Assembly: GCA_018222605.1 (NCBI GenBank)
Contig: JAAEZZ010000002.1
Location: forward strand, 124,001 to 188,000
From: Alphaproteobacteria bacterium
GTDB lineage: Bacteria; Pseudomonadota; Alphaproteobacteria; Caulobacterales; Hyphomonadaceae
Length of the DNA: 64,000 bases
Direction: 5' to 3'
How positions within the stretch are numbered: position 1 is the first letter of the stretch; each line of letters begins with the position of its first letter. Shown in pieces: positions 1 to 64,000 of this stretch. The notes under the pieces were generated by a model, which saw nothing but the letters and a program-made list of their open reading frames with translations, was not told where the DNA came from and did not search any database. A program made the position numbers and the translations under genes.

Positions 1-803
1 GCGCGGTCACGCGGCTCGAAAATGCCATTGGCGCGCCCCTCTTCTACCGAACGACGCGCAAGGTATCGCTCACCGATACAGGCCGCACCGTTTTAGCCCA
101 TTGCCGCCAATTGATCCAATCGCGGGACGAATTGTTCGCCGCTGTCGGCGGAGACAATGACCCCCAGGGCGAGATCAAGATCACCTGCTCTACCCTGCTG
201 GGAGAGCGCTACATCTCTCCCATCGTGCGACGCTTCTGTCAGGAATATCCCAAGGTTGAGGTCACGATGGATCTGTCGAACCGGCTGGTGGACTTGATCG
301 CGGAAGGGTTTGACCTCGCCATCCGCACGGGGCGACTGGAGGATTCCCGGCTGATCAGTTCGCGTGTCGCCACGCGGCAATTTCTGGTCTGCGCCTCCCC
401 CGCCTATCTGGAAGCCCATGGCACGCCGCAGCGACTGGATGATCTGAAGGCGCACAATTGCCTGATTGGTTCGTCCAACAGCTGGCGCTTCAAAATCGGC
501 AACAAGCATGAAACCCTCCGCCCACGGGGCAATTGGCGCTGCAATTCCGCGGCCTCCGTTCTGGACGGTCTGCTCGCCGGCACAGGCATCGGCCAGCTGC
601 CGCTATTCTATGTCCTGCCCTATCTGCAAAGCGGCGCATTGGTGGAGTTGTTTGAAGACTCCCGGCCAGAGCCGGAACCGATCTGGGCGGTCTATCCACA
701 GGCCCGGCACCTGCAGCCCAAAGTCCATTTGCTGGTGGACCGCATCCGCGCCCAGCTGCAACCCGGTTTTGAGGCAGCGCCCCTGAACCAGTTGCAGCCC
801 TGA
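1..803 (+). CDS. LysR-family transcriptional regulator (5' end cut by window)
   Basis: The reading frame is open from base 3, so the gene begins before the window; 266 codons are visible. The first residues (PLFYRTTRKVSLTDTG) are the end of the LysR winged helix-turn-helix, followed by the linker helix. Residues from about 55 onward form the LysR substrate-binding domain (GEIKITCSTLLGERYI, then the conserved DLAIRTG). The domain end (PIWAVYPQARHLQPKVHLLVD) is typical of the large AaeR/DsdC-like LysR group found in alphaproteobacteria. The ligand and target are unknown; LysR proteins often control a divergent gene, which would lie left of this window. A TTG at 111 is not the true start, because homology continues upstream of it. 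Confidence 0.93.
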   Translation, partial: AVTRLENAIGAPLFYRTTRKVSLTDTGRTVLAHCRQLIQSRDELFAAVGGDNDPQGEIKITCSTLLGERYISPIVRRFCQEYPKVEVTMDLSNRLVDLIAEGFDLAIRTGRLEDSRLISSRVATRQFLVCASPAYLEAHGTPQRLDDLKAHNCLIGSSNSWRFKIGNKHETLRPRGNWRCNSAASVLDGLLAGTGIGQLPLFYVLPYLQSGALVELFEDSRPEPEPIWAVYPQARHLQPKVHLLVDRIRAQLQPGFEAAPLNQLQP

Positions 804-812
804 TCGCCGCCC

Positions 813-1601
813 TCAATCGCTGCGTTCAAAGTGCGCGTCGAACCGGCCCATGCCGGTTTCGGTCATCTGTCCGTCGATCAGGTCACACCGGGAAATATCA
901 ATCTGATCATTCTCCAGACGGATCATGTTGAAGGAAGGCGGCTCAGCCCTCAACCGCGTGGACAGTGTGCCGGATGACACCGCCAGATAGGCGCCATTGG
1001 CGCGCTGGCGCAGTACGGCGGATGGCGTGTGCACGTGCCCTGTCAGCACCATCTGGATATGGCTCGCCGCCACCTTGTCACAGGCCCGCCTGCCCCGACG
1101 CGTGCGCACCCGCAAAGGTGCATGGGGCAGAGACCGGAACGGATGGTGACAGGCCAGCAGTTTCATATCGGCCTTCTGCTCTCCGGCGCGCACAATGGCC
1201 TCGTCCAGATCTTCCAGATCGACAGAGCCTTCGGCCCAGTTACGCCGCACCTGCCAGCCCCGCGCCGTGTTCAGGCCCACCGCCACAATGCCTTTGACCC
1301 GCACTTCATCCTGGCACGCTTCGAAGTGGCGCTTGAAGCGCGCAAACGGGTCCAGCGCCCGGCTCGCCAAGTCAAACATCGGCGTGTCATGATTTCCGGG
1401 CACGATCAGTTTCGGCATGTCAAAGCCGGACAGCCACTCCGCCGCCGCATCAAACTCCCGCCGGCGCCCTCTCTGGGTCAGGTCTCCGCAGATCACCAGC
1501 AGGTCCGGCGCGGCCTCCTTGATGTGGGCCTCACACCGGGCAATCGCGTCCGCATCTTCGGATCCGAAGTGAATATCTGAAAGTTGGACAATCAGGCTCA
1601 T
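813..1601 (-). CDS. calcineurin-like metallophosphoesterase
   Basis: A 262-residue protein with the full metal-binding motif set of the class III cyclic-nucleotide phosphodiesterase-like (CpdA) superfamily: DIHFG at the N terminus, GDLTQ, GNHD and GHVH. It is predicted to be a cytosolic dinuclear-metal phosphodiesterase or phosphatase; the substrate cannot be told from sequence. Its ATG overlaps the stop of the upstream lipid-kinase-like gene by 4 bases, so the two are translationally coupled. Such phosphoesterase/diacylglycerol-kinase pairs suggest phospholipid or phosphodiester metabolism, but that is inference. The gene is convergent with the LysR gene, 9 bases apart. Confidence 0.9.
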   Translation of the reverse strand: MSLIVQLSDIHFGSEDADAIARCEAHIKEAAPDLLVICGDLTQRGRRREFDAAAEWLSGFDMPKLIVPGNHDTPMFDLASRALDPFARFKRHFEACQDEVRVKGIVAVGLNTARGWQVRRNWAEGSVDLEDLDEAIVRAGEQKADMKLLACHHPFRSLPHAPLRVRTRRGRRACDKVAASHIQMVLTGHVHTPSAVLRQRANGAYLAVSSGTLSTRLRAEPPSFNMIRLENDQIDISRCDLIDGQMTETGMGRFDAHFERSD

Positions 1602-2473
1602 GAAGGCATGTCAGGCACAAAGATGCGGGCCGCAGCATCTATCCGCCGGAAACGGACAGGCGGCTCCATCTCTGTCAGTTCTCCGTCCAGGGTCAGGCTG
1701 ATCAGGCGCTTATTGGTCACAGACACATCTACTTCCGGCATATTGCGCACATCTACGCTTTCCGCATCGCGCCAGCCGGCACTCAGCATCTGAAATCCGG
1801 TTCTGGCCAGATCAATCAGATTGGCAGGATTGATCGTGGCGACCTCCAGCATGCCCGGCGTGTCGGCATTGATGTTCACAGTCACCGCCGTTGCCGTTTC
1901 AGACGCCTTGCCGGGCTCACCCCATTCGATGTTGGATTCGAGAGATAGCGCAGTATCATCATGCACGATCTGCGCAGCCTCCAGGATATGGCCTTCCCGC
2001 AGCGCTTCGCGCGACTGGGTCAGGCGCGTCATGTCGCCAATCATCGCGGCAACAAAGAAGCGGTCTCCACCGACAACTTCGCCGCAAGGCATGTTGCGAA
2101 TCTCGCCGCCCTCAAGGGCGCGGTCCAGAATCTCGTTCCAGTCGTCAATCTCGCCAATCGCGCGATGCGGCAGCATGTTCATCGTCCCGCCCGGCAGCGG
2201 CAGCACGGCCGGACCATCCGCTCCGGCATGTGACAAGGCGCACGCAATCGTGCCATCTCCGCCCCATACGATCAGCACATCCGGCTCATCAGCCAGCGCA
2301 GCCTTTACAATGTCGAGAATGTCCCCTTCCCCGGCTTCGTGGATCTTTGCCTCATCCGGCAGGCCCGACAGTTTCTCGCGCACAAGATCTGCCGCATTCA
2401 CCGGAGTGCTCCCGGAGAGCGGATTGATCACACAGGACACACGGCCAAGCCGCGTCAGGGATTTTGTTGTCAT
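1598..2473 (-). CDS. diacylglycerol/sphingosine kinase-like protein (DAGK catalytic domain)
   Basis: A 291-residue protein with the DAGK catalytic signature: an N-terminal INPLSGS segment and the nucleotide-binding GGDGTI motif near residue 70, followed by LPGGTMN. The family (YegS/BmrU/DgkB) phosphorylates diacylglycerol or related lipids with ATP. I take the ATG at 2473 as the start; a TTG 39 bases further upstream would add only 13 residues that do not look conserved. It is the first gene of a two-gene unit with the metallophosphoesterase (4-base overlap). Lipid substrate unknown. Confidence 0.85.
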   Translation of the reverse strand: MTTKSLTRLGRVSCVINPLSGSTPVNAADLVREKLSGLPDEAKIHEAGEGDILDIVKAALADEPDVLIVWGGDGTIACALSHAGADGPAVLPLPGGTMNMLPHRAIGEIDDWNEILDRALEGGEIRNMPCGEVVGGDRFFVAAMIGDMTRLTQSREALREGHILEAAQIVHDDTALSLESNIEWGEPGKASETATAVTVNINADTPGMLEVATINPANLIDLARTGFQMLSAGWRDAESVDVRNMPEVDVSVTNKRLISLTLDGELTEMEPPVRFRRIDAAARIFVPDMPS

Positions 2474-2541
2474 GTCGCCTAAACGCGAAACCTTGCGCGC
2501 GGTTCCTGCCAAATTGCAGTCAGGCCGCCGCCTTCGCCTCG

Positions 2542-3066
2542 TCAGCGCGCGGCGCTGAAATGGTGCGCCAGCGTGACCAGATACTGCCGCACGCGGGCAC
2601 TGACATCGCCTTCTGCGACAAGCGCCTCCAGCGACTCAAGCGTCCAGCCATCCTCCGGCACCAATTCGGCCTGCAGCGCCTCAAGGGCTTCGCGCTCATG
2701 TGCCGTCAGCAGCATCTGCCCGGCCTGGTCCAGCAGCACCAGCAGGTCATGCACCTTCCGCATCGCCAGGAAGGCGCGCGACATGGGCACCATCAGGCTG
2801 GCATCATCCCGCCATGAGCGGCCGCCGAACATGCCCTGCGTAACGGCCTGGCCTGCGCCATGGCAATCATAGCTGATGCAGCCCGCATAGCCCTCTTCCA
2901 GGCGCCGCGCATGAATAGCGCAGCGATTGTCCGCGCCCAGATGCTTGCACGGTGTATTGGCGGGCTTGGCGTGGCCAAACTCAGGCGACTTGTCGAATGG
3001 TGGGGCAACACAGCACAATCCGGCGCACCGGGCGCAATCTGCTTTCAGGGAAACGGGCTGGGACAT
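2542..3066 (-). CDS. cysteine-cluster (putative zinc/iron-binding) protein
   Basis: A 174-residue protein whose first half is rich in paired cysteines: CARCAGLCC near the N terminus, then CKHL, RCAIH and a distal C-x4-DC pattern (GCISYDCHG). This resembles the YkgJ-type Cys cluster that chelates zinc or iron. The second half is helical and has no motif I recognise. I chose the ATG at 3066, directly before the Cys-rich domain; the open frame runs further to 3174, but that extension is arginine-rich and is opposite the dapB leader. Function unknown. Confidence 0.7.
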   Translation of the reverse strand: MSQPVSLKADCARCAGLCCVAPPFDKSPEFGHAKPANTPCKHLGADNRCAIHARRLEEGYAGCISYDCHGAGQAVTQGMFGGRSWRDDASLMVPMSRAFLAMRKVHDLLVLLDQAGQMLLTAHEREALEALQAELVPEDGWTLESLEALVAEGDVSARVRQYLVTLAHHFSAAR

Positions 3067-3202
3067 CGCTGGCAGTCTGGTCTTCCGGAGGGGCGCGCGA
3101 GGGCTATCGCTTAGGCGATCCTGCCCCGCTTCACAACCGGCCCGGACACGTCGCACCGCCTTGGGGGCTCCCACCCCGCAAAATTATGTCTATATGTGCC
3201 CG

Positions 3203-4036
3203 ATGACTGATTCTGCGGGCACCCAATCCTTTTCCGTTGCCGTTGCTGGCGTAGCAGGCCGCATGGGCCGGCAACTCGTCGGCGCGGCGCTTGATTCCGG
3301 CCTTGATGTCACCGGCGGCAGCGAAGCCCCGGCCTCTGAGCATCTCGGCAGCGACATTGGCGAACTGGCAGGCCGCCGCCTGCTGCACCTGAGACCCGCG
3401 ACAGATCCTGTGTCTGCTGCCAGCAATGCAGATGTCTGGATTGATTTCACCCGCCCGGCCGCCACACTCGCCGCTTTGGACTCCCTGAAGCATACCCGTG
3501 TGCGCGCCGCCATTATCGGCACGACAGGCTTCACCCCGGCAGAAGAGGCAGAAATCGCCCGCGCCGCGAATGGCCTGGCCATCGTCAAGGCGGGCAATTT
3601 CTCGGTCGGCATCAATCTGCTACAGGCCCTGACCCGCATGGCCGCAGAGCGCCTCGGCCCGGATTGGGATATCGAGATCTACGAAACTCACCACCGCCGC
3701 AAGGTGGACGCGCCCTCCGGCACGGCGCTGATGCTGGGCGAGGCCGCCGCTGAAGGCCGGGGCAAGAAGCTGTCAGATCTGCGCGCGCCTCCCTATGATG
3801 GCCCGGATGCCAAGCGCCGCGCAGGCAATATCGGCTTCGCCGTGCGCCGTACGGGCGGTGTAATCGGAGAGCATGAAGTCAGTTTTGGCTCCGATATGGA
3901 GCTGCTGACCCTCAGCCACACAGCGCTGGATCGCGCCGTCTTTGCGCATGGCGCCTTAAGCGCTGCTGCATGGGCCGTTCAGCAGGACCCGGGCCTCTAT
4001 AATATGAACGATGTGCTGGGGCTTTCCGGCAACTAG
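3203..4036 (+). CDS. dapB: 4-hydroxy-tetrahydrodipicolinate reductase
   Basis: DapB reduces 4-hydroxy-tetrahydrodipicolinate with NAD(P)H in lysine/meso-diaminopimelate synthesis, so it also feeds peptidoglycan. The protein is 277 residues, normal for the family. An N-terminal Rossmann motif (VAGVAGRMGRQL) binds the nucleotide. The central TTGF and the signature ETHHRRKVDAPSGTAL, with its catalytic His pair and substrate-binding Lys, are intact. The frame is open far upstream (to 2927), but DapB homology starts at the ATG at 3203. The gene is divergent from the Cys-cluster gene and stands alone; the other lys genes are not in this window. Confidence 0.96.
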   Translation: MTDSAGTQSFSVAVAGVAGRMGRQLVGAALDSGLDVTGGSEAPASEHLGSDIGELAGRRLLHLRPATDPVSAASNADVWIDFTRPAATLAALDSLKHTRVRAAIIGTTGFTPAEEAEIARAANGLAIVKAGNFSVGINLLQALTRMAAERLGPDWDIEIYETHHRRKVDAPSGTALMLGEAAAEGRGKKLSDLRAPPYDGPDAKRRAGNIGFAVRRTGGVIGEHEVSFGSDMELLTLSHTALDRAVFAHGALSAAAWAVQQDPGLYNMNDVLGLSGN

Positions 4037-4134
4037 GGCGATTCCTCGCACGCCCAGCAGATGAATCAGGGTTGACGCCCCCGCGTGCAATGGCAGCATG
4101 ACAAGTTCGTTATGTTTTTGCCACAGGATGGGCG

Positions 4135-4539
4135 ATGATCGGTATAGTAGTTGTCAGCCACGGAAAGCTCGCGCGCGAACTGGTCGCCGCCACGGAGCAT
4201 GTGGTTGGAGAGCAGGAACGCTTCCGCTCGATCTCGATTGAGGTCGAGGATGATATTGAGGCCCGGCGGGATCAGATCCGCGAAACGGCCAAATCCTGCG
4301 ACACCGGCAAGGGCGTCATCATCCTGACAGACATGTTCGGCGGCACCCCGTCCAATCTGGCCATGTCGGTGATGAGCGCGGGCCATATCGAGGTACTCTC
4401 CGGCGTGAACCTGCCCATGCTGATCAAGCTGGCTGAAGTGCGCGGAGAGCTGGCCCTGAAGGAAGCGGCCAAGATCGCCGCAGAAGCAGGCCGCAAATAC
4501 ATCAATATCGCGTCTGAATTGCTGGCGAAGTCCAGCTGA
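4135..4539 (+). CDS. PTS EIIA component, mannose type
   Basis: A 134-residue EIIA(Man)-fold protein. The phosphorylatable His sits in VVVSHGKLA near residue 9, and ILTDMFGGTPSN is the family hallmark loop. In alphaproteobacteria this protein works with HPr, EI(Ntr) and HPr kinase as a regulatory rather than sugar-transporting phosphorelay; no permease domains are present here. Its stop overlaps the HPr start by one base (TGATG), so the two are co-translated. hprK and a sensor pair often lie upstream in this class but are not in this window. Confidence 0.93.
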   Translation: MIGIVVVSHGKLARELVAATEHVVGEQERFRSISIEVEDDIEARRDQIRETAKSCDTGKGVIILTDMFGGTPSNLAMSVMSAGHIEVLSGVNLPMLIKLAEVRGELALKEAAKIAAEAGRKYINIASELLAKSS

Positions 4540-4844
4540 TGACAGACACGCAGACCACCGCCAGCCAGCGCGCCATGATCGTCAACCGGAAGGGCCTGCA
4601 TGCCAGGGCCTCCGCCAAGCTGTCGCGTCTGGCCGGGGAGTTCAACTCCCGCATCATCGTGACCCATGAGGGCGAAACGGCCGATGCCCGCTCGATCATG
4701 GATCTCATGATGTTGGTGGCGCATATGGGCTGCGAAGTGGACATCCGCGCAGAGGGCCCGGACGCCGCTGAGGCCGTCACCGCCGTCGCCAGCCTGATTG
4801 CAGACGGCTTCGGCGAACAGGGCGACGCCGACGCGGTTTGCTGA
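4539..4844 (+). CDS. HPr family phosphocarrier protein
   Basis: A 101-residue HPr. The active-site His is in the motif GLHARASAKL, and the regulatory serine region is present as ARSIMDLMML. It accepts phosphate from EI and passes it to the EIIA encoded just upstream (1-base overlap). The C-terminal tail (EQGDADAVC) is slightly longer than in E. coli HPr, as is common in this class. The next element downstream is the tmRNA gene on the same strand. Confidence 0.94.
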   Translation: MTDTQTTASQRAMIVNRKGLHARASAKLSRLAGEFNSRIIVTHEGETADARSIMDLMMLVAHMGCEVDIRAEGPDAAEAVTAVASLIADGFGEQGDADAVC

Positions 4845-4879
4845 AGCCGCCCCTTCCAACGCGCCCAAATCATCCCTAT

Positions 4880-5220
4880 ATTGGTCATGTCTTCGGACTA
4901 TGGCGATAAACGCGCGTGTAATAAGCGGTTCGGACCCGGGGGCGGTACCCGGCGGCTCCACCAAAAGCAGGTTCAGGCGGATTCACCTACGCCTGTTTCT
5001 GACGGGGCCGAAATAGGATCGACGGACGTGTAAAGACGATGCCTTCGCCGGATTGGGCCCCCTCAGAAGCCCATATCACATAGTTGCAAACGACAACTTT
5101 GCTGAAGGTGAACTGCTCGCAGCGTAAGCTGTGCGCGGATTACCGCTTTAACTCCTAGGGATTCAGCTCTCTAGGCGGGGCCCGGAGGCGCCTGGCAACA
5201 GAAGCCTCCACCTTACCCTC
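4880..5220 (+). ncRNA. ssrA: transfer-messenger RNA, circularly permuted two-piece form
   Basis: The acceptor piece comes first: its 3' end at 4933-4963 carries a T-arm CCGGG/CCCGG and ends GGCGGCTCCACCA. After about 40 bases of intervening segment, the coding piece begins at 5004 with GGGGCCGAAATAGGATCGAC. The 5' GGGGCCG (5004-5010) pairs with CGGCTCC of the acceptor piece, with one G-U pair, forming the acceptor stem in trans. The tag frame starts at the GCA at 5086 and ends with TAA at 5125-5127, encoding ANDNFAEGELLAA. A hairpin GGAGGC/GCCTCC (5184-5209) lies near the end of the coding piece. Outer ends are estimates. Permuted tmRNA is a known alphaproteobacterial trait. Confidence 0.93.
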
Positions 5221-5343
5221 CCTTTCTACCTGCAGACACTACGCTTCTCTCTACCAAGAGGCGTTTCGCATACTACCGGTACGTTTAATTCCACCTGCAG
5301 ATTATTTATTCCCTTAAACCTTTTGCTTCACTCCCTGAAGCAT

Positions 5344-5802
5344 ATGCATCGCGATACGCTCATCTCACGCGTGAGGCTCTCGGCCAGACATCGCCTGCCC
5401 AAGACCTCAACGCTGTTCATCGCGTGGCTTCTGGCCGGACCGATGAACCCTTTATGGTACGCGCTGGGTTTTGTCGGTCTTATCCCAACGGTCGACGAGC
5501 TGTCGGACCTCTATCACTGGTCATCCCCCTTCGTGAGCGGCACAATCGCATTCATCCTTGTCGTGATGTTTCGTACTGGTCCGCCCGCCCGCCTGCCCCG
5601 CATCTGGATGACGTGCCTGAAAGTCTACATGCTGCTCGGCCTGCCAGTCCTGCTCGCCTACACCTTCTTTGACATGTCGCGGACCAACCTGTTCATAATG
5701 GCGGTTGTCCCCGCCATTGCGATTGCCATGGTCATCATCGTGATCGGGGCCACCGTCTCCTCCCCCGGCACGCTCCACCACCAGGGCGATAACGCCCCAT
5801 AA
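5344..5802 (+). CDS. small integral membrane protein, unknown
   Basis: A 152-residue protein with a basic N terminus and three to four hydrophobic segments (around residues 22-45, 60-76, 88-108 and 115-140 from the ATG). I do not recognise a family. The start could also be a TTG at 5323, seven codons upstream. It lies between ssrA and a perfect inverted repeat, with no obvious operon partner. Codon use and GC content match the neighbours, so it is probably real, but the function is unknown. Confidence 0.55.
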   Translation: MHRDTLISRVRLSARHRLPKTSTLFIAWLLAGPMNPLWYALGFVGLIPTVDELSDLYHWSSPFVSGTIAFILVVMFRTGPPARLPRIWMTCLKVYMLLGLPVLLAYTFFDMSRTNLFIMAVVPAIAIAMVIIVIGATVSSPGTLHHQGDNAP

Positions 5803-5829
5803 AAGGGCACCCCCCGTCTGAGACATGCT

Positions 5830-5872
5830 GGATTCCCGATTGGCCATATTCAATCTGGCCAATCGGGAATCC
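5830..5872. repeat. perfect 17-bp inverted repeat, 9-base loop
   Basis: Arms GGATTCCCGATTGGCCA (5830-5846) and TGGCCAATCGGGAATCC (5856-5872) are exact complements separated by TATTCAATC. The repeat lies between the membrane-protein gene and the amidase gene. No T-run follows on either strand, so it is not a clear rho-independent terminator. Each arm contains a GANTC site. It could be an operator or a transcript-stabilising hairpin. Confidence 0.8.
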
Positions 5873-5908
5873 GGCAGTTAGGCTTGAACCAACACAAGGG
5901 GGCTCACC

Positions 5909-7543
5909 ATGAAACGCACTCTACTGGCGGCAGCATCCATCCTGCTTCTGACGGCCTGCTCAGCTGAGCCCCCTGCGCCAGACACGAGAGACCGCGCCAT
6001 GCCGAAACAGGATACGCTCACCGCGCCCGCCTATGCCGCCCGTGGCTGGACGGCAAAGTCCCTGCCTGAACTGGCCGAGTCCCTGAAAGCGGGTGACATC
6101 AGCGCCGAAGCGCTCACCCTGGCCTATATCGAACGCATTCAGGCCGTCGATCAGTCCGGCCCGACACTGCAGGCCGTGCTCAGCCTGAACCCGGACGCCA
6201 TGGATCAGGCCCGCGCCCTGGATGCCAAGCTGATGGCCGGTGAACCGGTCGGCCTGTTGCACGGCGTGCCGATCCTCGTGAAAGACAATATCGAGACGCG
6301 GGACCAGATGCCGACCACGGCCGGATCGCTCGCACTGGAAAGCAATTTCAGTGAGCGCGATGCGCCCCTGATTGCAGCCTTGCGCGCCGAGGGCGCGATC
6401 ATCCTTGGAAAGACCAATCTCAGCGAATGGGCGAATTTTCGCTCCAATACGTCCATGAGTGGCTGGTCAGCCCTCGGCGGACAGGTGCGCAATCCACATA
6501 TGCTCGACCGCAATCCCTGTGGCTCCAGCTCCGGCTCGGGCGTTGCGGCGGCGGCGTCACTGGCGGCCGGCACGATCGGTACGGAAACCAATGGCTCAAT
6601 CATTTGCCCGTCCACGGTCAATGGCGTCGTCGGGTTCAAGCCGACGGTCGGTCTTGTCTCACAGGAACATATCGTGCCGATCTCTTCGTCGCAGGATACG
6701 GCCGGTCCGATCACCAAGACCGTCGAAGGCGCCGCCCTGATGCTTACCGCCATGGCCACCGGCGAAGCAAAGACAGACTATGTCGGGGCCCTCGATATGC
6801 AGGCTCTACAAGGCAAGCGCATCGGTGTTCTGCGAGACGCCGAAGGCGACAATCCGCACATCCGCGCCCTGTTCGAAGATGCCCTGAGCGAGATGGAAAA
6901 GGCTGGCGCAACCCTGATCGACATCAAGGGTCCTGACATGCCGGGGGAGTTCTGGGGCAAATCCTACACTGTGCTGCTTTACGAATTCAAGGCTACGCTG
7001 AACGCCTATCTCGCGACCACACCGAACACTGTGACCCACCGCACCCTGAAGGATATCATCGCCTTCAATACGGAAAATGCCGTCACCGAACTTGCCCTGT
7101 TCGACCAGAGCATTTTTGACGCCGCAGAGGCAAAAGGCGGGCTCGACTCCGAAGACTATATCGCCGCGCGCGATTTCGTTCAGGCCGCCACGCGGGAAAA
7201 CGGCATTGACCGCATGCTGACCGACAACAATGTCGACGCGCTGGTTGCCCCTAGCGGCCCCTTTGCCCCGCGCGTGGACCCGGTAAATGGCGATGTCTGG
7301 CCGGACTGGCCAGGCGCGGGCTTCATGGCGGCGGTAGCCGGCTATCCGCACCTCACGGTTCCCATGGGCACATATCGCGGCATACCCACCGGCATATCCT
7401 TCATCGGCGGCAAGGATGATGATGCAAAGATCCTCTCCCTCGGCTATGCCTATGAACAGCTCAGCCAGAAACGCGCAGAACCACAATATTATCAGACTGC
7501 AGAAGACCTGCCCGAAATCTCCACCGCGATGAACCGGCACTGA
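5909..7543 (+). CDS. amidase-signature hydrolase, predicted lipoprotein
   Basis: A 544-residue amidase-signature protein. The N terminus MKRTLLAAASILLLTAC is a lipoprotein signal with lipobox LTAC, so the enzyme is predicted to be membrane-anchored in the periplasm. The Ser-cisSer-Lys triad is visible: Lys in PILVKDNIET (about residue 125), Ser in the glycine/serine loop CGSSSGSGVAAAA (about 205), and the nucleophile in GTETNGSI (about 230). It hydrolyses an unknown amide bond. Some secreted relatives act on peptides or amidated metabolites. A monocistronic layout is likely; the GST gene downstream is on the other strand. Confidence 0.92.
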   Translation: MKRTLLAAASILLLTACSAEPPAPDTRDRAMPKQDTLTAPAYAARGWTAKSLPELAESLKAGDISAEALTLAYIERIQAVDQSGPTLQAVLSLNPDAMDQARALDAKLMAGEPVGLLHGVPILVKDNIETRDQMPTTAGSLALESNFSERDAPLIAALRAEGAIILGKTNLSEWANFRSNTSMSGWSALGGQVRNPHMLDRNPCGSSSGSGVAAAASLAAGTIGTETNGSIICPSTVNGVVGFKPTVGLVSQEHIVPISSSQDTAGPITKTVEGAALMLTAMATGEAKTDYVGALDMQALQGKRIGVLRDAEGDNPHIRALFEDALSEMEKAGATLIDIKGPDMPGEFWGKSYTVLLYEFKATLNAYLATTPNTVTHRTLKDIIAFNTENAVTELALFDQSIFDAAEAKGGLDSEDYIAARDFVQAATRENGIDRMLTDNNVDALVAPSGPFAPRVDPVNGDVWPDWPGAGFMAAVAGYPHLTVPMGTYRGIPTGISFIGGKDDDAKILSLGYAYEQLSQKRAEPQYYQTAEDLPEISTAMNRH

Positions 7544-7592
7544 CCGACTAAGCTGATGGCCCACACCTGGCCCGCCTGCGCGCGAGACACAA

Positions 7593-8264
7593 TTAGAGGA
7601 GGATTGTGCCCTTGCCGTCCTTTTCCAGCGCGCGGATATAGGACGGGTATTCCCGCATCTGCTTCAGGAAGCGGTGAGCATTCGGATAGCGCTCCGCATC
7701 CATCCCGGCCCGGTGCGCGCACAGTTCCATGGAATAGCCCATCACGATGTCCGCCGCCGTCAGGCTGTCACCGGCGAACCATTTGTGCTCCCCCAGCGCG
7801 CGCTCGATTTCGCTCATCAGGGCTTTCAGGCGAGGCCCGAAAAAAGCCTTGTCCAGCCCGCCGACCAGCATCTTCGCCGCCGGCTTCAGAAAGAAGGGCG
7901 CACGCCCCGTCATCGCCATCATGACGAATTTGTTCGTCAGCAAGGGCTGCAGACTGCCTTGAGAGGTGTGGAACCAGAACAGATAACGCGACCGGTCCGG
8001 CGTGCCCGGCGCGGGGCGCAGGCGGCCATCATCATGCTTGTCACAGATATAGTCGACAATGGCATTGGTCTCAGCCAGGTTCAGCCCGTCATCGGAAATG
8101 CACGGCGCCGTGCCCAGCGGAGAGATGGCCTTGTACTCTGCCGGGGCCAACCGCGTCTGCGGATCGCGGTCATACAGCTTCACCTCATACGGCACACCCA
8201 ATTCCTCCAGCAGCCACAGAATGCGAATGGACTGGGATTTCTCCAGATGGTGCAGCGTGATCAT
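7593..8264 (-). CDS. glutathione S-transferase family protein
   Basis: A 223-residue protein with an N-terminal thioredoxin-fold domain (ITLHHLEKSQSIRILWLLEE; the cis-Pro region TAPCISDDGLNLAETNAI) and a C-terminal all-helical domain (WFAGDSLTAADIVMGY, the usual N-capping box with its Asp). It conjugates or reduces with glutathione in the cytosol; the substrate is unknown. It is convergent with the amidase gene and separated from the next gene by about 200 bases. Confidence 0.9.
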   Translation of the reverse strand: MITLHHLEKSQSIRILWLLEELGVPYEVKLYDRDPQTRLAPAEYKAISPLGTAPCISDDGLNLAETNAIVDYICDKHDDGRLRPAPGTPDRSRYLFWFHTSQGSLQPLLTNKFVMMAMTGRAPFFLKPAAKMLVGGLDKAFFGPRLKALMSEIERALGEHKWFAGDSLTAADIVMGYSMELCAHRAGMDAERYPNAHRFLKQMREYPSYIRALEKDGKGTILL

Positions 8265-8474
8265 GTGTTTCCCCTCATCAAACAGGCGCTAGTCAGCAAG
8301 TTAGGGCAGCCCAGCACCGCCGCCCAGCCTGTCGCGGGGGAAAAGCCGTAAATAATGTCAAATCCTGCACCTTTCGACGCAGTCTGCGCGCCGCACCTTC
8401 ACATCCACGCAACAATCGGCCTTTACCGAAACCGAGACTGTTTGCCCCCCTGCCACCCATCGGGATGAGACCTT

Positions 8475-9749
8475 ATGAGACACTCCCTTCGCTTGATCCT
8501 GGCTGCGGCCAGCCTGCTGCTTGCCGCCACCTGCGCCACCCAGCCAAAACAAGCTTCCCTTGCCCCGCAGGGCCAGCCGCGCGTGCTGATGATCGGACTG
8601 GATGGTCTGCGTGCAGATTTGCCCGGCCGTTCCGACGCGCCAAACCTTAAGGCCCTTGCGGCGCGCGGTGTGCAGGCCGAGGCGATGTATCCCGTCATGC
8701 CCAGCAAGACCTTTGTGAACTTCTACTCTCTCGCAACGGGGCTCTATCCCGAACATCACGGCATGGTGGCCAACGCCCCCTATGACCGCGAACTGGATGA
8801 GACCTTCGCCAATGATACAGGCCCGCAGGACAGCCGCTGGTGGGGCGGAGAGCCGATCTGGATCACCGCCGAAAAGCACGGCCTGAAGACAGCCATCATG
8901 TTCTGGCTCGGCTCCGAAGCAGAGATTGACGGCATGCATGCCAGCCGCTGGAGCCCCTATGAACATGAAAAACCGTATCAGGAGCGCGTCGACGAAGTGC
9001 TTTCCTGGTTCGATGGAGACCCGGCAGACTGGCCCCGTTTCGCCGCCGTCTATTTTGACCGGGTCGACACCGCCGCCCACTATTTCGGTCCGGACTCACC
9101 GGAAGCGGCAGAGGCCGTGAAGGAAGTAGACGGCTATGTTGGCCAGTTGGTCGACGGCCTGAAAGCGCGCGGCCTGCTCGATACCACCACCATCATCGTG
9201 GTCGCCGATCATGGCATGTCGCTCGCCACGGAAGACAAGGTGATCGACATTGGCGCGATGCTGGATATGGACGCCCTGATCATTCCGCAATTCAGCGGTA
9301 AATATGGCGGCTCACCCCAGCCTTTCATTCAGGTCTATGGCGATGAAGCCGCCATCGAGACAGCCTATCAGCAACTGAAAGACTACAGCCCGCACATCAA
9401 GGCATGGAAGCGCGGCGAGATGCCGGACTATTACCATTTCGACCACCCAGCCCGCGGGCCGGACCTGTTCGTTCTGGCAGAGCCGGGCTGGAATGTCCGT
9501 GCCGTGAAGTTCGGCAGCGGCGGCATGTTCATGAAGGGCGTGCACGGCTATGACAATCACGCGCCGGACATGGCCGCCACCTTCATTGGCGCCGGTCCGA
9601 TCTTTCCGAAAGGCGAGATCACCAGGCCCTTCGAGAATGTGAATGTCTACATGATGGCCGCCTGCGCCCTCGGCATTCCCCCTGCCCTGACGGATGGAGA
9701 CCCGAACGTCGTCGCAGAGATTACCGGCAATCGCTGCCCCGCAAACTAG
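8475..9749 (+). CDS. ectonucleotide pyrophosphatase/phosphodiesterase family (alkaline phosphatase superfamily)
   Basis: A 424-residue exported enzyme with a hydrophobic leader ending near ATCATQP; a Cys is present but the lipobox is poor. Metal ligands typical of NPP enzymes are visible: Asp in GLDGLR, nucleophile Thr79 in MPSKTFVNFYS, Asp and His in DRVDTAAHYFGP, ADHG, and the C-terminal His in GVHGYDN. It should cleave phosphodiester or pyrophosphate bonds of nucleotides or similar compounds in the periplasm. It is monocistronic, followed by a GC-rich imperfect inverted repeat around 9756-9793 that may act as a transcript end. Confidence 0.92.
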   Translation: MRHSLRLILAAASLLLAATCATQPKQASLAPQGQPRVLMIGLDGLRADLPGRSDAPNLKALAARGVQAEAMYPVMPSKTFVNFYSLATGLYPEHHGMVANAPYDRELDETFANDTGPQDSRWWGGEPIWITAEKHGLKTAIMFWLGSEAEIDGMHASRWSPYEHEKPYQERVDEVLSWFDGDPADWPRFAAVYFDRVDTAAHYFGPDSPEAAEAVKEVDGYVGQLVDGLKARGLLDTTTIIVVADHGMSLATEDKVIDIGAMLDMDALIIPQFSGKYGGSPQPFIQVYGDEAAIETAYQQLKDYSPHIKAWKRGEMPDYYHFDHPARGPDLFVLAEPGWNVRAVKFGSGGMFMKGVHGYDNHAPDMAATFIGAGPIFPKGEITRPFENVNVYMMAACALGIPPALTDGDPNVVAEITGNRCPAN

Positions 9750-9904
9750 TCCTCTCGCGGCGGGGTGTCCGGCAATACCTTGACGCCCCGCCCGTCACAG
9801 CCTACTCAGTGGTCTGTGCAATATGCCTCTCGGAGGCCTCAATCCTGAAAGGAGTTTCCCCATGCCTATGCCTGTCGTCTCTCTTTTCACCCTGTTGAGG
9901 TCTC
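9750..9904. other. intergenic stretch with a strong Shine-Dalgarno and 37-codon ORF
   Basis: Contains the GC-rich inverted repeat after the NPP gene. It also has an AAAGGAG Shine-Dalgarno ahead of the ATG at 9861, which opens a 37-codon frame (starting MPMPVVSLFTLLRSHE) that overlaps the start of the next small gene in a different frame. The 37-codon ORF could be a leader peptide or a chance reading; I cannot decide. Confidence 0.35.
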
Positions 9905-10072
9905 ATGAAACAACATACTTCGCTGGCACAGCTTGCCGCCAGACTCTGGCCGTTTGGCCGAACACGGAAAACTGATTCCAATCCCCAGAAAGACCGGGCC
10001 ATTGCAGCGCGGACTTTAGAATCCCGTCTGTCACCCCATTTGCGCAAGGATGTCGGCGCGGATGATGGCTAG
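9905..10072 (+). CDS. small basic protein, DUF1127-like C terminus
   Basis: A 55-codon ORF too short for usual gene callers. It has a GAGG Shine-Dalgarno 6-9 bases before its ATG. The end of the protein (RTLESRLSPHLRKDVGADDG) resembles the L-S-x-H-L-x-x-D-hG motif that ends many short alphaproteobacterial DUF1127-type proteins; the rest is basic (RLWPFGRTRKT). DUF1127 proteins are implicated in RNA turnover and phosphate/carbon adaptation, but the similarity here is short. It may be coupled to the overlapping 37-codon frame that starts at 9861. Confidence 0.5.
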   Translation: MKQHTSLAQLAARLWPFGRTRKTDSNPQKDRAIAARTLESRLSPHLRKDVGADDG

Positions 10073-10100
10073 ACGTGCGTTCCGCACCGGAGGCGGAGTC

Positions 10101-10826
10101 TCAGGCCGCGTCCAGCACCGCGCGTACATTCAGATGGTCTGAACAGATCTCGGTCCCGTGATGGTAATGGCTCAAATCCAGCGCGGGGCCGGCCAGGATA
10201 TGGTCATAGGCCTGCTGCGGCTTCCAGGCCGGGTAGGTCGGCACGGCCTGATGGGTCAGTTCTGTCCGCATACGGTCCAGGAACCCTTCAATGGCGCTGG
10301 CATGCAGGCCGCAATTGAAATCTCCCATCACGACCCAGCGGCCATGACGGGGCAGATTATCTGCAATGAAGTCCAGCTGGCGTTCCTGGTCCTTGCGCCC
10401 AAGGCTGAGGTGCACGCACACCACATCAAAGCTGATCTCGGCCTCCACGGTCGCAATCAGACAGCCCCGCCCCGGCACACGGCCCGGCAATTTCAAATCG
10501 CGTATGTCCTGCAGCGGATAGTGGCTGAGAATGGCATTGCCATGGCGCGAGATGCCCCGCACCACCCGGTTTTCCTGAATCGCCAGATGCTTATGCTCTG
10601 ACAGTTCGGCAATCGCGTTCGCCTGACAGCGATAGCCCGAGCGCCGCCCGCCCAGATCCACTTCCTGCAGGCAGACAATGTCTGTGGAACGGATCGTCTC
10701 GGCGATGGTTTCCAGTATGCTCGCCTTGGATCTGGTATGGAAAACCTGCCGATGCGCGCGCGTAATATACTGGGAATAGCCAGCGGTCGCGATCGCAGCC
10801 TGAATGTTCCAGGTCATCAGTTTCAA
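10101..10826 (-). CDS. endonuclease/exonuclease/phosphatase (EEP) family protein, YbhP-like
   Basis: A 241-residue EEP-fold protein with family motifs in order: MTWNIQ, CLQEVD (metal-binding Glu), SRHGNAILSHYP, GDFNCG (Asp/Asn), YDHILAG and the terminal SDHLNV (catalytic His). These point to metal-dependent phosphodiester hydrolysis in the cytosol. It is divergent from the cardiolipin synthase gene (75 bases apart). In E. coli the EEP gene ybhP sits beside clsB (ybhO), so the association supports a role with membrane phospholipid metabolism rather than DNA repair. Confidence 0.88.
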   Translation of the reverse strand: MKLMTWNIQAAIATAGYSQYITRAHRQVFHTRSKASILETIAETIRSTDIVCLQEVDLGGRRSGYRCQANAIAELSEHKHLAIQENRVVRGISRHGNAILSHYPLQDIRDLKLPGRVPGRGCLIATVEAEISFDVVCVHLSLGRKDQERQLDFIADNLPRHGRWVVMGDFNCGLHASAIEGFLDRMRTELTHQAVPTYPAWKPQQAYDHILAGPALDLSHYHHGTEICSDHLNVRAVLDAA

Positions 10827-10900
10827 GGGCGCGGGCTTCCTTTGGCAGTTCGGGCAAGTCAGGGTAAGGGCACAGAGTTGCGTATTATTGGGGTGAACAC

Positions 10901-12367
10901 ATGATTCCGCTGCTGAGTTCCATACCCTTCCTGGTTCACTTCACGCTGTCGGTTCTGGCAGCGATCCGCCTGCTTTACCGCAAACGCGCCGTGAACACGA
11001 CCCTGGCCTGGCTGTTCCTGCTGTTCGGCCTGCCGATCATCGGCGTCGTGCTTTACCTGCTGTTCGGCGATCACCGCCTTGGCCGCCGCCGGATGCAGAT
11101 GGGCGAACGCCTGCGCAGCTTCTTCCTGCGCGTCTTCAACATTGAGGAGGCGACCGTGCCGCTGAACGCTGCCGGCTCGCCCCGCTATGAGGGCCTGGCG
11201 CGCGCCATTCAGGCCGATACCGGTTTCCCCGTCCTGCCCGGCTTCGGAACGCACTTCTTCACTGATGCCGGCGCGCTGTATGAGTCCATGCAGGCAGACA
11301 TTGATGCCGCTGAGGACAGCGTGTTCCTGGAATTCTACATTCTGGACCCGTCCGGCCGTGTGGCCGATGTGCTCTCCGCTGTGGAGCGGGCCGCAAAGCG
11401 CGGCGTGGAGTGCCGCATCCTGGCCGATGATTTCGGCTCGAAAGCCTTTTTCCGCTCTGTCTGGCCGCACAATCTGGAGCGCGCCGGCGTGCACATCGTG
11501 CGCTCCCTGCCGGTTAATTTGCTAACCTCCTTTTCCCGCCGGTCAGACCTGCGCAATCACCGCAAAATCCTGGTCTGCGACCAGAGCGCCGCCTATGTCG
11601 GCAGTTACAACCTCGCAGACCCGAAACTGTTCAAGACCGATCGCGGGGTTGGCCAGTGGATCGACATGATGATGCGCGTCGAGGGGCCGGTCGTGGATGC
11701 CATCACGTCTGTCTTCCTGTCAGACTTCCTGTTCGACAGTGTCGGCCACGCAAATATCGGCCGCGCAGACCTGAACGCCCTGCCGATCGAAGCGCGCGAA
11801 ACCACGCATGAAGGCACGTCGGTCAGCATGCAGGTGCTGCCGTCGGGCCCGGAAATGCGCAATCCGACAATCTATGAAGTGCTGGTCGCGATCATCTACA
11901 GCGCGCAGGAGAGGCTGCGTATCGTCTCCCCCTATTTCATCCCGGACCCGGCCGTACAGCTGGCCCTCGTCTCAGCCGCCAAGCGCGGCGTGGATGTTGA
12001 GGTCATCGTGCCCGAACGGCTCGACTCCCGCCTCGCCCAGTTTGCCAGCCAGTCCGCCTACCGTGAATTGCTGCAGGCAGGCGTACGCCTGCTCCGCTAT
12101 CGCGGCGGGCTGCTGCATACAAAGATTGTCCTCGCGGATGACGAGATCGCCCTCTTCGGCACACTCAACGTCGACATGCGCAGCTTCTATTTGAATCTGG
12201 AGCTGACGCTGGTCATCTATGATTCCGCCACCAGCGCCAAACTGTGGCAGGAGACCGACAGCTATCTGCCGGACAGTCAGTCGCTGGACCTTGGCACGTG
12301 GGAGAAACGCCCGGAATGGCACAAGCTGACGGAGAATATTCTCCGCCTTGCCAGCCCCATTCTCTAA
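10901..12367 (+). CDS. cls: cardiolipin synthase (phospholipase D superfamily)
   Basis: A 488-residue protein with the bacterial Cls layout: two N-terminal membrane segments (residues about 5-22 and 32-52) followed by two PLD domains. The catalytic HKD motifs are HRKILVCD and HTKIVLADDEIALFGTLN. It transfers a phosphatidyl group between phospholipids to make cardiolipin at the inner membrane. Length and both motifs fit ClsA-type enzymes. It is divergent from the EEP gene, so they may share a promoter region of 74 bases. Confidence 0.95.
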   Translation: MIPLLSSIPFLVHFTLSVLAAIRLLYRKRAVNTTLAWLFLLFGLPIIGVVLYLLFGDHRLGRRRMQMGERLRSFFLRVFNIEEATVPLNAAGSPRYEGLARAIQADTGFPVLPGFGTHFFTDAGALYESMQADIDAAEDSVFLEFYILDPSGRVADVLSAVERAAKRGVECRILADDFGSKAFFRSVWPHNLERAGVHIVRSLPVNLLTSFSRRSDLRNHRKILVCDQSAAYVGSYNLADPKLFKTDRGVGQWIDMMMRVEGPVVDAITSVFLSDFLFDSVGHANIGRADLNALPIEARETTHEGTSVSMQVLPSGPEMRNPTIYEVLVAIIYSAQERLRIVSPYFIPDPAVQLALVSAAKRGVDVEVIVPERLDSRLAQFASQSAYRELLQAGVRLLRYRGGLLHTKIVLADDEIALFGTLNVDMRSFYLNLELTLVIYDSATSAKLWQETDSYLPDSQSLDLGTWEKRPEWHKLTENILRLASPIL

Positions 12368-12378
12368 AGCCCTGTCCC

Positions 12379-13581
12379 CTACAGCTTGATCTCGCGCCCC
12401 TCGGCGGCGGATCTATAGATCGCCTCCATCAGGCGCACATCGCGCAGGCCCATCTCGCCGGGCGTCAGGATGGTCGTCCCCTCCCGGACGGCCTGCCCGA
12501 AATGATCGCACATGCGTGCAAATTGCACATTCGGGTCACCCGGCACCAAGTCCTCCGACACACCATTGCGCGTCAGAGTCATCTTCTGCCCGCCATAGCT
12601 CGTCGCCGGGCTCATATGCAGCGTGCCGGTCTCGCCCTCGATATGGATCATGTTCTTGCCCTGCGGCGCATTATAGGACGTCGCCAGCTGCGTCACCGCC
12701 CCGGACGGGAAGGTCAGCTGCGCTGTCACGGTGGAGAATATCTGCTCAAAGCGCGGATCATTGGCCGGCTGCTTCGTCGCCGCCTTCAGGCTGGCCGGCA
12801 TTTCTCCCGTCAGGTACAGCGCCGCCTGCAGCGAATAGAGGCCATAATCCTCCAGCGGACCGCCCCCGGCCAGGGCGCGCACAACGCGCCAGTTCTCTGA
12901 CACATTTGTCGGCCCCATCATGTACTGGTGCGCCGTGTCGATCATCCGTATCGGGCCGATCGCACCATCCCGCATCAGCTCCATGGCGCGCAGATTGAAC
13001 GGTTCGAAGTGACAGCGATAGCCGATCATCAGCTTCTTGCCAGCCGCTTCAGAGGCCGCGATCATCCGCTCGCACTCTTCAGACGACAGCGCCATCGGCT
13101 TTTCGCACATCACATGCTTGCCTGCGGCAAAGGCCTTCTCGGTCCAGTCCGCATGCAGGCCTGAGGGAAGCACGATATAGACCGCCTCGATCCGGTCATC
13201 CCCGGCAATCTGGTCGAAATTGTCATAAGAATAGATCGCGTCTTCCGGCAGGCCATAGGCGGCGGCCACTTTCGCGGCCTTGTCCGGATTGCCTGAAACG
13301 ACTGCCGCGACATGGCAGCGGTCAGACGCGGCCAGCGCCGGCATCACCTTGCCGATGGCATAGCCCCCCAGCGCCACGACAGCGACGCCGACACTGCCCT
13401 CTTTCGGGGCTGGCGGCGGGCTGTCTGGCAGTTCGCCCCAATCCGGCCATGGCCGGCCGATGGCTTTGGCAGGAAGTGCCGCGCCTTCGGCCGTGGCACA
13501 TCCGGCCACCCACGGCGCAGCGGCAAGGCCTGCCCCGGTCATGACCATGAAATGTCTGCGTGACTGAATGAAATGCGTCAT
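12379..13581 (-). CDS. Gfo/Idh/MocA-family oxidoreductase with Tat signal
   Basis: A 400-residue protein with a twin-arginine leader (SRRHFMVMTGAGLAAAPWVAG), so the folded enzyme with its NAD(P) cofactor is predicted to be exported to the periplasm, as in glucose-fructose oxidoreductase. The Rossmann domain starts VGVAVVALGGYAIGKVMPAL; the EKPMA motif with catalytic Lys follows (HVMCEKPMALSSEE), then the alpha/beta dimerisation domain. Substrate unknown, probably a sugar or cyclitol. It is convergent with the cardiolipin synthase gene, 11 bases apart. Confidence 0.9.
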   Translation of the reverse strand: MTHFIQSRRHFMVMTGAGLAAAPWVAGCATAEGAALPAKAIGRPWPDWGELPDSPPPAPKEGSVGVAVVALGGYAIGKVMPALAASDRCHVAAVVSGNPDKAAKVAAAYGLPEDAIYSYDNFDQIAGDDRIEAVYIVLPSGLHADWTEKAFAAGKHVMCEKPMALSSEECERMIAASEAAGKKLMIGYRCHFEPFNLRAMELMRDGAIGPIRMIDTAHQYMMGPTNVSENWRVVRALAGGGPLEDYGLYSLQAALYLTGEMPASLKAATKQPANDPRFEQIFSTVTAQLTFPSGAVTQLATSYNAPQGKNMIHIEGETGTLHMSPATSYGGQKMTLTRNGVSEDLVPGDPNVQFARMCDHFGQAVREGTTILTPGEMGLRDVRLMEAIYRSAAEGREIKL

Positions 13582-13657
13582 GTCTTACCTCCCGGATGCG
13601 CTGGCGTTTGTTAGCGCTATCTCAAGGCAGGAAAACTCAGTCCGCTGCAGCGGTCAA

Positions 13658-13695
13658 GAAAAAAGCCGGGGCGCAGCCCAAACGGCCCGCCCCGA
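13658..13695 (-). terminator. rho-independent terminator
   Basis: On the minus strand a GC-rich stem (CGGGGCG pairing with CGCCCCG, extended by GGCC/GGCT) is followed by a run of six T. It lies just past the stop of the lipoprotein gene at 13713. Confidence 0.8.
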
Positions 13696-13712
13696 CTCTT
13701 GCAGGCAATTGC

Positions 13713-14135
13713 CTATTTGATTTTGTTCAGTTCATCGCCTAGCACATCCATCAGTTCGGGATGCTCGGTCTGGATGCGCATGATCTCTTTCATCATGCGG
13801 CCCTGCACTTCGGCCAGTTCGCCAGCCCGGCTCGCCAGAACCTGCATCGCCTTCGTGCTGCCGGCCTCATTGTCCAGCTCTTCCTGCATGGCGTTGAGGC
13901 CTTCGGCGGCCTTGTTCAGTGTCTTGGCGGCTTTCTCGGCGCTCTTCTCGTCTTTCACCGTTTCCAGTGCGTCAGCGATACGGGTCATCTCGTTGACATA
14001 GGCCTCGCCAATATCCTCTGCAGAGGATTTGGCCGTGATGTCCGTGCCGGTCTTGCCCTTCACATCATTCTGACCACAGCCGGTCAGCATCAGCGCGGTT
14101 GCGAGCCCTGCGGCCGCGAAAATTCCTGTCTTCAT
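13713..14135 (-). CDS. small alpha-helical lipoprotein, unknown
   Basis: A 140-residue protein with a lipoprotein signal (MKTGIFAAAGLATALMLTGC, lipobox LTGC). The mature part is highly charged and helical, rich in Lys, Glu and Ala, and looks like a coiled coil (ADALETVKDEKSAEKAAKTL). I do not recognise the family. It has its own terminator downstream, so it is probably monocistronic. A periplasmic or outer-membrane-anchored location is inferred from the signal. Confidence 0.75.
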   Translation of the reverse strand: MKTGIFAAAGLATALMLTGCGQNDVKGKTGTDITAKSSAEDIGEAYVNEMTRIADALETVKDEKSAEKAAKTLNKAAEGLNAMQEELDNEAGSTKAMQVLASRAGELAEVQGRMMKEIMRIQTEHPELMDVLGDELNKIK

Positions 14136-14216
14136 GAGGATGTCCCCTTTGTCGTGCCTTCAGAATGGGCACCACTTAGCTCGCAGGATGCGGCAAGACT
14201 ATGACACACCTTTACC

Positions 14217-15458
14217 TTAGCTATAACGCGCTTCCACCTCAGGACCGGACGTGCCCCCCGTCACCGCCTTCAGGCTCGCCTCAAGATCGGAGAGATAAGC
14301 CTCCACCACATCGGCATGTTTTGGCGAGAGCATGAGGTGCAGGCTCGGCGGTTCCTTCGTCACAGACGTGAACCAGCCGCGCCGGTAAATCTCCCCATAA
14401 ACCGCGAAGGCATGGGCATCCGGATGGTAAAAAGCCATCAGGCCCAGCATCGGATTGCCGACAATTTCAAAGCCGAGGCGTTTCACCCCCTCTTCGATCT
14501 TCTCGCGCGTCGCGCAGACCTGCCCCTGCAGGCGCTTGTAGCCTTCCACGCCCAGCGTGTTCATCACGCCCCAGGCAGCAGAGATCGCCCCGCCCGGCCG
14601 TGTACCCGCCAGCGTCGGCGTCTTCATCGGCGCACCGCTCCAGCCCGCCATGTCGAACGGCATGTAATTGTAAAGCTCTTCGGAGCGGAACAGCACAGTC
14701 GAGGCGCCCTTCGCGCAATAGCCATATTTGTGCAGGTCCGCGCTCATTGAGTGCACAGCCGGCACCTCGAAATCGAAAGGCGGCACCGGCACGCCATTCA
14801 TCCGCGCGAACGGCGCGAAATATCCGCCGACACAGGCATCGACATGCAGCCAGACGCCCTTCTTCGCGGCCACCTGCCCCAACGCCTCGATCGGATCGAT
14901 GATGCCATGCGGGAAGTTCGGCGCAGAGCCGACCATCATCACCGTCGCCGCGTCCACCGCCTCACCCATCGCATCGGGGTCGGCTTCATAGCTGCCATCT
15001 GTATTCAACGGCACGCGGCGGATTTCGATGTCCATCAGATGCGCCGCCTTGTCGAAGGCCAGATGCGCCGATTGCGCCAGCACGACATTTTGCCCCTCAC
15101 GCGGCTTGCCTTGGGTACGGGCATAATCGCGGGCCGTCTTCATCGCCATGGTAATCGAATCCGTGCCGCCCGACGTCATCGCCCCGGTCGCCCCCTCCGG
15201 CCCATGCAGCAAGGAGAGACCCATACCGATGACCTCCTTTTCCATCTGCGCGAGACTCGGGAAAGCCAGCGGCCCGAGGCCATTCTCTGCCATGTACAAC
15301 CCATAGGCCTCATGCTGGACGGCCGAGATCTCCGGCCCCGCATTGAAGACATAAACCGCCGTCTTCCCGTCACGCCATTGGGCGTCCCCGCCGCCGCGCT
15401 GGACCATCTCGGCACGCACCTCGCTCCAGTCGCGTCCCTTTTCCGGCATCCTGATCAT
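14217..15458 (-). CDS. PLP-dependent decarboxylase/lyase, sphingosine-1-phosphate lyase-like
   Basis: A 413-residue fold-type I PLP enzyme. The cofactor lysine lies in SADLHKYGYCAKGAS, preceded by the VHVDAC-like segment WLHVDACVGGYF; the MTSGGTDSI motif binds the PLP phosphate. The sequence is closest in pattern to bacterial sphingosine-1-phosphate lyase/group II decarboxylases. If correct it would degrade phosphorylated long-chain bases, plausible because Caulobacterales-type bacteria make sphingolipids, but the substrate is not proven. The ATG at 15458 has a clear GGAGGAG 6 bases upstream; the frame is open to 15596 but that part is not conserved. Confidence 0.8.
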   Translation of the reverse strand: MIRMPEKGRDWSEVRAEMVQRGGGDAQWRDGKTAVYVFNAGPEISAVQHEAYGLYMAENGLGPLAFPSLAQMEKEVIGMGLSLLHGPEGATGAMTSGGTDSITMAMKTARDYARTQGKPREGQNVVLAQSAHLAFDKAAHLMDIEIRRVPLNTDGSYEADPDAMGEAVDAATVMMVGSAPNFPHGIIDPIEALGQVAAKKGVWLHVDACVGGYFAPFARMNGVPVPPFDFEVPAVHSMSADLHKYGYCAKGASTVLFRSEELYNYMPFDMAGWSGAPMKTPTLAGTRPGGAISAAWGVMNTLGVEGYKRLQGQVCATREKIEEGVKRLGFEIVGNPMLGLMAFYHPDAHAFAVYGEIYRRGWFTSVTKEPPSLHLMLSPKHADVVEAYLSDLEASLKAVTGGTSGPEVEARYS

Positions 15459-15731
15459 GTGGTCTCCTCCCGCTCGCGTATATTTTTGTGCACAAAGCTG
15501 GGGATAGCCTAGGCCACGGCCCGCAGGCTGACCAGCCTTGCCGCCGCCAAATAGGCCCCACGAAACAAGGCGCCAATTCCTTAATGACGATTTCATGGGC
15601 TTCCCGATTGCGGCGCGCGAGCCATTATTTTTTCCTCGCCCATTGTGCGAAGGCCGTTGCGGGTCCGGCCGTGCGGGCTTACTGTAGGGTCATCGCGACG
15701 AATATTAACGAACCGGGGAAACTGCGCGCCT

Positions 15732-16205
15732 ATGACGGACTATATCGGCTACGAAGCGCTCACCCAGGCAGCCATGCGCGGCGTTGTGCGCGAGGCGCTG
15801 AAGCAGGGCCGCAGCAGCGGCGGCCTGCCGGGAGAGCATCACTTCTATCTCACCTTCCGCACCAAGGCGCCGGGCGTAAAGATTGCCGACTATCTGGTCG
15901 AGCGCTTTCCGGAAGACATGACCGTTGTCATCCAGCACCAGTATTGGGATCTGGAAGTGCATGACGGCCATTTCGAAATCATCCTGAAATTCTCCGGCGT
16001 GCCCCAGCACCTGTTCATTCCCTATTCGGCGATCACGCGCTTTGTGGACCCGTCCGTGAATTTCGGCCTTACGTTTGAATCCGCAAACAAGGATGACTCG
16101 GTCATCTCCCCCGCTGCTGAGGTTGAAGCCCAGCATCAGGCCGCCGATTCCGATGAGGAGACACCGGGTACGGTCGTCAATCTGGACGCCTTCCGCCGCA
16201 AGTAA
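15732..16205 (+). CDS. sspB: ClpXP adaptor SspB (alphaproteobacterial type)
   Basis: A 157-residue protein matching the SspB-alpha family: MTDYIGYEALTQAAMRGVVR, a beta-rich substrate-binding domain (HHFYLTFRTKAPGVKI, HYWDLEV-like strand, LFIPYSAITRFVDPSVNFGL), then an acidic linker and a short conserved tail (VVNLDAFRRK) that docks on the ClpX N domain. SspB tethers ssrA-tagged proteins to ClpXP; the tmRNA that adds this tag is encoded 10.5 kb away in the same window. The true start is the ATG at 15732. The two thioesterase genes follow at 12 bases. Confidence 0.93.
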   Translation: MTDYIGYEALTQAAMRGVVREALKQGRSSGGLPGEHHFYLTFRTKAPGVKIADYLVERFPEDMTVVIQHQYWDLEVHDGHFEIILKFSGVPQHLFIPYSAITRFVDPSVNFGLTFESANKDDSVISPAAEVEAQHQAADSDEETPGTVVNLDAFRRK

Positions 16206-16217
16206 CGGGGCAACCCC

Positions 16218-16673
16218 ATGTCAGACACGGAAAAGCCCCGCGTCTCGGACGCCGAGATGCTCGCACGCTTTCAGAATTCCAAGAAGCGTCCGCCCTGTTC
16301 GGATACGCTGGGCATGCGCCTGGCCGAGGTCGAGCAGGACAAGATGCGCATACGGATGGACTTTGACGTCCCCCCCAGCTTCGCCAACCCGACCGGCGCG
16401 GTACAGGGCGGCTTCATCTCCGCCATGCTGGATGAAGCGATGAGCACCTGTGTCATCATCGCCTCCAATATCACGATGACCGCGCCGACCCTGGAAATGA
16501 AGACCAGCTTCCTGCGCCGCCTGATGCCTGGCAAGGCCAGTGTCGAGGCCCGCATCCTGCGCCTCGGCAAGTCTGCCGCCTTCATGGAAGCTGAATGTTT
16601 TGACCCGGATGGCAAGCTGGTCGCCAAGGCCACCGCGACGGCCATCCCGATGCTGTTCAAAAGGCTCAGTTGA
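16218..16673 (+). CDS. PaaI-type hotdog thioesterase 1
   Basis: A 151-residue hotdog-fold protein. The PaaI-type signature NPTGAVQGGFISAMLDEAMS contains the Asn and the Asp/Glu of the active site. It should hydrolyse an acyl-CoA thioester in the cytosol. Its stop overlaps the start of a second, clearly paralogous thioesterase by one base. Both follow sspB closely, so the three genes may be one transcript, though no functional link is evident. Confidence 0.88.
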   Translation: MSDTEKPRVSDAEMLARFQNSKKRPPCSDTLGMRLAEVEQDKMRIRMDFDVPPSFANPTGAVQGGFISAMLDEAMSTCVIIASNITMTAPTLEMKTSFLRRLMPGKASVEARILRLGKSAAFMEAECFDPDGKLVAKATATAIPMLFKRLS

Positions 16674-17107
16674 TGAGTTTCGACAAACGCGCCTTCTGGC
16701 TCGACATGCTGACCAAAAGGGAGCTGCCGAAAGCTGCCGCCTTTGTCGGCTTCGAATTGATCGAGTTCAACGAGGACGAAGCCTGGATCAAGGCCGCCTT
16801 CTTCCTGCCGCCCGAAGCCACCAATCCCGGCGGCGACGCACAGGGCGGCTTCATCTCCGCCATGCTGGACGAGGTGATGAGCATTGCAGGCTCCATCGCG
16901 CAGGATGGCCCGGCCATGGCCCCTACTCTGCAGATGACGACCTCCTATATCCGCCCTGTTCCGGTGGGCGTGCGCCTGATCGGGCGCGGCGAATGCGTGC
17001 GGCGCGGCCGATCAGGCATCTTCACGCGCGGGGAACTGACCAGCGCAGACGGCAAACTCCTCGCCCAGGCCACCGCCAGCTGCATCCCCCGCCCAATGGA
17101 TTGGTAA
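16673..17107 (+). CDS. PaaI-type hotdog thioesterase 2
   Basis: A 144-residue paralogue of the preceding protein: NPGGDAQGGFISAMLDEVMS aligns residue for residue with the active-site motif of its neighbour. Start ATG at 16673 (a TTG immediately upstream is possible). The tandem pair arose by duplication and then diverged; the two may form homo-oligomers with different acyl-chain preference, or a mixed complex, but this is inference. Confidence 0.87.
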   Translation: MSFDKRAFWLDMLTKRELPKAAAFVGFELIEFNEDEAWIKAAFFLPPEATNPGGDAQGGFISAMLDEVMSIAGSIAQDGPAMAPTLQMTTSYIRPVPVGVRLIGRGECVRRGRSGIFTRGELTSADGKLLAQATASCIPRPMDW

Positions 17108-17234
17108 GGCTTTCCAGGGCTGAATCGCGCCTGTGCCATAAACATGGCGCTCATCCCAAAAACGTGTCATAGGGCGCGGGAACACTCCTGCGCCGCGCGT
17201 CTGCTACGCGCCTGCGCCCCAGAAAGCCCTATAC

Positions 17235-19292
17235 ATGACGACTGCCCCTTCCATCCCGTCGGCGCTCGCCGAGGCCCTTGCCGAGCGTGGCTATGACACG
17301 CTGACCCAGGTCCAGACCGCCGTAATCCAGCCAGACCTCGCCGGAAAGGATCTGCTCGTCTCTGCGCAGACAGGCTCCGGCAAGACGGTCGGCTTTGGCC
17401 TGGCCATGGCAGACGATCTGTTCGAAGGCGCTGACCGGTTTGCCCCCGCTGAGGCGCCGCTCGCCATCATCGTCGCCCCAACCCGCGAACTGGCCCAGCA
17501 GGTCGCCCGCGAACTGCAATGGCTTTACGGCCCTTCCGGCGCGCGCCTCGCCACCTGTGTCGGCGGCATGGACATGCGCGATGAACGCCGCGCGCTTGGC
17601 CGCGGGGCCCACATCGTTGTCGGCACGCCCGGACGCCTCGCAGACCACATCCGCCGCGGCTCGCTCGACACGTCCGGCATCCGCGTCGTCGTACTGGACG
17701 AGGCTGACGAGATGCTCGACATGGGCTTCCGCGAGGAGCTGGAATTCATTCTTCAGGGTACGCCCGAAACGCGCCGCACCCTGATGTTTTCCGCCACCGT
17801 ACCGAAAGGCATCGCTGCCCTGGCTGGCCGCTATCAGCGCGATGCCCAGCGCATCACGACCGCGGCGGAAAAGGAACAGCACGTCGATATTGACTACAAG
17901 GCCCTGCTCGTTGCCCCCGGTGATGAAGAGAACGCCATCGTCAACATTGTGCGCCATTCCGACAGCGAGACCGCCCTCGTCTTCTGCACGACGCGCGCGG
18001 CCGTGAACAAGCTGATGAGCCGCATGGGCAATCGCGGCTTCCCGGTCGTCGCCCTGTCGGGGGAACTGAGCCAGAAGGAACGCGGCAACGCGCTGCAGGC
18101 CCTGCGCGATGGCCGCGCCCGTGTCTGCATCGCGACCGATGTTGCCGCCCGCGGGCTGGACCTGAAAAATCTCGGCCTTGTCATCCATGCAGACCTGCCG
18201 CGCGATCCGGCGACCCTTCTGCACCGGTCCGGCCGTACGGGCCGCGCCGGCCGCAAGGGCACCAGCGTTCTCTTGGTCACGCCGCGTGCCCGCCGCCGGG
18301 TTGAGCGCCTGCTGAAGGATGCCCGCATCGAAGCAAGCTTTGGCAAACCGCCGTCTGCGGAGGAAATCAGCGCGCAGGATGATGCCCGCCTGATGGCCGA
18401 TCCGATCTTCACCGAAGACGCGACCAGCGAAGACGCAAACCTCGCCCGCATCCTGATCGACACCTATGGCGCCGAACAGGTTGCCGCCGCCTTTGTCCGC
18501 CGTCACCGCTCGGAACGGACCGCGCCGGAAGATCTGCGCGAAGTGGATGATCGTCCGCCTGCGCGCGATCGCAAGGAACGCAGCGAGCGCGGAGACCGCC
18601 GCGAGCGCTCCGACCGCAGCTGGGAAGACCGCCCGCCACGCGAGGCGCGCGAGCCACGTGAACGCCGCCCCCGCGAGCCTCAGCCCGGCTTTGAAAACGC
18701 CACCTGGATCGGCCTCAATGTTGGCCGCCGCAAGAATGCCGAGGCCCGCTGGCTGCTGCCCATGCTGTGCAAGGCGGGCGGCCTGTCACGCGAAGACATT
18801 GGCGCGATCCGCATCAACCCCGCCGACACGCATGTCGAGCTGAAGCCGGACGCCGCCAAGCGCCTGTTCGACACGATCAAGCCGGATGGCACTTTGGAAA
18901 AAGGCCTGCGCGCCTTCTCTCTGGACGGGGCCCCTGCCCCGCATGGCGGCCATCCGGATACGCCGGAAGACGAAGCGCCCCGCCGCCCGAAGCCCCGTAT
19001 CCAGAAGAAACCTGCCGAAGCCCCCGGCAAGCCGGTCATGGACCCGCTCGCCGCCTTTGACGGAGACGCCCCGCCGCGCCGCAAGCCGAAGAAGCCTTTC
19101 GACAAGGCCAAGAGCGGCGGCAAGCCCTTCAAGCCCGGCGGCAAACCCGCCGGCGCACACAAGAGCGCCCGCCCGGCCCATGCCAAGTCCAAACCCGGCT
19201 TTGCCAAATCCGGCCCCAAGACGGGTCCGAAAACCGGCCCAAAAACCGGCAAGGTCCACCGCAAGGGCCCCAAAAAACCCCAGCAGGACTAA
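17235..19292 (+). CDS. DEAD-box RNA helicase with DbpA-type RNA-binding domain
   Basis: A 685-residue protein. Helicase core: Walker A AQTGSGKT (residues 44-51), PTRELAQQ, TPGR, DEAD near 155, SAT near 183, RGLD and HRSGRTGRAG near 330. A charged Arg/Glu/Asp linker (RKERSERGDRRERSDRS) follows. A DbpA/CsdA-like RNA-binding domain (WIGLNVGRRKNAEARWLLPM) lies around 490-555, then a long Lys/Pro/Gly tail with KTGP repeats. It fits CsdA/DeaD-type helicases acting in ribosome assembly and mRNA decay. The basic tail probably binds RNA non-specifically. Confidence 0.93.
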   Translation: MTTAPSIPSALAEALAERGYDTLTQVQTAVIQPDLAGKDLLVSAQTGSGKTVGFGLAMADDLFEGADRFAPAEAPLAIIVAPTRELAQQVARELQWLYGPSGARLATCVGGMDMRDERRALGRGAHIVVGTPGRLADHIRRGSLDTSGIRVVVLDEADEMLDMGFREELEFILQGTPETRRTLMFSATVPKGIAALAGRYQRDAQRITTAAEKEQHVDIDYKALLVAPGDEENAIVNIVRHSDSETALVFCTTRAAVNKLMSRMGNRGFPVVALSGELSQKERGNALQALRDGRARVCIATDVAARGLDLKNLGLVIHADLPRDPATLLHRSGRTGRAGRKGTSVLLVTPRARRRVERLLKDARIEASFGKPPSAEEISAQDDARLMADPIFTEDATSEDANLARILIDTYGAEQVAAAFVRRHRSERTAPEDLREVDDRPPARDRKERSERGDRRERSDRSWEDRPPREAREPRERRPREPQPGFENATWIGLNVGRRKNAEARWLLPMLCKAGGLSREDIGAIRINPADTHVELKPDAAKRLFDTIKPDGTLEKGLRAFSLDGAPAPHGGHPDTPEDEAPRRPKPRIQKKPAEAPGKPVMDPLAAFDGDAPPRRKPKKPFDKAKSGGKPFKPGGKPAGAHKSARPAHAKSKPGFAKSGPKTGPKTGPKTGKVHRKGPKKPQQD

Positions 19293-19318
19293 GGCCTAAT
19301 TCCTCTTGCCACCTCAGT

Positions 19319-19353
19319 ATATGGTTTGTATATAATTCATATATGAACCATAT
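19319..19353. promoter_or_regulatory. AT-rich imperfect palindrome, likely operator of the ParD-like/map operon
   Basis: Arms ATATGGTTTGTATAT (19319-19333) and ATATATGAACCATAT (19339-19353) match at 13 of 15 positions around a 5-base centre AATTC. It is strikingly AT-rich in GC-rich surroundings and includes a -10-like TATAAT (19331-19336). It ends 12 bases before the ParD-like start. Ribbon-helix-helix antitoxins typically repress their own operon through such palindromes, so autoregulation is the natural reading. Confidence 0.7.
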
Positions 19354-19365
19354 TGAGAGACCGGA

Positions 19366-19590
19366 ATGGGCATCGTAAACATAGAAGATGAGCTGCACGA
19401 TCAGCTGCGCCGCGCCAGCAAGGTATCCTGCCGCTCGATCAATGCGCAGGCGGCCTACTGGATCAGGATTGGCATGCTGTGCGAGACCAATCCGACCCTC
19501 AGCTTCACGGACATCCTGACGCGCGAACTGGAGGCGGCCGGCGTATCGGCCCCGCCGCTCATGCCGGAACCGGCCGATAGCGACGCATGA
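19366..19590 (+). CDS. ParD-like ribbon-helix-helix protein
   Basis: A 74-residue protein: a short N-terminal strand (GIVNIEDELHDQLRRASK), two helices and an acidic tail, matching the ParD-like family (Pfam ParD_like). The N-terminal strand and first helix would form the DNA-binding ribbon-helix-helix dimer. It overlaps the methionine aminopeptidase gene by 4 bases (ATGA). A palindrome lies immediately upstream. The partner is not a ParE toxin but a MAP, an association I recall from other proteobacteria; the biological meaning is not established. Confidence 0.75.
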   Translation: MGIVNIEDELHDQLRRASKVSCRSINAQAAYWIRIGMLCETNPTLSFTDILTRELEAAGVSAPPLMPEPADSDA

Positions 19591-20366
19591 CCAAGACGCC
19601 GCAGGAACTCGCCCTGATGGCCGAATCCGGCCGTCTGCTCGCATCCGTGTTCGAACATCTGGACCGCATCTCCCTCGCCGGGAAATCCACGCTGCAGATC
19701 AATGACCTTGTAGAGCGCTTCATTGAGGATGAGCTGCAGGCCCGCCCTGCCAGCAAAGGGCAATACGGTTTTGAATTCGTTCTGAACGCCTCCATCAATC
19801 AGGTCGTCTGTCATGGTGTTCCGTCGCCTGCGGACATCTTGCGTGATGGCGACATCGTGAATTTCGACATCACGCTTGAGAAGAATGGCTATATCGCCGA
19901 TTCCTCCAAAACCTATCTGGTTGGCGATGTCAGCCTCGCGGCCCGGCGTCTGGTTCAGGCGACCTATGCTGCCATGTGGAAAGGCATCCAGGCGGTTCGG
20001 CCTGGCGCCCGGCTGGGCGACATCGGATATGCGATTGAGCGCCATGCCAAGCGCACCGGCTATTCCGTGGTGCGGGATTATTGCGGCCATGGCATCGGGC
20101 GGGAGATGCATGAAGACCCGCAAATCCTGCATTTCGGCAAGCCCGGCACCGGCCTTACCCTGCGCGAAGGCATGGTCTTCACGATCGAACCGATGCTCAA
20201 TCGCGGTCGCCGTACGGTGCGGACTGAAGAGGATGGCTGGACGGTTGTCACCGCCGATGGCTCCCTCTCGGCCCAGTTCGAGCATACTGTTGCCGTCACC
20301 GCCAAGGGCGTCGAGGTGCTGACTCTGAGGCCGGAAGAACGTGCGCCCGGTTACAAAGCGGCCTGA
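19587..20366 (+). CDS. map: type I methionine aminopeptidase
   Basis: A 259-residue MAP with all type I metal ligands and catalytic residues: His in VCHGVPS, Asp in NFDITL, Asp in IADSSKTYLVG, His in GHGIGREMHEDP, Glu in FTIEPML and Glu in AQFEHTV. It removes the N-terminal Met from new proteins and should be active. It is translationally coupled (4-base overlap) to the ParD-like gene rather than lying in the usual rpsB/tsf or secY/adk context, which suggests it may be an accessory copy. The essential map would then be elsewhere in the genome. Confidence 0.93.
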   Translation: MTKTPQELALMAESGRLLASVFEHLDRISLAGKSTLQINDLVERFIEDELQARPASKGQYGFEFVLNASINQVVCHGVPSPADILRDGDIVNFDITLEKNGYIADSSKTYLVGDVSLAARRLVQATYAAMWKGIQAVRPGARLGDIGYAIERHAKRTGYSVVRDYCGHGIGREMHEDPQILHFGKPGTGLTLREGMVFTIEPMLNRGRRTVRTEEDGWTVVTADGSLSAQFEHTVAVTAKGVEVLTLRPEERAPGYKAA

Positions 20367-20464
20367 TCCCGGCAGGCCCGCCTTGCCCTAGCGCACCCCA
20401 TTGACGGGTCTCACACCAGCCCGCAAACCACTGTCATTATCCTTTCTGACAGTGGAGCGCCCCT

Positions 20465-21223
20465 ATGAGCGAGCATATTAACCAGAGCCTTGAAAACCGC
20501 GTCCTGACGCTGACCCTGAACCGTCCTGAGCGCAAAAATGCGCTGACCCAGGCCATGTATGCCGCGCTGGCGGATGCCATCAATGGCGCGAATGACGACA
20601 AGGGCGTCCGCGCCATCATTATCACCGGCGCGGGCGAGATGTTCACCGCCGGCAATGATCTGACAGACTTTGCCGGCAACATGAATGAGGGCGAGCCGCC
20701 GGTGGCGCGCTTCCTCGCGGCCATCCGTGACGCGCAAAAGCCGATGATCGTCACCGTGAACGGTCCGGCCATCGGCGTGGGCCTCACCATGCTGCTGCAT
20801 TGCGACATCGCCTACGCCGCCGACACGGCCAATTTCCGCGCGCCCTTCACGGCGCTCGGCCTGGTGCCGGAGGCAGGCTCTTCCCTGTTGCTGCCGCTGA
20901 CTGTGGGCAATTCCATGGCGAATGAGATCCTGCTGGCAGGCCGCATCCTGACCGCTGAAGAAGCGCTCGCCAGCGGGCTTGTGTCGCGCGTCCTGCCTGC
21001 CGCTGAGCTGCTCGCCGCCGCGCAGAAGACCGCCGCCGCCATTGCCGCCTCCGCGCCGACCGCCATGCGCCGCTCCAAGGGCCTGATCCGCGCCAATCGC
21101 GACGCCGTGAAGGCCCGCATGGACGCCGAAGGCAAGATCTTCGCAGAACAGCTAAAATCCCCCGAATTCGCCGAAGCCGCCGCCGCCTTCGCCCAGAAGC
21201 GCAAACCGGTCTTCGAAGACTAG
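20465..21223 (+). CDS. enoyl-CoA hydratase/isomerase family protein
   Basis: A 252-residue crotonase-fold protein. Oxyanion-hole segments GAGEMFTAGNDL and GPAIGVGLTMLLHCDIAYAA are clear. The second catalytic position (ALGLVPEAGSSLLLPLTVG) has Glu at the place of the hydratase glutamate, so hydratase or isomerase activity is plausible. It acts in the cytosol on an acyl-CoA, probably fatty-acid or aromatic degradation. Monocistronic, followed by a REP-like hairpin. Confidence 0.9.
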   Translation: MSEHINQSLENRVLTLTLNRPERKNALTQAMYAALADAINGANDDKGVRAIIITGAGEMFTAGNDLTDFAGNMNEGEPPVARFLAAIRDAQKPMIVTVNGPAIGVGLTMLLHCDIAYAADTANFRAPFTALGLVPEAGSSLLLPLTVGNSMANEILLAGRILTAEEALASGLVSRVLPAAELLAAAQKTAAAIAASAPTAMRRSKGLIRANRDAVKARMDAEGKIFAEQLKSPEFAEAAAAFAQKRKPVFED

Positions 21224-21229
21224 GATTTC

Positions 21230-21271
21230 CTGGGCCCCGGATATTTGCGTCAGCAGATATCCGGGGCCCAG
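21230..21271. repeat. REP-like palindrome
   Basis: Perfect 15-bp arms CTGGGCCCCGGATAT (21230-21244) and ATATCCGGGGCCCAG (21257-21271) around a 12-base loop. The CCGGGGCCCAG edge is shared with the palindromes at 24045, 24170 and 24244, so this is one dispersed repeat family. It lies 7 bases after the enoyl-CoA hydratase stop. There is no T-run on the + strand. Confidence 0.75.
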
Positions 21272-21525
21272 AACTTAAAAAAAACACCCCTCACCAGCCC
21301 CTTCCACCCCTCCAAACACCCCGAATTCCAGCCCGAAATCAGCGGAATTTCACCCGTTTTTGCCCCCATATTCCGCAGGCGGACGCACAGCGGACGAAAT
21401 ACTGCCGCAGCGCGTTGATTTCATTGCCATTTCTACGCTGCAAAAAGCCCCTCTCAGCTGTGGCCTTTGCACCCCAAACCCCCTATAAATAAAGGCGAAT
21501 CTGACGAATCGATGAGGAGGCCTGA
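21272..21525 (+). promoter_or_regulatory. gyrB upstream region
   Basis: A 254-base leader without a gene. Close to gyrB it has a -10-like TATAAAT (21484-21490), two GAATC sites (21497-21501 and 21506-21510; GANTC is the CcrM methylation target in Caulobacterales) and a GAGGAGG Shine-Dalgarno. I could not place a convincing -35 element. Nothing else recognisable upstream. Confidence 0.5.
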
Positions 21526-23952
<2,427 letters not shown>

Positions 23953-24044
23953 CATCCACCTGCCAAGAGACTCCGGCCTTCGCCGGAGATACGGATTGAG
24001 GGGAGCGATACCCACCGCTCGGAATCGCTGATGTCCCCACACGC

Positions 24045-24079
24045 GTCACCCCCGGCCGCGGAGCGGTCTGGGGGCCCAG
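24045..24079 (+). repeat. REP-like palindrome, copy 1
   Basis: GTCACCCCCGG at the left and CTGGGGGCCCAG at the right frame a GC-rich stem. The pattern is GTCA-pyrimidine-CCC-GG ... CCGGG-x-CCCAG, shared with the two following copies. Confidence 0.65.
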
Positions 24080-24169
24080 CTCTGGACGATGCGAGCGGGC
24101 GCATCATGTCCGGTTGCTGGCCATCGTGCGCCGCAGCGCATGACGTACTATGCTGAGGCGTTCGGAGAT

Positions 24170-24202
24170 GGGTCCCCAGACGGCTGCACCGTCGGGGATG
24201 AC
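24170..24202 (-). repeat. REP-like palindrome, copy 2 (inverted)
   Basis: Read on the minus strand it starts GTCATCCCCGACGG and ends CCGTCTGGGGACCC, the same frame as copies 1 and 3 but in the opposite orientation. Confidence 0.65.
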
Positions 24203-24243
24203 GCGAGAGGAGAGATCGCCCTCTATCCCACACACGTCTCCCT

Positions 24244-24282
24244 GTCATCCCGGAAAGCCCGCAGGGCTTATCCGGGACCCAG
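24244..24282 (+). repeat. REP-like palindrome, copy 3
   Basis: GTCATCCCGGAAAGCCC and GGGCTTATCCGGGACCCAG pair over most of their length. This is the best-preserved copy and gives the consensus GTCATCCCGG...CCGGGACCCAG. Confidence 0.7.
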
Positions 24283-24389
24283 ACCCACCGGAACCCAAAC
24301 TCATCCCGAGCCGCGCCCCGCCCCCACACGCCGCGGGAACCCCTGCCCGTCCGCCACGTTCCTTTCCCTGAGACGAAAGGAACACCGCC

Positions 24390-24575
24390 ATGAAAGCCAA
24401 GTCCGAAGCCCAGCAGAAAGCCGCCGGCGCGGCGCTGGCCGCCAAGCGGGGGGACATGCCGAAATCGAAACTCCAGGGCGCCTCCAAGGAGATGTACGAG
24501 ACCATGACCGAGGACGAGCTCGACGACATGGCCTCCACCTCTCACGACGATCTGCCCGAAAAGAAGGAGGACTAG
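24390..24575 (+). CDS. DUF3008 family small protein
   Basis: A 61-residue, strongly charged protein. The pattern KAKSEAQQKAAGAALAAKRG, followed by LQGASKEMYETMTEDELDDM and AST, matches DUF3008, a short family of unknown function common in alphaproteobacteria and often stress-associated. No membrane segment or signal. It lies 3 bases from the next gene, with which it is probably co-transcribed. Confidence 0.85.
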   Translation: MKAKSEAQQKAAGAALAAKRGDMPKSKLQGASKEMYETMTEDELDDMASTSHDDLPEKKED

Positions 24576-24578
24576 CCC

Positions 24579-24923
24579 ATGGACCGCAAGCAAGTCTGGG
24601 AAACCGAAAAAAGCTTCTGGCTCGAAGGGCCGGATTTCTACCGTGACCGGATGGTTTCCGATGCCTTCATGGTCTATCCCGCGCCGACCGGCATCCTGAT
24701 CGGGGCCGACATCCTCCATGCCCTGGAGCAAGCACCGCGCTGGGACAGTATCGACATGTCAGATCTGCAACAACTTGATACAGGCGACACAACCGTTCTG
24801 GCCTACAGCGCCACGGCCAGCGTCGATGGCGGCGATCCGTATCAGGCGCTCTGCTCCAGCACCTATGTGTGCATTGATGGCCGCTGGAAGCTGATGTCTC
24901 ATCAGCAAACACCTGTCTCTTAA
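24579..24923 (+). CDS. SnoaL/DUF4440-like (NTF2-fold) protein
   Basis: A 114-residue protein with the NTF2-fold pattern: an N-terminal helix with EKSFWLEGPDFYRDRMVSDAFMVYP, then strands and the closing CIDGRWKLMSHQQTPV. Similar proteins are small cone-shaped ligand-binding or enzyme domains; no catalytic residues can be assigned. It starts 3 bases after the DUF3008 stop. Function unknown. Confidence 0.7.
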   Translation: MDRKQVWETEKSFWLEGPDFYRDRMVSDAFMVYPAPTGILIGADILHALEQAPRWDSIDMSDLQQLDTGDTTVLAYSATASVDGGDPYQALCSSTYVCIDGRWKLMSHQQTPVS

Positions 24924-25092
24924 GCCGCGCGCACGCCCTCCATAAGCGTCTGAAACAGGCGCTCCTGTCCAAGGGATAAGCGGCTGCCCCGGCACGGCAA
25001 GATCCCTGCTGCAACGCCGCCTTCCGCCCTGCGCGCCATGGGGAAAGCCCCAGCCCAATCCTGCGCAATGTGATGCGTGACAGAGTGGGCGC

Positions 25093-25785
25093 ATGACGTA
25101 CAAGAGCCCCGATTTCCTTGTCTATGCCGGCCGGTTCACCGTGCAATGGCTGGACCATGCCACCGCCGGCTTCCGGCGTGCGCTGGGGCTCACCCTTCTG
25201 CCCGCCCTGCCCTTTCTGCCGCGCTGGCAATTGCAGGAATTGACGCGCTTTCTGGCGCATGCCGAGCCGGTGATGCGCCGCATCCTCTATCTGATGGCGG
25301 TTGAGCTGGGCACCCTTCCCGTCCGGGAGCGGACGTCCTACCCCACTGCACCAGCCGCTACACGGGCGCCCGCCAAGCCGCCCAAAACCAGCCGCCCCCT
25401 TTTCCCTCAGCCGCGCTTCCGCCTGACCGAACCGGAAGAACGCCCGCAGGCCGCGCGCACCCCGCCGCCAAAACGTTTCCGCACCGGCCCGCGTATCCGC
25501 CGCCTTGATGTAGAGACCCCCGTCGATCTGTCGGAATATCCGGCCGGGCCGGATGACATTCTGCCCTCGGCGCGGCATGTGCGCCGCTTGCTGGCGCTGG
25601 AAGACGTGTTCGAGAACATGTCCCGCTATGTCACCGCCATGCGCCGCCTTATCGGCAAGGCAAAGCCCCTTTTGCGGCAGGCTCTGCCGCCTGCCTTCCG
25701 GCGCAGGCCTCTGACACCTGCGCAGCAGCAGAATGCCTGCGACCTGCACGCAGAGGCAACACGTCTCGCCTACAACACATCCTGA
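25093..25785 (+). CDS. hypothetical proline/arginine-rich protein
   Basis: A 230-residue protein of no family I recognise. Residues 1-75 are helical with amphipathic segments (YAGRFTVQWLDHATAGFRRA; LTRFLAHAEPVMRRILYLM). The middle (80-160) is low-complexity Pro/Arg/Ala and likely disordered. The C-terminal part has another helical region (ARHVRRLLALEDVFENMSRY). No signal peptide. Codon use is typical of the genome and a start with GTGATGCGTGACAG upstream is plausible, so I believe it is coding. Role unknown. Confidence 0.6.
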   Translation: MTYKSPDFLVYAGRFTVQWLDHATAGFRRALGLTLLPALPFLPRWQLQELTRFLAHAEPVMRRILYLMAVELGTLPVRERTSYPTAPAATRAPAKPPKTSRPLFPQPRFRLTEPEERPQAARTPPPKRFRTGPRIRRLDVETPVDLSEYPAGPDDILPSARHVRRLLALEDVFENMSRYVTAMRRLIGKAKPLLRQALPPAFRRRPLTPAQQQNACDLHAEATRLAYNTS

Positions 25786-25856
25786 TACAGACTTGATCGC
25801 CAGGTAAAAACCGGACGGGCCCAGCCCCGCACCGGCCCTTTGTGCTGCGTGGAACG

Positions 25857-26576
25857 CTAGTCCAGCAGGCTCAGCCCCACGCCCGCAAAGCGGATCTCAA
25901 ATCCATCCACGTCCAACCCCATATCCTGCGCGCGCGCCAGCACGGCCTCTCTATCGTCCACATGAATGCCAAAGGCGGCCAGACGCTCGACCGGCCCCTC
26001 CCGGAAAATCACCGCGCCATCCTTCACATATAGTGTGCGGCCATCCACGATCAGGCCGAGCGCCAGCGCCCAACGACTGGCCAGGCCGTCCGGGTCCGGC
26101 GTCTCGATGGCCATGCTGACCAGCCCTCCGGGAACAGAGCGCTCGCGCCAGTCCGGCCCGCCCCAGCGCCAACTGCCAAGAGGACGCGCTTCGTCGACAG
26201 AGACAATTGTCCCGCCCATATCGGCCGGGTGCAGATGGCTTGCGGAAATGTCCGGCAGGTCAATATTCCACACGCGGCGAATGCCCAGACTGTCCACACG
26301 AGACCGGAAGGCGTCCAGCTGGGTGGTCTGGAAGATGGCCATGTATCCGCCCTCCCCGCAGCGCGTGATGAAACGCTGCGCGGGCGCATCGTCTTTCATG
26401 GGCACGACAACTTCCAGAAACTGGTCGCCCATCGCATAGACGCGGTTTTCAAGGCCGAACTCCTTAACGCCCGGATCAATGAACGGCTCGCCCAGGCCCA
26501 GCAACTCGCCTAGCTGGTCTGCCGTCTCCAGACTTTTCGCGGCGATCACCAATTGGCGTATGCGCGGTACCGGCAT
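25857..26576 (-). CDS. VOC-superfamily (glyoxalase-like) protein
   Basis: A 239-residue two-module protein: each half has the beta-alpha-beta3 pattern of vicinal-oxygen-chelate proteins (IRQLVIAAKSLETADQLGEL; the closing VERLAAFGIHVDDREAVLAR). It resembles the Glyoxalase_3-like (PF13468) branch. Metal-binding His/Glu positions cannot be assigned with confidence. It is predicted to bind or transform a small hydrophobic substrate in the cytosol. Monocistronic, divergent from the CDF transporter. Confidence 0.75.
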   Translation of the reverse strand: MPVPRIRQLVIAAKSLETADQLGELLGLGEPFIDPGVKEFGLENRVYAMGDQFLEVVVPMKDDAPAQRFITRCGEGGYMAIFQTTQLDAFRSRVDSLGIRRVWNIDLPDISASHLHPADMGGTIVSVDEARPLGSWRWGGPDWRERSVPGGLVSMAIETPDPDGLASRWALALGLIVDGRTLYVKDGAVIFREGPVERLAAFGIHVDDREAVLARAQDMGLDVDGFEIRFAGVGLSLLD

Positions 26577-26684
26577 GTCATCCTCCCAATATTTTTATCT
26601 GTGTTAGCGGACACAATATCATAACAAACGCAACGCTATCACACCTGAATTGACCCTGGAGCGAAGACACGCCACCAAGGCCCC

Positions 26685-27677
26685 ATGAACGATCACACGC
26701 ACGATTCCTCCGACCACGATCATGAACACGGCGACCATGGCCATTCCCACGGGCACAGCCACGCGCATGGCTATGGCCACAGCCATTCCCATGATGCGGA
26801 CATGACGACTGCGGATTCGCGCCGCCGCGTCGCCCTGGCGGCCATGCTGACAGCGGCCTTCATGGGGGCAGAGATCGCCGGCGGCATCATCTCCGGCTCC
26901 CTCGCCCTCTTGGCAGATGCCGCGCACATGCTGACCGATGCCGGCTCGCTCGCCCTCGCCTGGGTCGGCTACAAGCTGGCCGAGCGCCCGGCAGACCCGC
27001 AGCGTTCCTATGGCTTTGCGCGGATGAAGATCCTCGCCGCCTTCACCAATGGCATCCTGCTGGTGCTGCTGTCGCTGTGGATCGTGTGGGAGGCCATACA
27101 ACGCCTGCTGCAGCCGGTGGAGGTGATGGGCGATGTGCTGATGGCCGTCGCGGTGGGCGGCCTTCTGGTCAACATCATCGCCTTTGCCATCCTGCATGGC
27201 GGCAGCAAGGAAGACCTGAATTTGCAGGGCGCACTGTGGCATGTACTGGGCGATTTGCTCGGCTCCGTCGCGGCGATTGGCGCGGCGATCATCATCATGA
27301 CGACCGGCTGGATGGCGGCGGACCCGATTCTCTCTGTTCTGGTGGCGATTCTGGTTCTGGTGGCCGGGGTGCGCATTGCCCGCCAGTCGGGCCACATCCT
27401 GCTGGAAGGCACGCCGGATGGCCTCTCCCCTGCCGAAATCCGCGCGGATCTGGTGGCAGAGATTCCAGGCGTTGCGGAAATTACCCACATCCATGCCTGG
27501 GCGCTGACAGAGCACAAACCCCTGATTACGCTGGAGGTTTCGGCCGCGCCCGGCACGGATCTGGACCTTCTGCGCCAACAGGTCAAAGCCCGCCTGGCTG
27601 ACCGGTTTGACGTCTCCCATGCCACGGTGGAAGTCGTCTCCGCCGCCGCCGAGCCCAGCGGGCAGTGTTCACATTGA
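26685..27677 (+). CDS. cation diffusion facilitator (CzcD-type zinc/cobalt/cadmium exporter)
   Basis: A 330-residue inner-membrane transporter. The first 45 residues are extremely His-rich (HGDHGHSHGHSHAHGYGHSH) and should bind metal in the cytosol. Six TM segments follow, with the CDF metal-binding HxxxD pair in TM2 (ADAAHMLTDAG) and TM5 (HVLGDLLGS). The C-terminal ferredoxin-like domain is present (ITHIHAWALTEHKPLI). It exchanges Zn/Co/Cd for protons. The trxB gene follows on the same strand at 88 bases. Confidence 0.94.
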   Translation: MNDHTHDSSDHDHEHGDHGHSHGHSHAHGYGHSHSHDADMTTADSRRRVALAAMLTAAFMGAEIAGGIISGSLALLADAAHMLTDAGSLALAWVGYKLAERPADPQRSYGFARMKILAAFTNGILLVLLSLWIVWEAIQRLLQPVEVMGDVLMAVAVGGLLVNIIAFAILHGGSKEDLNLQGALWHVLGDLLGSVAAIGAAIIIMTTGWMAADPILSVLVAILVLVAGVRIARQSGHILLEGTPDGLSPAEIRADLVAEIPGVAEITHIHAWALTEHKPLITLEVSAAPGTDLDLLRQQVKARLADRFDVSHATVEVVSAAAEPSGQCSH

Positions 27678-27765
27678 TATGAGCGCGATAGCGCTTTAAG
27701 GCTCATGGGGCAGCCCCTATATGCGGGGCCGAGAGAACACGAAAACAAGATGGCGGAGCCTTCGC

Positions 27766-28734
27766 ATGGCTGAGACGAAACATACCGAAATCCTCATCAT
27801 CGGCTCCGGCCCGGCGGGCTGGACCGCAGCCGTTTACGGCGCGCGTGCCATGCGAGAGGTAACGGTGGTGACCGGTATCCAGCCCGGCGGCCAGCTGACC
27901 ATCACGACCGAAGTGGAAAACTATCCCGGCTTCACTGAGATTCAGGGCCCGGACCTGATGGTGAAGATGCAGGAACATGCCGAAGCCATGGGGGCCAAAG
28001 TGATCAATGATCACGTCGCAGAGGTCGATTTCGACTCCCGCCCCTTCCGCGCAATTGGCGAGAGCGGCACGGTCTACACTGCCGATTCCGTCATCATCGC
28101 GACCGGCGCACAGGCCAAATGGCTCGGCCTGCCCAGCGAGGAGAAGTACAAAGGCTTTGGCGTCTCCGCCTGTGCCACCTGTGACGGCTTCTTTTATCGC
28201 GGCAAGGAGGTTCTGGTTGTCGGCGGCGGCAATACCGCCGTTGAAGAAGCGCTGTTCCTGACCAATTTCGCCTCCAAGGTTACCGTCGTGCACCGCCGCG
28301 ACAGCTTCCGCGCCGAGAAGATCCTGCAGGACCGTCTGTTCAAGAATCCCAAGGTCGAGATCATCTGGAACAATGTTCTGGATGAAGTGCTGGGCGAAGG
28401 CGACCCGCCCGGCGTCACTGGCGCGCGCATCAAGAATGTCGAGACCGGCGAGACGACCGACATTCCGGTCCACGGCGTGTTCATCGCCATCGGCCATGCC
28501 CCGTCGACAGAGCTGTTCAAGGGCAAGTTGGAAATGAAAGACAATGGCTATCTGATCACCGCGCCGGATTCGACCGCCACCGCCATTCCGGGCGTCTTCG
28601 CGGCAGGCGATGTGACGGACGAGACCTATCGCCAGGCTGTCACCGCCGCCGGCATGGGCTGCATGGCCGCGCTGGAAGCCGAACGCTTCATGACCGAACA
28701 GGAAGCGCACGCAGAGTCTGTCGCTGCGGAATAA
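27766..28734 (+). CDS. trxB: thioredoxin reductase (NADPH)
   Basis: A 322-residue flavoprotein. FAD site GSGPAGWTAAVYGARA, redox-active pair CATC in SACATCDGFFYRG, NADPH motif VVGGGNTAVEEALFL and the C-terminal FAD motif GVFAAGDVTDETYRQ are all intact. It reduces thioredoxin in the cytosol. The frame is open 15 codons further upstream, but the family starts at the ATG at 27766. Confidence 0.96.
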   Translation: MAETKHTEILIIGSGPAGWTAAVYGARAMREVTVVTGIQPGGQLTITTEVENYPGFTEIQGPDLMVKMQEHAEAMGAKVINDHVAEVDFDSRPFRAIGESGTVYTADSVIIATGAQAKWLGLPSEEKYKGFGVSACATCDGFFYRGKEVLVVGGGNTAVEEALFLTNFASKVTVVHRRDSFRAEKILQDRLFKNPKVEIIWNNVLDEVLGEGDPPGVTGARIKNVETGETTDIPVHGVFIAIGHAPSTELFKGKLEMKDNGYLITAPDSTATAIPGVFAAGDVTDETYRQAVTAAGMGCMAALEAERFMTEQEAHAESVAAE

Positions 28735-28752
28735 GCCAGCGGCCGGGGCCGG

Positions 28753-29514
28753 CTACAGCATACGAGCCGCCAGCGCCTCGGCCTCTGCATCTCCCCGCTG
28801 CAACTCTGCCTTCAGCGTTGCGGCGCGGGCCTGCATCACTTTCTGAAGTGCGCTATGCGTGGGCACGCTTAGCGCCGCCTCCAGTGCGGCGGTGATCTCG
28901 TCATGATATTTGCGGCAATCGAGCGCCGCCAGGGCCCGGGCCCATTGCCAGTGCAGCGCGGCATCTTCCGGGTCGGCAGCAATCGCGGCCTGATAATGTG
29001 CCCGGCCATCGCTGATGCTGGCGCCCATCATCATCGCGCCGATCCGCCCGCCCCGGCGCACCACTTCGAGATTCCAGACAGACAAAAAGCCATTGGCGTA
29101 GATATTGCCGGGGTCATCTTCCAGCACGCTGCGCGCCAGATCCCGCGCCTCCTCGCCCCAGCCGGTCTTGCGGGCAGCACCGTTCGACATGGGCCGAATG
29201 ATCAGCGACAGGGCGATCGCCCGCTGCAGGCGGCCTTCCAGATGTTGCTTGTCTATGGCGAGCGCAGCATCGGCCTTGTCCAGCGCGGCGTGCAACAGGG
29301 CCTCCGGCGGGTCAGCCGGGCCGGACATCGCCTCCGCCAACAGGGCTCGCGCGCTGAAGGCCAGCTCGTCGGGATTGCTCTTGTCAGACGCCGCTGCCAG
29401 TGCGGCCTGATACTCCCCCGCCTGAAACGCCGCCTCCGCTACCCCAGGCTCAGCCCCCGCCGCCCCGGCAAGCATCACCGCCCCCGCCAGAAATGCCACA
29501 AGCTTGTGTCTCAT
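28753..29514 (-). CDS. exported TPR-like protein
   Basis: A 253-residue protein with a cleavable signal (KLVAFLAGAVMLAGAAGA) and a helical body with tetratricopeptide-like pairs (PGVAEAAFQAGEYQAALAAA; DARSVLEDDPGNIYANGFL-type; QAAIAADPEDAALHWQWARA). It probably scaffolds protein contacts in the periplasm. It is convergent with trxB, 18 bases apart. No specific partner can be inferred. Confidence 0.75.
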   Translation of the reverse strand: MRHKLVAFLAGAVMLAGAAGAEPGVAEAAFQAGEYQAALAAASDKSNPDELAFSARALLAEAMSGPADPPEALLHAALDKADAALAIDKQHLEGRLQRAIALSLIIRPMSNGAARKTGWGEEARDLARSVLEDDPGNIYANGFLSVWNLEVVRRGGRIGAMMMGASISDGRAHYQAAIAADPEDAALHWQWARALAALDCRKYHDEITAALEAALSVPTHSALQKVMQARAATLKAELQRGDAEAEALAARML

Positions 29515-29584
29515 AAGGGAGAGGATAAGCCGATCAGCGCCAATCCGCCAGCAGTTGGTGGAATTTCTGAAAATTAGAGGAAAA

Positions 29585-29661
29585 TGGTGGTTCGGGGGAG
29601 ACTTGAACTCCCGACCTCGCGATTATGAGTCGCGCGCTCTAACCAGCTGAGCTACCGAACC
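29585..29661 (-). tRNA. tRNA with CAU anticodon, probably tRNA-Ile2 (lysidine-modified)
   Basis: A 77-base tRNA on the minus strand with encoded CCA. Acceptor stem GGTTCGG/CCGAACC, D-arm TAGCTCAGCTGGTTAGAGC, anticodon loop CTCATAA, T-arm GGGAGTTCAAGTCTCCC. The anticodon CAU could be elongator Met or Ile2. The anticodon stem GCGA/TCGC and the following GGTCG match bacterial Ile2 tRNAs, in which TilS converts C34 to lysidine to read AUA. I favour Ile2 but cannot exclude Met. Confidence 0.9.
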
Positions 29662-29803
29662 GATCGCTGATGCGAAGGGCGCCTCATACACGCGGTTTCG
29701 CCGCCCTGCAAGCACCTCGCCTGCACTCGATGCAGACAATTGTGTGCAGATTGCCGGGGCCGGCCCGCCCTGCCCCATCGCCTTGTCCTGCGCCCTGGCC
29801 CGC

Positions 29804-30172
29804 TCAGTCGCGATTGCTGACCAGCAGCACCGCAATCACCAGCGCCTTGATCCGCGGCAGCCAGGCCAGAACCGCGCCGATCACCATGGCCGCCGACAGC
29901 GGCAGCGTCACCCACATCGGCCAGCCGGACATTGAAATGAACAGGGTGAGCGCCACCAGAACAGGCCCGAGACTGAGCACGGTCAGCCAGGCCGGGCCGT
30001 CCTCGGCCGGGATCTCTCCGATTGGCTCTCCGCAGACGGCACAGGTGTCGACCTGTTTGAGATAGGCGCGGAAGATGGCCCCCTTGCCGCAGACCGGGCA
30101 GCGAAAGCGCAGGCCGCGCCAGATGGCGGTACGCAGGCCGGGCGTAGGATAGACATGGGGCTGCTGAGTCAT
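29804..30172 (-). CDS. DUF983 family membrane protein with zinc ribbon
   Basis: A 122-residue protein. N-terminal zinc ribbon from two CxxC pairs (FRCPVCGKG; DTCAVCGE), then two TM segments (around residues 60-78 and 85-108). This is the DUF983 layout; members often sit by cytochrome oxidase genes, but here there are none. I start at the ATG at 30172; the frame stays open 12 codons more. Function unknown. Confidence 0.85.
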   Translation of the reverse strand: MTQQPHVYPTPGLRTAIWRGLRFRCPVCGKGAIFRAYLKQVDTCAVCGEPIGEIPAEDGPAWLTVLSLGPVLVALTLFISMSGWPMWVTLPLSAAMVIGAVLAWLPRIKALVIAVLLVSNRD

Positions 30173-30252
30173 GCGGCCAGCTGTGCGCCTGCCCGCGGGC
30201 CAAGGCAAGACGGTGTAAGCGCGCAGCTGTCAGGGCGGCGCGCCAGCAGGGC

Positions 30253-31935
30253 TCAGGCGAGCTGGCGAACGTCCAGCCCGGCTTCGGCCTCGGCTTCCTT
30301 GTCGGCGATCAGGATGTCGGCCAGCGTGGCGACGAGCGCCCGCGGACGGATCGGCTTTTCGATCATCGTGGTAAAGCCCGCGCGCTGGCACGCGACCCGC
30401 CGCTCAGGGCTGACATCGGCCGTCACGGCGATGATCGGCGCAGTGGCGTTCGGCCCGGCTGAGGCGCGCAGGGTTTTCAGCACCTCCTCCCCTTCCGTAC
30501 CGGGCAGGTGAATGTCTGTCAGAATGGCCTGATAGGACGTGACCAGAGCGCGGTCGATGGCATCCTCGCCGGTCTTTACCGCATCGACTTCCCAGCCCGC
30601 CGCAGACAGGGCCCGTGTGATGACCAGCGCGCTGACGGCGTGATCCTCTGCCAGCAGGATGCGGCCCAGATCGAAGGCGCGCATGCGGGGCTTTGCGGGA
30701 AGGCTGGACACGGCCAGGCGCGGCCCGGCCTTCTGAACCGGCAGCGTGACCGTGAAGATGGAACCGCCCTGCGGATTGTCCGCCAGCGTGATCTCTCCGC
30801 CAAGGCGGCGGGCCAGGCCCTTGGCGATGGAGAGGCCGAGACCTGAGCCGCCATGCGTCTTCGCGGTCGACGGCGCGGCCTGTTCAAAGGCCTCGAAGAG
30901 GCGGGCCTTGTCGGCGTCGCTGATGCCGCAGCCGGTGTCTTCCACCGTCATGCGCAGCTTGAGACTGCCGGCGGCCTCAAAGGTGGACAGCTCCACGCCG
31001 ATATAGCCGCGCTCTGTGAATTTCAGCGCATTGCTCATCAGATTGAACAATATCTGGCGAATGCGCATGGCGTCGGATTCAAGACGTGGCGCTGCATCGC
31101 TCGCCACCTTGATACGCAGATCCAGCCGCTTGCCCGCCATGCGCGACTGCCACAGATCACGCGCATCATTGGCAAAGTCGCGCAGGTCAAACGGTGCCTG
31201 GCTGATTGACAGTTTTCCGGCCTCAAGGCGGGAAAGGTCCAAGAGGTCATTCAGCAGGCGGTCCAGATGGCTGCCGCTTTCGGAAATGGTGCGCGCCAGG
31301 CGCTTGGCTTCTCCGCTGGCCTGGTCCTGCAACAGGTCTGCCACGCCCAGAATGCCGGTCAATGGCGTGCGGATTTCATGGCCGACAAAAGCCAGAAAGC
31401 GGGATTTCTCAAGCGCGACATCTTCGGATTCGCGGCGGGCCTTGATCAGCTTTTTCTGGGCGGATTGCATGGCCCGGGCGCGCATGGCGTTTTCCTGCGC
31501 GACGGTGGACAGCAGCGCCTGGGGGCTGATCAGGCCAAGATACCGCCCGCCTGAAAGCACGATGAGTCCGGCGGTCAGCGCGCTGGTCGAGCCATCGGCA
31601 GCGAGCTTTGCCACAAGACCGATCGGGGTGCCCTCTTCCGCCATGACGGGGGCGGGCAACATGTACTCGGTCACCGGCAGCGCCGCGATCTGCTGGCGCA
31701 GATCCGGACGTGACATGGCCTCTGTAATCGCCTGGCGGGTCACCATGCCCAGCGCGGCGCCACTGCGCACGACCGGCAGGGCAAACAGGGACGGATCGGA
31801 GAGAAACTGGCCCAGTACGGCGGACACTGTGGCAGCTGGCGGAACAGGCCGCACAGCGACCGCGATATCTTCTACACGTACCGGCATTACAGCGAGGCAG
31901 CCCCTTGAATGGTTAAGGACACCACCTTGCGCCAT
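30253..31935 (-). CDS. cytosolic hybrid sensor histidine kinase with CBS-pair input
   Basis: A 560-residue protein with no TM segment. Residues 20-140 form a CBS pair, an input that usually binds adenine nucleotides. A short coiled coil leads to HisKA with phospho-acceptor His186 in FVGHEIRTPLTG. The ATPase domain has N-box NLMSNALKF, DTGCGI and GGSGLGLSI. A receiver domain (about 425-545) holds phospho-Asp474 in ILTDIHLPG. It may feed a phosphorelay; the partner HPt or regulator is not adjacent. The start could also be the ATG at 31887, just before the CBS pair. Confidence 0.9.
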   Translation of the reverse strand: MAQGGVLNHSRGCLAVMPVRVEDIAVAVRPVPPAATVSAVLGQFLSDPSLFALPVVRSGAALGMVTRQAITEAMSRPDLRQQIAALPVTEYMLPAPVMAEEGTPIGLVAKLAADGSTSALTAGLIVLSGGRYLGLISPQALLSTVAQENAMRARAMQSAQKKLIKARRESEDVALEKSRFLAFVGHEIRTPLTGILGVADLLQDQASGEAKRLARTISESGSHLDRLLNDLLDLSRLEAGKLSISQAPFDLRDFANDARDLWQSRMAGKRLDLRIKVASDAAPRLESDAMRIRQILFNLMSNALKFTERGYIGVELSTFEAAGSLKLRMTVEDTGCGISDADKARLFEAFEQAAPSTAKTHGGSGLGLSIAKGLARRLGGEITLADNPQGGSIFTVTLPVQKAGPRLAVSSLPAKPRMRAFDLGRILLAEDHAVSALVITRALSAAGWEVDAVKTGEDAIDRALVTSYQAILTDIHLPGTEGEEVLKTLRASAGPNATAPIIAVTADVSPERRVACQRAGFTTMIEKPIRPRALVATLADILIADKEAEAEAGLDVRQLA

Positions 31936-31965
31936 AAACCTTTACGCGCCGCAAACACATCCCTA

Positions 31966-32008
31966 ACCAAAAATGAACGCCCGAACCTGTAACAGGCCGG
32001 GCGTTCAT
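31966..32008 (-). terminator. rho-independent terminator after the ClpP-like gene
   Basis: Perfect 11-bp arms ATGAACGCCCG (31973-31983) and CGGGCGTTCAT (31998-32008). Read on the minus strand the stem is followed by TTTTTGG. It lies 43 bases past the stop of the ClpP-like gene. Confidence 0.8.
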
Positions 32009-32050
32009 GATTTCAAAATGACTTGAAACGTCTGGGGTGCGCAGACCGCG

Positions 32051-32659
32051 CTATTTCACATCGCTGCGATGGTTCACGATCTTGCCGACAAGGCCATATT
32101 CGACGGCTTCTTTCGCGCTCATCCAGAAGTCACGGTCTGTGTCTTCCTTGATCTGGGCCAGCGTTTTGCCGGTGGCTTCAGCGAAGATGTTGTTGAGACG
32201 TTCGCGCATCTTGATGATCTCGCGGGCCTGAATTTCAACATCGGTCGCCTGGCCGCCAACGCCGCCGCGCGGTTCATGAAGCAGAAAGCGCGTATTCGGC
32301 AGGGCGTAGCGGTTTTCCTTTTGCGCGGCAGCATAGATCAGCGCACCAGCGGAAGCGACCCAGCCCGTGCCGAGGATCTTCACCGGGGCTTCGACGAACT
32401 TGATCATGTCGTGGATCATGTCGCCGCTTTCGACGTGGCCGCCCGGCGAGGAGAGCACCAGGAGGATCGGCTCCTTGCTTTCGGACGAAAGTGCCAGAAG
32501 GCGTTCTGACACGCGGCGGGCCTGCATGAAATCAATCCCGCCGGTCAGCAGGATGGTACGGGCCTTGAACAGCGCTTCTTCGAGAAACGCGTTCGGCTCT
32601 GTGGTTTTCTTGTCCTCATTCTCGTCGTCGAGACGGGGCTCTCGGGCATCAAAGGTCAT
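32051..32659 (-). CDS. ATP-dependent Clp protease proteolytic subunit-like (ClpP2 type)
   Basis: A 202-residue ClpP-fold serine protease. The triad is conserved in modified motifs: Ser in GWVASAGALIYAAA (canonical AASMGA), His in RFLLHEPRGG (canonical MIHQP), Asp in DTDRDFWMSAKEA. The N terminus is acidic and lacks the canonical axial loop, so it is probably an accessory ClpP paralogue rather than the main ClpXP peptidase. GGAGAG lies 6 bases before the ATG at 32659; a GTG at 32674 is less likely. It has its own terminator. Confidence 0.88.
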   Translation of the reverse strand: MTFDAREPRLDDENEDKKTTEPNAFLEEALFKARTILLTGGIDFMQARRVSERLLALSSESKEPILLVLSSPGGHVESGDMIHDMIKFVEAPVKILGTGWVASAGALIYAAAQKENRYALPNTRFLLHEPRGGVGGQATDVEIQAREIIKMRERLNNIFAEATGKTLAQIKEDTDRDFWMSAKEAVEYGLVGKIVNHRSDVK

Positions 32660-32844
32660 GGTCTCTCCGGTCACGGGATTCTGTCCCTCTCATAGGTGCG
32701 GTGCCACGCGCGCCGGGTCAAGACCGGTCATGCCAAAGGAGGCTGGCTGTCCCCGCTTTATTGCCTCGCGCGCAGGGCGAAATGAAAGAGTCTTGTTTCC
32801 CCCTGAATTATGTAGCTTGATGGAGGCTTGTGAGGGGACACATC

Positions 32845-33585
32845 ATGACAGATCATCTTGATCCACAGGCAGGCAGATCGCCTGCGCTTTCCTTGTCGCC
32901 AAAGCAGCTGGCTTGGGCACTGGTCGGGATCGGCCTGTTTCTGCTGATGGCCCATGCCGCTGTGCTGTTCCTGAAATACAGGCTTGGCTATGATTATGTG
33001 ATGGGGCTGGCCCCCATGTTCAGCCTGGATGAGGAGGCGAATGTGCCGACCCTGGTCTCGGCGCTGGTTCTACTGTCCTGCAGTGTCGCGTTGGCGCTGA
33101 CGGCCTGCAGCGCCGCAGGAACACGCATGGCGCGGGGCTGGTGGGTGCTCAGCGCAGCCTTTCTGTTCCTCGCATTTGATGAAAACGCCCAGATTCACGA
33201 AACCCTCAGCGTCATCACCAGGATTGTGGTGCAGACCTCGTGGATGCCGGCCTTTCCGTGGATCCTGCTCTATGGGCTTGCCGTTGTGGCGCTCGGCATT
33301 GTCCTCCTGCCCTGGTTCCTGAAGCTCGACCGGGGAACACAGATCCGCTTTGCCATCGCCGGCACAATCTATGTTGGCGGCGCGCTGGGCATGGAAGTGA
33401 TGGAAAGCGCCCTCTACCAAATGACCGACCCGACGCTGTCGGCTGAAGGCTGGGAGCGGCTGAACAGCTCCCTCGGCTTCACTTTGATGACCTCCCTGCA
33501 GGAATGTCTCGAATATGGCGGGGCAGCCTATTTCCTCTATGTTCTGGTCAAACGCCTCGGCGCAATTCGCCTTCAGGCTGCATAG
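32845..33585 (+). CDS. six-helix membrane protein, tandem paralogue 1, unknown family
   Basis: A 246-residue integral membrane protein with about six TM segments. Motifs shared with the next gene are F-x-L-x-EE-x-NVPTL after TM1, FLAFDENAQIHE in TM3-4, GALGMEVMES in TM5-6 and TSLQECLEYGGAAYF in the last helix. Conserved Glu, Asp and His inside membrane segments suggest metal or proton handling, or an intramembrane hydrolase-like site. I know no name for the family. Start ATG at 32845 with GAGGGG upstream. No cargo genes adjacent. Confidence 0.7.
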   Translation: MTDHLDPQAGRSPALSLSPKQLAWALVGIGLFLLMAHAAVLFLKYRLGYDYVMGLAPMFSLDEEANVPTLVSALVLLSCSVALALTACSAAGTRMARGWWVLSAAFLFLAFDENAQIHETLSVITRIVVQTSWMPAFPWILLYGLAVVALGIVLLPWFLKLDRGTQIRFAIAGTIYVGGALGMEVMESALYQMTDPTLSAEGWERLNSSLGFTLMTSLQECLEYGGAAYFLYVLVKRLGAIRLQAA

Positions 33586-33679
33586 CGCGCAGACAAAATC
33601 TCACGCAAATGAGCGGTTAACTCTTGAGAAACTACGAAAATATGTAATTTTTTGATGAGTTTGGAGTGGGATATGTAAC

Positions 33680-34438
33680 ATGACCGATAATGCGATGCCC
33701 TTGGGGGGGCAGGATGAGGGCGCGCACAGTGCTGTAATTACACCTAAAGGGGTTGCCTGGACGCTGACAGGAATCGGCCTTTTGGCCCTGCTGCCGCATA
33801 TTGGCGTCCTGGTGATGAAGCATGTCTTCGGCAAGCCTTATCTGGGCGGCATGGCCAACATGTTCCACCTGAATGAGGAACATAATGTCCCGACGCTGAT
33901 TGCCGTCTTCCTGCTGATGACGTGTGCGGCAGCGTTGGCCTATACGGCCTCCACCCTGCCAGCCAAAAGCCGTGACCGGGCAGGCTGGCTTGTGATGGCG
34001 CTGGTCTTTGCGTTCATGGCCTTTGACGAGAGCGTGCAGATCCATGAACTGACTTCCCAGCCGATCAATGACATGTTCAATGCGGAGATTCTGCAACCCT
34101 TCGGCTGGGTATTGCCCTATGGCTTTGCGCTGATCGTGCTGGGCTTGGTGCTGGCGCCCTGGTTCTTCCGGCTGGACCGCGCGAGCCAGATCCGGTTCAT
34201 CATTGCCGGGACGATCTTCGTGGGCGGCGCGCTGGGCATTGAGATCATCGAGGGCGCGCATTACCGCTCCCTCGGGGAAGAACTGAACCCCGAACTCTAT
34301 ACCAAGGTCAACCAGACACTGGCGCACGACCTTCTATGGACGCTGCAGGAAAGCATGGAATATATCGGCGCGGGCTATTTCCTGTATGCGATCATCAAAC
34401 GGCTGGGCGGCATACAGATGGCCCCGGCGATTCGCTAG
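33680..34438 (+). CDS. six-helix membrane protein, tandem paralogue 2, unknown family
   Basis: A 252-residue paralogue of the preceding protein. The same positions are kept: [49 protein letters not shown], plus the connecting [14 protein letters not shown]. Identity is highest at these motifs and low in the loops, as expected of a duplicated pair held by a common function, possibly a heterodimer. Its stop overlaps the recQ stop by 4 bases (convergent). Confidence 0.7.
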
Positions 34439-36270
34439 GCGGCCTGGGCGATAATCCGGGAAACGTCTTCGGCATAGCGCTGGGCCTTTTTCTCACCCAC
34501 CCCGCTGATCAGGCGCAGCTCGTCTGCGTCTGTCGGGCGCTCGCGCGCGATCTCTGCCAGCGTGCGGTCATGGAAAATAACATAGGGCGGCACGCCGCGC
34601 GTCTTGGCGATCTCCGTGCGCCAGGCCCGCAGGGAATCGAACAGCGCCTGATCGCGGACTGAAAGGTCCGCCAGCGCCTGTGTCGCCGCAGCGCTGCGGC
34701 CCTTGCTGCGCCGACGGGTGGCTGCCGGGTCTGCGCGCAGCATGATGGTTTTTTCCCCCCGGAAAAAGGCGCGCGCCGCCTCCGCATCCGGCACCACCAC
34801 GGCCGGACGATTGGCCTCTCCCCCTTCTGCCAGAAGGCCATCATAGAGCAGCGCATCAAAGACGCGCGTCCAGCCTTGCTTGGGCAATTCCTTGCCGATG
34901 CCAAAGGTGGAGAGCGCCGCCATTTCCTGATCGAAATCATCGCGCGCCTGCCCCAGCAAATGATTGACCAATCGTCCGCGTCCGATCTTCTGACCACAGC
35001 GCAAGACGGCAGAGACGGCCATCTGCGCCCAGCGCGTCGCATCATAGGGCTCGCCGCTTTCACCGCGGCAGATGTCACACGCTCCGCAGGGCTGGACATT
35101 CTCTTCCCCGAAATAGCGCCGCACAGAGGCACGTCGGCATTCATCACCGTCAAAGAAGGCAAACAGCTGGCGTGTCTTGGTGATCTGTACACGTTTGATC
35201 GTGTCCGGCGCATCGCTCTCATAGGTCCAGCTCAGCGAGCGGCGCATGTCGGCAGGGCCATACAGGGCGATGCCCTCGGCAGGCTCCCCGTCACGCCCGG
35301 CCCGGCCGACTTCCTGCCAATAGGCCTCAAGCGTCTTGGGTGGATCTGCATGGATCACAAAGCGCACATCCGGCTTGTCGACCCCCATGCCGAAGGCGAC
35401 CGTGGCGCACATGACGAGGCCATCCTCCAGCAGGAAGCGGCGCTGACGCTCGGCCCGCACGTCGGCGTCGAGCCCGGCATGATAGGCCAGTGCAGGCATG
35501 CCGGATCGCTCCAGCGCCTCGGCCAGGTCTTCGGTTGCGTTGCGGGTTGCGGCATAGACAACGCCGGAGAGGCCCTTGCGCGCCTTGACGAGAGAGACGA
35601 CGCGCTGCGTGCGGTTGCCTTCCTTCGGCTCCGCAGCGAGGGCCAGATTGGGACGATCAAAGCTCGCGACATGCTGAGCCGGTCTGGTCAGGTCCAGCTG
35701 GGCAAGAATGTCTTCGCGGGTCCGCGCGTCTGCCGTCGCGGTTACCGCAAGGCGCGGCACGCCGGGGAACAGGCCCTTCAGGCGGCCAAGGGCACGATAG
35801 TCCGGACGGAAATCATGTCCCCACTGGCTGACGCAGTGTGCCTCGTCCACCGCGATCAGCGAGACCTGCATCTGCGACAGGCGCTGGGCGAGGCCATTGC
35901 CGATGCCTTCGGGCGAGACATAGAGCATGTCCATTTCGCCGCGCGCGGCCGCCTCCAGCGCCTCGGTGCGGGCATTGAAATCCATCGAGGAATCGAGTCG
36001 CTCGGCCCGCACGCCGACCTGTTTCAGCGCGTCCACCTGATCGGCCATCAGCGCGATCAGCGGCGAGACAACAATGCCGACGCCGCCCCGCAGAATGGCC
36101 GGGATCTGGTAGCAGAGAGACTTGCCGCCGCCGGTCGGCAGAACGGCCAGCGCATCGCGGCCTGCCAGCACATCCTCGATCACATGCTCCTGCAGGCCCC
36201 GGAACGCATCATAGCCATAGATACGCTTCAGCAGCGCACGGGCGTCATCAAGTGTGGGGCTGGCAGACAT
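34435..36270 (-). CDS. recQ: ATP-dependent DNA helicase RecQ
   Basis: A 611-residue RecQ. Helicase core: [15 protein letters not shown] (Walker A), [19 protein letters not shown] (DEAH plus the aromatic-rich loop), [19 protein letters not shown] and the VGRAGRDG motif VI. RQC zinc-binding Cys ([20 protein letters not shown]) and a C-terminal HRDC domain are present. It unwinds DNA 3' to 5' in recombination repair. The start is taken at the ATG at 36270, where the family begins; an upstream frame of 39 codons is not conserved and overlaps the DUF559 leader. Confidence 0.95.
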
Positions 36271-36328
36271 GGCGCCAGTTGTGGCGGGCGAAGTGAGTCG
36301 GGGCAAGAGGCTGTGTGTGCCGTGATGC

Positions 36329-36789
36329 CCCTCACCTCCCACGTCCTGCAACTCCGATCCGTCGCTATTGTGGGATGGGCGGGACAACGAAACGGGCCAG
36401 ACAGTTAAGGCGTGACCAGACGTTTGCAGAACGGCTGGTCTGGGCGCGCCTTCGCAATCGCCAGCTCAATGGTTGGAAGTTTCGCCGCCAGCATCCCATA
36501 GGCCCATATTATGCAGACTTTGCCTGCCTTGACCTGATGCTTGTCGTGGAACTGGATGGCGATAGCCACGGTACGCAAGCGGACATATCCAGGGACACGC
36601 AGCGCACGGCTTTTCTTGAAGCACAAGGATGGACCGTGGTCCGGTTCTGGAATGTGGAGGTGCTGGACAGTCTGGATGGTGTGCTCCGCCAGATTCACGA
36701 TGCAGGACAATTTCTGGCGGCCCGACCGGCCTGCCCCCCCTCCCACCGGGAGAGGAGGGGCCCATCGCGTCAGCGATGGGAGGTGAGGG
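36329..36789. mobile_element. possible DUF559 cassette bounded by 13-bp inverted repeats
   Basis: CCCTCACCTCCCA (36329-36341) upstream and its exact complement TGGGAGGTGAGGG (36777-36789) downstream frame the DUF559 gene. Inside the right end is a hairpin CCCATCGC(gtca)GCGATGGG (36761-36780) and a CTCCC/GGGAG stem just before it. The unit is 461 bases and its right end merges into the 3' end of the deacetylase gene. The arrangement resembles REP-flanked passenger genes, but no transposase is present and mobility is inferred only. Confidence 0.45.
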
Positions 36790-36854
36790 CTTCGCCGAAC
36801 GCCTCCACCAGGAACGTATGGCGGCGGGCGACGGCGAGGGCGTCGCGGGCATAG
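36375..36854 (+). CDS. DUF559 (Vsr-like restriction-endonuclease fold) protein
   Basis: A 159-residue protein. Residues 1-115 match DUF559: [50 protein letters not shown] (the catalytic D...ExD pattern) and [10 protein letters not shown]. The family has the very-short-patch-repair endonuclease fold; physiological role unknown. The last 45 residues are encoded by palindromic repeat DNA and then antisense to the deacetylase gene (85-base overlap), so the tail is probably not functional. Start at ATG 36375; divergent from recQ. Confidence 0.8.
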
Positions 36855-37672
36855 CCACCGCCGAGGACGCCGCAGACGGGAACCCCGGCTGATCGGCAGG
36901 CGCGGGCGACATAGGCATCGCGGGCCTTCAAGCCGTCATCACTGAGAGACAAGAGCCCCAGCCGGTCCTCCTCATGCGGATCGACGCCGGCATTGTAGAA
37001 GACAATATCCGGCGAAGTGCCCAGCGCAGCCTCGACCAACTCTTTCAGCGCAGACAAATAGGCCGCATCGCCCGTGCCCTTGGGTACGCCGATGTCGAGA
37101 TCAGACGGCGGCTTGTCACGCGGCCAGTTCTGCTCGCAATGGAGCGAGGCGGTAAAGACGCGCGGATCATAGCGGAAGATCAATGCCGTGCCATCGCCCT
37201 GATGGACATCGCAATCAATGACCGCGACGCGCTGCACCGTGTGGTCATCCAGCAACAGCTTTCCCGCTACGCCGACATCATTGAACACGCAGAAGCCTGC
37301 CCCACCCTCCGGCCCGGCATGGTGGCTGCCGCCTGCCAGGTTTACCGCGGCCCCCTGCTCCAGCGCGTAGCGCGCGGCGAGGATGGTGCCTGCGACAGAG
37401 GCTGACGAGCGCCGCGCAATCGCGGGCGTGATCTCGAAGCCGACCTTGCGGGCAGCTTTGGCGTCCAGCGTCTGCGTCAGGATGGCGGTGACATAGGCTT
37501 CGTCATGGGCGAGCTGCAACTCATCCGCGCTGGCATAGCCGGGCAGGATGAAGTCATGGCCGTCTTCGCGCAGCAGCTCTGCCACGAGCGCATATTTGCG
37601 CATCGGGAAGCGATGGTCATCGGCCACGGTCTTGGCGTCATAATCAGGGTGGTGGACAATCGGCAGGCGCAT
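36770..37672 (-). CDS. histone deacetylase family (acetylpolyamine/acetyl-lysine amidohydrolase-like) protein
   Basis: A 300-residue arginase/deacetylase-fold enzyme. Active-site segments: GGSHHAGPEGGAGFCVFND (His pair), IDCDVHQGDGT (zinc ligands) and FYNAGVDPHEED (third zinc Asp). Bacterial members deacetylate small amines or proteins in the cytosol. The final residues (GEALTSHR) are encoded within the palindromic DNA that ends the DUF559 cassette, so the native C terminus may have been altered by it. Start at ATG 37672. Confidence 0.92.
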   Translation of the reverse strand: MRLPIVHHPDYDAKTVADDHRFPMRKYALVAELLREDGHDFILPGYASADELQLAHDEAYVTAILTQTLDAKAARKVGFEITPAIARRSSASVAGTILAARYALEQGAAVNLAGGSHHAGPEGGAGFCVFNDVGVAGKLLLDDHTVQRVAVIDCDVHQGDGTALIFRYDPRVFTASLHCEQNWPRDKPPSDLDIGVPKGTGDAAYLSALKELVEAALGTSPDIVFYNAGVDPHEEDRLGLLSLSDDGLKARDAYVARACRSAGVPVCGVLGGGYARDALAVARRHTFLVEAFGEALTSHR

Positions 37673-37808
37673 CAAGCCGGGAACCTAAAGGGTTTTTCGC
37701 CCATTTCCACTTATGCAAAGCAGGCATAAGTGAATTCAGGCCAGCCCGCCTACTGCCCTTGCCAAAGCCTGCGCATATTCGCTTCAACAGACGCGAAAGG
37801 AGATCGAC

Positions 37809-38504
37809 ATGATCGATTTCAGACCCTTCAACAAGCTTGGCCGGTTCCGAAATGACTGGCTGAACGCCAATTACCATTTTTCCTTCTCTGGCTATCACGA
37901 TCCCAGCCGCATGGGCGAAGGCGCCCTGCGCGTATGGAATGATGACACGATCCAGCCGCATACGGGCTTTCCGCCCCATGGCCACCAGTCGATGGAGATC
38001 ATCACCTATGTCCGCAAAGGCGCGATCACGCACAAGGATTCCATGGGCAATACCGGCCGCACGGAAGCGGGCGATGTTCAGGTGATGAGCGCCGGCAGCG
38101 GCATCCAGCATTCGGAATGGAATGCCGAGGATGAAGAAACGACGCTGTTCCAGATCTGGATCCTGCCCCGCACGCAAGGCGGCCAGCCCGGCTGGGGCGC
38201 GCGAAAATTCCCGAAAGGCGACCGGTCCGGCAAATGGGCGGTGCTGGCCTCCGGCACAGGCGATCAGGACAGCCTGGTGATCAATCAGGACGCCAATGTG
38301 CTGGGCGCAACGCTGAAAGCCGGCGAAAGCCTGACATATGAGGTCAAAGCTGGCCGCCATGGCTACCTCGTGCTGGCGGAAGGCTCTGTCCGTCTGAATG
38401 GTCAGGCGATGACGGCCCGCGACGGCGCGGCCATTACCGGCGCGGAAAGCCTGACGCTGGAAGGCATCGAGGACGCGGAAATCGTGTTCGTGGACACGAT
38501 TTAA
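37809..38504 (+). CDS. pirin family protein
   Basis: A 231-residue bicupin. The N-terminal cupin keeps the metal-binding His/Glu set of pirins: FPPHGHQSMEIITYV and the downstream GSGIQHSEWN. The RFRNDWLNANYHFSFSGYHD segment is the pirin hallmark. YhhW-type relatives have quercetinase activity in vitro; the natural substrate is unknown. It has a strong AAAGGAG ahead of the ATG and is monocistronic. Confidence 0.93.
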   Translation: MIDFRPFNKLGRFRNDWLNANYHFSFSGYHDPSRMGEGALRVWNDDTIQPHTGFPPHGHQSMEIITYVRKGAITHKDSMGNTGRTEAGDVQVMSAGSGIQHSEWNAEDEETTLFQIWILPRTQGGQPGWGARKFPKGDRSGKWAVLASGTGDQDSLVINQDANVLGATLKAGESLTYEVKAGRHGYLVLAEGSVRLNGQAMTARDGAAITGAESLTLEGIEDAEIVFVDTI

Positions 38505-38584
38505 GCCCCCTCACGCGGCTGTGACTTTGGGTGAGCGGGGGCAGCGTGATATGCTGCAAGCAGAACAGATCAGGAGATACTCCG

Positions 38585-39073
38585 ATGAAAAAGCTAGCCC
38601 CCCTTGCCGCCCTTGCCCTGCTGGCCGCCCCTGTAGCGCTCGCCGGGGAAATCAATGTCAGCTATGACCCGGAATTCGCCGAGAAACTGCAGGATGAATA
38701 TGGCGCGCGCGAAGGCGAATACCTGACGCATGAAATCCAGGAAGACCTGACGCGCCAGCTGTCCAAGGCGAAACTGGATATCCCGCGCATCGACGTCACC
38801 ATTCTGGACGCCCAGCCCAACAAACCGACCTTCAAACAGCTCGGCGATACGCCTGGACTTGATTACAGCGCGTCCAAAAGCATCGGCGGCATGAAGCTTT
38901 CCGCCGTGGCCTATGATGCGGATGGAAACCCGACCGGCGATCTGACCTATAAATGGTATGAGACAGATATTCGTCTTGCCGGCATCAGCACCTGGCACGA
39001 TGCTCAGCGGGCGTCTGACAAATTCTCACGGAAATTCGTGAAAGAACTCACCGCAGACAAAGGCGGCAGCTAA
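38585..39073 (+). CDS. exported DUF3016-like protein
   Basis: A 162-residue protein with a clear Sec signal (MKKLAPLAALALLAAPVALA|GE). The mature part has alternating strands and helices with EINVSYDPEFAEKLQDEY, FTxxDI-type strand KLDIPRIDVTILDAQPNKP and a C-terminal WHDAQRASDKFSRKFVKEL. The pattern resembles DUF3016 (periplasmic, unknown function), with moderate certainty. AGGAGA precedes the ATG. It ends 27 bases before a terminator hairpin. Confidence 0.65.
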   Translation: MKKLAPLAALALLAAPVALAGEINVSYDPEFAEKLQDEYGAREGEYLTHEIQEDLTRQLSKAKLDIPRIDVTILDAQPNKPTFKQLGDTPGLDYSASKSIGGMKLSAVAYDADGNPTGDLTYKWYETDIRLAGISTWHDAQRASDKFSRKFVKELTADKGGS

Positions 39074-39100
39074 ACCCCCCTTTGTCTGAGCCTTCCAAGA

Positions 39101-39133
39101 GCCCCCGGATGCTACGCATTCGGGGGGCCTTTC
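39101..39133. terminator. bidirectional-looking terminator hairpin
   Basis: GCCCCCGGATGC and GCATTCGGGGGGC pair around TAC, followed by CTTTC on the + strand. It sits between the convergent DUF3016-like gene and queD. Confidence 0.7.
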
Positions 39134-39137
39134 AGGA

Positions 39138-39557
39138 TCAGAGTACCAGTTCGCAGCGCTCATTCAGGCTGGGCCGTGCCAGCGCCACGCGCTTAAGCCC
39201 CGGCAGGCCGTCCGTCAGATCTGCCGCCGCCCAGAGGCAAATACGCTCCAGCGTCGGCACGTCGAGGCCCGGAATCTCGTTCAGCAGGGTATGGTCCAGC
39301 TTGGCCGCCGTGGCCTGCAGGCACGCCGTCAGATGGGAAAAATCCTCCACCCACTGCTCGCCCGGCTTCACAACACCCGCAACGGTCGCTTCCAGCTGGA
39401 AGGAATGGCCGTGCATGTTGCGGTAAGGATGGCCTTCCGGCTTGCCACCCATGAAATGCGCTGCCTCGAAATTCACCGATTTGGTGATCTCGAAAACGCG
39501 GCCTTCCGGGGAAAGCGTCGTGTGCGCGGCGCTGGATGTTTCAAGCTTCGTGGTCAT
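39138..39557 (-). CDS. queD: 6-carboxy-5,6,7,8-tetrahydropterin synthase
   Basis: A 139-residue QueD/PTPS-fold enzyme. Zinc ligands: His in FEAAHFM, and the pair in NMHGHSF; the catalytic Cys/His/Asp region follows (WVEDFSHL; DHTLLNEIPG; PTLERICLW). It converts dihydroneopterin triphosphate to carboxy-tetrahydropterin, the first queuosine-specific step. It lies 135 bases downstream of queC on the same strand. Start ATG at 39557. Confidence 0.93.
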   Translation of the reverse strand: MTTKLETSSAAHTTLSPEGRVFEITKSVNFEAAHFMGGKPEGHPYRNMHGHSFQLEATVAGVVKPGEQWVEDFSHLTACLQATAAKLDHTLLNEIPGLDVPTLERICLWAAADLTDGLPGLKRVALARPSLNERCELVL

Positions 39558-39692
39558 GGCGGTGTGGTTCAATGTCCGGTATCTGGCGGGCCTGAACAGG
39601 TGGCCCGCACGAATTTTGCCCCCAAATGATGGAAAACGGGCAAAAAGTCCAGTTTTTAAGGCTGTTTCGGCTGCGAGAGGCCCGGCGTGCCG

Positions 39693-40400
39693 TCAGCGGC
39701 TGGCAGCCCATTTCTCCCAGCCCTTAGCGCGCAGCTCGCAGGCCGGACAAGTGCCGCAGCCATGCCCCCACTCATGCAGCTCTCCGCGCTCGCCCAGATA
39801 ACAGGTATGGGTATCCTTCACGATCAGCTGCACCAGCGCATCCCCACCCAGTTGCTGCGCCAGCGCCCAGGTTTCAGCCTTGTCGATATACATCAGTGGG
39901 GTGTCTATCCGTATGGGAACATCGAGGCCGAGACGCAGCGTTTCGGCCTGCGCGGCCATCGTGTCAGCCCGGCAGTCGGGATACCCGGAATAGTCCGTCT
40001 CGCACATGCCGCCGACCAGAACGCCGAGGCCCCGGCGGCTGGCCAGCGCGCCAGCGAGCGTCAGGAACAGCAGATTGCGGCCCGGAACAAAAGTTGACGG
40101 CAAGCCGGCCTCGGTCATCTCGATGCTGACCTCATGCGTCATGGCCGTCTCGCCCAGGCTTTTCAGCACAGTGGCATCCAGCATGTGATCCTCACCCAGA
40201 CGCTCGCCCCACAGGGGATTCATCGCGGCGATCCCCTGCCGGACGGTCTCCCGGCATGTCAGCTCGATCCTGTGGCGCTGACCATAGTCGAAGCCCACGG
40301 TCTCCACTCGCTCAAAGCGGGAAAGCGCCGAGGCCAGGCAGGTCGTCGAATCCTGTCCGCCGGAGAACAAAACCAATGCAGAAGAAGAAGGATCAGTCAT
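39693..40400 (-). CDS. queC: 7-cyano-7-deazaguanine synthase
   Basis: A 235-residue ATP-dependent enzyme that makes preQ0 from 7-carboxy-7-deazaguanine. The PP-loop motif [13 protein letters not shown] is near residue 10. The C-terminal zinc site is [20 protein letters not shown] plus AC. Family start at ATG 40400 ([10 protein letters not shown]). With queD it supplies queuosine for tRNA; queE and queF are not in this window. Confidence 0.95.
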
Positions 40401-40611
40401 GTCTTCGCCTGTATCAGGCCGGACAGTCACGGCCAAGCTGGGCGTAACATTTTTAACACCCCCTATTTTTTCCCTATGTCTTACGCTTCGGCAATGTTGA
40501 CAGACCCGTCATCCATGCAGTCTGATACAAAGCGAAGCAGGCCCGCCAAGAGGCTCGCTCGGTACAAATTGCTCGAGGCCAGCAATCAAGCGGCCCGAGG
40601 GGAGGAAAAAA

Positions 40612-43527
40612 ATGCGATTTAAACGACACTCGAAGTGCGTCTGGCTGGCAGGTGCGTCCGCCATGGTGATCGGTCTGGCCGCTCCCGCAGCGGTTGCACA
40701 AGAGGACACCGGTGAAACGCAACGCACCCTGTCCACCGTGACGGTCACGACGCAAAAAACGGAAGAATCCATCCAGGATGTTCCGATCGCAGTCTCGGCT
40801 TTCGATGAAGACGCTTTGGCAAAGATGCAGCTCGCCGGCGGGCCGGATCTGGTCAAATCCATACCGAACGTCAACTTCACCAAAGGCAACTTCACAGGCT
40901 ACAACTTCCGTATCCGGGGTATTGGCGTTGATGCCGTGTCAACGTCTGCCGATAATGGTGTGGGTGTGCACCAGAATGATATTCCGCTTACCTCAAACAA
41001 CCTTTTTGAAGCGGAGTTCTACGATATTGAGCGTATCGAGGTGCTGCGTGGCCCACAGGGCACACTCTACGGCCGGAACGCTACAGGTGGTGTGTTCAAC
41101 CTGATCACGGCAAAGCCTGTACTGGGAGAATACCAGGCCAATATTGATCTGACATACGGAAACTATGACACCTTCAAGGCCAAAGGTATGGTCAACGTGC
41201 CGATCGGCGAAAGCCTTGCCTTCCGTCTGGCCGGCTCTCTTTTGCAGCGTGGCGGGTATGTCGACAACATCACGACCGGAAACGAAATCGATGACCGGGA
41301 CCTTTTCAGTGTACGGGCGACCCTTGCCTGGGAGCCGACAGACCGGTTGAGAGGCTGGGTGAGCTATGAGCATTTCGAGGAAGACGACAACCGCCTTCGT
41401 TCCGGCAAGCAATTCTGTAAGAAGGATGCCAACCTCACTACCTTTGCCGGCATTGCCATTGAGCCAGACGACCAGAACATCACCTCTCTTGGCTGTGAGG
41501 ATGCGCCGCTTTCAGAGTCTAAAGACCGTGTGAACTCCACAGGTACGCTGGCTGGCTCCTGGGGTGTCGTGGCAGGTCTCTCAGACGGTGACGTCTACCT
41601 TCGACCGGCCCTCAGCGATGAACGCACCATCGAATCCGTCATCGACCCACGCTATCAGGCCGAGACGGATTTCTTCTCCTGGAAGGCCGAGTTTGACCTG
41701 ACAGACTCGCTGCTTCTGACATATCTGGGCAGCTACAATGAATCCGAACGGTATTCCGAGGAAGACTATAACAAGAGTGTTCCGGACATTCCCTTCAATG
41801 ATCTGTCAGCCATCCCGCCAGGGCTCAGCACGCAGGCAGACCTTTACAATGCCCTCTTCCCGGGTGGGTTCGTCAGCGACCCGCAGCTGGGCACCTTCAA
41901 CCAGTTGACCACTTATGACCTGTCAGGTGGACAGTCGGAGCAAACCACTCACGAAATTCGTCTGCAGTCTGATTTTTCGGGCCGCTTCAATTTCAACCTT
42001 GGTGCCATCTCGGTCAACTATGAGACAGGCGGAGCTGATGACATCGGCGAAAGCTATTACGTGATGTCCAACACACTGACGGCCATCACGCAGTTCAACA
42101 ATGCTGTCTATCAGGCAACCTATGATGCCGTGATCGGCGGAGGCGGCACGGCAGACCAAGCCGCTGCAGCGGCAGCTGCCCAGGCCCCGTTCGGCGGGCT
42201 CACACCTGTTGACACCAGTGGCGACGGCGAAGGCTCGCTACGGGGCAACATCAATAATCTGGGCCGAAACTATTTCCGCTCTGTTACACCCTACAAGCTG
42301 GATTCCTTCGCGGTCTTCGGTGAGGGATATTATGATCTCACAGATGATTTGCAGCTCACTGTCGGCCTGCGCTACACCAGCGATGACAAAACGGTTCAAA
42401 ACATCCCGACTTATCTGTTCACACCGGTCTCCGTACGCCCGGATCCGCTGGTTCCGGTTCCGTCAGCCACGTCAGCAAACGGTATCGTGAATAAAAAGTT
42501 TGAGGAAGTTACCGGCCGGATCGGCTTCGACTGGTCACCAGATCTCAGCTTCAGCGAAGACACGTTGATCTACGCCTTCTATTCCAAGGGCTATAAGGGC
42601 GGTGGCATCAACCCGCCGCAACCGCAAGGCACGCCCAGCATAGTGCCCGAAACCTTTGAGCCGGAATTCATCAATGCGTTCGAAGTCGGTACCAAGAACA
42701 CATTGGCGAACGGCGCACTGCAACTGAATGCCACGGCATTCTACTATGACTATGAAGGTTATCAGGTCTCCCAGATCGTCAACCGCACCTCTGCCAACAT
42801 CAACGTGGATGCAGAAATCAAGGGTCTGGAACTCGAAACGATCTGGAATCCGGCATCAACCTTTGTGGTCAACGCCAATCTCGGTCTGCTGGATGCCAAG
42901 GTAAAAGACACCGAAGCTATCGATGTTTTAGACCGTACGGCAGGTGACCCAAACTATATTGCTTTGAAGAATCCATTCGATGCTTCAAACTGTGTGATTT
43001 CCTCGCAAGCCTATGCAACGGTTCTGGGGGCGATCCAGGGCGGCCTTCTCGCTGAGGGCTCAACGCTCGGGCTTTGCACCGGCGCTTTCGCAGGTCAGGA
43101 ATCCACCTTCGGCCTGCCGGAAGGCTCTTTCACGCCGGGCCAGGGCTTCGCCAAGGATCTGGACGGCAACAAGCTGCCGGGTACACCGGATATGACTCTC
43201 AGCGTGGGGGCGGAATACACTTGGGAAGCCGTGTCCAACTCTAATTGGGATGTTCGTATTCGTGCGGACTATTACTACCAGGCAGAGAGCTACAGCCGCA
43301 TGTGGAACACCGCACGTGACAAGCTGGACAGCTGGGAAAACCTGAACTTGTCCCTGCAATTCTACAATGATCCATCTCAAATTCAGGTCGAGCTTTTCGG
43401 CAAGAATGTCATGGACCAGGACAACATCACCGGTGCGTACCTGACGGACGATTCCTCAGGTCTCTTCACGAACGCCTACTATAATGAGCCCAGAACCTAC
43501 GGGATCCGCGTCAGCAAGACCTGGTAG
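40612..43527 (+). CDS. TonB-dependent receptor
   Basis: A 971-residue outer-membrane receptor. A Sec signal ends at PAAVAQ; the next stretch (LSTVTVTTQKTEESIQDVPIA) contains the TonB-box region and start of the plug domain. IERIEVLRGPQGTLYGRNAT is the plug signature. A long beta-barrel follows, ending with YNEPRTYGIRVSKTW, a terminal aromatic residue as required for Bam insertion. The substrate is unknown; there is no sigma/anti-sigma pair nearby. It ends at a strong terminator, so it is monocistronic. Confidence 0.95.
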   Translation: MRFKRHSKCVWLAGASAMVIGLAAPAAVAQEDTGETQRTLSTVTVTTQKTEESIQDVPIAVSAFDEDALAKMQLAGGPDLVKSIPNVNFTKGNFTGYNFRIRGIGVDAVSTSADNGVGVHQNDIPLTSNNLFEAEFYDIERIEVLRGPQGTLYGRNATGGVFNLITAKPVLGEYQANIDLTYGNYDTFKAKGMVNVPIGESLAFRLAGSLLQRGGYVDNITTGNEIDDRDLFSVRATLAWEPTDRLRGWVSYEHFEEDDNRLRSGKQFCKKDANLTTFAGIAIEPDDQNITSLGCEDAPLSESKDRVNSTGTLAGSWGVVAGLSDGDVYLRPALSDERTIESVIDPRYQAETDFFSWKAEFDLTDSLLLTYLGSYNESERYSEEDYNKSVPDIPFNDLSAIPPGLSTQADLYNALFPGGFVSDPQLGTFNQLTTYDLSGGQSEQTTHEIRLQSDFSGRFNFNLGAISVNYETGGADDIGESYYVMSNTLTAITQFNNAVYQATYDAVIGGGGTADQAAAAAAAQAPFGGLTPVDTSGDGEGSLRGNINNLGRNYFRSVTPYKLDSFAVFGEGYYDLTDDLQLTVGLRYTSDDKTVQNIPTYLFTPVSVRPDPLVPVPSATSANGIVNKKFEEVTGRIGFDWSPDLSFSEDTLIYAFYSKGYKGGGINPPQPQGTPSIVPETFEPEFINAFEVGTKNTLANGALQLNATAFYYDYEGYQVSQIVNRTSANINVDAEIKGLELETIWNPASTFVVNANLGLLDAKVKDTEAIDVLDRTAGDPNYIALKNPFDASNCVISSQAYATVLGAIQGGLLAEGSTLGLCTGAFAGQESTFGLPEGSFTPGQGFAKDLDGNKLPGTPDMTLSVGAEYTWEAVSNSNWDVRIRADYYYQAESYSRMWNTARDKLDSWENLNLSLQFYNDPSQIQVELFGKNVMDQDNITGAYLTDDSSGLFTNAYYNEPRTYGIRVSKTW

Positions 43528-43550
43528 ACCCGGGATCTGACCACACTCAT

Positions 43551-43586
43551 GGGGGCGGCCTTTGCGGGCCGCCCCCATTTTATTTG
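43551..43586 (+). terminator. strong rho-independent terminator
   Basis: GGGGGCGGCC and GGCCGCCCCC form a perfect 10-bp stem with loop TTTGCG, followed by ATTTTATTT. It ends the TonB-dependent receptor transcript. Confidence 0.92.
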
Positions 43587-43650
43587 GCCTTAGACGCCCG
43601 CTGCCCTATTGTTCCCGACAAACAAGCCATCTTTACAGGAGACCTGCCCC

Positions 43651-44811
43651 ATGCGCATCGCCAACCTGATTTCCCTCACCGCCTTGCTCGCGGCCTGCGG
43701 CGGGTCAGCCGACCAGAAGAGCCCGGCCGCAACAAGCGATTTCGACGTGAAACTCACTCCCATCGTCACCGACACGGAATGGCCATGGGGCATGGCATTC
43801 CTGCCAAATGGAGACCTGCTTTTCACAGAGAAGGAACGCGGCCTGCGATATGTCGCTGGCGGTGAAGGCGCACCCGCGCCGGTCCGCGGCCTGCCGGATG
43901 CCTATACTGAAGGCCAGGCTGGCTATCTGGGCATCACTCTGGACCCGGACTTTGATACCAACCGCCTCGTCTACATTTCCTATTCCAAGGGTGATGACGC
44001 CGCCAATGCCGCCGCCGTGATCAAGGGCCGCCTGAGCAATGACAACACCGTGCTTGAGGATGTGACGGAAATCTTCTGGGCCGACCCGCGCGACACGGCC
44101 TATCATTATGGCTCGCGCCTGCAATTTGCCAATGACGGCACGCTGTACGTCTCTCTCGGGGAGGGCTTCAAATACATGAAGGATGCCCAGGACCCAAAGA
44201 TCACACATGGCTCCATCGTCCGCATCAATACAGATGGCAGCATCCCGCCGGATAATCCGTTTGCAGACGGCAAGGATGGCAATCCGGCCGTTTGGTCCTA
44301 TGGTCATCGCAATGTCCAGGGCCTCTATTATGATAAAGACACCGGCACACTCTATGAAACAGAGCATGGTCCCAAGGGCGGCGATGAGCTTAATATCATC
44401 AAGCCCGGCGCCAATTATGGCTGGCCCGTCATCACCTATGGCGTAAACTATGATGGCACGGTGATCACCGAGAAAACCGAAATGGCGGGCATGGAACAAC
44501 CCCTGACCTATTGGGTGCCGTCGATTGCACCGGCGGGCCTCACCATGCTGACCAGCGATGTCTATCCCGGCTGGAAGGGCGATCTCTTCACAGGCGGCAT
44601 GAACGGCCCGGCCGGGCTGGAGCTGACTCGTATCGACATGGAAGACGGCCAGGTGGTCGGCAAGGAATCCCTGTTCGATGGCGAATATCCGATCCGCGAT
44701 GTCATTCAGGGCCCAGATGGTCACCTCTATGTTGCGACAAAGAATTTTGACGGCATCTACCGCGTGGATGTCATTGAGGCCGCTGCCGACGGCGAGGCCG
44801 ACACGGAATAA
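43651..44811 (+). CDS. PQQ-dependent sugar dehydrogenase-like lipoprotein (soluble aldose dehydrogenase family)
   Basis: A 386-residue beta-propeller. The leader MRIANLISLTALLAAC carries a lipobox (LAAC), so the protein is anchored in the envelope. Family motifs: WPWGMAFLPNGDLLFTE, HYGSRLQFANDGTLYVSLGE, YGHRNVQGL, EHGPKGGDELNII and NYGWPVITYG; the His, Arg and Lys that bind PQQ in YliI/Asd enzymes are at expected places. It likely oxidises aldoses to lactones using PQQ; the electron acceptor is unknown. AGGAGA precedes the ATG at 43651. Confidence 0.9.
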   Translation: MRIANLISLTALLAACGGSADQKSPAATSDFDVKLTPIVTDTEWPWGMAFLPNGDLLFTEKERGLRYVAGGEGAPAPVRGLPDAYTEGQAGYLGITLDPDFDTNRLVYISYSKGDDAANAAAVIKGRLSNDNTVLEDVTEIFWADPRDTAYHYGSRLQFANDGTLYVSLGEGFKYMKDAQDPKITHGSIVRINTDGSIPPDNPFADGKDGNPAVWSYGHRNVQGLYYDKDTGTLYETEHGPKGGDELNIIKPGANYGWPVITYGVNYDGTVITEKTEMAGMEQPLTYWVPSIAPAGLTMLTSDVYPGWKGDLFTGGMNGPAGLELTRIDMEDGQVVGKESLFDGEYPIRDVIQGPDGHLYVATKNFDGIYRVDVIEAAADGEADTE

Positions 44812-44838
44812 TCCGGCGCAGCCTGCGCTGCGCGCAGG

Positions 44839-45444
44839 TCAGACGCCCCGGCGGGACCGGAGCGCGGCGGCGAGTGTTCCATCATCCAGATGGTCTAGTT
44901 CGCCGCCCACCGGAACGCCGTGGGCCAGGCGCGTCACGCTGGCGCCTTTCCCTTCCAGCAAGTCTGCCACATAATGGGCTGTGGTCTGGCCATCGACCGT
45001 GGCATTCAGGGCCAGGATCACTTCGCGAATGTCGCCCGCCTCAACCCGGCTGATCAGGCTCGCAATGTTGAGATCTTCCGGCGTGATGCCGTCAATCGCT
45101 GACAAGACACCGCCCAGAACATGATAGCGCCCGCGAAAGGCCCCGCCCCGCTCCAGCGCCCACAGATCCGGCACGTCTTCCACAACACAGATCAGGCTGT
45201 CATCGCGGCCGTCGGCCTGACACACCGCACAGGGCTGTATCGTGTCGAAGTTTCCGCAGATCTGGCAGCGGTCAATTTTCTCACCCGCCTCTGCCAGCGC
45301 ATCGGCCAGCGGCTTCAGCAGCGTGTCGCGGCGCTTCAGCAGAAACAGCGCCACGCGCCGCGCAGACCGGGGGCCAAGCCCCGGCAGGCGAGAGATCAAC
45401 TCGATCAGACGAAGAATTTCCGGGCCGGCAGAACGTTGTGACAT
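44839..45444 (-). CDS. recR: recombination mediator RecR
   Basis: A 201-residue RecR. An HhH motif ([17 protein letters not shown]), the Cys4 zinc finger (CQICGNFD...PCAVC) and the TOPRIM domain ([26 protein letters not shown]) are all present. RecFOR loads RecA on gapped DNA. dnaX and the YbaB gene that usually precede recR are absent; ctrA lies upstream instead. Start ATG at 45444. Confidence 0.96.
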
Positions 45445-45496
45445 ATGCCCAATGTCAGTTATTTGCCCGCTCTTGCAAGCGGGCATCTGAAAAGAA

Positions 45497-45525
45497 GACC
45501 CCCCGGCCAGGGGGACCGGGGGGTC
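45497..45525 (-). terminator. ctrA terminator
   Basis: Perfect 10-bp stem GACCCCCCGG/CCGGGGGGTC with a 9-base loop. On the minus strand the T-rich TCTTCTTTTC follows. It lies 28 bases after the ctrA stop. Confidence 0.85.
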
Positions 45526-45553
45526 TGGAGGACTCTTAAGTCAAGGCAGCCTT

Positions 45554-46267
45554 TCAGGCGGCTTCCTCAATCTCGTTTGTTTTCGAGCTCGGGCGCGGGT
45601 CACGGAGCACATAGCCGCGGCCCCAGACGGTTTCGATATAATGGTTACCACCGGTCGCCTGCTGCAGCTTCTTGCGCAGCTTACAAATGAACACGTCGAT
45701 GATCTTCAGTTCCGGCTCATCCATCCCGCCATAGAGGTGGTTGAGGAACATTTCCTTGGTCAGCGTCGTGCCCTTGCGCAGCGAGAGCAGTTCGAACATC
45801 TGGTATTCCTTGCCGGTCAGGTGAACGCGCTCGTCGTCTACTTCCACCGTCTTGGCATCCAGGTTGACGATGATTTCGCCTGTGCGGATCACGCTCTCGG
45901 CATGGCCTTTGGAGCGGCGCACAATGGCTGTGATACGGGCAATCAGCTCGTCTTTGTTAAACGGTTTGGTCAGGTAATCGTCTGCGCCGTAGCCGAGTGT
46001 CTTAACCTTGGCTTCGATGTCAGGGTTACCGGACAGGATCATGACCGGCGTGTTCACACGGCCCATCCGCAGCTGTTTGAGCACCTCATACCCGGAGATA
46101 TCCGGCAGGGAGAGGTCCAGCACGATCATGTCGTATTCGTAGACTTTTCCGAGGTCGACGCCTTCTTCGCCAAGGTCGGTCGTATAGATGTTGAAGCCCG
46201 CAGCTTTCAGCATCAGCTCGATTGAACGCGCGACAGCGCTATCGTCTTCAATAAGCAGGACGCGCAT
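45554..46267 (-). CDS. ctrA: cell-cycle master response regulator CtrA
   Basis: A 237-residue OmpR-type regulator almost identical in pattern to Caulobacter CtrA. Receiver: acidic pair EDD near residue 8, phospho-Asp51 (IVLDLSLPD), Lys in [12 protein letters not shown]-binding domain: [40 protein letters not shown] and [11 protein letters not shown]. The C terminus ends in Ala-Ala, the ClpXP degron in Caulobacter. It represses replication initiation and activates flagellar and division genes. Its promoter has GANTC sites and a CtrA-box-like site; it has its own terminator. Confidence 0.98.
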
Positions 46268-46403
46268 TATCTCGTCTCCCGAATCAACTTACGACCAAAC
46301 TAGTCGCATTTCCTATTAAAGTGAATCCTACGGACTGATCCTTTAACGAAGGTTAACGAGCCGTGCGATTTGCCTCAAAAAAGTTCTACTTTCTTCACAC
46401 AGA
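46268..46403 (-). promoter_or_regulatory. ctrA promoter region
   Basis: Two GAATC sites (GANTC, the CcrM target) lie here: one about 15 bases upstream of the ctrA ATG, the other around 46323-46327. A CtrA-box-like TTTA-N7-TTAAC lies at 46342-46357 (consensus TTAA-N7-TTAA). This fits methylation-state control and autoregulation as known in Caulobacter; the sites are read by eye, not scored. Confidence 0.6.
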
Positions 46404-47243
46404 TTAATAGCCAAGCTCCGCGGAGGAACCCGCGCCGATCAGCATCTGTGAAATTGCGATGGCATCCTGGATCGGTTGCGCCTGCTGATCCGTAGAGATC
46501 AGCGTTTTCTGGCAACGGATCGCATCGCGCACTTTCGGGTCCCGCATAACGGTGCCTGCAAGATGTGGACGGAAGCCAAGGAAGGTCTGGCAAGCCCGCG
46601 CAATCGCCTCATAGGTTCTTTGCCCTGCAGCGCGTGATTCGGCCTGGTTAATACAGATCACGGGTTCCACGTTCGGCGCATAACCTCTCAGAACCTTGAT
46701 GAACGCATAGGCATCCGTCATCGAGGTCGGCTCGTCCGTGATAACCATCAATGCCTTGTCGGCGGCACGCGCCAGGCGCATGCAGTTGGCCTCAATGCCG
46801 GCGCCAAGGTCCACGACCACCTGGTCATATTGCAGGGCCAGCGCAGAGAGACCCGCGGCAAGGCGGGCAACTTCTTCTGGCGGAAGCTCAGCGAGAGCGC
46901 CTGAGCCTGACCGGCCCGGCAGCACATCAAAACCACCTCCTGCAGCGCCGCCATCAACGGGCGTAACCGCATCATCCAGCTCAACCCAGCCTGCAATCAC
47001 GGCGGCGAGGTCTGTTTCCGGTGCGATGCCCAGCTGTACGTCAACATTGGCAAGGCCAAGATCACCATCCACCAGCAGCGTGCGCTTGCCAGCCTGCGCG
47101 AAGGCAGAAGCCAGCGTGATGGCCATGAAGGTCTTGCCCACCCCGCCCTTGCCACTGGCAACAGCGATGATCGAGGCCGGAGCAACGCGCGGAGCCGGGC
47201 GCTGTTGCGGCCGATCCTGGGATTTTCGAAGCATGAAGCTCAT
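46404..47243 (-). CDS. flhG: FlhG (MinD-like flagellar-number ATPase)
   Basis: A 279-residue MinD/ParA-family ATPase. Deviant Walker A SGKGGVGKTFMA, Walker A' region VDGDLGLANVD and the switch DLGAGIEANC are intact, so ATP hydrolysis is likely. It restricts flagellar number and works with FlhF. It lies 4 bases after flhF and is the last gene before the ctrA promoter. The C terminus (ISQMLIGAGSSAELGY) lacks a clear MinD-type amphipathic membrane helix. FlhG fits better than MinD because of the flagellar context. Confidence 0.88.
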   Translation of the reverse strand: MSFMLRKSQDRPQQRPAPRVAPASIIAVASGKGGVGKTFMAITLASAFAQAGKRTLLVDGDLGLANVDVQLGIAPETDLAAVIAGWVELDDAVTPVDGGAAGGGFDVLPGRSGSGALAELPPEEVARLAAGLSALALQYDQVVVDLGAGIEANCMRLARAADKALMVITDEPTSMTDAYAFIKVLRGYAPNVEPVICINQAESRAAGQRTYEAIARACQTFLGFRPHLAGTVMRDPKVRDAIRCQKTLISTDQQAQPIQDAIAISQMLIGAGSSAELGY

Positions 47244-47247
47244 GAGA

Positions 47248-48255
47248 TTACGCAGCTCCTTTCAGGGCGATCACATCGCCCGGGGCATCTTCCATCAACA
47301 AGGCAGCCAGCCGGGAGGGCGCTGCCGGCACCAGCCCACCGCCGATAAACGGCGTCACGGCGAGATGCGAGAAGGCAATGCCAGCTGATGACAGGGCCGA
47401 TATGGCCCCTCCCCGCCGGCGGGCAATGTCGAGTTTGGTAAGGATCGCGCGGCGAATGCCGGCGCGGGCAAAGGCACGGGCCGAATCGGCCTGATCTTCC
47501 GGATGTCCCTCGGCAGACATGACGAGCACAGGCTCGGCGCGCACAACGGCGATCAAATCCTGCAGGCTGGCCATATCATCCTGATCGAATGGATTGATGG
47601 CCGGCAGGTCGATAATGCAGCGATTGCCGGTCTCGCGCAGCCTGCGCAGCACGTTGAACAGGGCGTCGGGCGTCTCGGCAATGCGGATCTGGCCGCGTTC
47701 CTGCTCAAGATAAGCGGCCAGCTGCTCGCCTCCGGCCGTGCCGTCGAGATCTGCGGCAACCGGCATGATCTGGGTGCGTGCCACGGCGGCGCGACGGGTC
47801 AGCTTTGCAGCTGTCGCGGTGCGGCCATGCCCCGGAGGTCCAACGAGAATGATATCCTTTTCCAGGCGCGCCGGAATCGGGTCGCAGGTAACGATACGCT
47901 CCAGACCGGCGGCGATGGAATCTTCAGGGGCGGAGCTTGGCGTGCTGTGGCGGCCAGCCCCCTCATTTGCCACACGGTCTGCAAAGCGCTGGGGTGCGCC
48001 ATGCCAGAGCAGCGCGTCGCGGACGCGGCTGTAGAGCGGGTTTTCAGAGCCACGGCCGTGACCGCCGCGCGATTCACGCAGGAAGAGCGGCTCGCTCGGC
48101 ACCACTCCTCCGCCAAGCTTGTCTGTAGCTGCGCGGACCTCGACTCCCCCGTCGATTTCGCGCTCTGACAGGATCACCGCATCGGCGCCCATCTCGGCAA
48201 AAATCATCGCCTTGGCAGCTTCGAAAGTCTCCGCAGCGAACATCTTCATGCGCAT
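47248..48255 (-). CDS. flhF: FlhF-like SRP-family GTPase with degenerate G motifs
   Basis: A 335-residue protein. The N-terminal FlhF domain is clear (MKMFAAETFEAAKAMIFAEM, GADAVILSERE), followed by a shortened linker. The NG domain starts near 115. G1 is GPPGHGRTAT (139-148) where FlhF has GPTGVGKT: the catalytic Lys is Arg145. G3 (normally DTAGR) reads DLPAIN; the G4 TKLD (273-276) and a G5-like GGGLVP remain. FlhF recruits the first flagellar components to the pole; this copy probably binds GTP poorly or not at all. It is upstream of and close to flhG. First ATG at 48255, with AAGGGA upstream. Confidence 0.82.
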   Translation of the reverse strand: MRMKMFAAETFEAAKAMIFAEMGADAVILSEREIDGGVEVRAATDKLGGGVVPSEPLFLRESRGGHGRGSENPLYSRVRDALLWHGAPQRFADRVANEGAGRHSTPSSAPEDSIAAGLERIVTCDPIPARLEKDIILVGPPGHGRTATAAKLTRRAAVARTQIMPVAADLDGTAGGEQLAAYLEQERGQIRIAETPDALFNVLRRLRETGNRCIIDLPAINPFDQDDMASLQDLIAVVRAEPVLVMSAEGHPEDQADSARAFARAGIRRAILTKLDIARRRGGAISALSSAGIAFSHLAVTPFIGGGLVPAAPSRLAALLMEDAPGDVIALKGAA

Positions 48256-48419
48256 GTCTGCATGTTTCCCTTGTTACACCCCATCGCACACCACCCCATT
48301 GGTGCAACAGGACATGCTTATCCTCGGAAAACAGTTAACACAGCTAAAGGTTAACAGTTTCCTGCCCTGCGTTAGGAATTGTGAAGCATGTATGGGATTT
48401 AATGTTGGCTGCCGGAATC
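48256..48419 (-). promoter_or_regulatory. flhF upstream region with paired GTTAAC sites
   Basis: Between fliN and flhF, GTTAAC occurs at 48334-48339 and 48350-48355, separated by 10 bases. The TTAA half-sites resemble CtrA boxes but the spacing is not the consensus 7. A promoter for flhFG here is plausible. I see no flbD, which follows fliN in Caulobacter. Confidence 0.35.
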
Positions 48420-48686
48420 TCAGGCAGCTGCACGTTCATCAACGATTTCGGACAGGGTGACCCCCAATTGTCCATCGGCGATGACCAGCTTGCCGCGCGC
48501 CATCAGGCGGTCGGAAAGGTAAATATCCACCGGTTCGTCGGTCTTGCGCTGAAGGGCGATGATGTCCCCTTCCGACATGGCCATCAATTCCTCGATCGGC
48601 ATGCGCACCTCGCCCAGCACCACATCCACGCGGACGGGTACATCCATCAGGCTCTTCTTCAGGGCGGGGTTTTCGGAATCAGTCAT
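48420..48686 (-). CDS. fliN: flagellar motor switch protein FliN
   Basis: An 88-residue SpoA-domain protein: LMDVPVRVDVVLGEVRMPIE, LMAMSEGDIIALQR, PVDIYLSDRLMARGKLVIAD and LGVTLSEIV match FliN closely. It forms the lower C-ring with FliM and FliG. Length is short but complete for the domain. It starts 14 bases after the fliH stop with GGAAGGACG upstream. It is the last gene of the fliFGHN operon. Confidence 0.95.
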   Translation of the reverse strand: MTDSENPALKKSLMDVPVRVDVVLGEVRMPIEELMAMSEGDIIALQRKTDEPVDIYLSDRLMARGKLVIADGQLGVTLSEIVDERAAA

Positions 48687-48700
48687 GATCGTCCTTCCGG

Positions 48701-49102
48701 CTATCCTCTGAATGGGTCGGATTTAAGGGATTGCTGCGCGGCGAACAGGTCCCCCTGCCCGTCTATGATGGTGCGGGCTGTCGCCCTTATTAGCTGAGTG
48801 GCCCGCTCACTGAAACCCTCCTCCAGCGCGCAGGCCTCCAGATGGCTTGTCAGGGCCACGAGACTTGCCAAAGCCTCGTTGAGCGCATTCGTGACCGCCT
48901 GCAAGCGCTCCGCCTCGTCACGCGCCTGTTCCGCGCGCACAGTTGCAGCGCCTTCAGCCCGCGCTTCTGCCAGCAATTGCACCAGTTCCGGGGTTGTCAG
49001 GCGGACCGGCGGGTCTTCTTCGAGCACGGCAGGCGGGGCTGCCGCAACACTGAAATCGCTGCGGAAGTCAAAAGGCGTGAGGGATTTGACAGCGCGCTGC
49101 AT
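48701..49102 (-). CDS. fliH: FliH-like flagellar export regulator (FlbE position)
   Basis: A 133-residue protein, shorter than FliH of most bacteria (over 200). The N terminus has FDFRSDF, a segment seen in Caulobacterales FliH/FlbE. A long charged helix follows (AEARAEGAATVRAEQARDEA). The C-terminal ATRTIIDGQ-like region is weak. FliH holds the export ATPase FliI at the base. The assignment rests mainly on position between fliG and fliN, as in Caulobacter (flbE). Start ATG overlaps the fliG stop by one base. Confidence 0.75.
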   Translation of the reverse strand: MQRAVKSLTPFDFRSDFSVAAAPPAVLEEDPPVRLTTPELVQLLAEARAEGAATVRAEQARDEAERLQAVTNALNEALASLVALTSHLEACALEEGFSERATQLIRATARTIIDGQGDLFAAQQSLKSDPFRG

Positions 49103-50043
49103 TATTCGACCAGTTCGTCCTCATCTTCCGGCAGACCACCGCGAATATCGCCCTGATTAATCAGGGCGCGCGCCAGCCGGACTAGTTCACGGCGGGCCGC
49201 TTCCACTTCGCTGCGGCGCACAGGGCCCAGCATGGCGATTTCCTCGCGCAGCAGGCTGCCCGCACGTTGCGTCATGTTGCGGAAGAAGGCCGTCGCCGTT
49301 TCCGGCTTTGCACCCTTCAGCGCCAGGGTCAGCATAGCGCGGTCTGACGATGACAGTAGGGTCTGCAGGCCTGCCGTGTCCATTTTCGCGAGATCATCAA
49401 AAGTGAACATGAGCGCGCGGACACGGTCACCCACACCCGGCTCAGCGCTGTCCAGTGCCGCGAGCAGGTTCTGCTCTGCCTGGCTGTCCAACTGGTCAAA
49501 GATGCGGGCAATACGCTCATGCCCGCTGGCAATGGAGGGCCGCAGACTGTTGTCCAGCCAGCCGGAGACGGCCGCCTCCAGCCCTTTCAGCGCAATCGGG
49601 TTTACCGGACCGATATGCAGAAGGCGCTGCATGATATCGACGGCGTGTCTGGTGCGGATAACTTTCAGCAGCCGTGCGGCGGCTTCACCCTCCATGCGCG
49701 ACAGGATCAGCGCGATGGTTTGGGGGTGCTGCCCGCCCAGCAGCTGCAGGAGGTCCGCCGTTTCCATGGCAGAGAGACGCGCCCAGACGCTGCTGCCGGC
49801 TGCGGGTTTGGGCGTGTAATGCGTGTGCGCCTTCACATAGGTCTGCACGGCTTCGGCCTCATGGCCGTAATCATCGTCCAGCGCATCCATGGCGGCAGAC
49901 AGCGCATGGGCCTCTTCACTGGACAGCTCTCCCCAGACCGGGGCAGCATCCGGGCCAAGCGCACGCATTAGACGAGCAGATCTAGCAAGGCCTTCCGGCG
50001 GGCGCGCGGATGGCCCAGCCTGTTTCAGGGCAAGCGCGGTCAT
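49102..50043 (-). CDS. fliG: flagellar motor switch protein FliG
   Basis: A 313-residue FliG. The N-terminal FliF-binding domain (LARSARLMRALGPDAAPVWG), middle domain with the (E)HPQTIALIL motif (GGQHPQTIALILSRMEG) and C-terminal domain (TFDDLAKMDTAGLQTLL; RNMTQRAGSLLREE; GPVRRSEVEAA) are all present. Charged residues that face the stator are in the last domain. Its ATG overlaps the fliF stop by 4 bases, so expression is coupled with the unusually short FliF. Confidence 0.95.
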   Translation of the reverse strand: MTALALKQAGPSARPPEGLARSARLMRALGPDAAPVWGELSSEEAHALSAAMDALDDDYGHEAEAVQTYVKAHTHYTPKPAAGSSVWARLSAMETADLLQLLGGQHPQTIALILSRMEGEAAARLLKVIRTRHAVDIMQRLLHIGPVNPIALKGLEAAVSGWLDNSLRPSIASGHERIARIFDQLDSQAEQNLLAALDSAEPGVGDRVRALMFTFDDLAKMDTAGLQTLLSSSDRAMLTLALKGAKPETATAFFRNMTQRAGSLLREEIAMLGPVRRSEVEAARRELVRLARALINQGDIRGGLPEDEDELVE

Positions 50044-50714
50044 GCGGCCCCCCCTTCCCCATGCATCCAGCTACGCAGGATGGAGGCCGTGCGGGCCGGA
50101 TCTTTCTGGACGAGTTTTGCAGCGGCGCCGGGCTCCGCGGTCAGGGCCGGTTTGGCTTTCAGGCGGGTCTCTTGCAGGGCGGGCTCAAGTGCAGCTTCAA
50201 CCGGCTCTGCGGCTTTGACCCGCTTTGCATCCGCCGCTGGTGCATCGGACGGCTTCAGTCCAATCCAGGCGAGCATCGCCAGCAATGCGCCATACAGGCC
50301 GAGTTCCGTCCAGCCTGAAGCAGACGGACGGCCCGGCACACCGCGCGCAAAGGCGGCCTGCTCGATCACCAATTGATCGCCCTCTTCCGGATTCATCATC
50401 AGCGCGGATGTCGTCAGACGCTCCAGCGTAGGTGCGGCTTCACTGACGCGGCTCGCCAGCAGGATCAGGACGGAGTGAGACGTGCCCTCACCTGTCACCG
50501 ACAGCCGGATATTTCCCTTGCCTGCGACAGGCTCAAGAATACCCATGAGAGAGGCTTCGACCTTGGAGCCAGGCACCCACTCATCGGCAGGCTGGGTAAA
50601 CAGACTTGTTCCCCGCCAGCAACCGAGCAGGATTACGATCAGACATGCAAACAGCGCGATGGCCTGTGTGGAGGGCCCCGCGCTGCGCTGCGATTTTGCG
50701 AACCGAAAATCCAT
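50040..50714 (-). CDS. fliF: minimal FliF (MS-ring protein lacking RBM1 and RBM2)
   Basis: Only 224 residues, against roughly 530-570 for FliF. In order: TM1 (about 20-36, IALFACLIVILLGCW); a region like the start of RBM3 (KVEASLMGILEPVAGKGNI); a segment like its end (ERLTTSALMMNPEEGDQLVI); TM2 (about 137-154); a charged linker; and the FliG-binding tail (KLVQKDPARTASILRSWM). Missing are RBM1, RBM2 and the insertion in RBM3 that forms the beta-collar. Synteny sciP-fliF-fliG-fliH-fliN is that of Caulobacter, so it is the fliF locus, not a stray paralogue. ATG at 50714 has a CAGGAG 6 bases upstream. The 4-base overlap with fliG and an intact frame argue against decay. Confidence 0.8.
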   Translation of the reverse strand: MDFRFAKSQRSAGPSTQAIALFACLIVILLGCWRGTSLFTQPADEWVPGSKVEASLMGILEPVAGKGNIRLSVTGEGTSHSVLILLASRVSEAAPTLERLTTSALMMNPEEGDQLVIEQAAFARGVPGRPSASGWTELGLYGALLAMLAWIGLKPSDAPAADAKRVKAAEPVEAALEPALQETRLKAKPALTAEPGAAAKLVQKDPARTASILRSWMHGEGGAA

Positions 50715-50720
50715 CAAACA

Positions 50721-50754
50721 CTCCTGACGCCGGAAGCAGATTCCGGCGTTCAGG
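50721..50754 (-). promoter_or_regulatory. fliF leader hairpin overlapping the Shine-Dalgarno
   Basis: CCTGAACGCCGGAA and TTCCGGCGTCAGG pair with one bulge around a 5-base loop (50723-50754). The Shine-Dalgarno AGGAG (50721-50725) has its first three bases inside the stem, so folding would limit ribosome access to fliF. Confidence 0.6.
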
Positions 50755-50776
50755 ACTATTCATAGGTCTCGGCGCG

Positions 50777-50791
50777 TAAATTTGTGTTTAA
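50777..50791 (-). promoter_or_regulatory. CtrA-box-like site upstream of fliF
   Basis: Read on the minus strand, TTAA-ACACAAA-TTTA: two half-sites with the consensus 7-base spacing and one mismatch from TTAA-N7-TTAA. It lies 63-77 bases before the fliF ATG. A further GTTAAC lies at 50804-50809. Confidence 0.6.
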
Positions 50792-50821
50792 CAGACAGGA
50801 GCTTGTTAACCCTAACCCCGA

Positions 50822-51094
50822 CTAGCTGCGATATTGCTGCAGGCGGGTTGTACGCAGGCCTTTGGTGCCGTGACGGTTGTAGAGCTTTTCCCAGGTCTCG
50901 TATTCCTCGTCGCTCAGGCTGTAGCGGTCACAGGCTGCCTTGCGGCTAAGAAGGCCACCAGAGACTGCTGCAACGACTTCAGCTTTGCGGCGCGTCACCC
51001 AGCGGGAGATATTAGGGGACGGCAGGTCTGCCAGGGTCAGCGTCTGGCCGTCGGGGCCGGGGACGCCTTGATTACGTGCATTATGTTTTTCCAT
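50822..51094 (-). CDS. sciP: CtrA inhibitory protein SciP (DUF1153)
   Basis: A 90-residue helix-turn-helix protein matching Caulobacter SciP: GPDGQTLTLADLPSPNISRW, VTRRKAEVVAAVSGGLLSRK, RYSLSDEEYETWEKLYNRHG and the final LRTTRLQQYR. SciP binds CtrA (and DNA) to block CtrA-dependent transcription in late predivisional/swarmer cells. I use the internal ATG at 51094; the frame continues 36 codons upstream without similarity. It is directly upstream of fliF, as in Caulobacter. Confidence 0.95.
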   Translation of the reverse strand: MEKHNARNQGVPGPDGQTLTLADLPSPNISRWVTRRKAEVVAAVSGGLLSRKAACDRYSLSDEEYETWEKLYNRHGTKGLRTTRLQQYRS

Positions 51095-51305
51095 GTCCAC
51101 ACCATTCTGGTTGCATAGTCGAAAACAGCCCGGCTTCTCCGGGAACTGTGGACAGGAAGATACACTGAGGGGTTTAAGCCTAGGCGTAAGGCAGTATGTC
51201 ACTTTTACAGCTTCGGTTAGGAGGATGTTCGTAAAGCTGTACCGCCCCGGTACAAGAGGTGAGAATCTCCCGCATTCATTACAGAAATGACAACATTATG
51301 GCGAA

Positions 51306-52388
51306 TTATGGCAGCAATTCCAAAGCGCCATTATCCCGTGCCTGGGCCGCATGACGGCGCAACATGGTCAGGAACATTTCGTCTCCGCGCTTGGTCTGTT
51401 TAACAAGCATCGCCGCGCCGAACGCAACCGACATACCGTAAAAACTAAACCACTGGTAGTGCCGATAGAGGTCTTCAAACGCATAATCAGTGATGCCCTG
51501 ATCCTGCAGGCAGGAATGGTAATAGCGGAGCAAGGCCTGCTCATATCTGGGCCGGTCATCCCGCGTCAGACCCGCACCAATGAAATAGGCCACATCACCC
51601 GCCGGGGCGCCTTTGCCGACCGTTTGCCAGTCTACAATCGCCAGTGGCTTGGGCGCGCTGCCCTTGCCAAACAGCATGTTGTCCAGCCGGAAATCATTAT
51701 GCGTCAGGGCATGCGGGCCCTCATAGCCCTCACTCCAGGCCGGCAGCGCTGTAGCATAGGCATCGCCGACTTCAATGTCTTCCGCACTCAGCCGCTCGCC
51801 ATAGCGATCCTTGAATCCGTACCACAGCCCGACAACCTGCTCCGGCGGCAAGGCGGGTGGCGGTGCCAGCTCACTTCCCTGCAGCCAGGCATAGGTATCG
51901 AGCGCCGGATCATTCCAGTGCGCCGCATGCAGCACAGCCGCAGAGGCAAGCGCCTTTTCAGCCTCTTTCACAGTGCAGCCGCGCAATTGGTCCCCCTGCT
52001 CTGACGGGGCCATATCTTCCATGATCAGGGCAAACCGGTTCGTATTGGAGTCGTAATCTGTATAGAAGGCTTTCGGCGTGATGACCCCCGCCACTTTCGG
52101 AAAGGTGCGATAGAAGTGCACTTCGCGCTCATAATGACCGAGCAGTTTCGCCGTCATCAGGCTGTCTTCACTGCCGGAGGGAAATTTGCCGACCAGTGTA
52201 TCCGGGGCGTTCGATCCCTTGCGGTTATAATCGAACACAAAGCGGACATTTTCACCGATCTGGCCTGTTCCGATTGATTTTGCGGTGAGGCCTTTTACCT
52301 CTGCATCAATGCCAATTTCTTCGAATAGAGCATTAAACCAGTCCGCCCCCAAGGTGAGCGGGTCTGCATCGAGGCCAGGTCGACTCAT
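51306..52388 (-). CDS. phosphotransferase family protein (choline/aminoglycoside/ecdysteroid kinase-like)
   Basis: A 360-residue protein kinase-like fold enzyme. An N-lobe Lys (TLVGKFPSGS), Brenner's motif LTHNDFRLDNMLF with catalytic Asp, and IVDWQTVGKG (Mg-binding Asp) are present. Relatives phosphorylate small alcohols; substrate unknown. It starts immediately after the TetR-type gene stop (no intervening base), so the pair is co-transcribed and the regulator probably controls it. Confidence 0.85.
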   Translation of the reverse strand: MSRPGLDADPLTLGADWFNALFEEIGIDAEVKGLTAKSIGTGQIGENVRFVFDYNRKGSNAPDTLVGKFPSGSEDSLMTAKLLGHYEREVHFYRTFPKVAGVITPKAFYTDYDSNTNRFALIMEDMAPSEQGDQLRGCTVKEAEKALASAAVLHAAHWNDPALDTYAWLQGSELAPPPALPPEQVVGLWYGFKDRYGERLSAEDIEVGDAYATALPAWSEGYEGPHALTHNDFRLDNMLFGKGSAPKPLAIVDWQTVGKGAPAGDVAYFIGAGLTRDDRPRYEQALLRYYHSCLQDQGITDYAFEDLYRHYQWFSFYGMSVAFGAAMLVKQTKRGDEMFLTMLRRHAAQARDNGALELLP

Positions 52389-53057
52389 TCATGTTTCCTC
52401 CACTTTGGTGCTTTTATCGGCAGGATTTTCCTGCTCTTTATCTTGTCCTGAGCGCGCCTCTTCCGCGCGGCGGCTGCGGCCCCAGCCGGTCATCCGCTGG
52501 AATTGCTGCATGCGGTCTTCTGCATCACGCAAGCCCCGGTCGAGCGCAGCCATGGTGAGAGCAAAATCTCCGCTGGTTTCCTTGCGCCAGGCCCGCTCTG
52601 CCTTGCCGATGACATAGGCGACACCGACGGCCTTGAGAGGCACCGGCGCGCCGGACCGTCTGTCGAGCCCTGCCGAGACAAGCGCCCAGTCCGCAGAGCG
52701 CTTGCGCGCCGCTGCCAGTTTCAGAAGCAGGGATGGCACACGGTCACGATAGGTCATCAGAGAGATCAGACCGGCGCGATGGTCTTCCATCGCCTCAAAG
52801 CGCAGCATGATGACATCAAACAGACGCTCGCGCGGCGTTTCATCATGCGAGACGCCCTCTTCCGACATGAACCCGTCGAAATAGGTCTCCGCATACGCGG
52901 CCAGTTCATCTTTACCGGCAACGCCATGAAAGTCTGACAGGCTGAGGCCTGCTGTATCCGCAATCTCTGAAAGTGTCAGGTCAGCCCAGGCGGTTTCGGC
53001 AGCCAGCTCCAATGCAGCGAGCAGGCCTTTTCCAAGTATGCCTGCCGTATCGCTCAT
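52389..53057 (-). CDS. TetR/AcrR-family transcriptional regulator
   Basis: A 222-residue protein. The N-terminal part holds a TetR helix-turn-helix (LTLSEIADTAGLSLSDFHGV), then a helical ligand domain, and a charged disordered tail (SRRAEEARSGQDKEQENPAD). The effector is unknown. ATG at 53057 with GGAG upstream. Located between proC (11 bases upstream) and the phosphotransferase gene (adjacent). Confidence 0.75.
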   Translation of the reverse strand: MSDTAGILGKGLLAALELAAETAWADLTLSEIADTAGLSLSDFHGVAGKDELAAYAETYFDGFMSEEGVSHDETPRERLFDVIMLRFEAMEDHRAGLISLMTYRDRVPSLLLKLAAARKRSADWALVSAGLDRRSGAPVPLKAVGVAYVIGKAERAWRKETSGDFALTMAALDRGLRDAEDRMQQFQRMTGWGRSRRAEEARSGQDKEQENPADKSTKVEET

Positions 53058-53068
53058 CACTGGCTCCT

Positions 53069-53878
53069 CTAATCCATGTCTCTGGACAGCTCCCGGTCGC
53101 GGGTTATGGCGGCCCGGAGTGCCTTGCGCATCAATAGGGGCATCCCACCGTCATCCATGAGGATGTCAAGGGCTGCCTGGGTGATGCCGCCGGGTGAAGT
53201 GACCGCTTTTCTCAACGCCCCTGGCGTTTCATCCGATGCTGCCATCAGGGCAGCCGAGCCCGTAAGGGTTTCGACCGCCAGCCGCATGGCCATGTCGCGT
53301 GGCACACCTTCGGCCTCTGCGGCTTCTGCCATCACTTCGGCCAGCAGAAAGACATAGGCCGGTCCGCAGCCGGAAATACCGGTCGCCACTGTCAGCATTT
53401 TTTCGTCCATCGGGCCTTCGACACGGCCCAGAGATTTCAAAAGGCGTTGAACGACCTCAATATCGGTTTTCGTCACAGAGGGCGCAGGGGCCATCAGTGC
53501 AACACCCTTGCCGATCGCACCCGGCGTATTCGGCATGACGCGAATGATACGCGGCGTTTCCAGCCTGTCCGTCAATTGGCCCAGCCGAATGCCGCCCATG
53601 ACGGATACAACGAGTGTTTTCGGGCCGATCCAGACCTTCACACTTTCCACGATGCGCGGAAAGATTTGCGGTTTGACACACAGTACGACTATGCCTGCCG
53701 GGGACGGATCAGGATTGAGCACCAATTTTCCGGCATCGGCCCAGTTCTGGACCTGTTCAGACGGCGCAGGATCGACAATCGACAGGTCCGGAGAGGCCTT
53801 GCCGGACAGCCAGCCTGTCGCCAGCGCCGAGCCCATTCTCCCGGCCCCAATCAGGACAATCGATTTTGCGCTGCTCAT
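53069..53878 (-). CDS. proC: pyrroline-5-carboxylate reductase
   Basis: A 269-residue ProC. Rossmann motif VLIGAGRMGSALATGW at the N terminus, RVMPNTPGAIGKG, and the family signature in the C-terminal dimer domain (TGISGCGPAYVFL; VTSPGGITQAAL). It reduces pyrroline-5-carboxylate to proline with NAD(P)H. It follows the YbjN gene by 22 bases in a probable YbjN-proC-tetR-kinase transcript. Confidence 0.96.
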   Translation of the reverse strand: MSSAKSIVLIGAGRMGSALATGWLSGKASPDLSIVDPAPSEQVQNWADAGKLVLNPDPSPAGIVVLCVKPQIFPRIVESVKVWIGPKTLVVSVMGGIRLGQLTDRLETPRIIRVMPNTPGAIGKGVALMAPAPSVTKTDIEVVQRLLKSLGRVEGPMDEKMLTVATGISGCGPAYVFLLAEVMAEAAEAEGVPRDMAMRLAVETLTGSAALMAASDETPGALRKAVTSPGGITQAALDILMDDGGMPLLMRKALRAAITRDRELSRDMD

Positions 53879-53900
53879 CTTTTACAGGGTTTCCGGGGCC

Positions 53901-54404
53901 TCAGGCTTCGCCATGCGTTTCAAACATGACGGCATCAATGGATTCACGGGGCGATTTGCCTGCCCAGATCAGGAAGTTGAACGCCGGCACGAACCGGTCC
54001 ACGGCGCTGACCGAAGCCGCGACAGCAGAGCGGATCTCGCCCAGAGACACTTCATCCCGGTCCGTCATCGGGAAAGTATAGCGGAAAATGACCACGCCTT
54101 CATCCGCCCAATAGTCGAAATGGCCCAGCCACAGACGCTCATTCGCCATTATGATCAGCTCTGAGAGCTGCGCGCGCTTGGCGGCAACTGGCTTGATGTC
54201 CAGTGTGACAGAAAAATGGATAGCTGCCGGTTCAGGGCGGAATGCGAACAAGGCGCCCATATCGCCCCAGCGGGTTTCCGCTACAGCCTGAATGGTTCCT
54301 TCTTCATCGCGCTCATGCTGCCAGCCAGCGATTTCGAGGGCTTCCTCAACACGGTCCAGTGGATCTGCCGCAGCAAACTCATCGCGTGAAAGATCAAGGC
54401 TCAT
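53901..54404 (-). CDS. YbjN domain-containing protein
   Basis: A 167-residue protein matching the YbjN sensory domain: ADPLDRVEEALEIAGWQHER, strands in WGDMGALFAFRPEPAAIHFS, and NERLWLGHFDYWADEGVVIF. The fold resembles the type III secretion chaperone fold; the role in alphaproteobacteria is unknown. YbjN next to proC is a common arrangement in this class. Confidence 0.85.
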   Translation of the reverse strand: MSLDLSRDEFAAADPLDRVEEALEIAGWQHERDEEGTIQAVAETRWGDMGALFAFRPEPAAIHFSVTLDIKPVAAKRAQLSELIIMANERLWLGHFDYWADEGVVIFRYTFPMTDRDEVSLGEIRSAVAASVSAVDRFVPAFNFLIWAGKSPRESIDAVMFETHGEA

Positions 54405-54536
54405 GAAAGTCTCCCCTTCTTTCAGAGTTTATGGGTGCGCGGATTCGCGCAACATGGCCAATGTCTGTTGAAACGCGCGCGAGGCGCCGCGTCCAGTGTG
54501 ATTAACAGACAGGCAAGATTAGCCTGCAGTAAAGGC

Positions 54537-54788
54537 TTAATTGGAATTCACCTTCGCCTCGAGGTCTTCAAGGCGCTTTTCAAGTGTTTCGACCCGCTCC
54601 AGGGCCGCTGTTGCGAGGGCTTTCAGTGCCTCAACCTCATCCCGGCCGGCCAGGTCCATATCGGCGATCATGGCCTTCACACGGGCCTGCGCGGCCGTCT
54701 TGGCCTCTTCGCCTGCAGCCCGCGCTGCCCCCATCGCTCCGGTCATCAGACCTGCAATGTCATCAAGCAGTGGATTTGTTGCGGCCAT
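54537..54788 (-). CDS. ubiK: ubiquinone biosynthesis accessory factor UbiK-like (BMFP)
   Basis: An 83-residue helical protein: NPLLDDIAGLMTGAMGAARA, an amphipathic membrane-associating helix, then a heptad-patterned coiled coil (LATAALERVETLEKRLEDLE). This matches UbiK/BMFP (DUF526), which binds lipid and aids ubiquinone synthesis under air. It is divergent from lgt. Confidence 0.85.
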   Translation of the reverse strand: MAATNPLLDDIAGLMTGAMGAARAAGEEAKTAAQARVKAMIADMDLAGRDEVEALKALATAALERVETLEKRLEDLEAKVNSN

Positions 54789-54869
54789 GAGGCTACTCCT
54801 TCGCGGGGTCGGGCGGACAGGTTCACTCCTAACAGATAGGCCCGAGGCAAGACAGGGAAAAGACGCCGC

Positions 54870-55826
54870 ATGCTGGATATGATGAGTTTTGCTGCAATGG
54901 TGATGCCTGCAGCCGCGCTGACCTTTCCGGATGTCAGCCCGGCGCTACTGTCGATTGACCTCGGTTTCCTGGGGCTCGGACAGTTTCATCTGCGCTGGTA
55001 CGCGCTCGGCTATATGGCCGGAATCGGCCTCGCCTGGTGGTATGCCACCGCGATGGTAAAGCGCCCAGCCCTGTTTGGTGGCACCTCGCCGCTGACCAAG
55101 GACCAGCTCGACGACATCATGTTCTGGATTATTGTCGGCATCATTCTGGGCGGACGCTTTGGATATGTACTCTTCTATATGGTGCCCTACCAGTTTGATG
55201 TGATCGCGAATGACCCGTTGACCATCTTCAAGATCTGGGATGGCGGTATGGCCTTCCATGGCGGCATTTTAGGGGTCACGATTGCGCTTTGCCTGTTTGC
55301 CTATCTCAAAAAGGTATCGCTTTATTCCATCGGAGACATTGCCGGCGTCGTCGCGCCGATCGGCATCGGCCTCGTCCGCCTCGCCAATTTCGTGAATGCC
55401 GAGCTTTATGGCCGCCATACGGACGCCCCTGTCGGCATGGTCTTCCCGGAGGGCTATGTGCCGGGCTCTACCCCGCCCGCCTATAATTGGGCGACCGGCG
55501 AATGGGTCTATTCGGGCCTCGAAACCGCGCGCCACCCCAGCCAGATCTATGAAAGCGTGCTGGAAGGCTGGGTGCCGCTGATCATACTGTCCATCCTGAT
55601 CTGGCGCTTTGGCGCGTTGAAGCGGCCCGGACTGGTGGCCGGACTGTTCCTGCTGATGTATGCAACGGGCCGCACGATTGTTGAGAATTTCCGCATGCCC
55701 GACAGCTTTGTCGACGGCCTGCCGGACTGGATCACGATGGGGCAATTGCTCTCCATCCCGATGTGGATCGGCGGCATCTGGCTGGTGTGGAACGCATTTA
55801 AAAAGCCCGCCGCCAAAGCAGACTGA
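54870..55826 (+). CDS. lgt: prolipoprotein diacylglyceryl transferase
   Basis: A 318-residue inner-membrane protein with seven TM segments. The Lgt signature (GGRFGYVLFYMVPYQF), the catalytic His region (AFHGGILGV), and the later R-N-x-E (IGLVRLANFVNAELYGR) and HPSQIYES motifs are present. It attaches diacylglycerol to the lipobox Cys of preprolipoproteins, several of which are encoded in this window. Its stop overlaps the midA start by one base. Confidence 0.96.
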   Translation: MLDMMSFAAMVMPAAALTFPDVSPALLSIDLGFLGLGQFHLRWYALGYMAGIGLAWWYATAMVKRPALFGGTSPLTKDQLDDIMFWIIVGIILGGRFGYVLFYMVPYQFDVIANDPLTIFKIWDGGMAFHGGILGVTIALCLFAYLKKVSLYSIGDIAGVVAPIGIGLVRLANFVNAELYGRHTDAPVGMVFPEGYVPGSTPPAYNWATGEWVYSGLETARHPSQIYESVLEGWVPLIILSILIWRFGALKRPGLVAGLFLLMYATGRTIVENFRMPDSFVDGLPDWITMGQLLSIPMWIGGIWLVWNAFKKPAAKAD

Positions 55827-56881
55827 TGGCTGACATGACCCTCAAGGACCGCATCATCCGCCTGATCGAGACGGACGGGCCGATCCCGGTATCGACCTAT
55901 ATGCAGTTGGCCCTGCATGATACAGCGCAAGGCTATTACGCCACACGTCCCGGTCTCGGCACGGATTTCATCACCGCCCCGGAAGTCAGCCAGATCTTCG
56001 GGGAGCTGCTTGGACTGTGGGCCGTTCATGAGTGGAAGGCGCTGGGCGAACCCGGCACATTCCAGCTGGTCGAGATCGGCCCCGGACGGGGCACACTTAT
56101 GGCTGATGCGCTGCGCCTGGCCTATGTCGCGGGCGGTCGCAAATTTGCCGATGCGGCGCAGCTGAGACTGGTGGAGCCGAGCCCGGAGCTGCGCAAGGTT
56201 CAAACCGAGCGCCTGAAGGATTATGAACCCGCCTTTTCCGACACGCTGTCCGAGGTGCCTGCCGGGCCGATGATCCTGCTCGCAAATGAATATCTCGACT
56301 GCCTGCCCGCCCGACAATTCCGCAAGGATGGCGGGACTTGGCGCGAATGCGTGATCGGCCTCGACGATGATGGAAACCTCGCCTTTGGCCTCGCCGCAGA
56401 TGAGGCCCGCGCCCCGGAACGCAGCGCAGACACCGCCCAATGTGTTGAAGTGCAGACCGGCTTTGACCTGCTGATCGCAGACCTTGTCACCCGCGCTGAC
56501 CCGTTCCGCGCGCTGTTCCTCGATTATGGCCCCGCAGACGCCACACCGGGCGACAGCCTTCGGGCCTTCAAGCTGGGCGAGCAGGTCTCCCCGCTGGCCT
56601 TCCCCGGAGACGCCGACCTGACCGTAGATGTGGATTTTGGCCGTCTGAAGCGCCTGGCCACAAAGATCGGCCTCGACGTCACCGGCCCCACCCCGCAGGG
56701 CATGTTCCTGATGGGCCTTGGCGCGCAGGCACGCCTGAACCAGTTGGTAGAGGCCAATCCAGACCATGCCGAGGCGATCTACAACAACGCCCAGCGCCTG
56801 ATTGACCCGAAAGACATGGGCAGCCGCTTCAAGGCCATCTGCCTCTCCAGCAAAGCCCTCCCCCACCCTGCCGGCTTCTAG
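55826..56881 (+). CDS. SAM-dependent methyltransferase, MidA/NDUFAF7 family
   Basis: A 351-residue class I methyltransferase of the MidA family: GPIPVSTYMQLALHDTAQGY, the GDFITAPEVSQIFGE-like segment and SAM-binding LVEIGPGRGTL are conserved. The eukaryotic relative NDUFAF7 methylates a complex I subunit; the bacterial target is unknown. It is translationally coupled to lgt, a common alphaproteobacterial arrangement, but the usual third gene (pgeF) is not next. Confidence 0.92.
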   Translation: MADMTLKDRIIRLIETDGPIPVSTYMQLALHDTAQGYYATRPGLGTDFITAPEVSQIFGELLGLWAVHEWKALGEPGTFQLVEIGPGRGTLMADALRLAYVAGGRKFADAAQLRLVEPSPELRKVQTERLKDYEPAFSDTLSEVPAGPMILLANEYLDCLPARQFRKDGGTWRECVIGLDDDGNLAFGLAADEARAPERSADTAQCVEVQTGFDLLIADLVTRADPFRALFLDYGPADATPGDSLRAFKLGEQVSPLAFPGDADLTVDVDFGRLKRLATKIGLDVTGPTPQGMFLMGLGAQARLNQLVEANPDHAEAIYNNAQRLIDPKDMGSRFKAICLSSKALPHPAGF

Positions 56882-56969
56882 CGGCGCACCTGCCGCAGCG
56901 TCTCTGACCCTTGGCTTTTGGCAGCCTACCCCCATCTGAACGATGGTAAGCCGATCAGGGAGCAGACAC

Positions 56970-57965
56970 TTGGCAAATCTTTCCATTCTGGAATTGGGGC
57001 GCGTGCGAGAAGGCTTTACGCGGGCGGACGCGCTGAATGATGCGCGCCGCGTGGCGCAACAGGCCGAGGGGTTTGGCTATAAGCGTTTCTGGGTGGCAGA
57101 GCATCACAACATGCCCGCCGTCACGACGGCTGCGACCTCGATCGTGATTTCCCATATTGCTGCCGGCACAAAGACACTCCGCGTCGGCGCAGGCGGCATC
57201 ATGCTGCCAAACCACGCACCTTACATCATTGCCGAACAATTCGGCACACTGGAGGCGCTCTATCCAGGCCGGATCGATCTGGGCCTTGGCCGCGCACCAG
57301 GAACGGACCAGTTGACCCTACGCGCGCTGCGCCGCGACCCGATGAGTGCGGACCGTTTTCCGCAGGATGTTCTGGAACTGCAAGCCTATCTCGGCCCCGT
57401 TGAAGAGGGTCAGCGAATTGAAGCCGTCCCCGGATCAAATTCCAATGTGCCGATCTGGATTCTCGGCTCCAGCCTGTTTGGCGCGCAAATGGCCGCCGCC
57501 TACGGCTTCCCTTACGGCTTTGCCTCTCACTTTGCGCCGCAGGCACTGGATGATGCACTGGCAGTCTATCGCCGCCAGTTCAAGCCTTCAGAGCACCAAG
57601 CAAAGCCCTATGCCCTGATCGGTGTCAACATCATTGCGGCGGACACGGATGAAGAGGCGAAATATCTCGCGACTTCGCAGCAGATGTCGTTCGCGAATCT
57701 GGTGCGCGGGCAGCGCAAGCTGACCCAGCCGCCGATTGACGACATCAACGCCTATTGGACAGAAGCAGAAAAGCTGCGCGCCAGTCATATGCTGGCGGTC
57801 AGCATCATTGGCGGGCCGGACAAGGTGCGCACCGGCATTCAGAACCTGCTCGCCCGCACGGAGGCGGACGAACTGATGGTGGTGTCTGATATGTATGATG
57901 TCGACAAGCGCATCCGCTCATTCGAGATCATTGCCGATGTGATGAAATCCATAAACGGAGCCTGA
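56970..57965 (+). CDS. LLM class flavin-dependent oxidoreductase
   Basis: A 331-residue luciferase-like TIM-barrel protein (LSILELGRVREGFTRADALN; FWVAEHHNMPAV; VGAGGIMLPNHAPYIIAEQF; IDLGLGRAPGTDQL). It uses FMN or F420 for oxidation; substrate unknown. I take a TTG at 56970 as start because AGGGAG is 7 bases upstream; an ATG at 56943 has no Shine-Dalgarno. Its stop abuts the remnant gene on the other strand. Confidence 0.88.
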   Translation: MANLSILELGRVREGFTRADALNDARRVAQQAEGFGYKRFWVAEHHNMPAVTTAATSIVISHIAAGTKTLRVGAGGIMLPNHAPYIIAEQFGTLEALYPGRIDLGLGRAPGTDQLTLRALRRDPMSADRFPQDVLELQAYLGPVEEGQRIEAVPGSNSNVPIWILGSSLFGAQMAAAYGFPYGFASHFAPQALDDALAVYRRQFKPSEHQAKPYALIGVNIIAADTDEEAKYLATSQQMSFANLVRGQRKLTQPPIDDINAYWTEAEKLRASHMLAVSIIGGPDKVRTGIQNLLARTEADELMVVSDMYDVDKRIRSFEIIADVMKSINGA

Positions 57966-58372
57966 TCACTCGCCGATATATTGGTCCACAAAGTCCGACA
58001 TGGCCTTCAGCGTCTCAATCCGCGTCTCGCCCTGTGACAGCCAGTGGTCCTCATCTTTCAGTTCAACGAACGTAACGTCCTTGCCTGCACGCTCCAGCGC
58101 GCGCTCCATGATGCGGCCCTGTGTGAAATCAACAACTGTGTCATCCTTGCCGTGAATCAGCAGAACCGGCGCGGTGAAATTTTCGGCCTCGTTTACAGGT
58201 GAAATCTCCTCCAACTTTTCCTTCTCAGCCCGGGGGTCGCCTGCAACGCGCTTCCAGTAGTCAATCACCCAATGGCGTCTTCCATAAGTGGAGGATGCGG
58301 GACTTCTGCGCTCGCAATGCGCCCTGTGCAGGCGAGGATCAATGCCATCATCATGGCCGCAACAAAACGCAT
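57966..58372 (-). pseudogene. S9 peptidase (prolyl oligopeptidase family) remnant with internal deletion
   Basis: At 58265-58372 on the minus strand is a signal-bearing start (MRFVAAMMMALILAC...) with GGGGAGG upstream, which ends after 35 codons. Directly following, in a different frame (57966-58268), are 100 codons of the C-terminal part of an S9 hydrolase: APVLLIHGKDDTVV (catalytic Asp) and LKDEDHWLSQGE (catalytic His). The catalytic Ser and the propeller, probably over 450 residues, are missing. I read this as one gene that lost its middle and is now frameshifted. The 100-codon part could only be translated from a GTG. Confidence 0.75.
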
Positions 58373-58464
58373 ACTTAACCTCCCCTGATATGAGGAAAGG
58401 CTATTTTAGATGGAAAACACGGCAACCATGAAGTCACCTGAAAGAGTGACTTTTCGGCTCTGGG

Positions 58465-58821
58465 TCAGGCGGGCTGCTTGATCTCGTTATTGTCGCCAAG
58501 CAGGACGACCGTCGGCGCGTGCTGGCGGGCCTTTTCGGCTTCCACACCGGCAAATGCTGCGATGATCACCGTGTCGCCTACGGCAAAATGACGGGCCGCA
58601 GCGCCGTTCACACCGATCGTTTTGGAGCCGCGCGGAGCTTCCAGCGCATAGGTCTGGATGCGGGCCCCATTGGTGACATTCCAGATATCCACGCGCTCGT
58701 TCGGCAGGATGCCGGACGCATCAAGCAGATCCTGATCTATCGAGACCGAGCCCTCATAGTGCAGGTCACACTGCGTAACGGTGGCAGAGTGAAGCTTGGA
58801 TTTCAGCATGTTGAGCAGCAA
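58465..58821 (-). CDS. panD: aspartate 1-decarboxylase
   Basis: A 118-residue PanD. The self-processing site is Gly-Ser in [10 protein letters not shown], giving the pyruvoyl cofactor. [20 protein letters not shown] and VNGAAARH are the family core. It makes beta-alanine for pantothenate/CoA. The TTG at 58821 has AGGAGGG 7 bases upstream, while the internal ATG (58809) has none, so TTG is the likely start. Confidence 0.94.
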
Positions 58822-59099
58822 GGACGAGCCCTCCTGAAAGTGTTTGCGCGGCATTATGCTCACAATGAGCATATAAGGGTGCCCTCCCCGTTGGGCAAGG
58901 GGCTTATTGCATTGCACCATAATGGAGTAAAGACTGTTATAGGCCTTGCAGAGAGAGGCTACGCCCTACTGCGAAGCATCGCACAAGCCTCCAGATCTGG
59001 TGACGCACTATGCGGCCTGAGTTCCGCGCATCGCCACGCCGGAACCAATGCCCCTGGCCAGCGTCAATTAAGGGAACCTAAAAGAAGTGAGCTCTCATC

Positions 59100-59765
59100 A
59101 TGGCGAATAAAGTCCGCATCCTGCATACGGAACCTGTCACCCATAATGTCCGCGCCTATCGCGTGGAAAAGCCCGAAGGTTATGAGTTCCAGCCCGGCCA
59201 GGCGACTGAAGTTTCCCTAGACAAGGATGGCTGGCGCGATGAGAAACGCCCCTTCACATTCACGGCGCTGGAAGAATGGGGTGATCTGCAGTTCACGATC
59301 AAATCCTATCACGACCATGATGGTGTAACACACAAGCTCTGGTCGATGGAGCCGGGCGATAGCCTGCTGATTGACGATGCGTGGGGCACGATCACCTATA
59401 AGGGCCCCGGGGTCTTCATCGCGGGCGGCGCAGGCGTAACGCCCTTCATCGCCATTCTGCGCCGGCTTGCAGCAGACGGAAAACTGGACGGCCACACGTT
59501 GATCGCCTCACACAAGACGGAGAAAGACATCATCCTGCGCGATGAATTCGAAAGCATGAAAGGCCTCACCTGTATCTGGACCGTCACAGGACAGGACGGG
59601 TCAGAGTTCGACAGAGGGAAGATCGACGCGGCCTTTTTGGAAAGATATGTCGATAACTATGACCAGAAATTCTATGTCTGCGGGCCGGACAAGATGGTGG
59701 ACGACATCAAGGCGGACCTGAAGAATCTCGGTGCAAATACCGACGGCATCACATTCGAGGAATAG
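59100..59765 (+). CDS. FAD-binding ferredoxin-reductase-like flavoprotein
   Basis: A 221-residue protein with FAD-binding barrel (KRPFTFTAL, the RxYS-like motif in modified form) and NAD-binding domain (VFIAGGAGVTPFIAILRRL; QKFYVCGPDKMVDDI). It lacks an iron-sulfur domain, so it transfers electrons from NAD(P)H to a separate carrier. A 280-base gap lies between panD and this gene; it holds no recognisable element beyond AAGAAGTGAG upstream of the ATG. Confidence 0.88.
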   Translation: MANKVRILHTEPVTHNVRAYRVEKPEGYEFQPGQATEVSLDKDGWRDEKRPFTFTALEEWGDLQFTIKSYHDHDGVTHKLWSMEPGDSLLIDDAWGTITYKGPGVFIAGGAGVTPFIAILRRLAADGKLDGHTLIASHKTEKDIILRDEFESMKGLTCIWTVTGQDGSEFDRGKIDAAFLERYVDNYDQKFYVCGPDKMVDDIKADLKNLGANTDGITFEE

Positions 59766-59770
59766 CCCGC

Positions 59771-60190
59771 TTAGTCAGCCCTCAAAAAATGCGCTACCAC
59801 GCGCCGTGTGTGAGGAGCGTCGCGATGCTCGAACAGGTAAATCCCCTGCCAGGTCCCGAGCGCCATGCGCCCACCTGAAACCGGGATCGACAGCGAGGTT
59901 TGCGTCAGCGCCGCCTTGATGTGCGCGGGCATGTCGTCTGGTCCCTCTGTGCGATGCACCAGATAGTTCATGGATGGGTCATCCGCTGGCGGAGCAAGCC
60001 GTTGAAAGAAGGCCTGCAAATCCCGCTGCACATCCGGGTCGGCATTTTCCTGAATGATTAAGGAGCAGGATGTATGCTGGCAGAACAGCGTCAGCAGGCC
60101 ATTCCCCTGCCCGTGCGTGAAGGCCTCCACCTCGCGGGTGAACTCATAAAGACCCGGGCCATGCGTCGAAAGCGTGATTGTCGTCTGCAT
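59771..60190 (-). CDS. YjbQ family (secondary thiamine-phosphate synthase-like) protein
   Basis: A 139-residue UPF0047 protein: FTHGQGNGLLTLFCQHTSCSLIIQE carries the conserved HTS and GQ residues; GTWQGIYLFEHRD is the second hallmark. Some members have thiamine phosphate synthase activity in vitro; the physiological role is open. Convergent with the ferredoxin-reductase-like gene. Confidence 0.9.
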   Translation of the reverse strand: MQTTITLSTHGPGLYEFTREVEAFTHGQGNGLLTLFCQHTSCSLIIQENADPDVQRDLQAFFQRLAPPADDPSMNYLVHRTEGPDDMPAHIKAALTQTSLSIPVSGGRMALGTWQGIYLFEHRDAPHTRRVVAHFLRAD

Positions 60191-60234
60191 GGCCCCGGAA
60201 TATCGCAAATAGGTCGGAAGCTAAAGACCCCGCC

Positions 60235-62181
60235 CTATTCTTCCTCGTCCAGCAGGGCCTCAATCCGGTCCATGATATTATTCATGCGCCGCACGACGGC
60301 CTGATAGGCATCCGGCTTGGTCATATCGAGGCCGGCTTCATTCATCAAAATATTGTGCGGATAGTCAGAACCGCCGGCTTTCAGCACATTGATGAAATTG
60401 TCGCGTACACCCTCATCTCCGGCCAGGAACTGTTCGGAGAACCAGGCCGCCCCGGACACAGAGGTCGCATACTGGTAAACATAGAACTCGTAATAGAAGT
60501 GCGGGATATAGGCCCACTCCACCGCATACGTATCATCAATCTTCATGACGCCTTCAGCCTCGCCATGATATTTGCGCAAGAGGTCTCCATAAATCTGCGT
60601 CAGCTTCGCGCCGGTCAGTGGCTCACCGCGCTCGGCCGCCTCATGGATCGCCAGTTCGAACTCGCCAAACATGGTCTGGCGGTAGAATGTGCCGCGCAAA
60701 CTCTCCAGTGCATAGCCCAGATAATAGAGCTTTTCTTCCTTCGTCTCGGCATGGGCGATCATGTATTCTTCAAGCAGGATCTCGTTGATGGTGGAAGCCA
60801 TCTCCGCAATGAAGGTGGAATAGCCCGCCGTTTCAAAAGGCTGCGCACTCTTGGCCAATTGTGTGTGTACGGCGTGCCCCCATTCATGCGCAAAGGTTGA
60901 GAGGGAGTCGTAATCATCATTATGGTTCAGCAGCACATAAGGGTGCACATCATAGGCAGAGCCGGACATGTAGGCTCCGGTCTCCTTGCCCTCCTGAGGA
61001 TAGGCATGCATCCAGCGCTCGCTGAGACCCTGACGCAGCAGGCCCAGATATTCCTCGCCAAACGGTTCCAGCGCCGCAAAGGTCAGCTCCTTTGACCGTT
61101 CCATGTCGAACGTGCCCGTATCGGCCTTGATGATCGGTGGATAGATATCGTAATAGCGCAGATTTTCCACGCCCAGCATGCGCCCGCGCAACTTCAGATA
61201 GCGGTGGAACACCGGCAGCGCCTCATTCACCTGTGTGACCAACTGGGTATAAATCTCATCCGGCAACGCATCATCGAACATGTTGCGTTCCAAAACGCTG
61301 TCGAAATCGCGCGCCTTGGCCTGGAACACGGCAGACAGAACCTGCGCATTCAGCGTGGCACCCATGCCATTCTCATAGGTTTTCCACGCGCTCCAGAATG
61401 TGTCGAATACGGCCTTGCGGTCTTCCCGGTTTTCCGCGCCACGATAGCGGGAATAGCCAGATTGGTTCAGCTTGACTTCCATGCCGTCTGACAGGGTCAG
61501 GCTGGGCCATGGAATGGAGGCATTGGCGTACAGGGAATAAATCTGCCCTGGCTGTGACAGCGCCTGGCCGGACAGGGCCAGTAGCGCCTCTCCCTTCTCG
61601 TCCAGCGTATGCGGAGCCTGACGCAGTGTATTTTCCAGCGTAAAGCGGAACGGCTCCAACGCAGGTTCTTCTGCCAGATAGGCCTCGACGGTTTCCTTGC
61701 CCACGCTGAGCACTTCCGGGTCCATCCAGCTGGTCGCTTCTCCGAAAGTCTGGAACAGGCCCTGCGCCTTGCCGAACCGTTCCTGGGATTCGGGCGCACG
61801 CTGGTCTTCATCATGAGAGAGGGACGCATAGGTGTAGAGGCGCACCATGTCTTTCGCCGTGTCGGATGTCGCCCGGAAGGCTTTTGCCATCGCCTCGGCG
61901 CTTTGTCCCAACGTGCCTTTGTAATCTGACAGCGTAGCGGTGCGCGCCTTGATGTCATCATAGGCCGCATCCCATGCCTCCGGCGAAGCATACAGCTCCG
62001 TCAGGTCCCAAACATAAGCCTCGGAGATCGGTTCGGGCGTGGCAGGGGCCGTGACCGGCAGCTCCACCGTCAGATTTGGCTCCTGACCCAATTGCGCCTC
62101 CGACATCATGGCACAACCAGACATCGCCATAAGGGCCAAACCACTCATCCCTACCTTGAACATATTGCGGATCTTGATCAT
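60235..62181 (-). CDS. pepF: oligoendopeptidase F (M3 family), lipoprotein
   Basis: A 648-residue M3B metallopeptidase. The leader has a lipobox (LMAMSGC), so unlike cytosolic PepF it is predicted to be in the envelope. Zinc motif HEWGH (STFAHEWGHAVHTQL), the third ligand helix (AEMASTINEILLEEY) and the substrate-binding GYSTFIAEM are intact. It cleaves oligopeptides. Start at ATG 62181; the frame remains open upstream but family and signal begin here. Confidence 0.94.
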   Translation of the reverse strand: MIKIRNMFKVGMSGLALMAMSGCAMMSEAQLGQEPNLTVELPVTAPATPEPISEAYVWDLTELYASPEAWDAAYDDIKARTATLSDYKGTLGQSAEAMAKAFRATSDTAKDMVRLYTYASLSHDEDQRAPESQERFGKAQGLFQTFGEATSWMDPEVLSVGKETVEAYLAEEPALEPFRFTLENTLRQAPHTLDEKGEALLALSGQALSQPGQIYSLYANASIPWPSLTLSDGMEVKLNQSGYSRYRGAENREDRKAVFDTFWSAWKTYENGMGATLNAQVLSAVFQAKARDFDSVLERNMFDDALPDEIYTQLVTQVNEALPVFHRYLKLRGRMLGVENLRYYDIYPPIIKADTGTFDMERSKELTFAALEPFGEEYLGLLRQGLSERWMHAYPQEGKETGAYMSGSAYDVHPYVLLNHNDDYDSLSTFAHEWGHAVHTQLAKSAQPFETAGYSTFIAEMASTINEILLEEYMIAHAETKEEKLYYLGYALESLRGTFYRQTMFGEFELAIHEAAERGEPLTGAKLTQIYGDLLRKYHGEAEGVMKIDDTYAVEWAYIPHFYYEFYVYQYATSVSGAAWFSEQFLAGDEGVRDNFINVLKAGGSDYPHNILMNEAGLDMTKPDAYQAVVRRMNNIMDRIEALLDEEE

Positions 62182-62357
62182 GCCAACTTCCCCAAACTTA
62201 TTGTTTATCGAGAAATACAGAAACCATGCAGCCGATCGCCTGACAAGCGAAATCAGGCTGGGCCTAAACCCAGATGTCAAACATTCTAGGGTGACGGCCC
62301 GGGCCCGACGCGCTATCCCGGATATTCGCCCAATGAGTAGGCAGGATGGAGTGAAGC

Positions 62358-63206
62358 ATGCGCTGGCAAGGTGGACGCAGAGGCGGAAATGTAGAAGACA
62401 GACGCGGGCTTGGCCCCGGCAAGGCGGTCGGTGGCGGCAGCCTTATTGTCGTAGTGATCGCCCTGGTCGGCTATTTCGTTTTCGGCATGGAACCTAAAGA
62501 CGTTGAACGCCTGATCGAAAGCACGAGCACGCAAACCTCTTCTCAGCAGAGTGGCGAAGTCGGCACACCGGAAGACCAGGCTGGCCAGTTCGTTGATGTC
62601 GTCGGCGCCAACATCAATGATGTCTGGAACGGCATGCTGCCGGACTATCGCGAGCCGACCGTCGTGCTCTATACGCAAGGCACCTCCACAGGCTGCGGCT
62701 ATGGCCAGGCCGCCATGGGCCCGTTCTATTGTCCGAATGACCAGACGGTCTATCTAGACCTCTCCTTCTGGCAGCAGATGGAAGACCAACTCGGCGCGTC
62801 CGGCGCGGAATTTGCTCGCGCCTATGTCATCGCACATGAATTCGGCCACCATGTGCAAACGCTGACCGGCACATCCCAGCAGGTCCGCCAGGCCCAGCAG
62901 AAGGCAGGCAGCCAGGCCGAAGCGAACAAGTATTCTGTGGCGTTGGAACTGCAGGCCGATTGCTATGCCGGCGTCTGGGCGGCCAATGCAGCCAAGGCCT
63001 CCAATGGCACCGTGGCGCTGGAACCGGGCGATATGCGGGAAGGTCTGAAAACCGCCAATGCGATTGGTGACGACATGCTGCAAAAGCGCTCTCAGGGCCG
63101 AGTCACACCGGAAGCCTTCACCCATGGCAGCGCCGAACAGCGTATGACCTGGCTAAACCGCGGTTACGAAACTGGCGACCCGCGCCAGTGCGATACATTC
63201 AACTGA
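62358..63206 (+). CDS. neutral zinc metallopeptidase, YpfJ family
   Basis: A 282-residue membrane-anchored protein: N-terminal cytosolic R-rich stretch, one TM (about 28-44), then a periplasmic domain with the zinc motif HEFGHH (YVIAHEFGHHVQTLTG) and the C-terminal ELQADCYAGVWA with the third ligand. CGYGQAAMGPFYCPNDQTVY is the family hallmark. Probably digests misfolded envelope proteins. Confidence 0.93.
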   Translation: MRWQGGRRGGNVEDRRGLGPGKAVGGGSLIVVVIALVGYFVFGMEPKDVERLIESTSTQTSSQQSGEVGTPEDQAGQFVDVVGANINDVWNGMLPDYREPTVVLYTQGTSTGCGYGQAAMGPFYCPNDQTVYLDLSFWQQMEDQLGASGAEFARAYVIAHEFGHHVQTLTGTSQQVRQAQQKAGSQAEANKYSVALELQADCYAGVWAANAAKASNGTVALEPGDMREGLKTANAIGDDMLQKRSQGRVTPEAFTHGSAEQRMTWLNRGYETGDPRQCDTFN

Positions 63207-63256
63207 CCCCCCCTGCCCCAGCAGGACCATACACACAATAAAGGGAGATCGCCGAC

Positions 63257-64000
63257 ATGACGGACGGCAAGCCGATGGGCTTTGAGACTTTGCAAATTCA
63301 CGCCGGAGCCACTCCGGACCCGGCCACCGGCGCTCGCCAGGTGCCCATCTATCAGACCACGGCCTATGTTTTCCGCGACGCAGACCACGCCGCCGCATTG
63401 TTTGGCCTGCAGGAAGTCGGCTATATTTATTCCCGTCTGACCAACCCGACGGTGGCTGCGCTGGGAGACCGCATCGCGGCCCTTGAAGGCGGCGCAGGGG
63501 CGGTCTGCTGTTCCTCCGGCCATGCGGCCCAGATCATGGCCCTCTTCCCGCTGATGGCACCAGGCCGCAACATCGTTGCCTCAACCCGCCTTTATGGCGG
63601 TACGATCACCCAGTTCAGCCAGACCTTCAAACGCTTTGGCTGGTCATGCATCTTTGTCGACTTCGACGACCTGGACGCCGTCAAAGCCGCGATTGATGAA
63701 GACACCCGGGCCATCTTCTGCGAGACGATCGCCAATCCTGGTGGCTATATCACCGATCTCGACGCCATCGCCAAGATTGCGGATGAGGCTGGCCTGCCGC
63801 TGATCGTCGACAATACGACGGCCACGCCCTATCTCTGTCGCCCCATCGAACATGGCGCGACACTGGTCGTCCACTCGCTGACAAAATACATGACCGGCAA
63901 TGGTACGGTCACCGGCGGAGCTATCGTGGATTCCGGCAAGTTTGACTGGTCTGCCTCTGACAAGTTCCCGTCGCTGTCTCAGCCGGAACCGGCCTATCAC
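63257..64000 (+). CDS. metY: O-acetylhomoserine aminocarboxypropyltransferase (3' end cut by window)
   Basis: 248 codons are visible. It begins GFETLQIHAGATPDPATGAR, has the Cys/Met-metabolism PLP enzyme pattern QVPIYQTTAYVF, YSRLTNPT, and the PLP lysine in VVHSLTKYMTGNG. This matches MetY-type O-acetylhomoserine sulfhydrylase, which makes homocysteine with sulfide. AAGGGAG is 9 bases before the ATG. The 50-base gap upstream is too short for a SAM-II riboswitch. Confidence 0.94.
   Translation, partial: MTDGKPMGFETLQIHAGATPDPATGARQVPIYQTTAYVFRDADHAAALFGLQEVGYIYSRLTNPTVAALGDRIAALEGGAGAVCCSSGHAAQIMALFPLMAPGRNIVASTRLYGGTITQFSQTFKRFGWSCIFVDFDDLDAVKAAIDEDTRAIFCETIANPGGYITDLDAIAKIADEAGLPLIVDNTTATPYLCRPIEHGATLVVHSLTKYMTGNGTVTGGAIVDSGKFDWSASDKFPSLSQPEPAYH

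Follow-up and report, generated by a model that had tools for sequence, protein, structure and literature searches.

A short FliF gene between sciP and fliG

The window, i.e. the whole stretch of 64,000 nucleotides that was analysed, carries on its minus strand a gene of 224 codons (sFliF) between sciP and a native-type fliG (FliG2), followed by genes for FliH2, FliN2, FlhF2, FlhG2 and a CtrA-like response regulator (Table 1). The sFliF reading frame opens with an ATG, has AGGAG six bases 5' of it, contains no internal stop, and overlaps the fliG start with its own stop by four bases (50040-50043). FliN2 is canonical in its Pfam and NCBIfam matches and in alignment. FliH2 (133 aa) is missing the C-terminal half of native FliH when aligned with the three usable native rows, the row of locus L149 being in the wrong frame and L148 giving none; the N-terminal half of FliH binds FliN and the C-terminal half FliI.

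Table 1. Features at and around the short fliF gene, in window coordinates
Feature	Coordinates	Strand	Basis
CtrA-like response regulator	45554..46267	minus	name read from translation only; synteny
FlhG/MinD-like ATPase (FlhG2)	46404..47243	minus	Pfam/NCBIfam scans, synteny
FlhF-like GTPase (FlhF2)	47248..48255	minus	TIGR03499 E 1.3e-20 (under cut-off), synteny with native flhF
FliN2	48420..48686	minus	PF01052 E 2.8e-23, TIGR02480 over cut-off
FliH2, short FliH, N-terminal part only	48701..49102	minus	NF004693 E 0.012 (far under cut-off), position, alignment
FliG2, native-type, torque-helix charges present	49102..50043	minus	PF01706 E 2.7e-34
Short FliF (sFliF), 224 aa	50040..50714	minus	ORF, profile comparison, AlphaFold model, PDB sequence search
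C-terminal FliG-binding tail (predicted) of sFliF, residues 198-217	50064..50123	minus	conservation, hhalign, PDB sequence search
TM2 of sFliF, residues 132-153	50256..50321	minus	AlphaFold model and hhalign to native FliF
RBM3 core of sFliF, residues 51-120, a-b-b-a-b, without beta-collar	50355..50564	minus	AlphaFold model, PDB sequence search, Foldseek
TM1 of sFliF, residues 14-40	50595..50675	minus	helix in AlphaFold model
CtrA-like box TTAA-N7-TTTA upstream of sFliF	50777..50791	minus	motif search
sciP (CtrA inhibitor SciP)	50822..51202	minus	NF051866 E 1.6e-37, PF06627; true start probably further in

No family in Pfam or NCBIfam matches sFliF at E <= 1, PF01514 (the YscJ/FliF domain, RBM1-RBM2) and PF08345 (RBM3 with the beta-collar) included; despite the missing PF08345 match, profile comparison detects a partial RBM3 core. 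Used as a profile, the short family (28 Hyphomonas rows and 10 rows of genera g14 and g20) aligned to 11 native full-length FliF proteins with an hhalign probability of 97.4 (E 1e-11), the aligned part being the end of RBM3, TM2 and the C-terminal tail. With the 28 Hyphomonas rows alone the values were 96.1 and E 3.2e-9, and the same rows scored lower (71.0, E 3.7e-5) against FliF of the type encoded on contig C12 of this genome (see below). The top match in a PDB sequence search was TMH4C4 (E 1e-4), which covers the TM1 region only; Salmonella FliF was second, with sFliF residues 92-221 corresponding to its residues 406-559 (whole-sequence E 0.025) and, below threshold, residues 54-76 to 247-269. 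The AlphaFold model (mean pLDDT 71.7) comprises TM1, an a-b-b-a-b unit, TM2 and tail helices. Its best five Foldseek matches are all FliF MS-ring structures with probability 1.00, at E values of 6.5e-3 to 1.5e-2, i.e. none below 0.001, and KH-domain ribosomal proteins score almost equally.

Taking synteny and sequence profiles together, the 224-aa gene is a real FliF descendant. No trace of RBM1, RBM2 or the beta-collar appears in the profiles, the PDB sequence search or the model, so that, as judged from these comparisons, the parts required for a ring around the export gate and rod are absent, and a putative FliG-binding tail is present after TM2. Compared with Salmonella FliF and the native Caulobacterales protein, the order TM1, RBM3 core, TM2 and FliG-binding tail is the same, as are the sciP and fliG neighbours at the native locus; the differences are the loss of RBM1, RBM2 and the beta-collar and the length, which is 224 aa where the proteins of 11 native loci have 540-604 aa. 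SpoIIIAG-type ring proteins likewise have one RBM3-type ring domain after a TM helix, but they carry a beta-collar and are not known to have a FliG partner. The preliminary description of this DNA had read here a 224-residue FliF-like gene with an intact frame, its own Shine-Dalgarno sequence and a 4-base overlap with fliG, keeping two TM helices and a good FliG-binding tail, having lost RBM1, RBM2 and the beta-collar, and accompanied by a shortened FliH, and in all of these respects it is borne out.

Conservation and ancestry of the locus

Of 37 genomes of the same genus, the window's own included, 36 carry the short form, the one miss being G026, which is 74% complete; with an order-wide search added, it is present in 41 of 42 Hyphomonas genomes, as a single frame in 40. 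The exception is G002, in which sFliF may be broken, because it is spread over two overlapping frames. A protein of H. pacifica T16B2 is 99.6-100% identical to sFliF. At E <= 0.001 the order-wide search matched 76 of 398 genomes: 38 of Hyphomonas, 29 of other genera of the same family (25 of g14, one of g19 and three of g20) and nine of other families. Among the 29, G387 has a shorter protein, and the G215 match is truncated close to where a contig stops; the nine outside the family are weak (E 3e-5 to 9.5e-4) and fall in open frames as long as a full FliF (501-573 aa). Twenty listed genomes of the same family gave no match (18 of g15-g18, one of g21 and G311 of g14), nor did a further 302 of the order. 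A scan of contigs with a single peptide pattern gave 27 loci.

This recurrence in 41 of 42 Hyphomonas genomes and 29 further ones of the family, the matches in G387 and G215 being partial, rules out a sequencing or assembly error hiding 300 codons, which had been named at the outset as something that could undo the observation. Pairwise NG86 estimates of dN/dS over 14 pairs were 0.044-0.216 for sFliF, 0.026-0.138 for FliG2 and 0-0.094 for SciP, several pairs having dS above 1, where the method is rough. These ratios, with the conservation, rule out a chance open reading frame, and the earlier view of sFliF as a selected, reduced form agrees with them. A CtrA-like box (TTAA-N7-TTAA, with at most one mismatch) lies 72-80 bases 5' of the start in 20/20 Hyphomonas regions, chosen by hand from 30 loci, against 0.24 expected in mononucleotide shuffles, a ratio that overstates the evidence because related sequences are not independent.

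Eleven native loci were fetched from g15-g18 and four other families (L146-L156), and all have the order flgE-sciP-FliF(540-604 aa)-FliG-FliN-flhA, with flhF next in 10 and flhG, within the stretch, in seven. The 18 short-form loci fetched in addition to the window have the order sciP-sFliF-FliG2-FliH2-FliN2, and neither flgE nor flhA was found in the fetched stretch of any of them; flhF follows in 11, FlhF2 and FlhG2 are absent beside the locus in seven, and the Hyphomonas locus is often accompanied by flhF-flhG-ctrA. In one of the 18 (L165) sFliF is visible only by profile.

A tree built from 46 FliG rows unites the 19 rows of FliG2 in a clade (100/99) that falls on the native side and has a long stem (1.49); the 16 FliG1 rows of C12-type clusters make up a separate clade (100/100), and the 11 native rows, taken as one group, have values of 71/91; L157, L158 and L163 (family f5) were left out of this tree. 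Synteny and the placement of FliG2 with native FliG indicate that the window locus is the old Caulobacterales flagellar locus in stripped form, and on this comparative evidence we take it to be a remnant of the ancestral one. Two genomes of another family of the order, G052 (L155/L167) and G205 (L156/L166), contain both native-type and fla2-type clusters, possibly an image of the state before reduction. In f5, L157 (G167) and L158 (G048) represent a third cluster type, with the order FliL-FliF-FliN-FliP-FliG and a native-like FliG.

The swimming flagellum of the marine bacterium from which the window comes is encoded elsewhere in its genome. A 508-aa open reading frame on contig C12 matches PF01514 (E 5.3e-44) and PF08345 (E 4.5e-32), and searches of the genome with each profile hit this one place only. 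It belongs to an apparently complete cluster containing fliL, fliF, fliH, fliN, fliP, fliG, flgI, flgL, flgK, flgE, motB, motA, flgF, flgG, fliK, fliC, flaF, flbT, fliI, flgB, flgC, fliE, flhA, fliR and flhB, among others; the names were read from the open reading frames, those of FliF, FlhA, FliG, FliN/FliM, MotA and MotB being borne out by profile searches, and fliQ falls below the listed ORF length. The sole FlhA found in the genome lies in this cluster, and no second FlhA (export gate) that could serve sFliF and its partners was found in any of the 42 Hyphomonas genomes, the two FlhA matches of G029 lying at contig ends and jointly covering one profile. Full-length FliF exceeds the cut-off in 39 of these 42 genomes and FlhA in 40. 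According to PMC6180460, the arrangement of flgB and fliI in H. neptunium resembles that of the fla2 genes in Rhodobacter sphaeroides, which fits a fla2-type label for the C12 cluster. G060 has two different fla2-type clusters (L159 and L160), about 230 kb apart.

The swimming flagellum of this genome is therefore the fla2-type one of contig C12, and sFliF is not its MS-ring. The preliminary description had proposed that the MS-ring of the organism is built differently, from the short protein, or receives what sFliF lacks from another protein. The position of sFliF in the conserved fliF locus speaks for such a ring, and the full-length FliF, on C12 as in 39 of the 42 Hyphomonas genomes, speaks against it, leaving it only the slightest chance. 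An orphan RBM1/RBM2 protein is excluded, since PF01514 at E <= 10 finds the C12 FliF alone in the whole genome. Both a second, full-length fliF in the genome and relatives with an intact long fliF at the same locus (L146-L156), each of which had been named as counting against the proposal, were found.

Retained rotor and stator genes

What has been cut from the locus (RBM1, RBM2, the beta-collar, the C-terminal half of FliH, flhA and flgE) is export- or rod-related, and what is retained (the RBM3 core, the FliG tail, the FliG torque charges and FliN) serves the rotor; as read from domain and gene content, the pruning runs along the line between torque and export. At the FliG positions that we take, from E. 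coli, to be relevant to torque, the charges K, R, E, E, R are present in 8/8 Hyphomonas FliG2 rows. All 10 rows of g14 and g20 (without G387) have K, R and the second acidic residue; two have the first acidic residue, and the last position is R in nine and K in one. The pattern was not seen in the FliG1 rows; FliG1 of the swimming cluster (L003, 12287-13399), unlike FliG2, is without the usual torque-helix charges.

Further members of this second set (set 2, as distinct from set 1 of the swimming cluster) lie at three loci apart from sFliF, with MotA2 on contig C9, MotB2 on C5 and FliM2 on C4. FliM2 (G000, 425 aa as called) has the sequence L(S/T)xAEIEALL, which we take to be a CheY-binding motif, in 6/6 aligned rows; it matches fliM_switch under its cut-off, Pfam gives PF01052 only, and its middle domain is weak. 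With a score of 304.5 against a cut-off of 303.8, MotA2 of the window's genome passes the NCBIfam MotA model, and both prolines and the loop glutamate are present in 10/10 rows. All three MotB2 proteins scanned contain plug and OmpA domains, and the Asp of YADF/YVDF is present in 16/16 rows; MotB2 measures 225-252 aa against 288-307 aa in four native MotB proteins; the shortening (L198-L203, L206-L209, L212-L217) sits between the plug and the OmpA domain and parallels that of FliF. In unrooted trees MotA2 and MotB2 stand apart from the native and cluster types, without the source of either being told; one row of the MotA tree (L185, branch length 10) is in the wrong frame and L193 is not among its rows, the frames having been corrected in the motif check. 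By profile and motif, a putative rotor and stator gene set is thus present, comprising FliG2, FliM2 (with its weak middle domain), FliN2, MotA2 and MotB2.

Across the 42 Hyphomonas genomes, FliG_C occurs at two places in 39 (one in G017, G021 and G026), and FliM/FliN C-domains at exactly four in 36, the exceptions having six (G062), three (G029, G026, G001) or two (G017, G021). Leaving G026 aside, MotA is found at two places in 38/41, with the second type only in G017 and G021 and the first type only in G062, and MotB at two places in 39/41, again with the second type only in G017 and G021.

The second set could be an accessory of the swimming flagellum, with FliG2, FliM2, FliN2 and MotA2/MotB2 as an alternative C-ring or stator of the fla2-type motor and sFliF anchoring or regulating it. 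Mixed stators are known in other bacteria, and most Hyphomonas genomes with set 2 also have the swimming set, as the counts of full-length FliF and FlhA given above indicate. However, the parts of FliF that would house a rod or the export gate are missing from sFliF, and FliF1 has a FliG1 of its own, whose torque face differs. Set 2 also occurs without the searched set-1 markers, in G017, G021 and G068, although G017 may reflect an assembly gap; we regard an accessory role as unlikely, if worth keeping in mind.

These three genomes were considered more closely. No FlhA, FliF1, FliG1, FliN1, FliM1, MotA1 or MotB1 was found in G017 or G021, and no FliG1, MotA1 or MotB1 in G068 (g14); as far as searched, all three keep set 2, FliM2 and FliN2 not being counted in G068. 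The set-1 markers lie in one cluster, so that a single missing contig could explain the absences. Both G017 and G021 are MAGs, and in G017 a contig stops among genes that border the cluster in other species: open reading frames of 132, 300, 270 and 342 aa and a response-regulator-like one, found left of the cluster in G023, G062, G014 and G016 (not each everywhere), occupy the 3' end of contig C7 in G017, from which, going by the spacing in G016, some 9 kb would remain to the cluster. In G020, the genome closest to G017 by the FliG tree, none of them was matched in the 38 kb fetched left of the cluster; of G017 itself, the check covered 40 stretches, 570,653 of about 3.2 million bases. Since a missing contig can explain the lack in G017, genomes without swimming genes are given little weight, and the argument that flagellum-less genomes keep the motor was dropped as a proof. 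Other genomes cut against a motor core: in G311 (g14, 95% complete) MotA2 and MotB2 were found and FliG and sFliF were not, so that the stator may work without an sFliF rotor; in G381 (80% complete) sFliF, FliG2 and MotA2 are present and no MotB was found; G062 has MotA of the first type only; and sFliF of G002 is split between frames. Also weighing against a motor core are the position of FliM2, MotA2 and MotB2 at three separate loci, the weak middle domain of FliM2, the open descent of MotA2 and MotB2 in the unrooted trees, and an sFliF model with a mean pLDDT of 71.7 and no Foldseek E under 0.001.

A further reading is that the locus is a slowly decaying relic of the old flagellum, devoid of motor function and at most serving a minor role, e.g. 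polar scaffolding with FlhF/FlhG. The strong reduction, the long FliG2 stem branch and the frame break in G002 point in this direction, as does G387 (90% complete), whose FliG2 lacks key torque charges including K and R and in which no MotB was found; its locus (L165, contig C60, 4005-4385, minus strand) encodes a FliF-like protein of 126 aa with two TM-like stretches and a FliG-binding tail and no RBM3, a state that may represent decay of the unit. Against a relic stand the dN/dS values well under 1, the kept stator and torque residues, the CtrA-like box in 20/20 regions and the fact that part loss follows function; moreover, since FlhF2 and FlhG2 are absent beside seven of the 18 short loci, a role tied to them is not general. 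We consider a relic decidedly improbable.

A filament-less second motor core as the favoured reading

The anatomy of sFliF, the synteny, the placement of FliG2 with native FliG, the selection, the promoter box and the second FliM, MotA and MotB are all observed, and on this basis we put the probability that sFliF serves as FliF in a second flagellar motor core, one without a filament, at roughly 0.55. Older motor parts that are trimmed, under selection and without filament-building parts suggest a small motor with another job. The fuller proposal, that sFliF-FliG2-FliM2-FliN2 with MotA2-MotB2 make up a free-standing, ion-driven inner-membrane motor, derived from a flagellum, without export gate, rod, hook or filament, and kept in Hyphomonas and related genera beside a swimming flagellum of other origin, is tentative, its chances falling somewhat below even.

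In this proposal the ancestral Caulobacterales flagellum would have been replaced for swimming by the fla2-type flagellum of C12, after which the old locus would have lost its hook and export genes, FliF and FliH being cut to the parts that hold the C-ring. Retaining TM1, a ring-forming RBM3 core, TM2 and the FliG-binding tail, sFliF would form with FliG2, FliN2, FliM2, MotA2 and MotB2 a membrane ring and C-ring that is ion-driven and turns no rod or filament. We infer that the set-2 proteins assemble together, rotate and signal; their use might be that of a CtrA-timed, CheY-addressable sensor or signalling unit for load, surface contact or ion-motive force. Genome G016, which we take to be H. 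neptunium, keeps the set of sFliF, FliG2, FliM/FliN, MotA2 and MotB2. Since H. neptunium is reported, in the part of PMC3368421 concerned with it, to be without most holdfast genes, a role in holdfast formation only is unlikely.

A precedent for signalling by a rotor and stator without a finished flagellum is provided by Caulobacter crescentus, in which, according to PMC7885107, late flagellar mutants with an intact rotor produce more holdfast in a manner that needs MotAB and DgcB, and a model has been outlined in PMC11580411 in which stators integrate mechanical and chemical signals. The filament-less rotor and stator proposed here would be a permanent version of this C. crescentus sensor. 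The likeness lies in a rotor and stator acting without a finished filament; the difference is that the Caulobacter rotor is an assembly stage of a real flagellum, whereas the Hyphomonas set is separate, without export or rod parts, and its signalling is conjectural. Rhodobacter sphaeroides similarly has two flagellar gene sets, fla1 and fla2, that differ in origin (PMC6180460), but in Hyphomonas one of the two is reduced to rotor and stator genes. A hat-like inner-membrane complex has been seen in H. neptunium and others, and was dropped as evidence for an sFliF ring because deletion of fliF in H. pylori leaves it in place, as given in the portion of PMC9380563 that deals with it.

Our search of openly licensed papers turned up neither a short FliF nor a second rotor set described for Hyphomonas. 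A Caulobacterales survey (PMC12700997) records the presence and absence of motility genes and, in the sections that bear on them, makes no mention of a reduced second set. Such a conserved half-motor, pruned one domain after another and accompanied by a second pair of stator proteins, would be a minimal rotor provided by nature, available in a genus of which species are in culture, and would bear on what a flagellar motor does without a flagellum; if the reading is true, it would show which part of FliF suffices for carrying a C-ring. Beside FliM2, two conserved proteins without a Pfam match (L130, G000 contig C4, 11916-13238 and 13932-14285) lie next to DksA; the same two adjoin FliM2 in G017, G021, G007, G003 and G018, with a second FlbT nearby, and are candidate partners of the unit.
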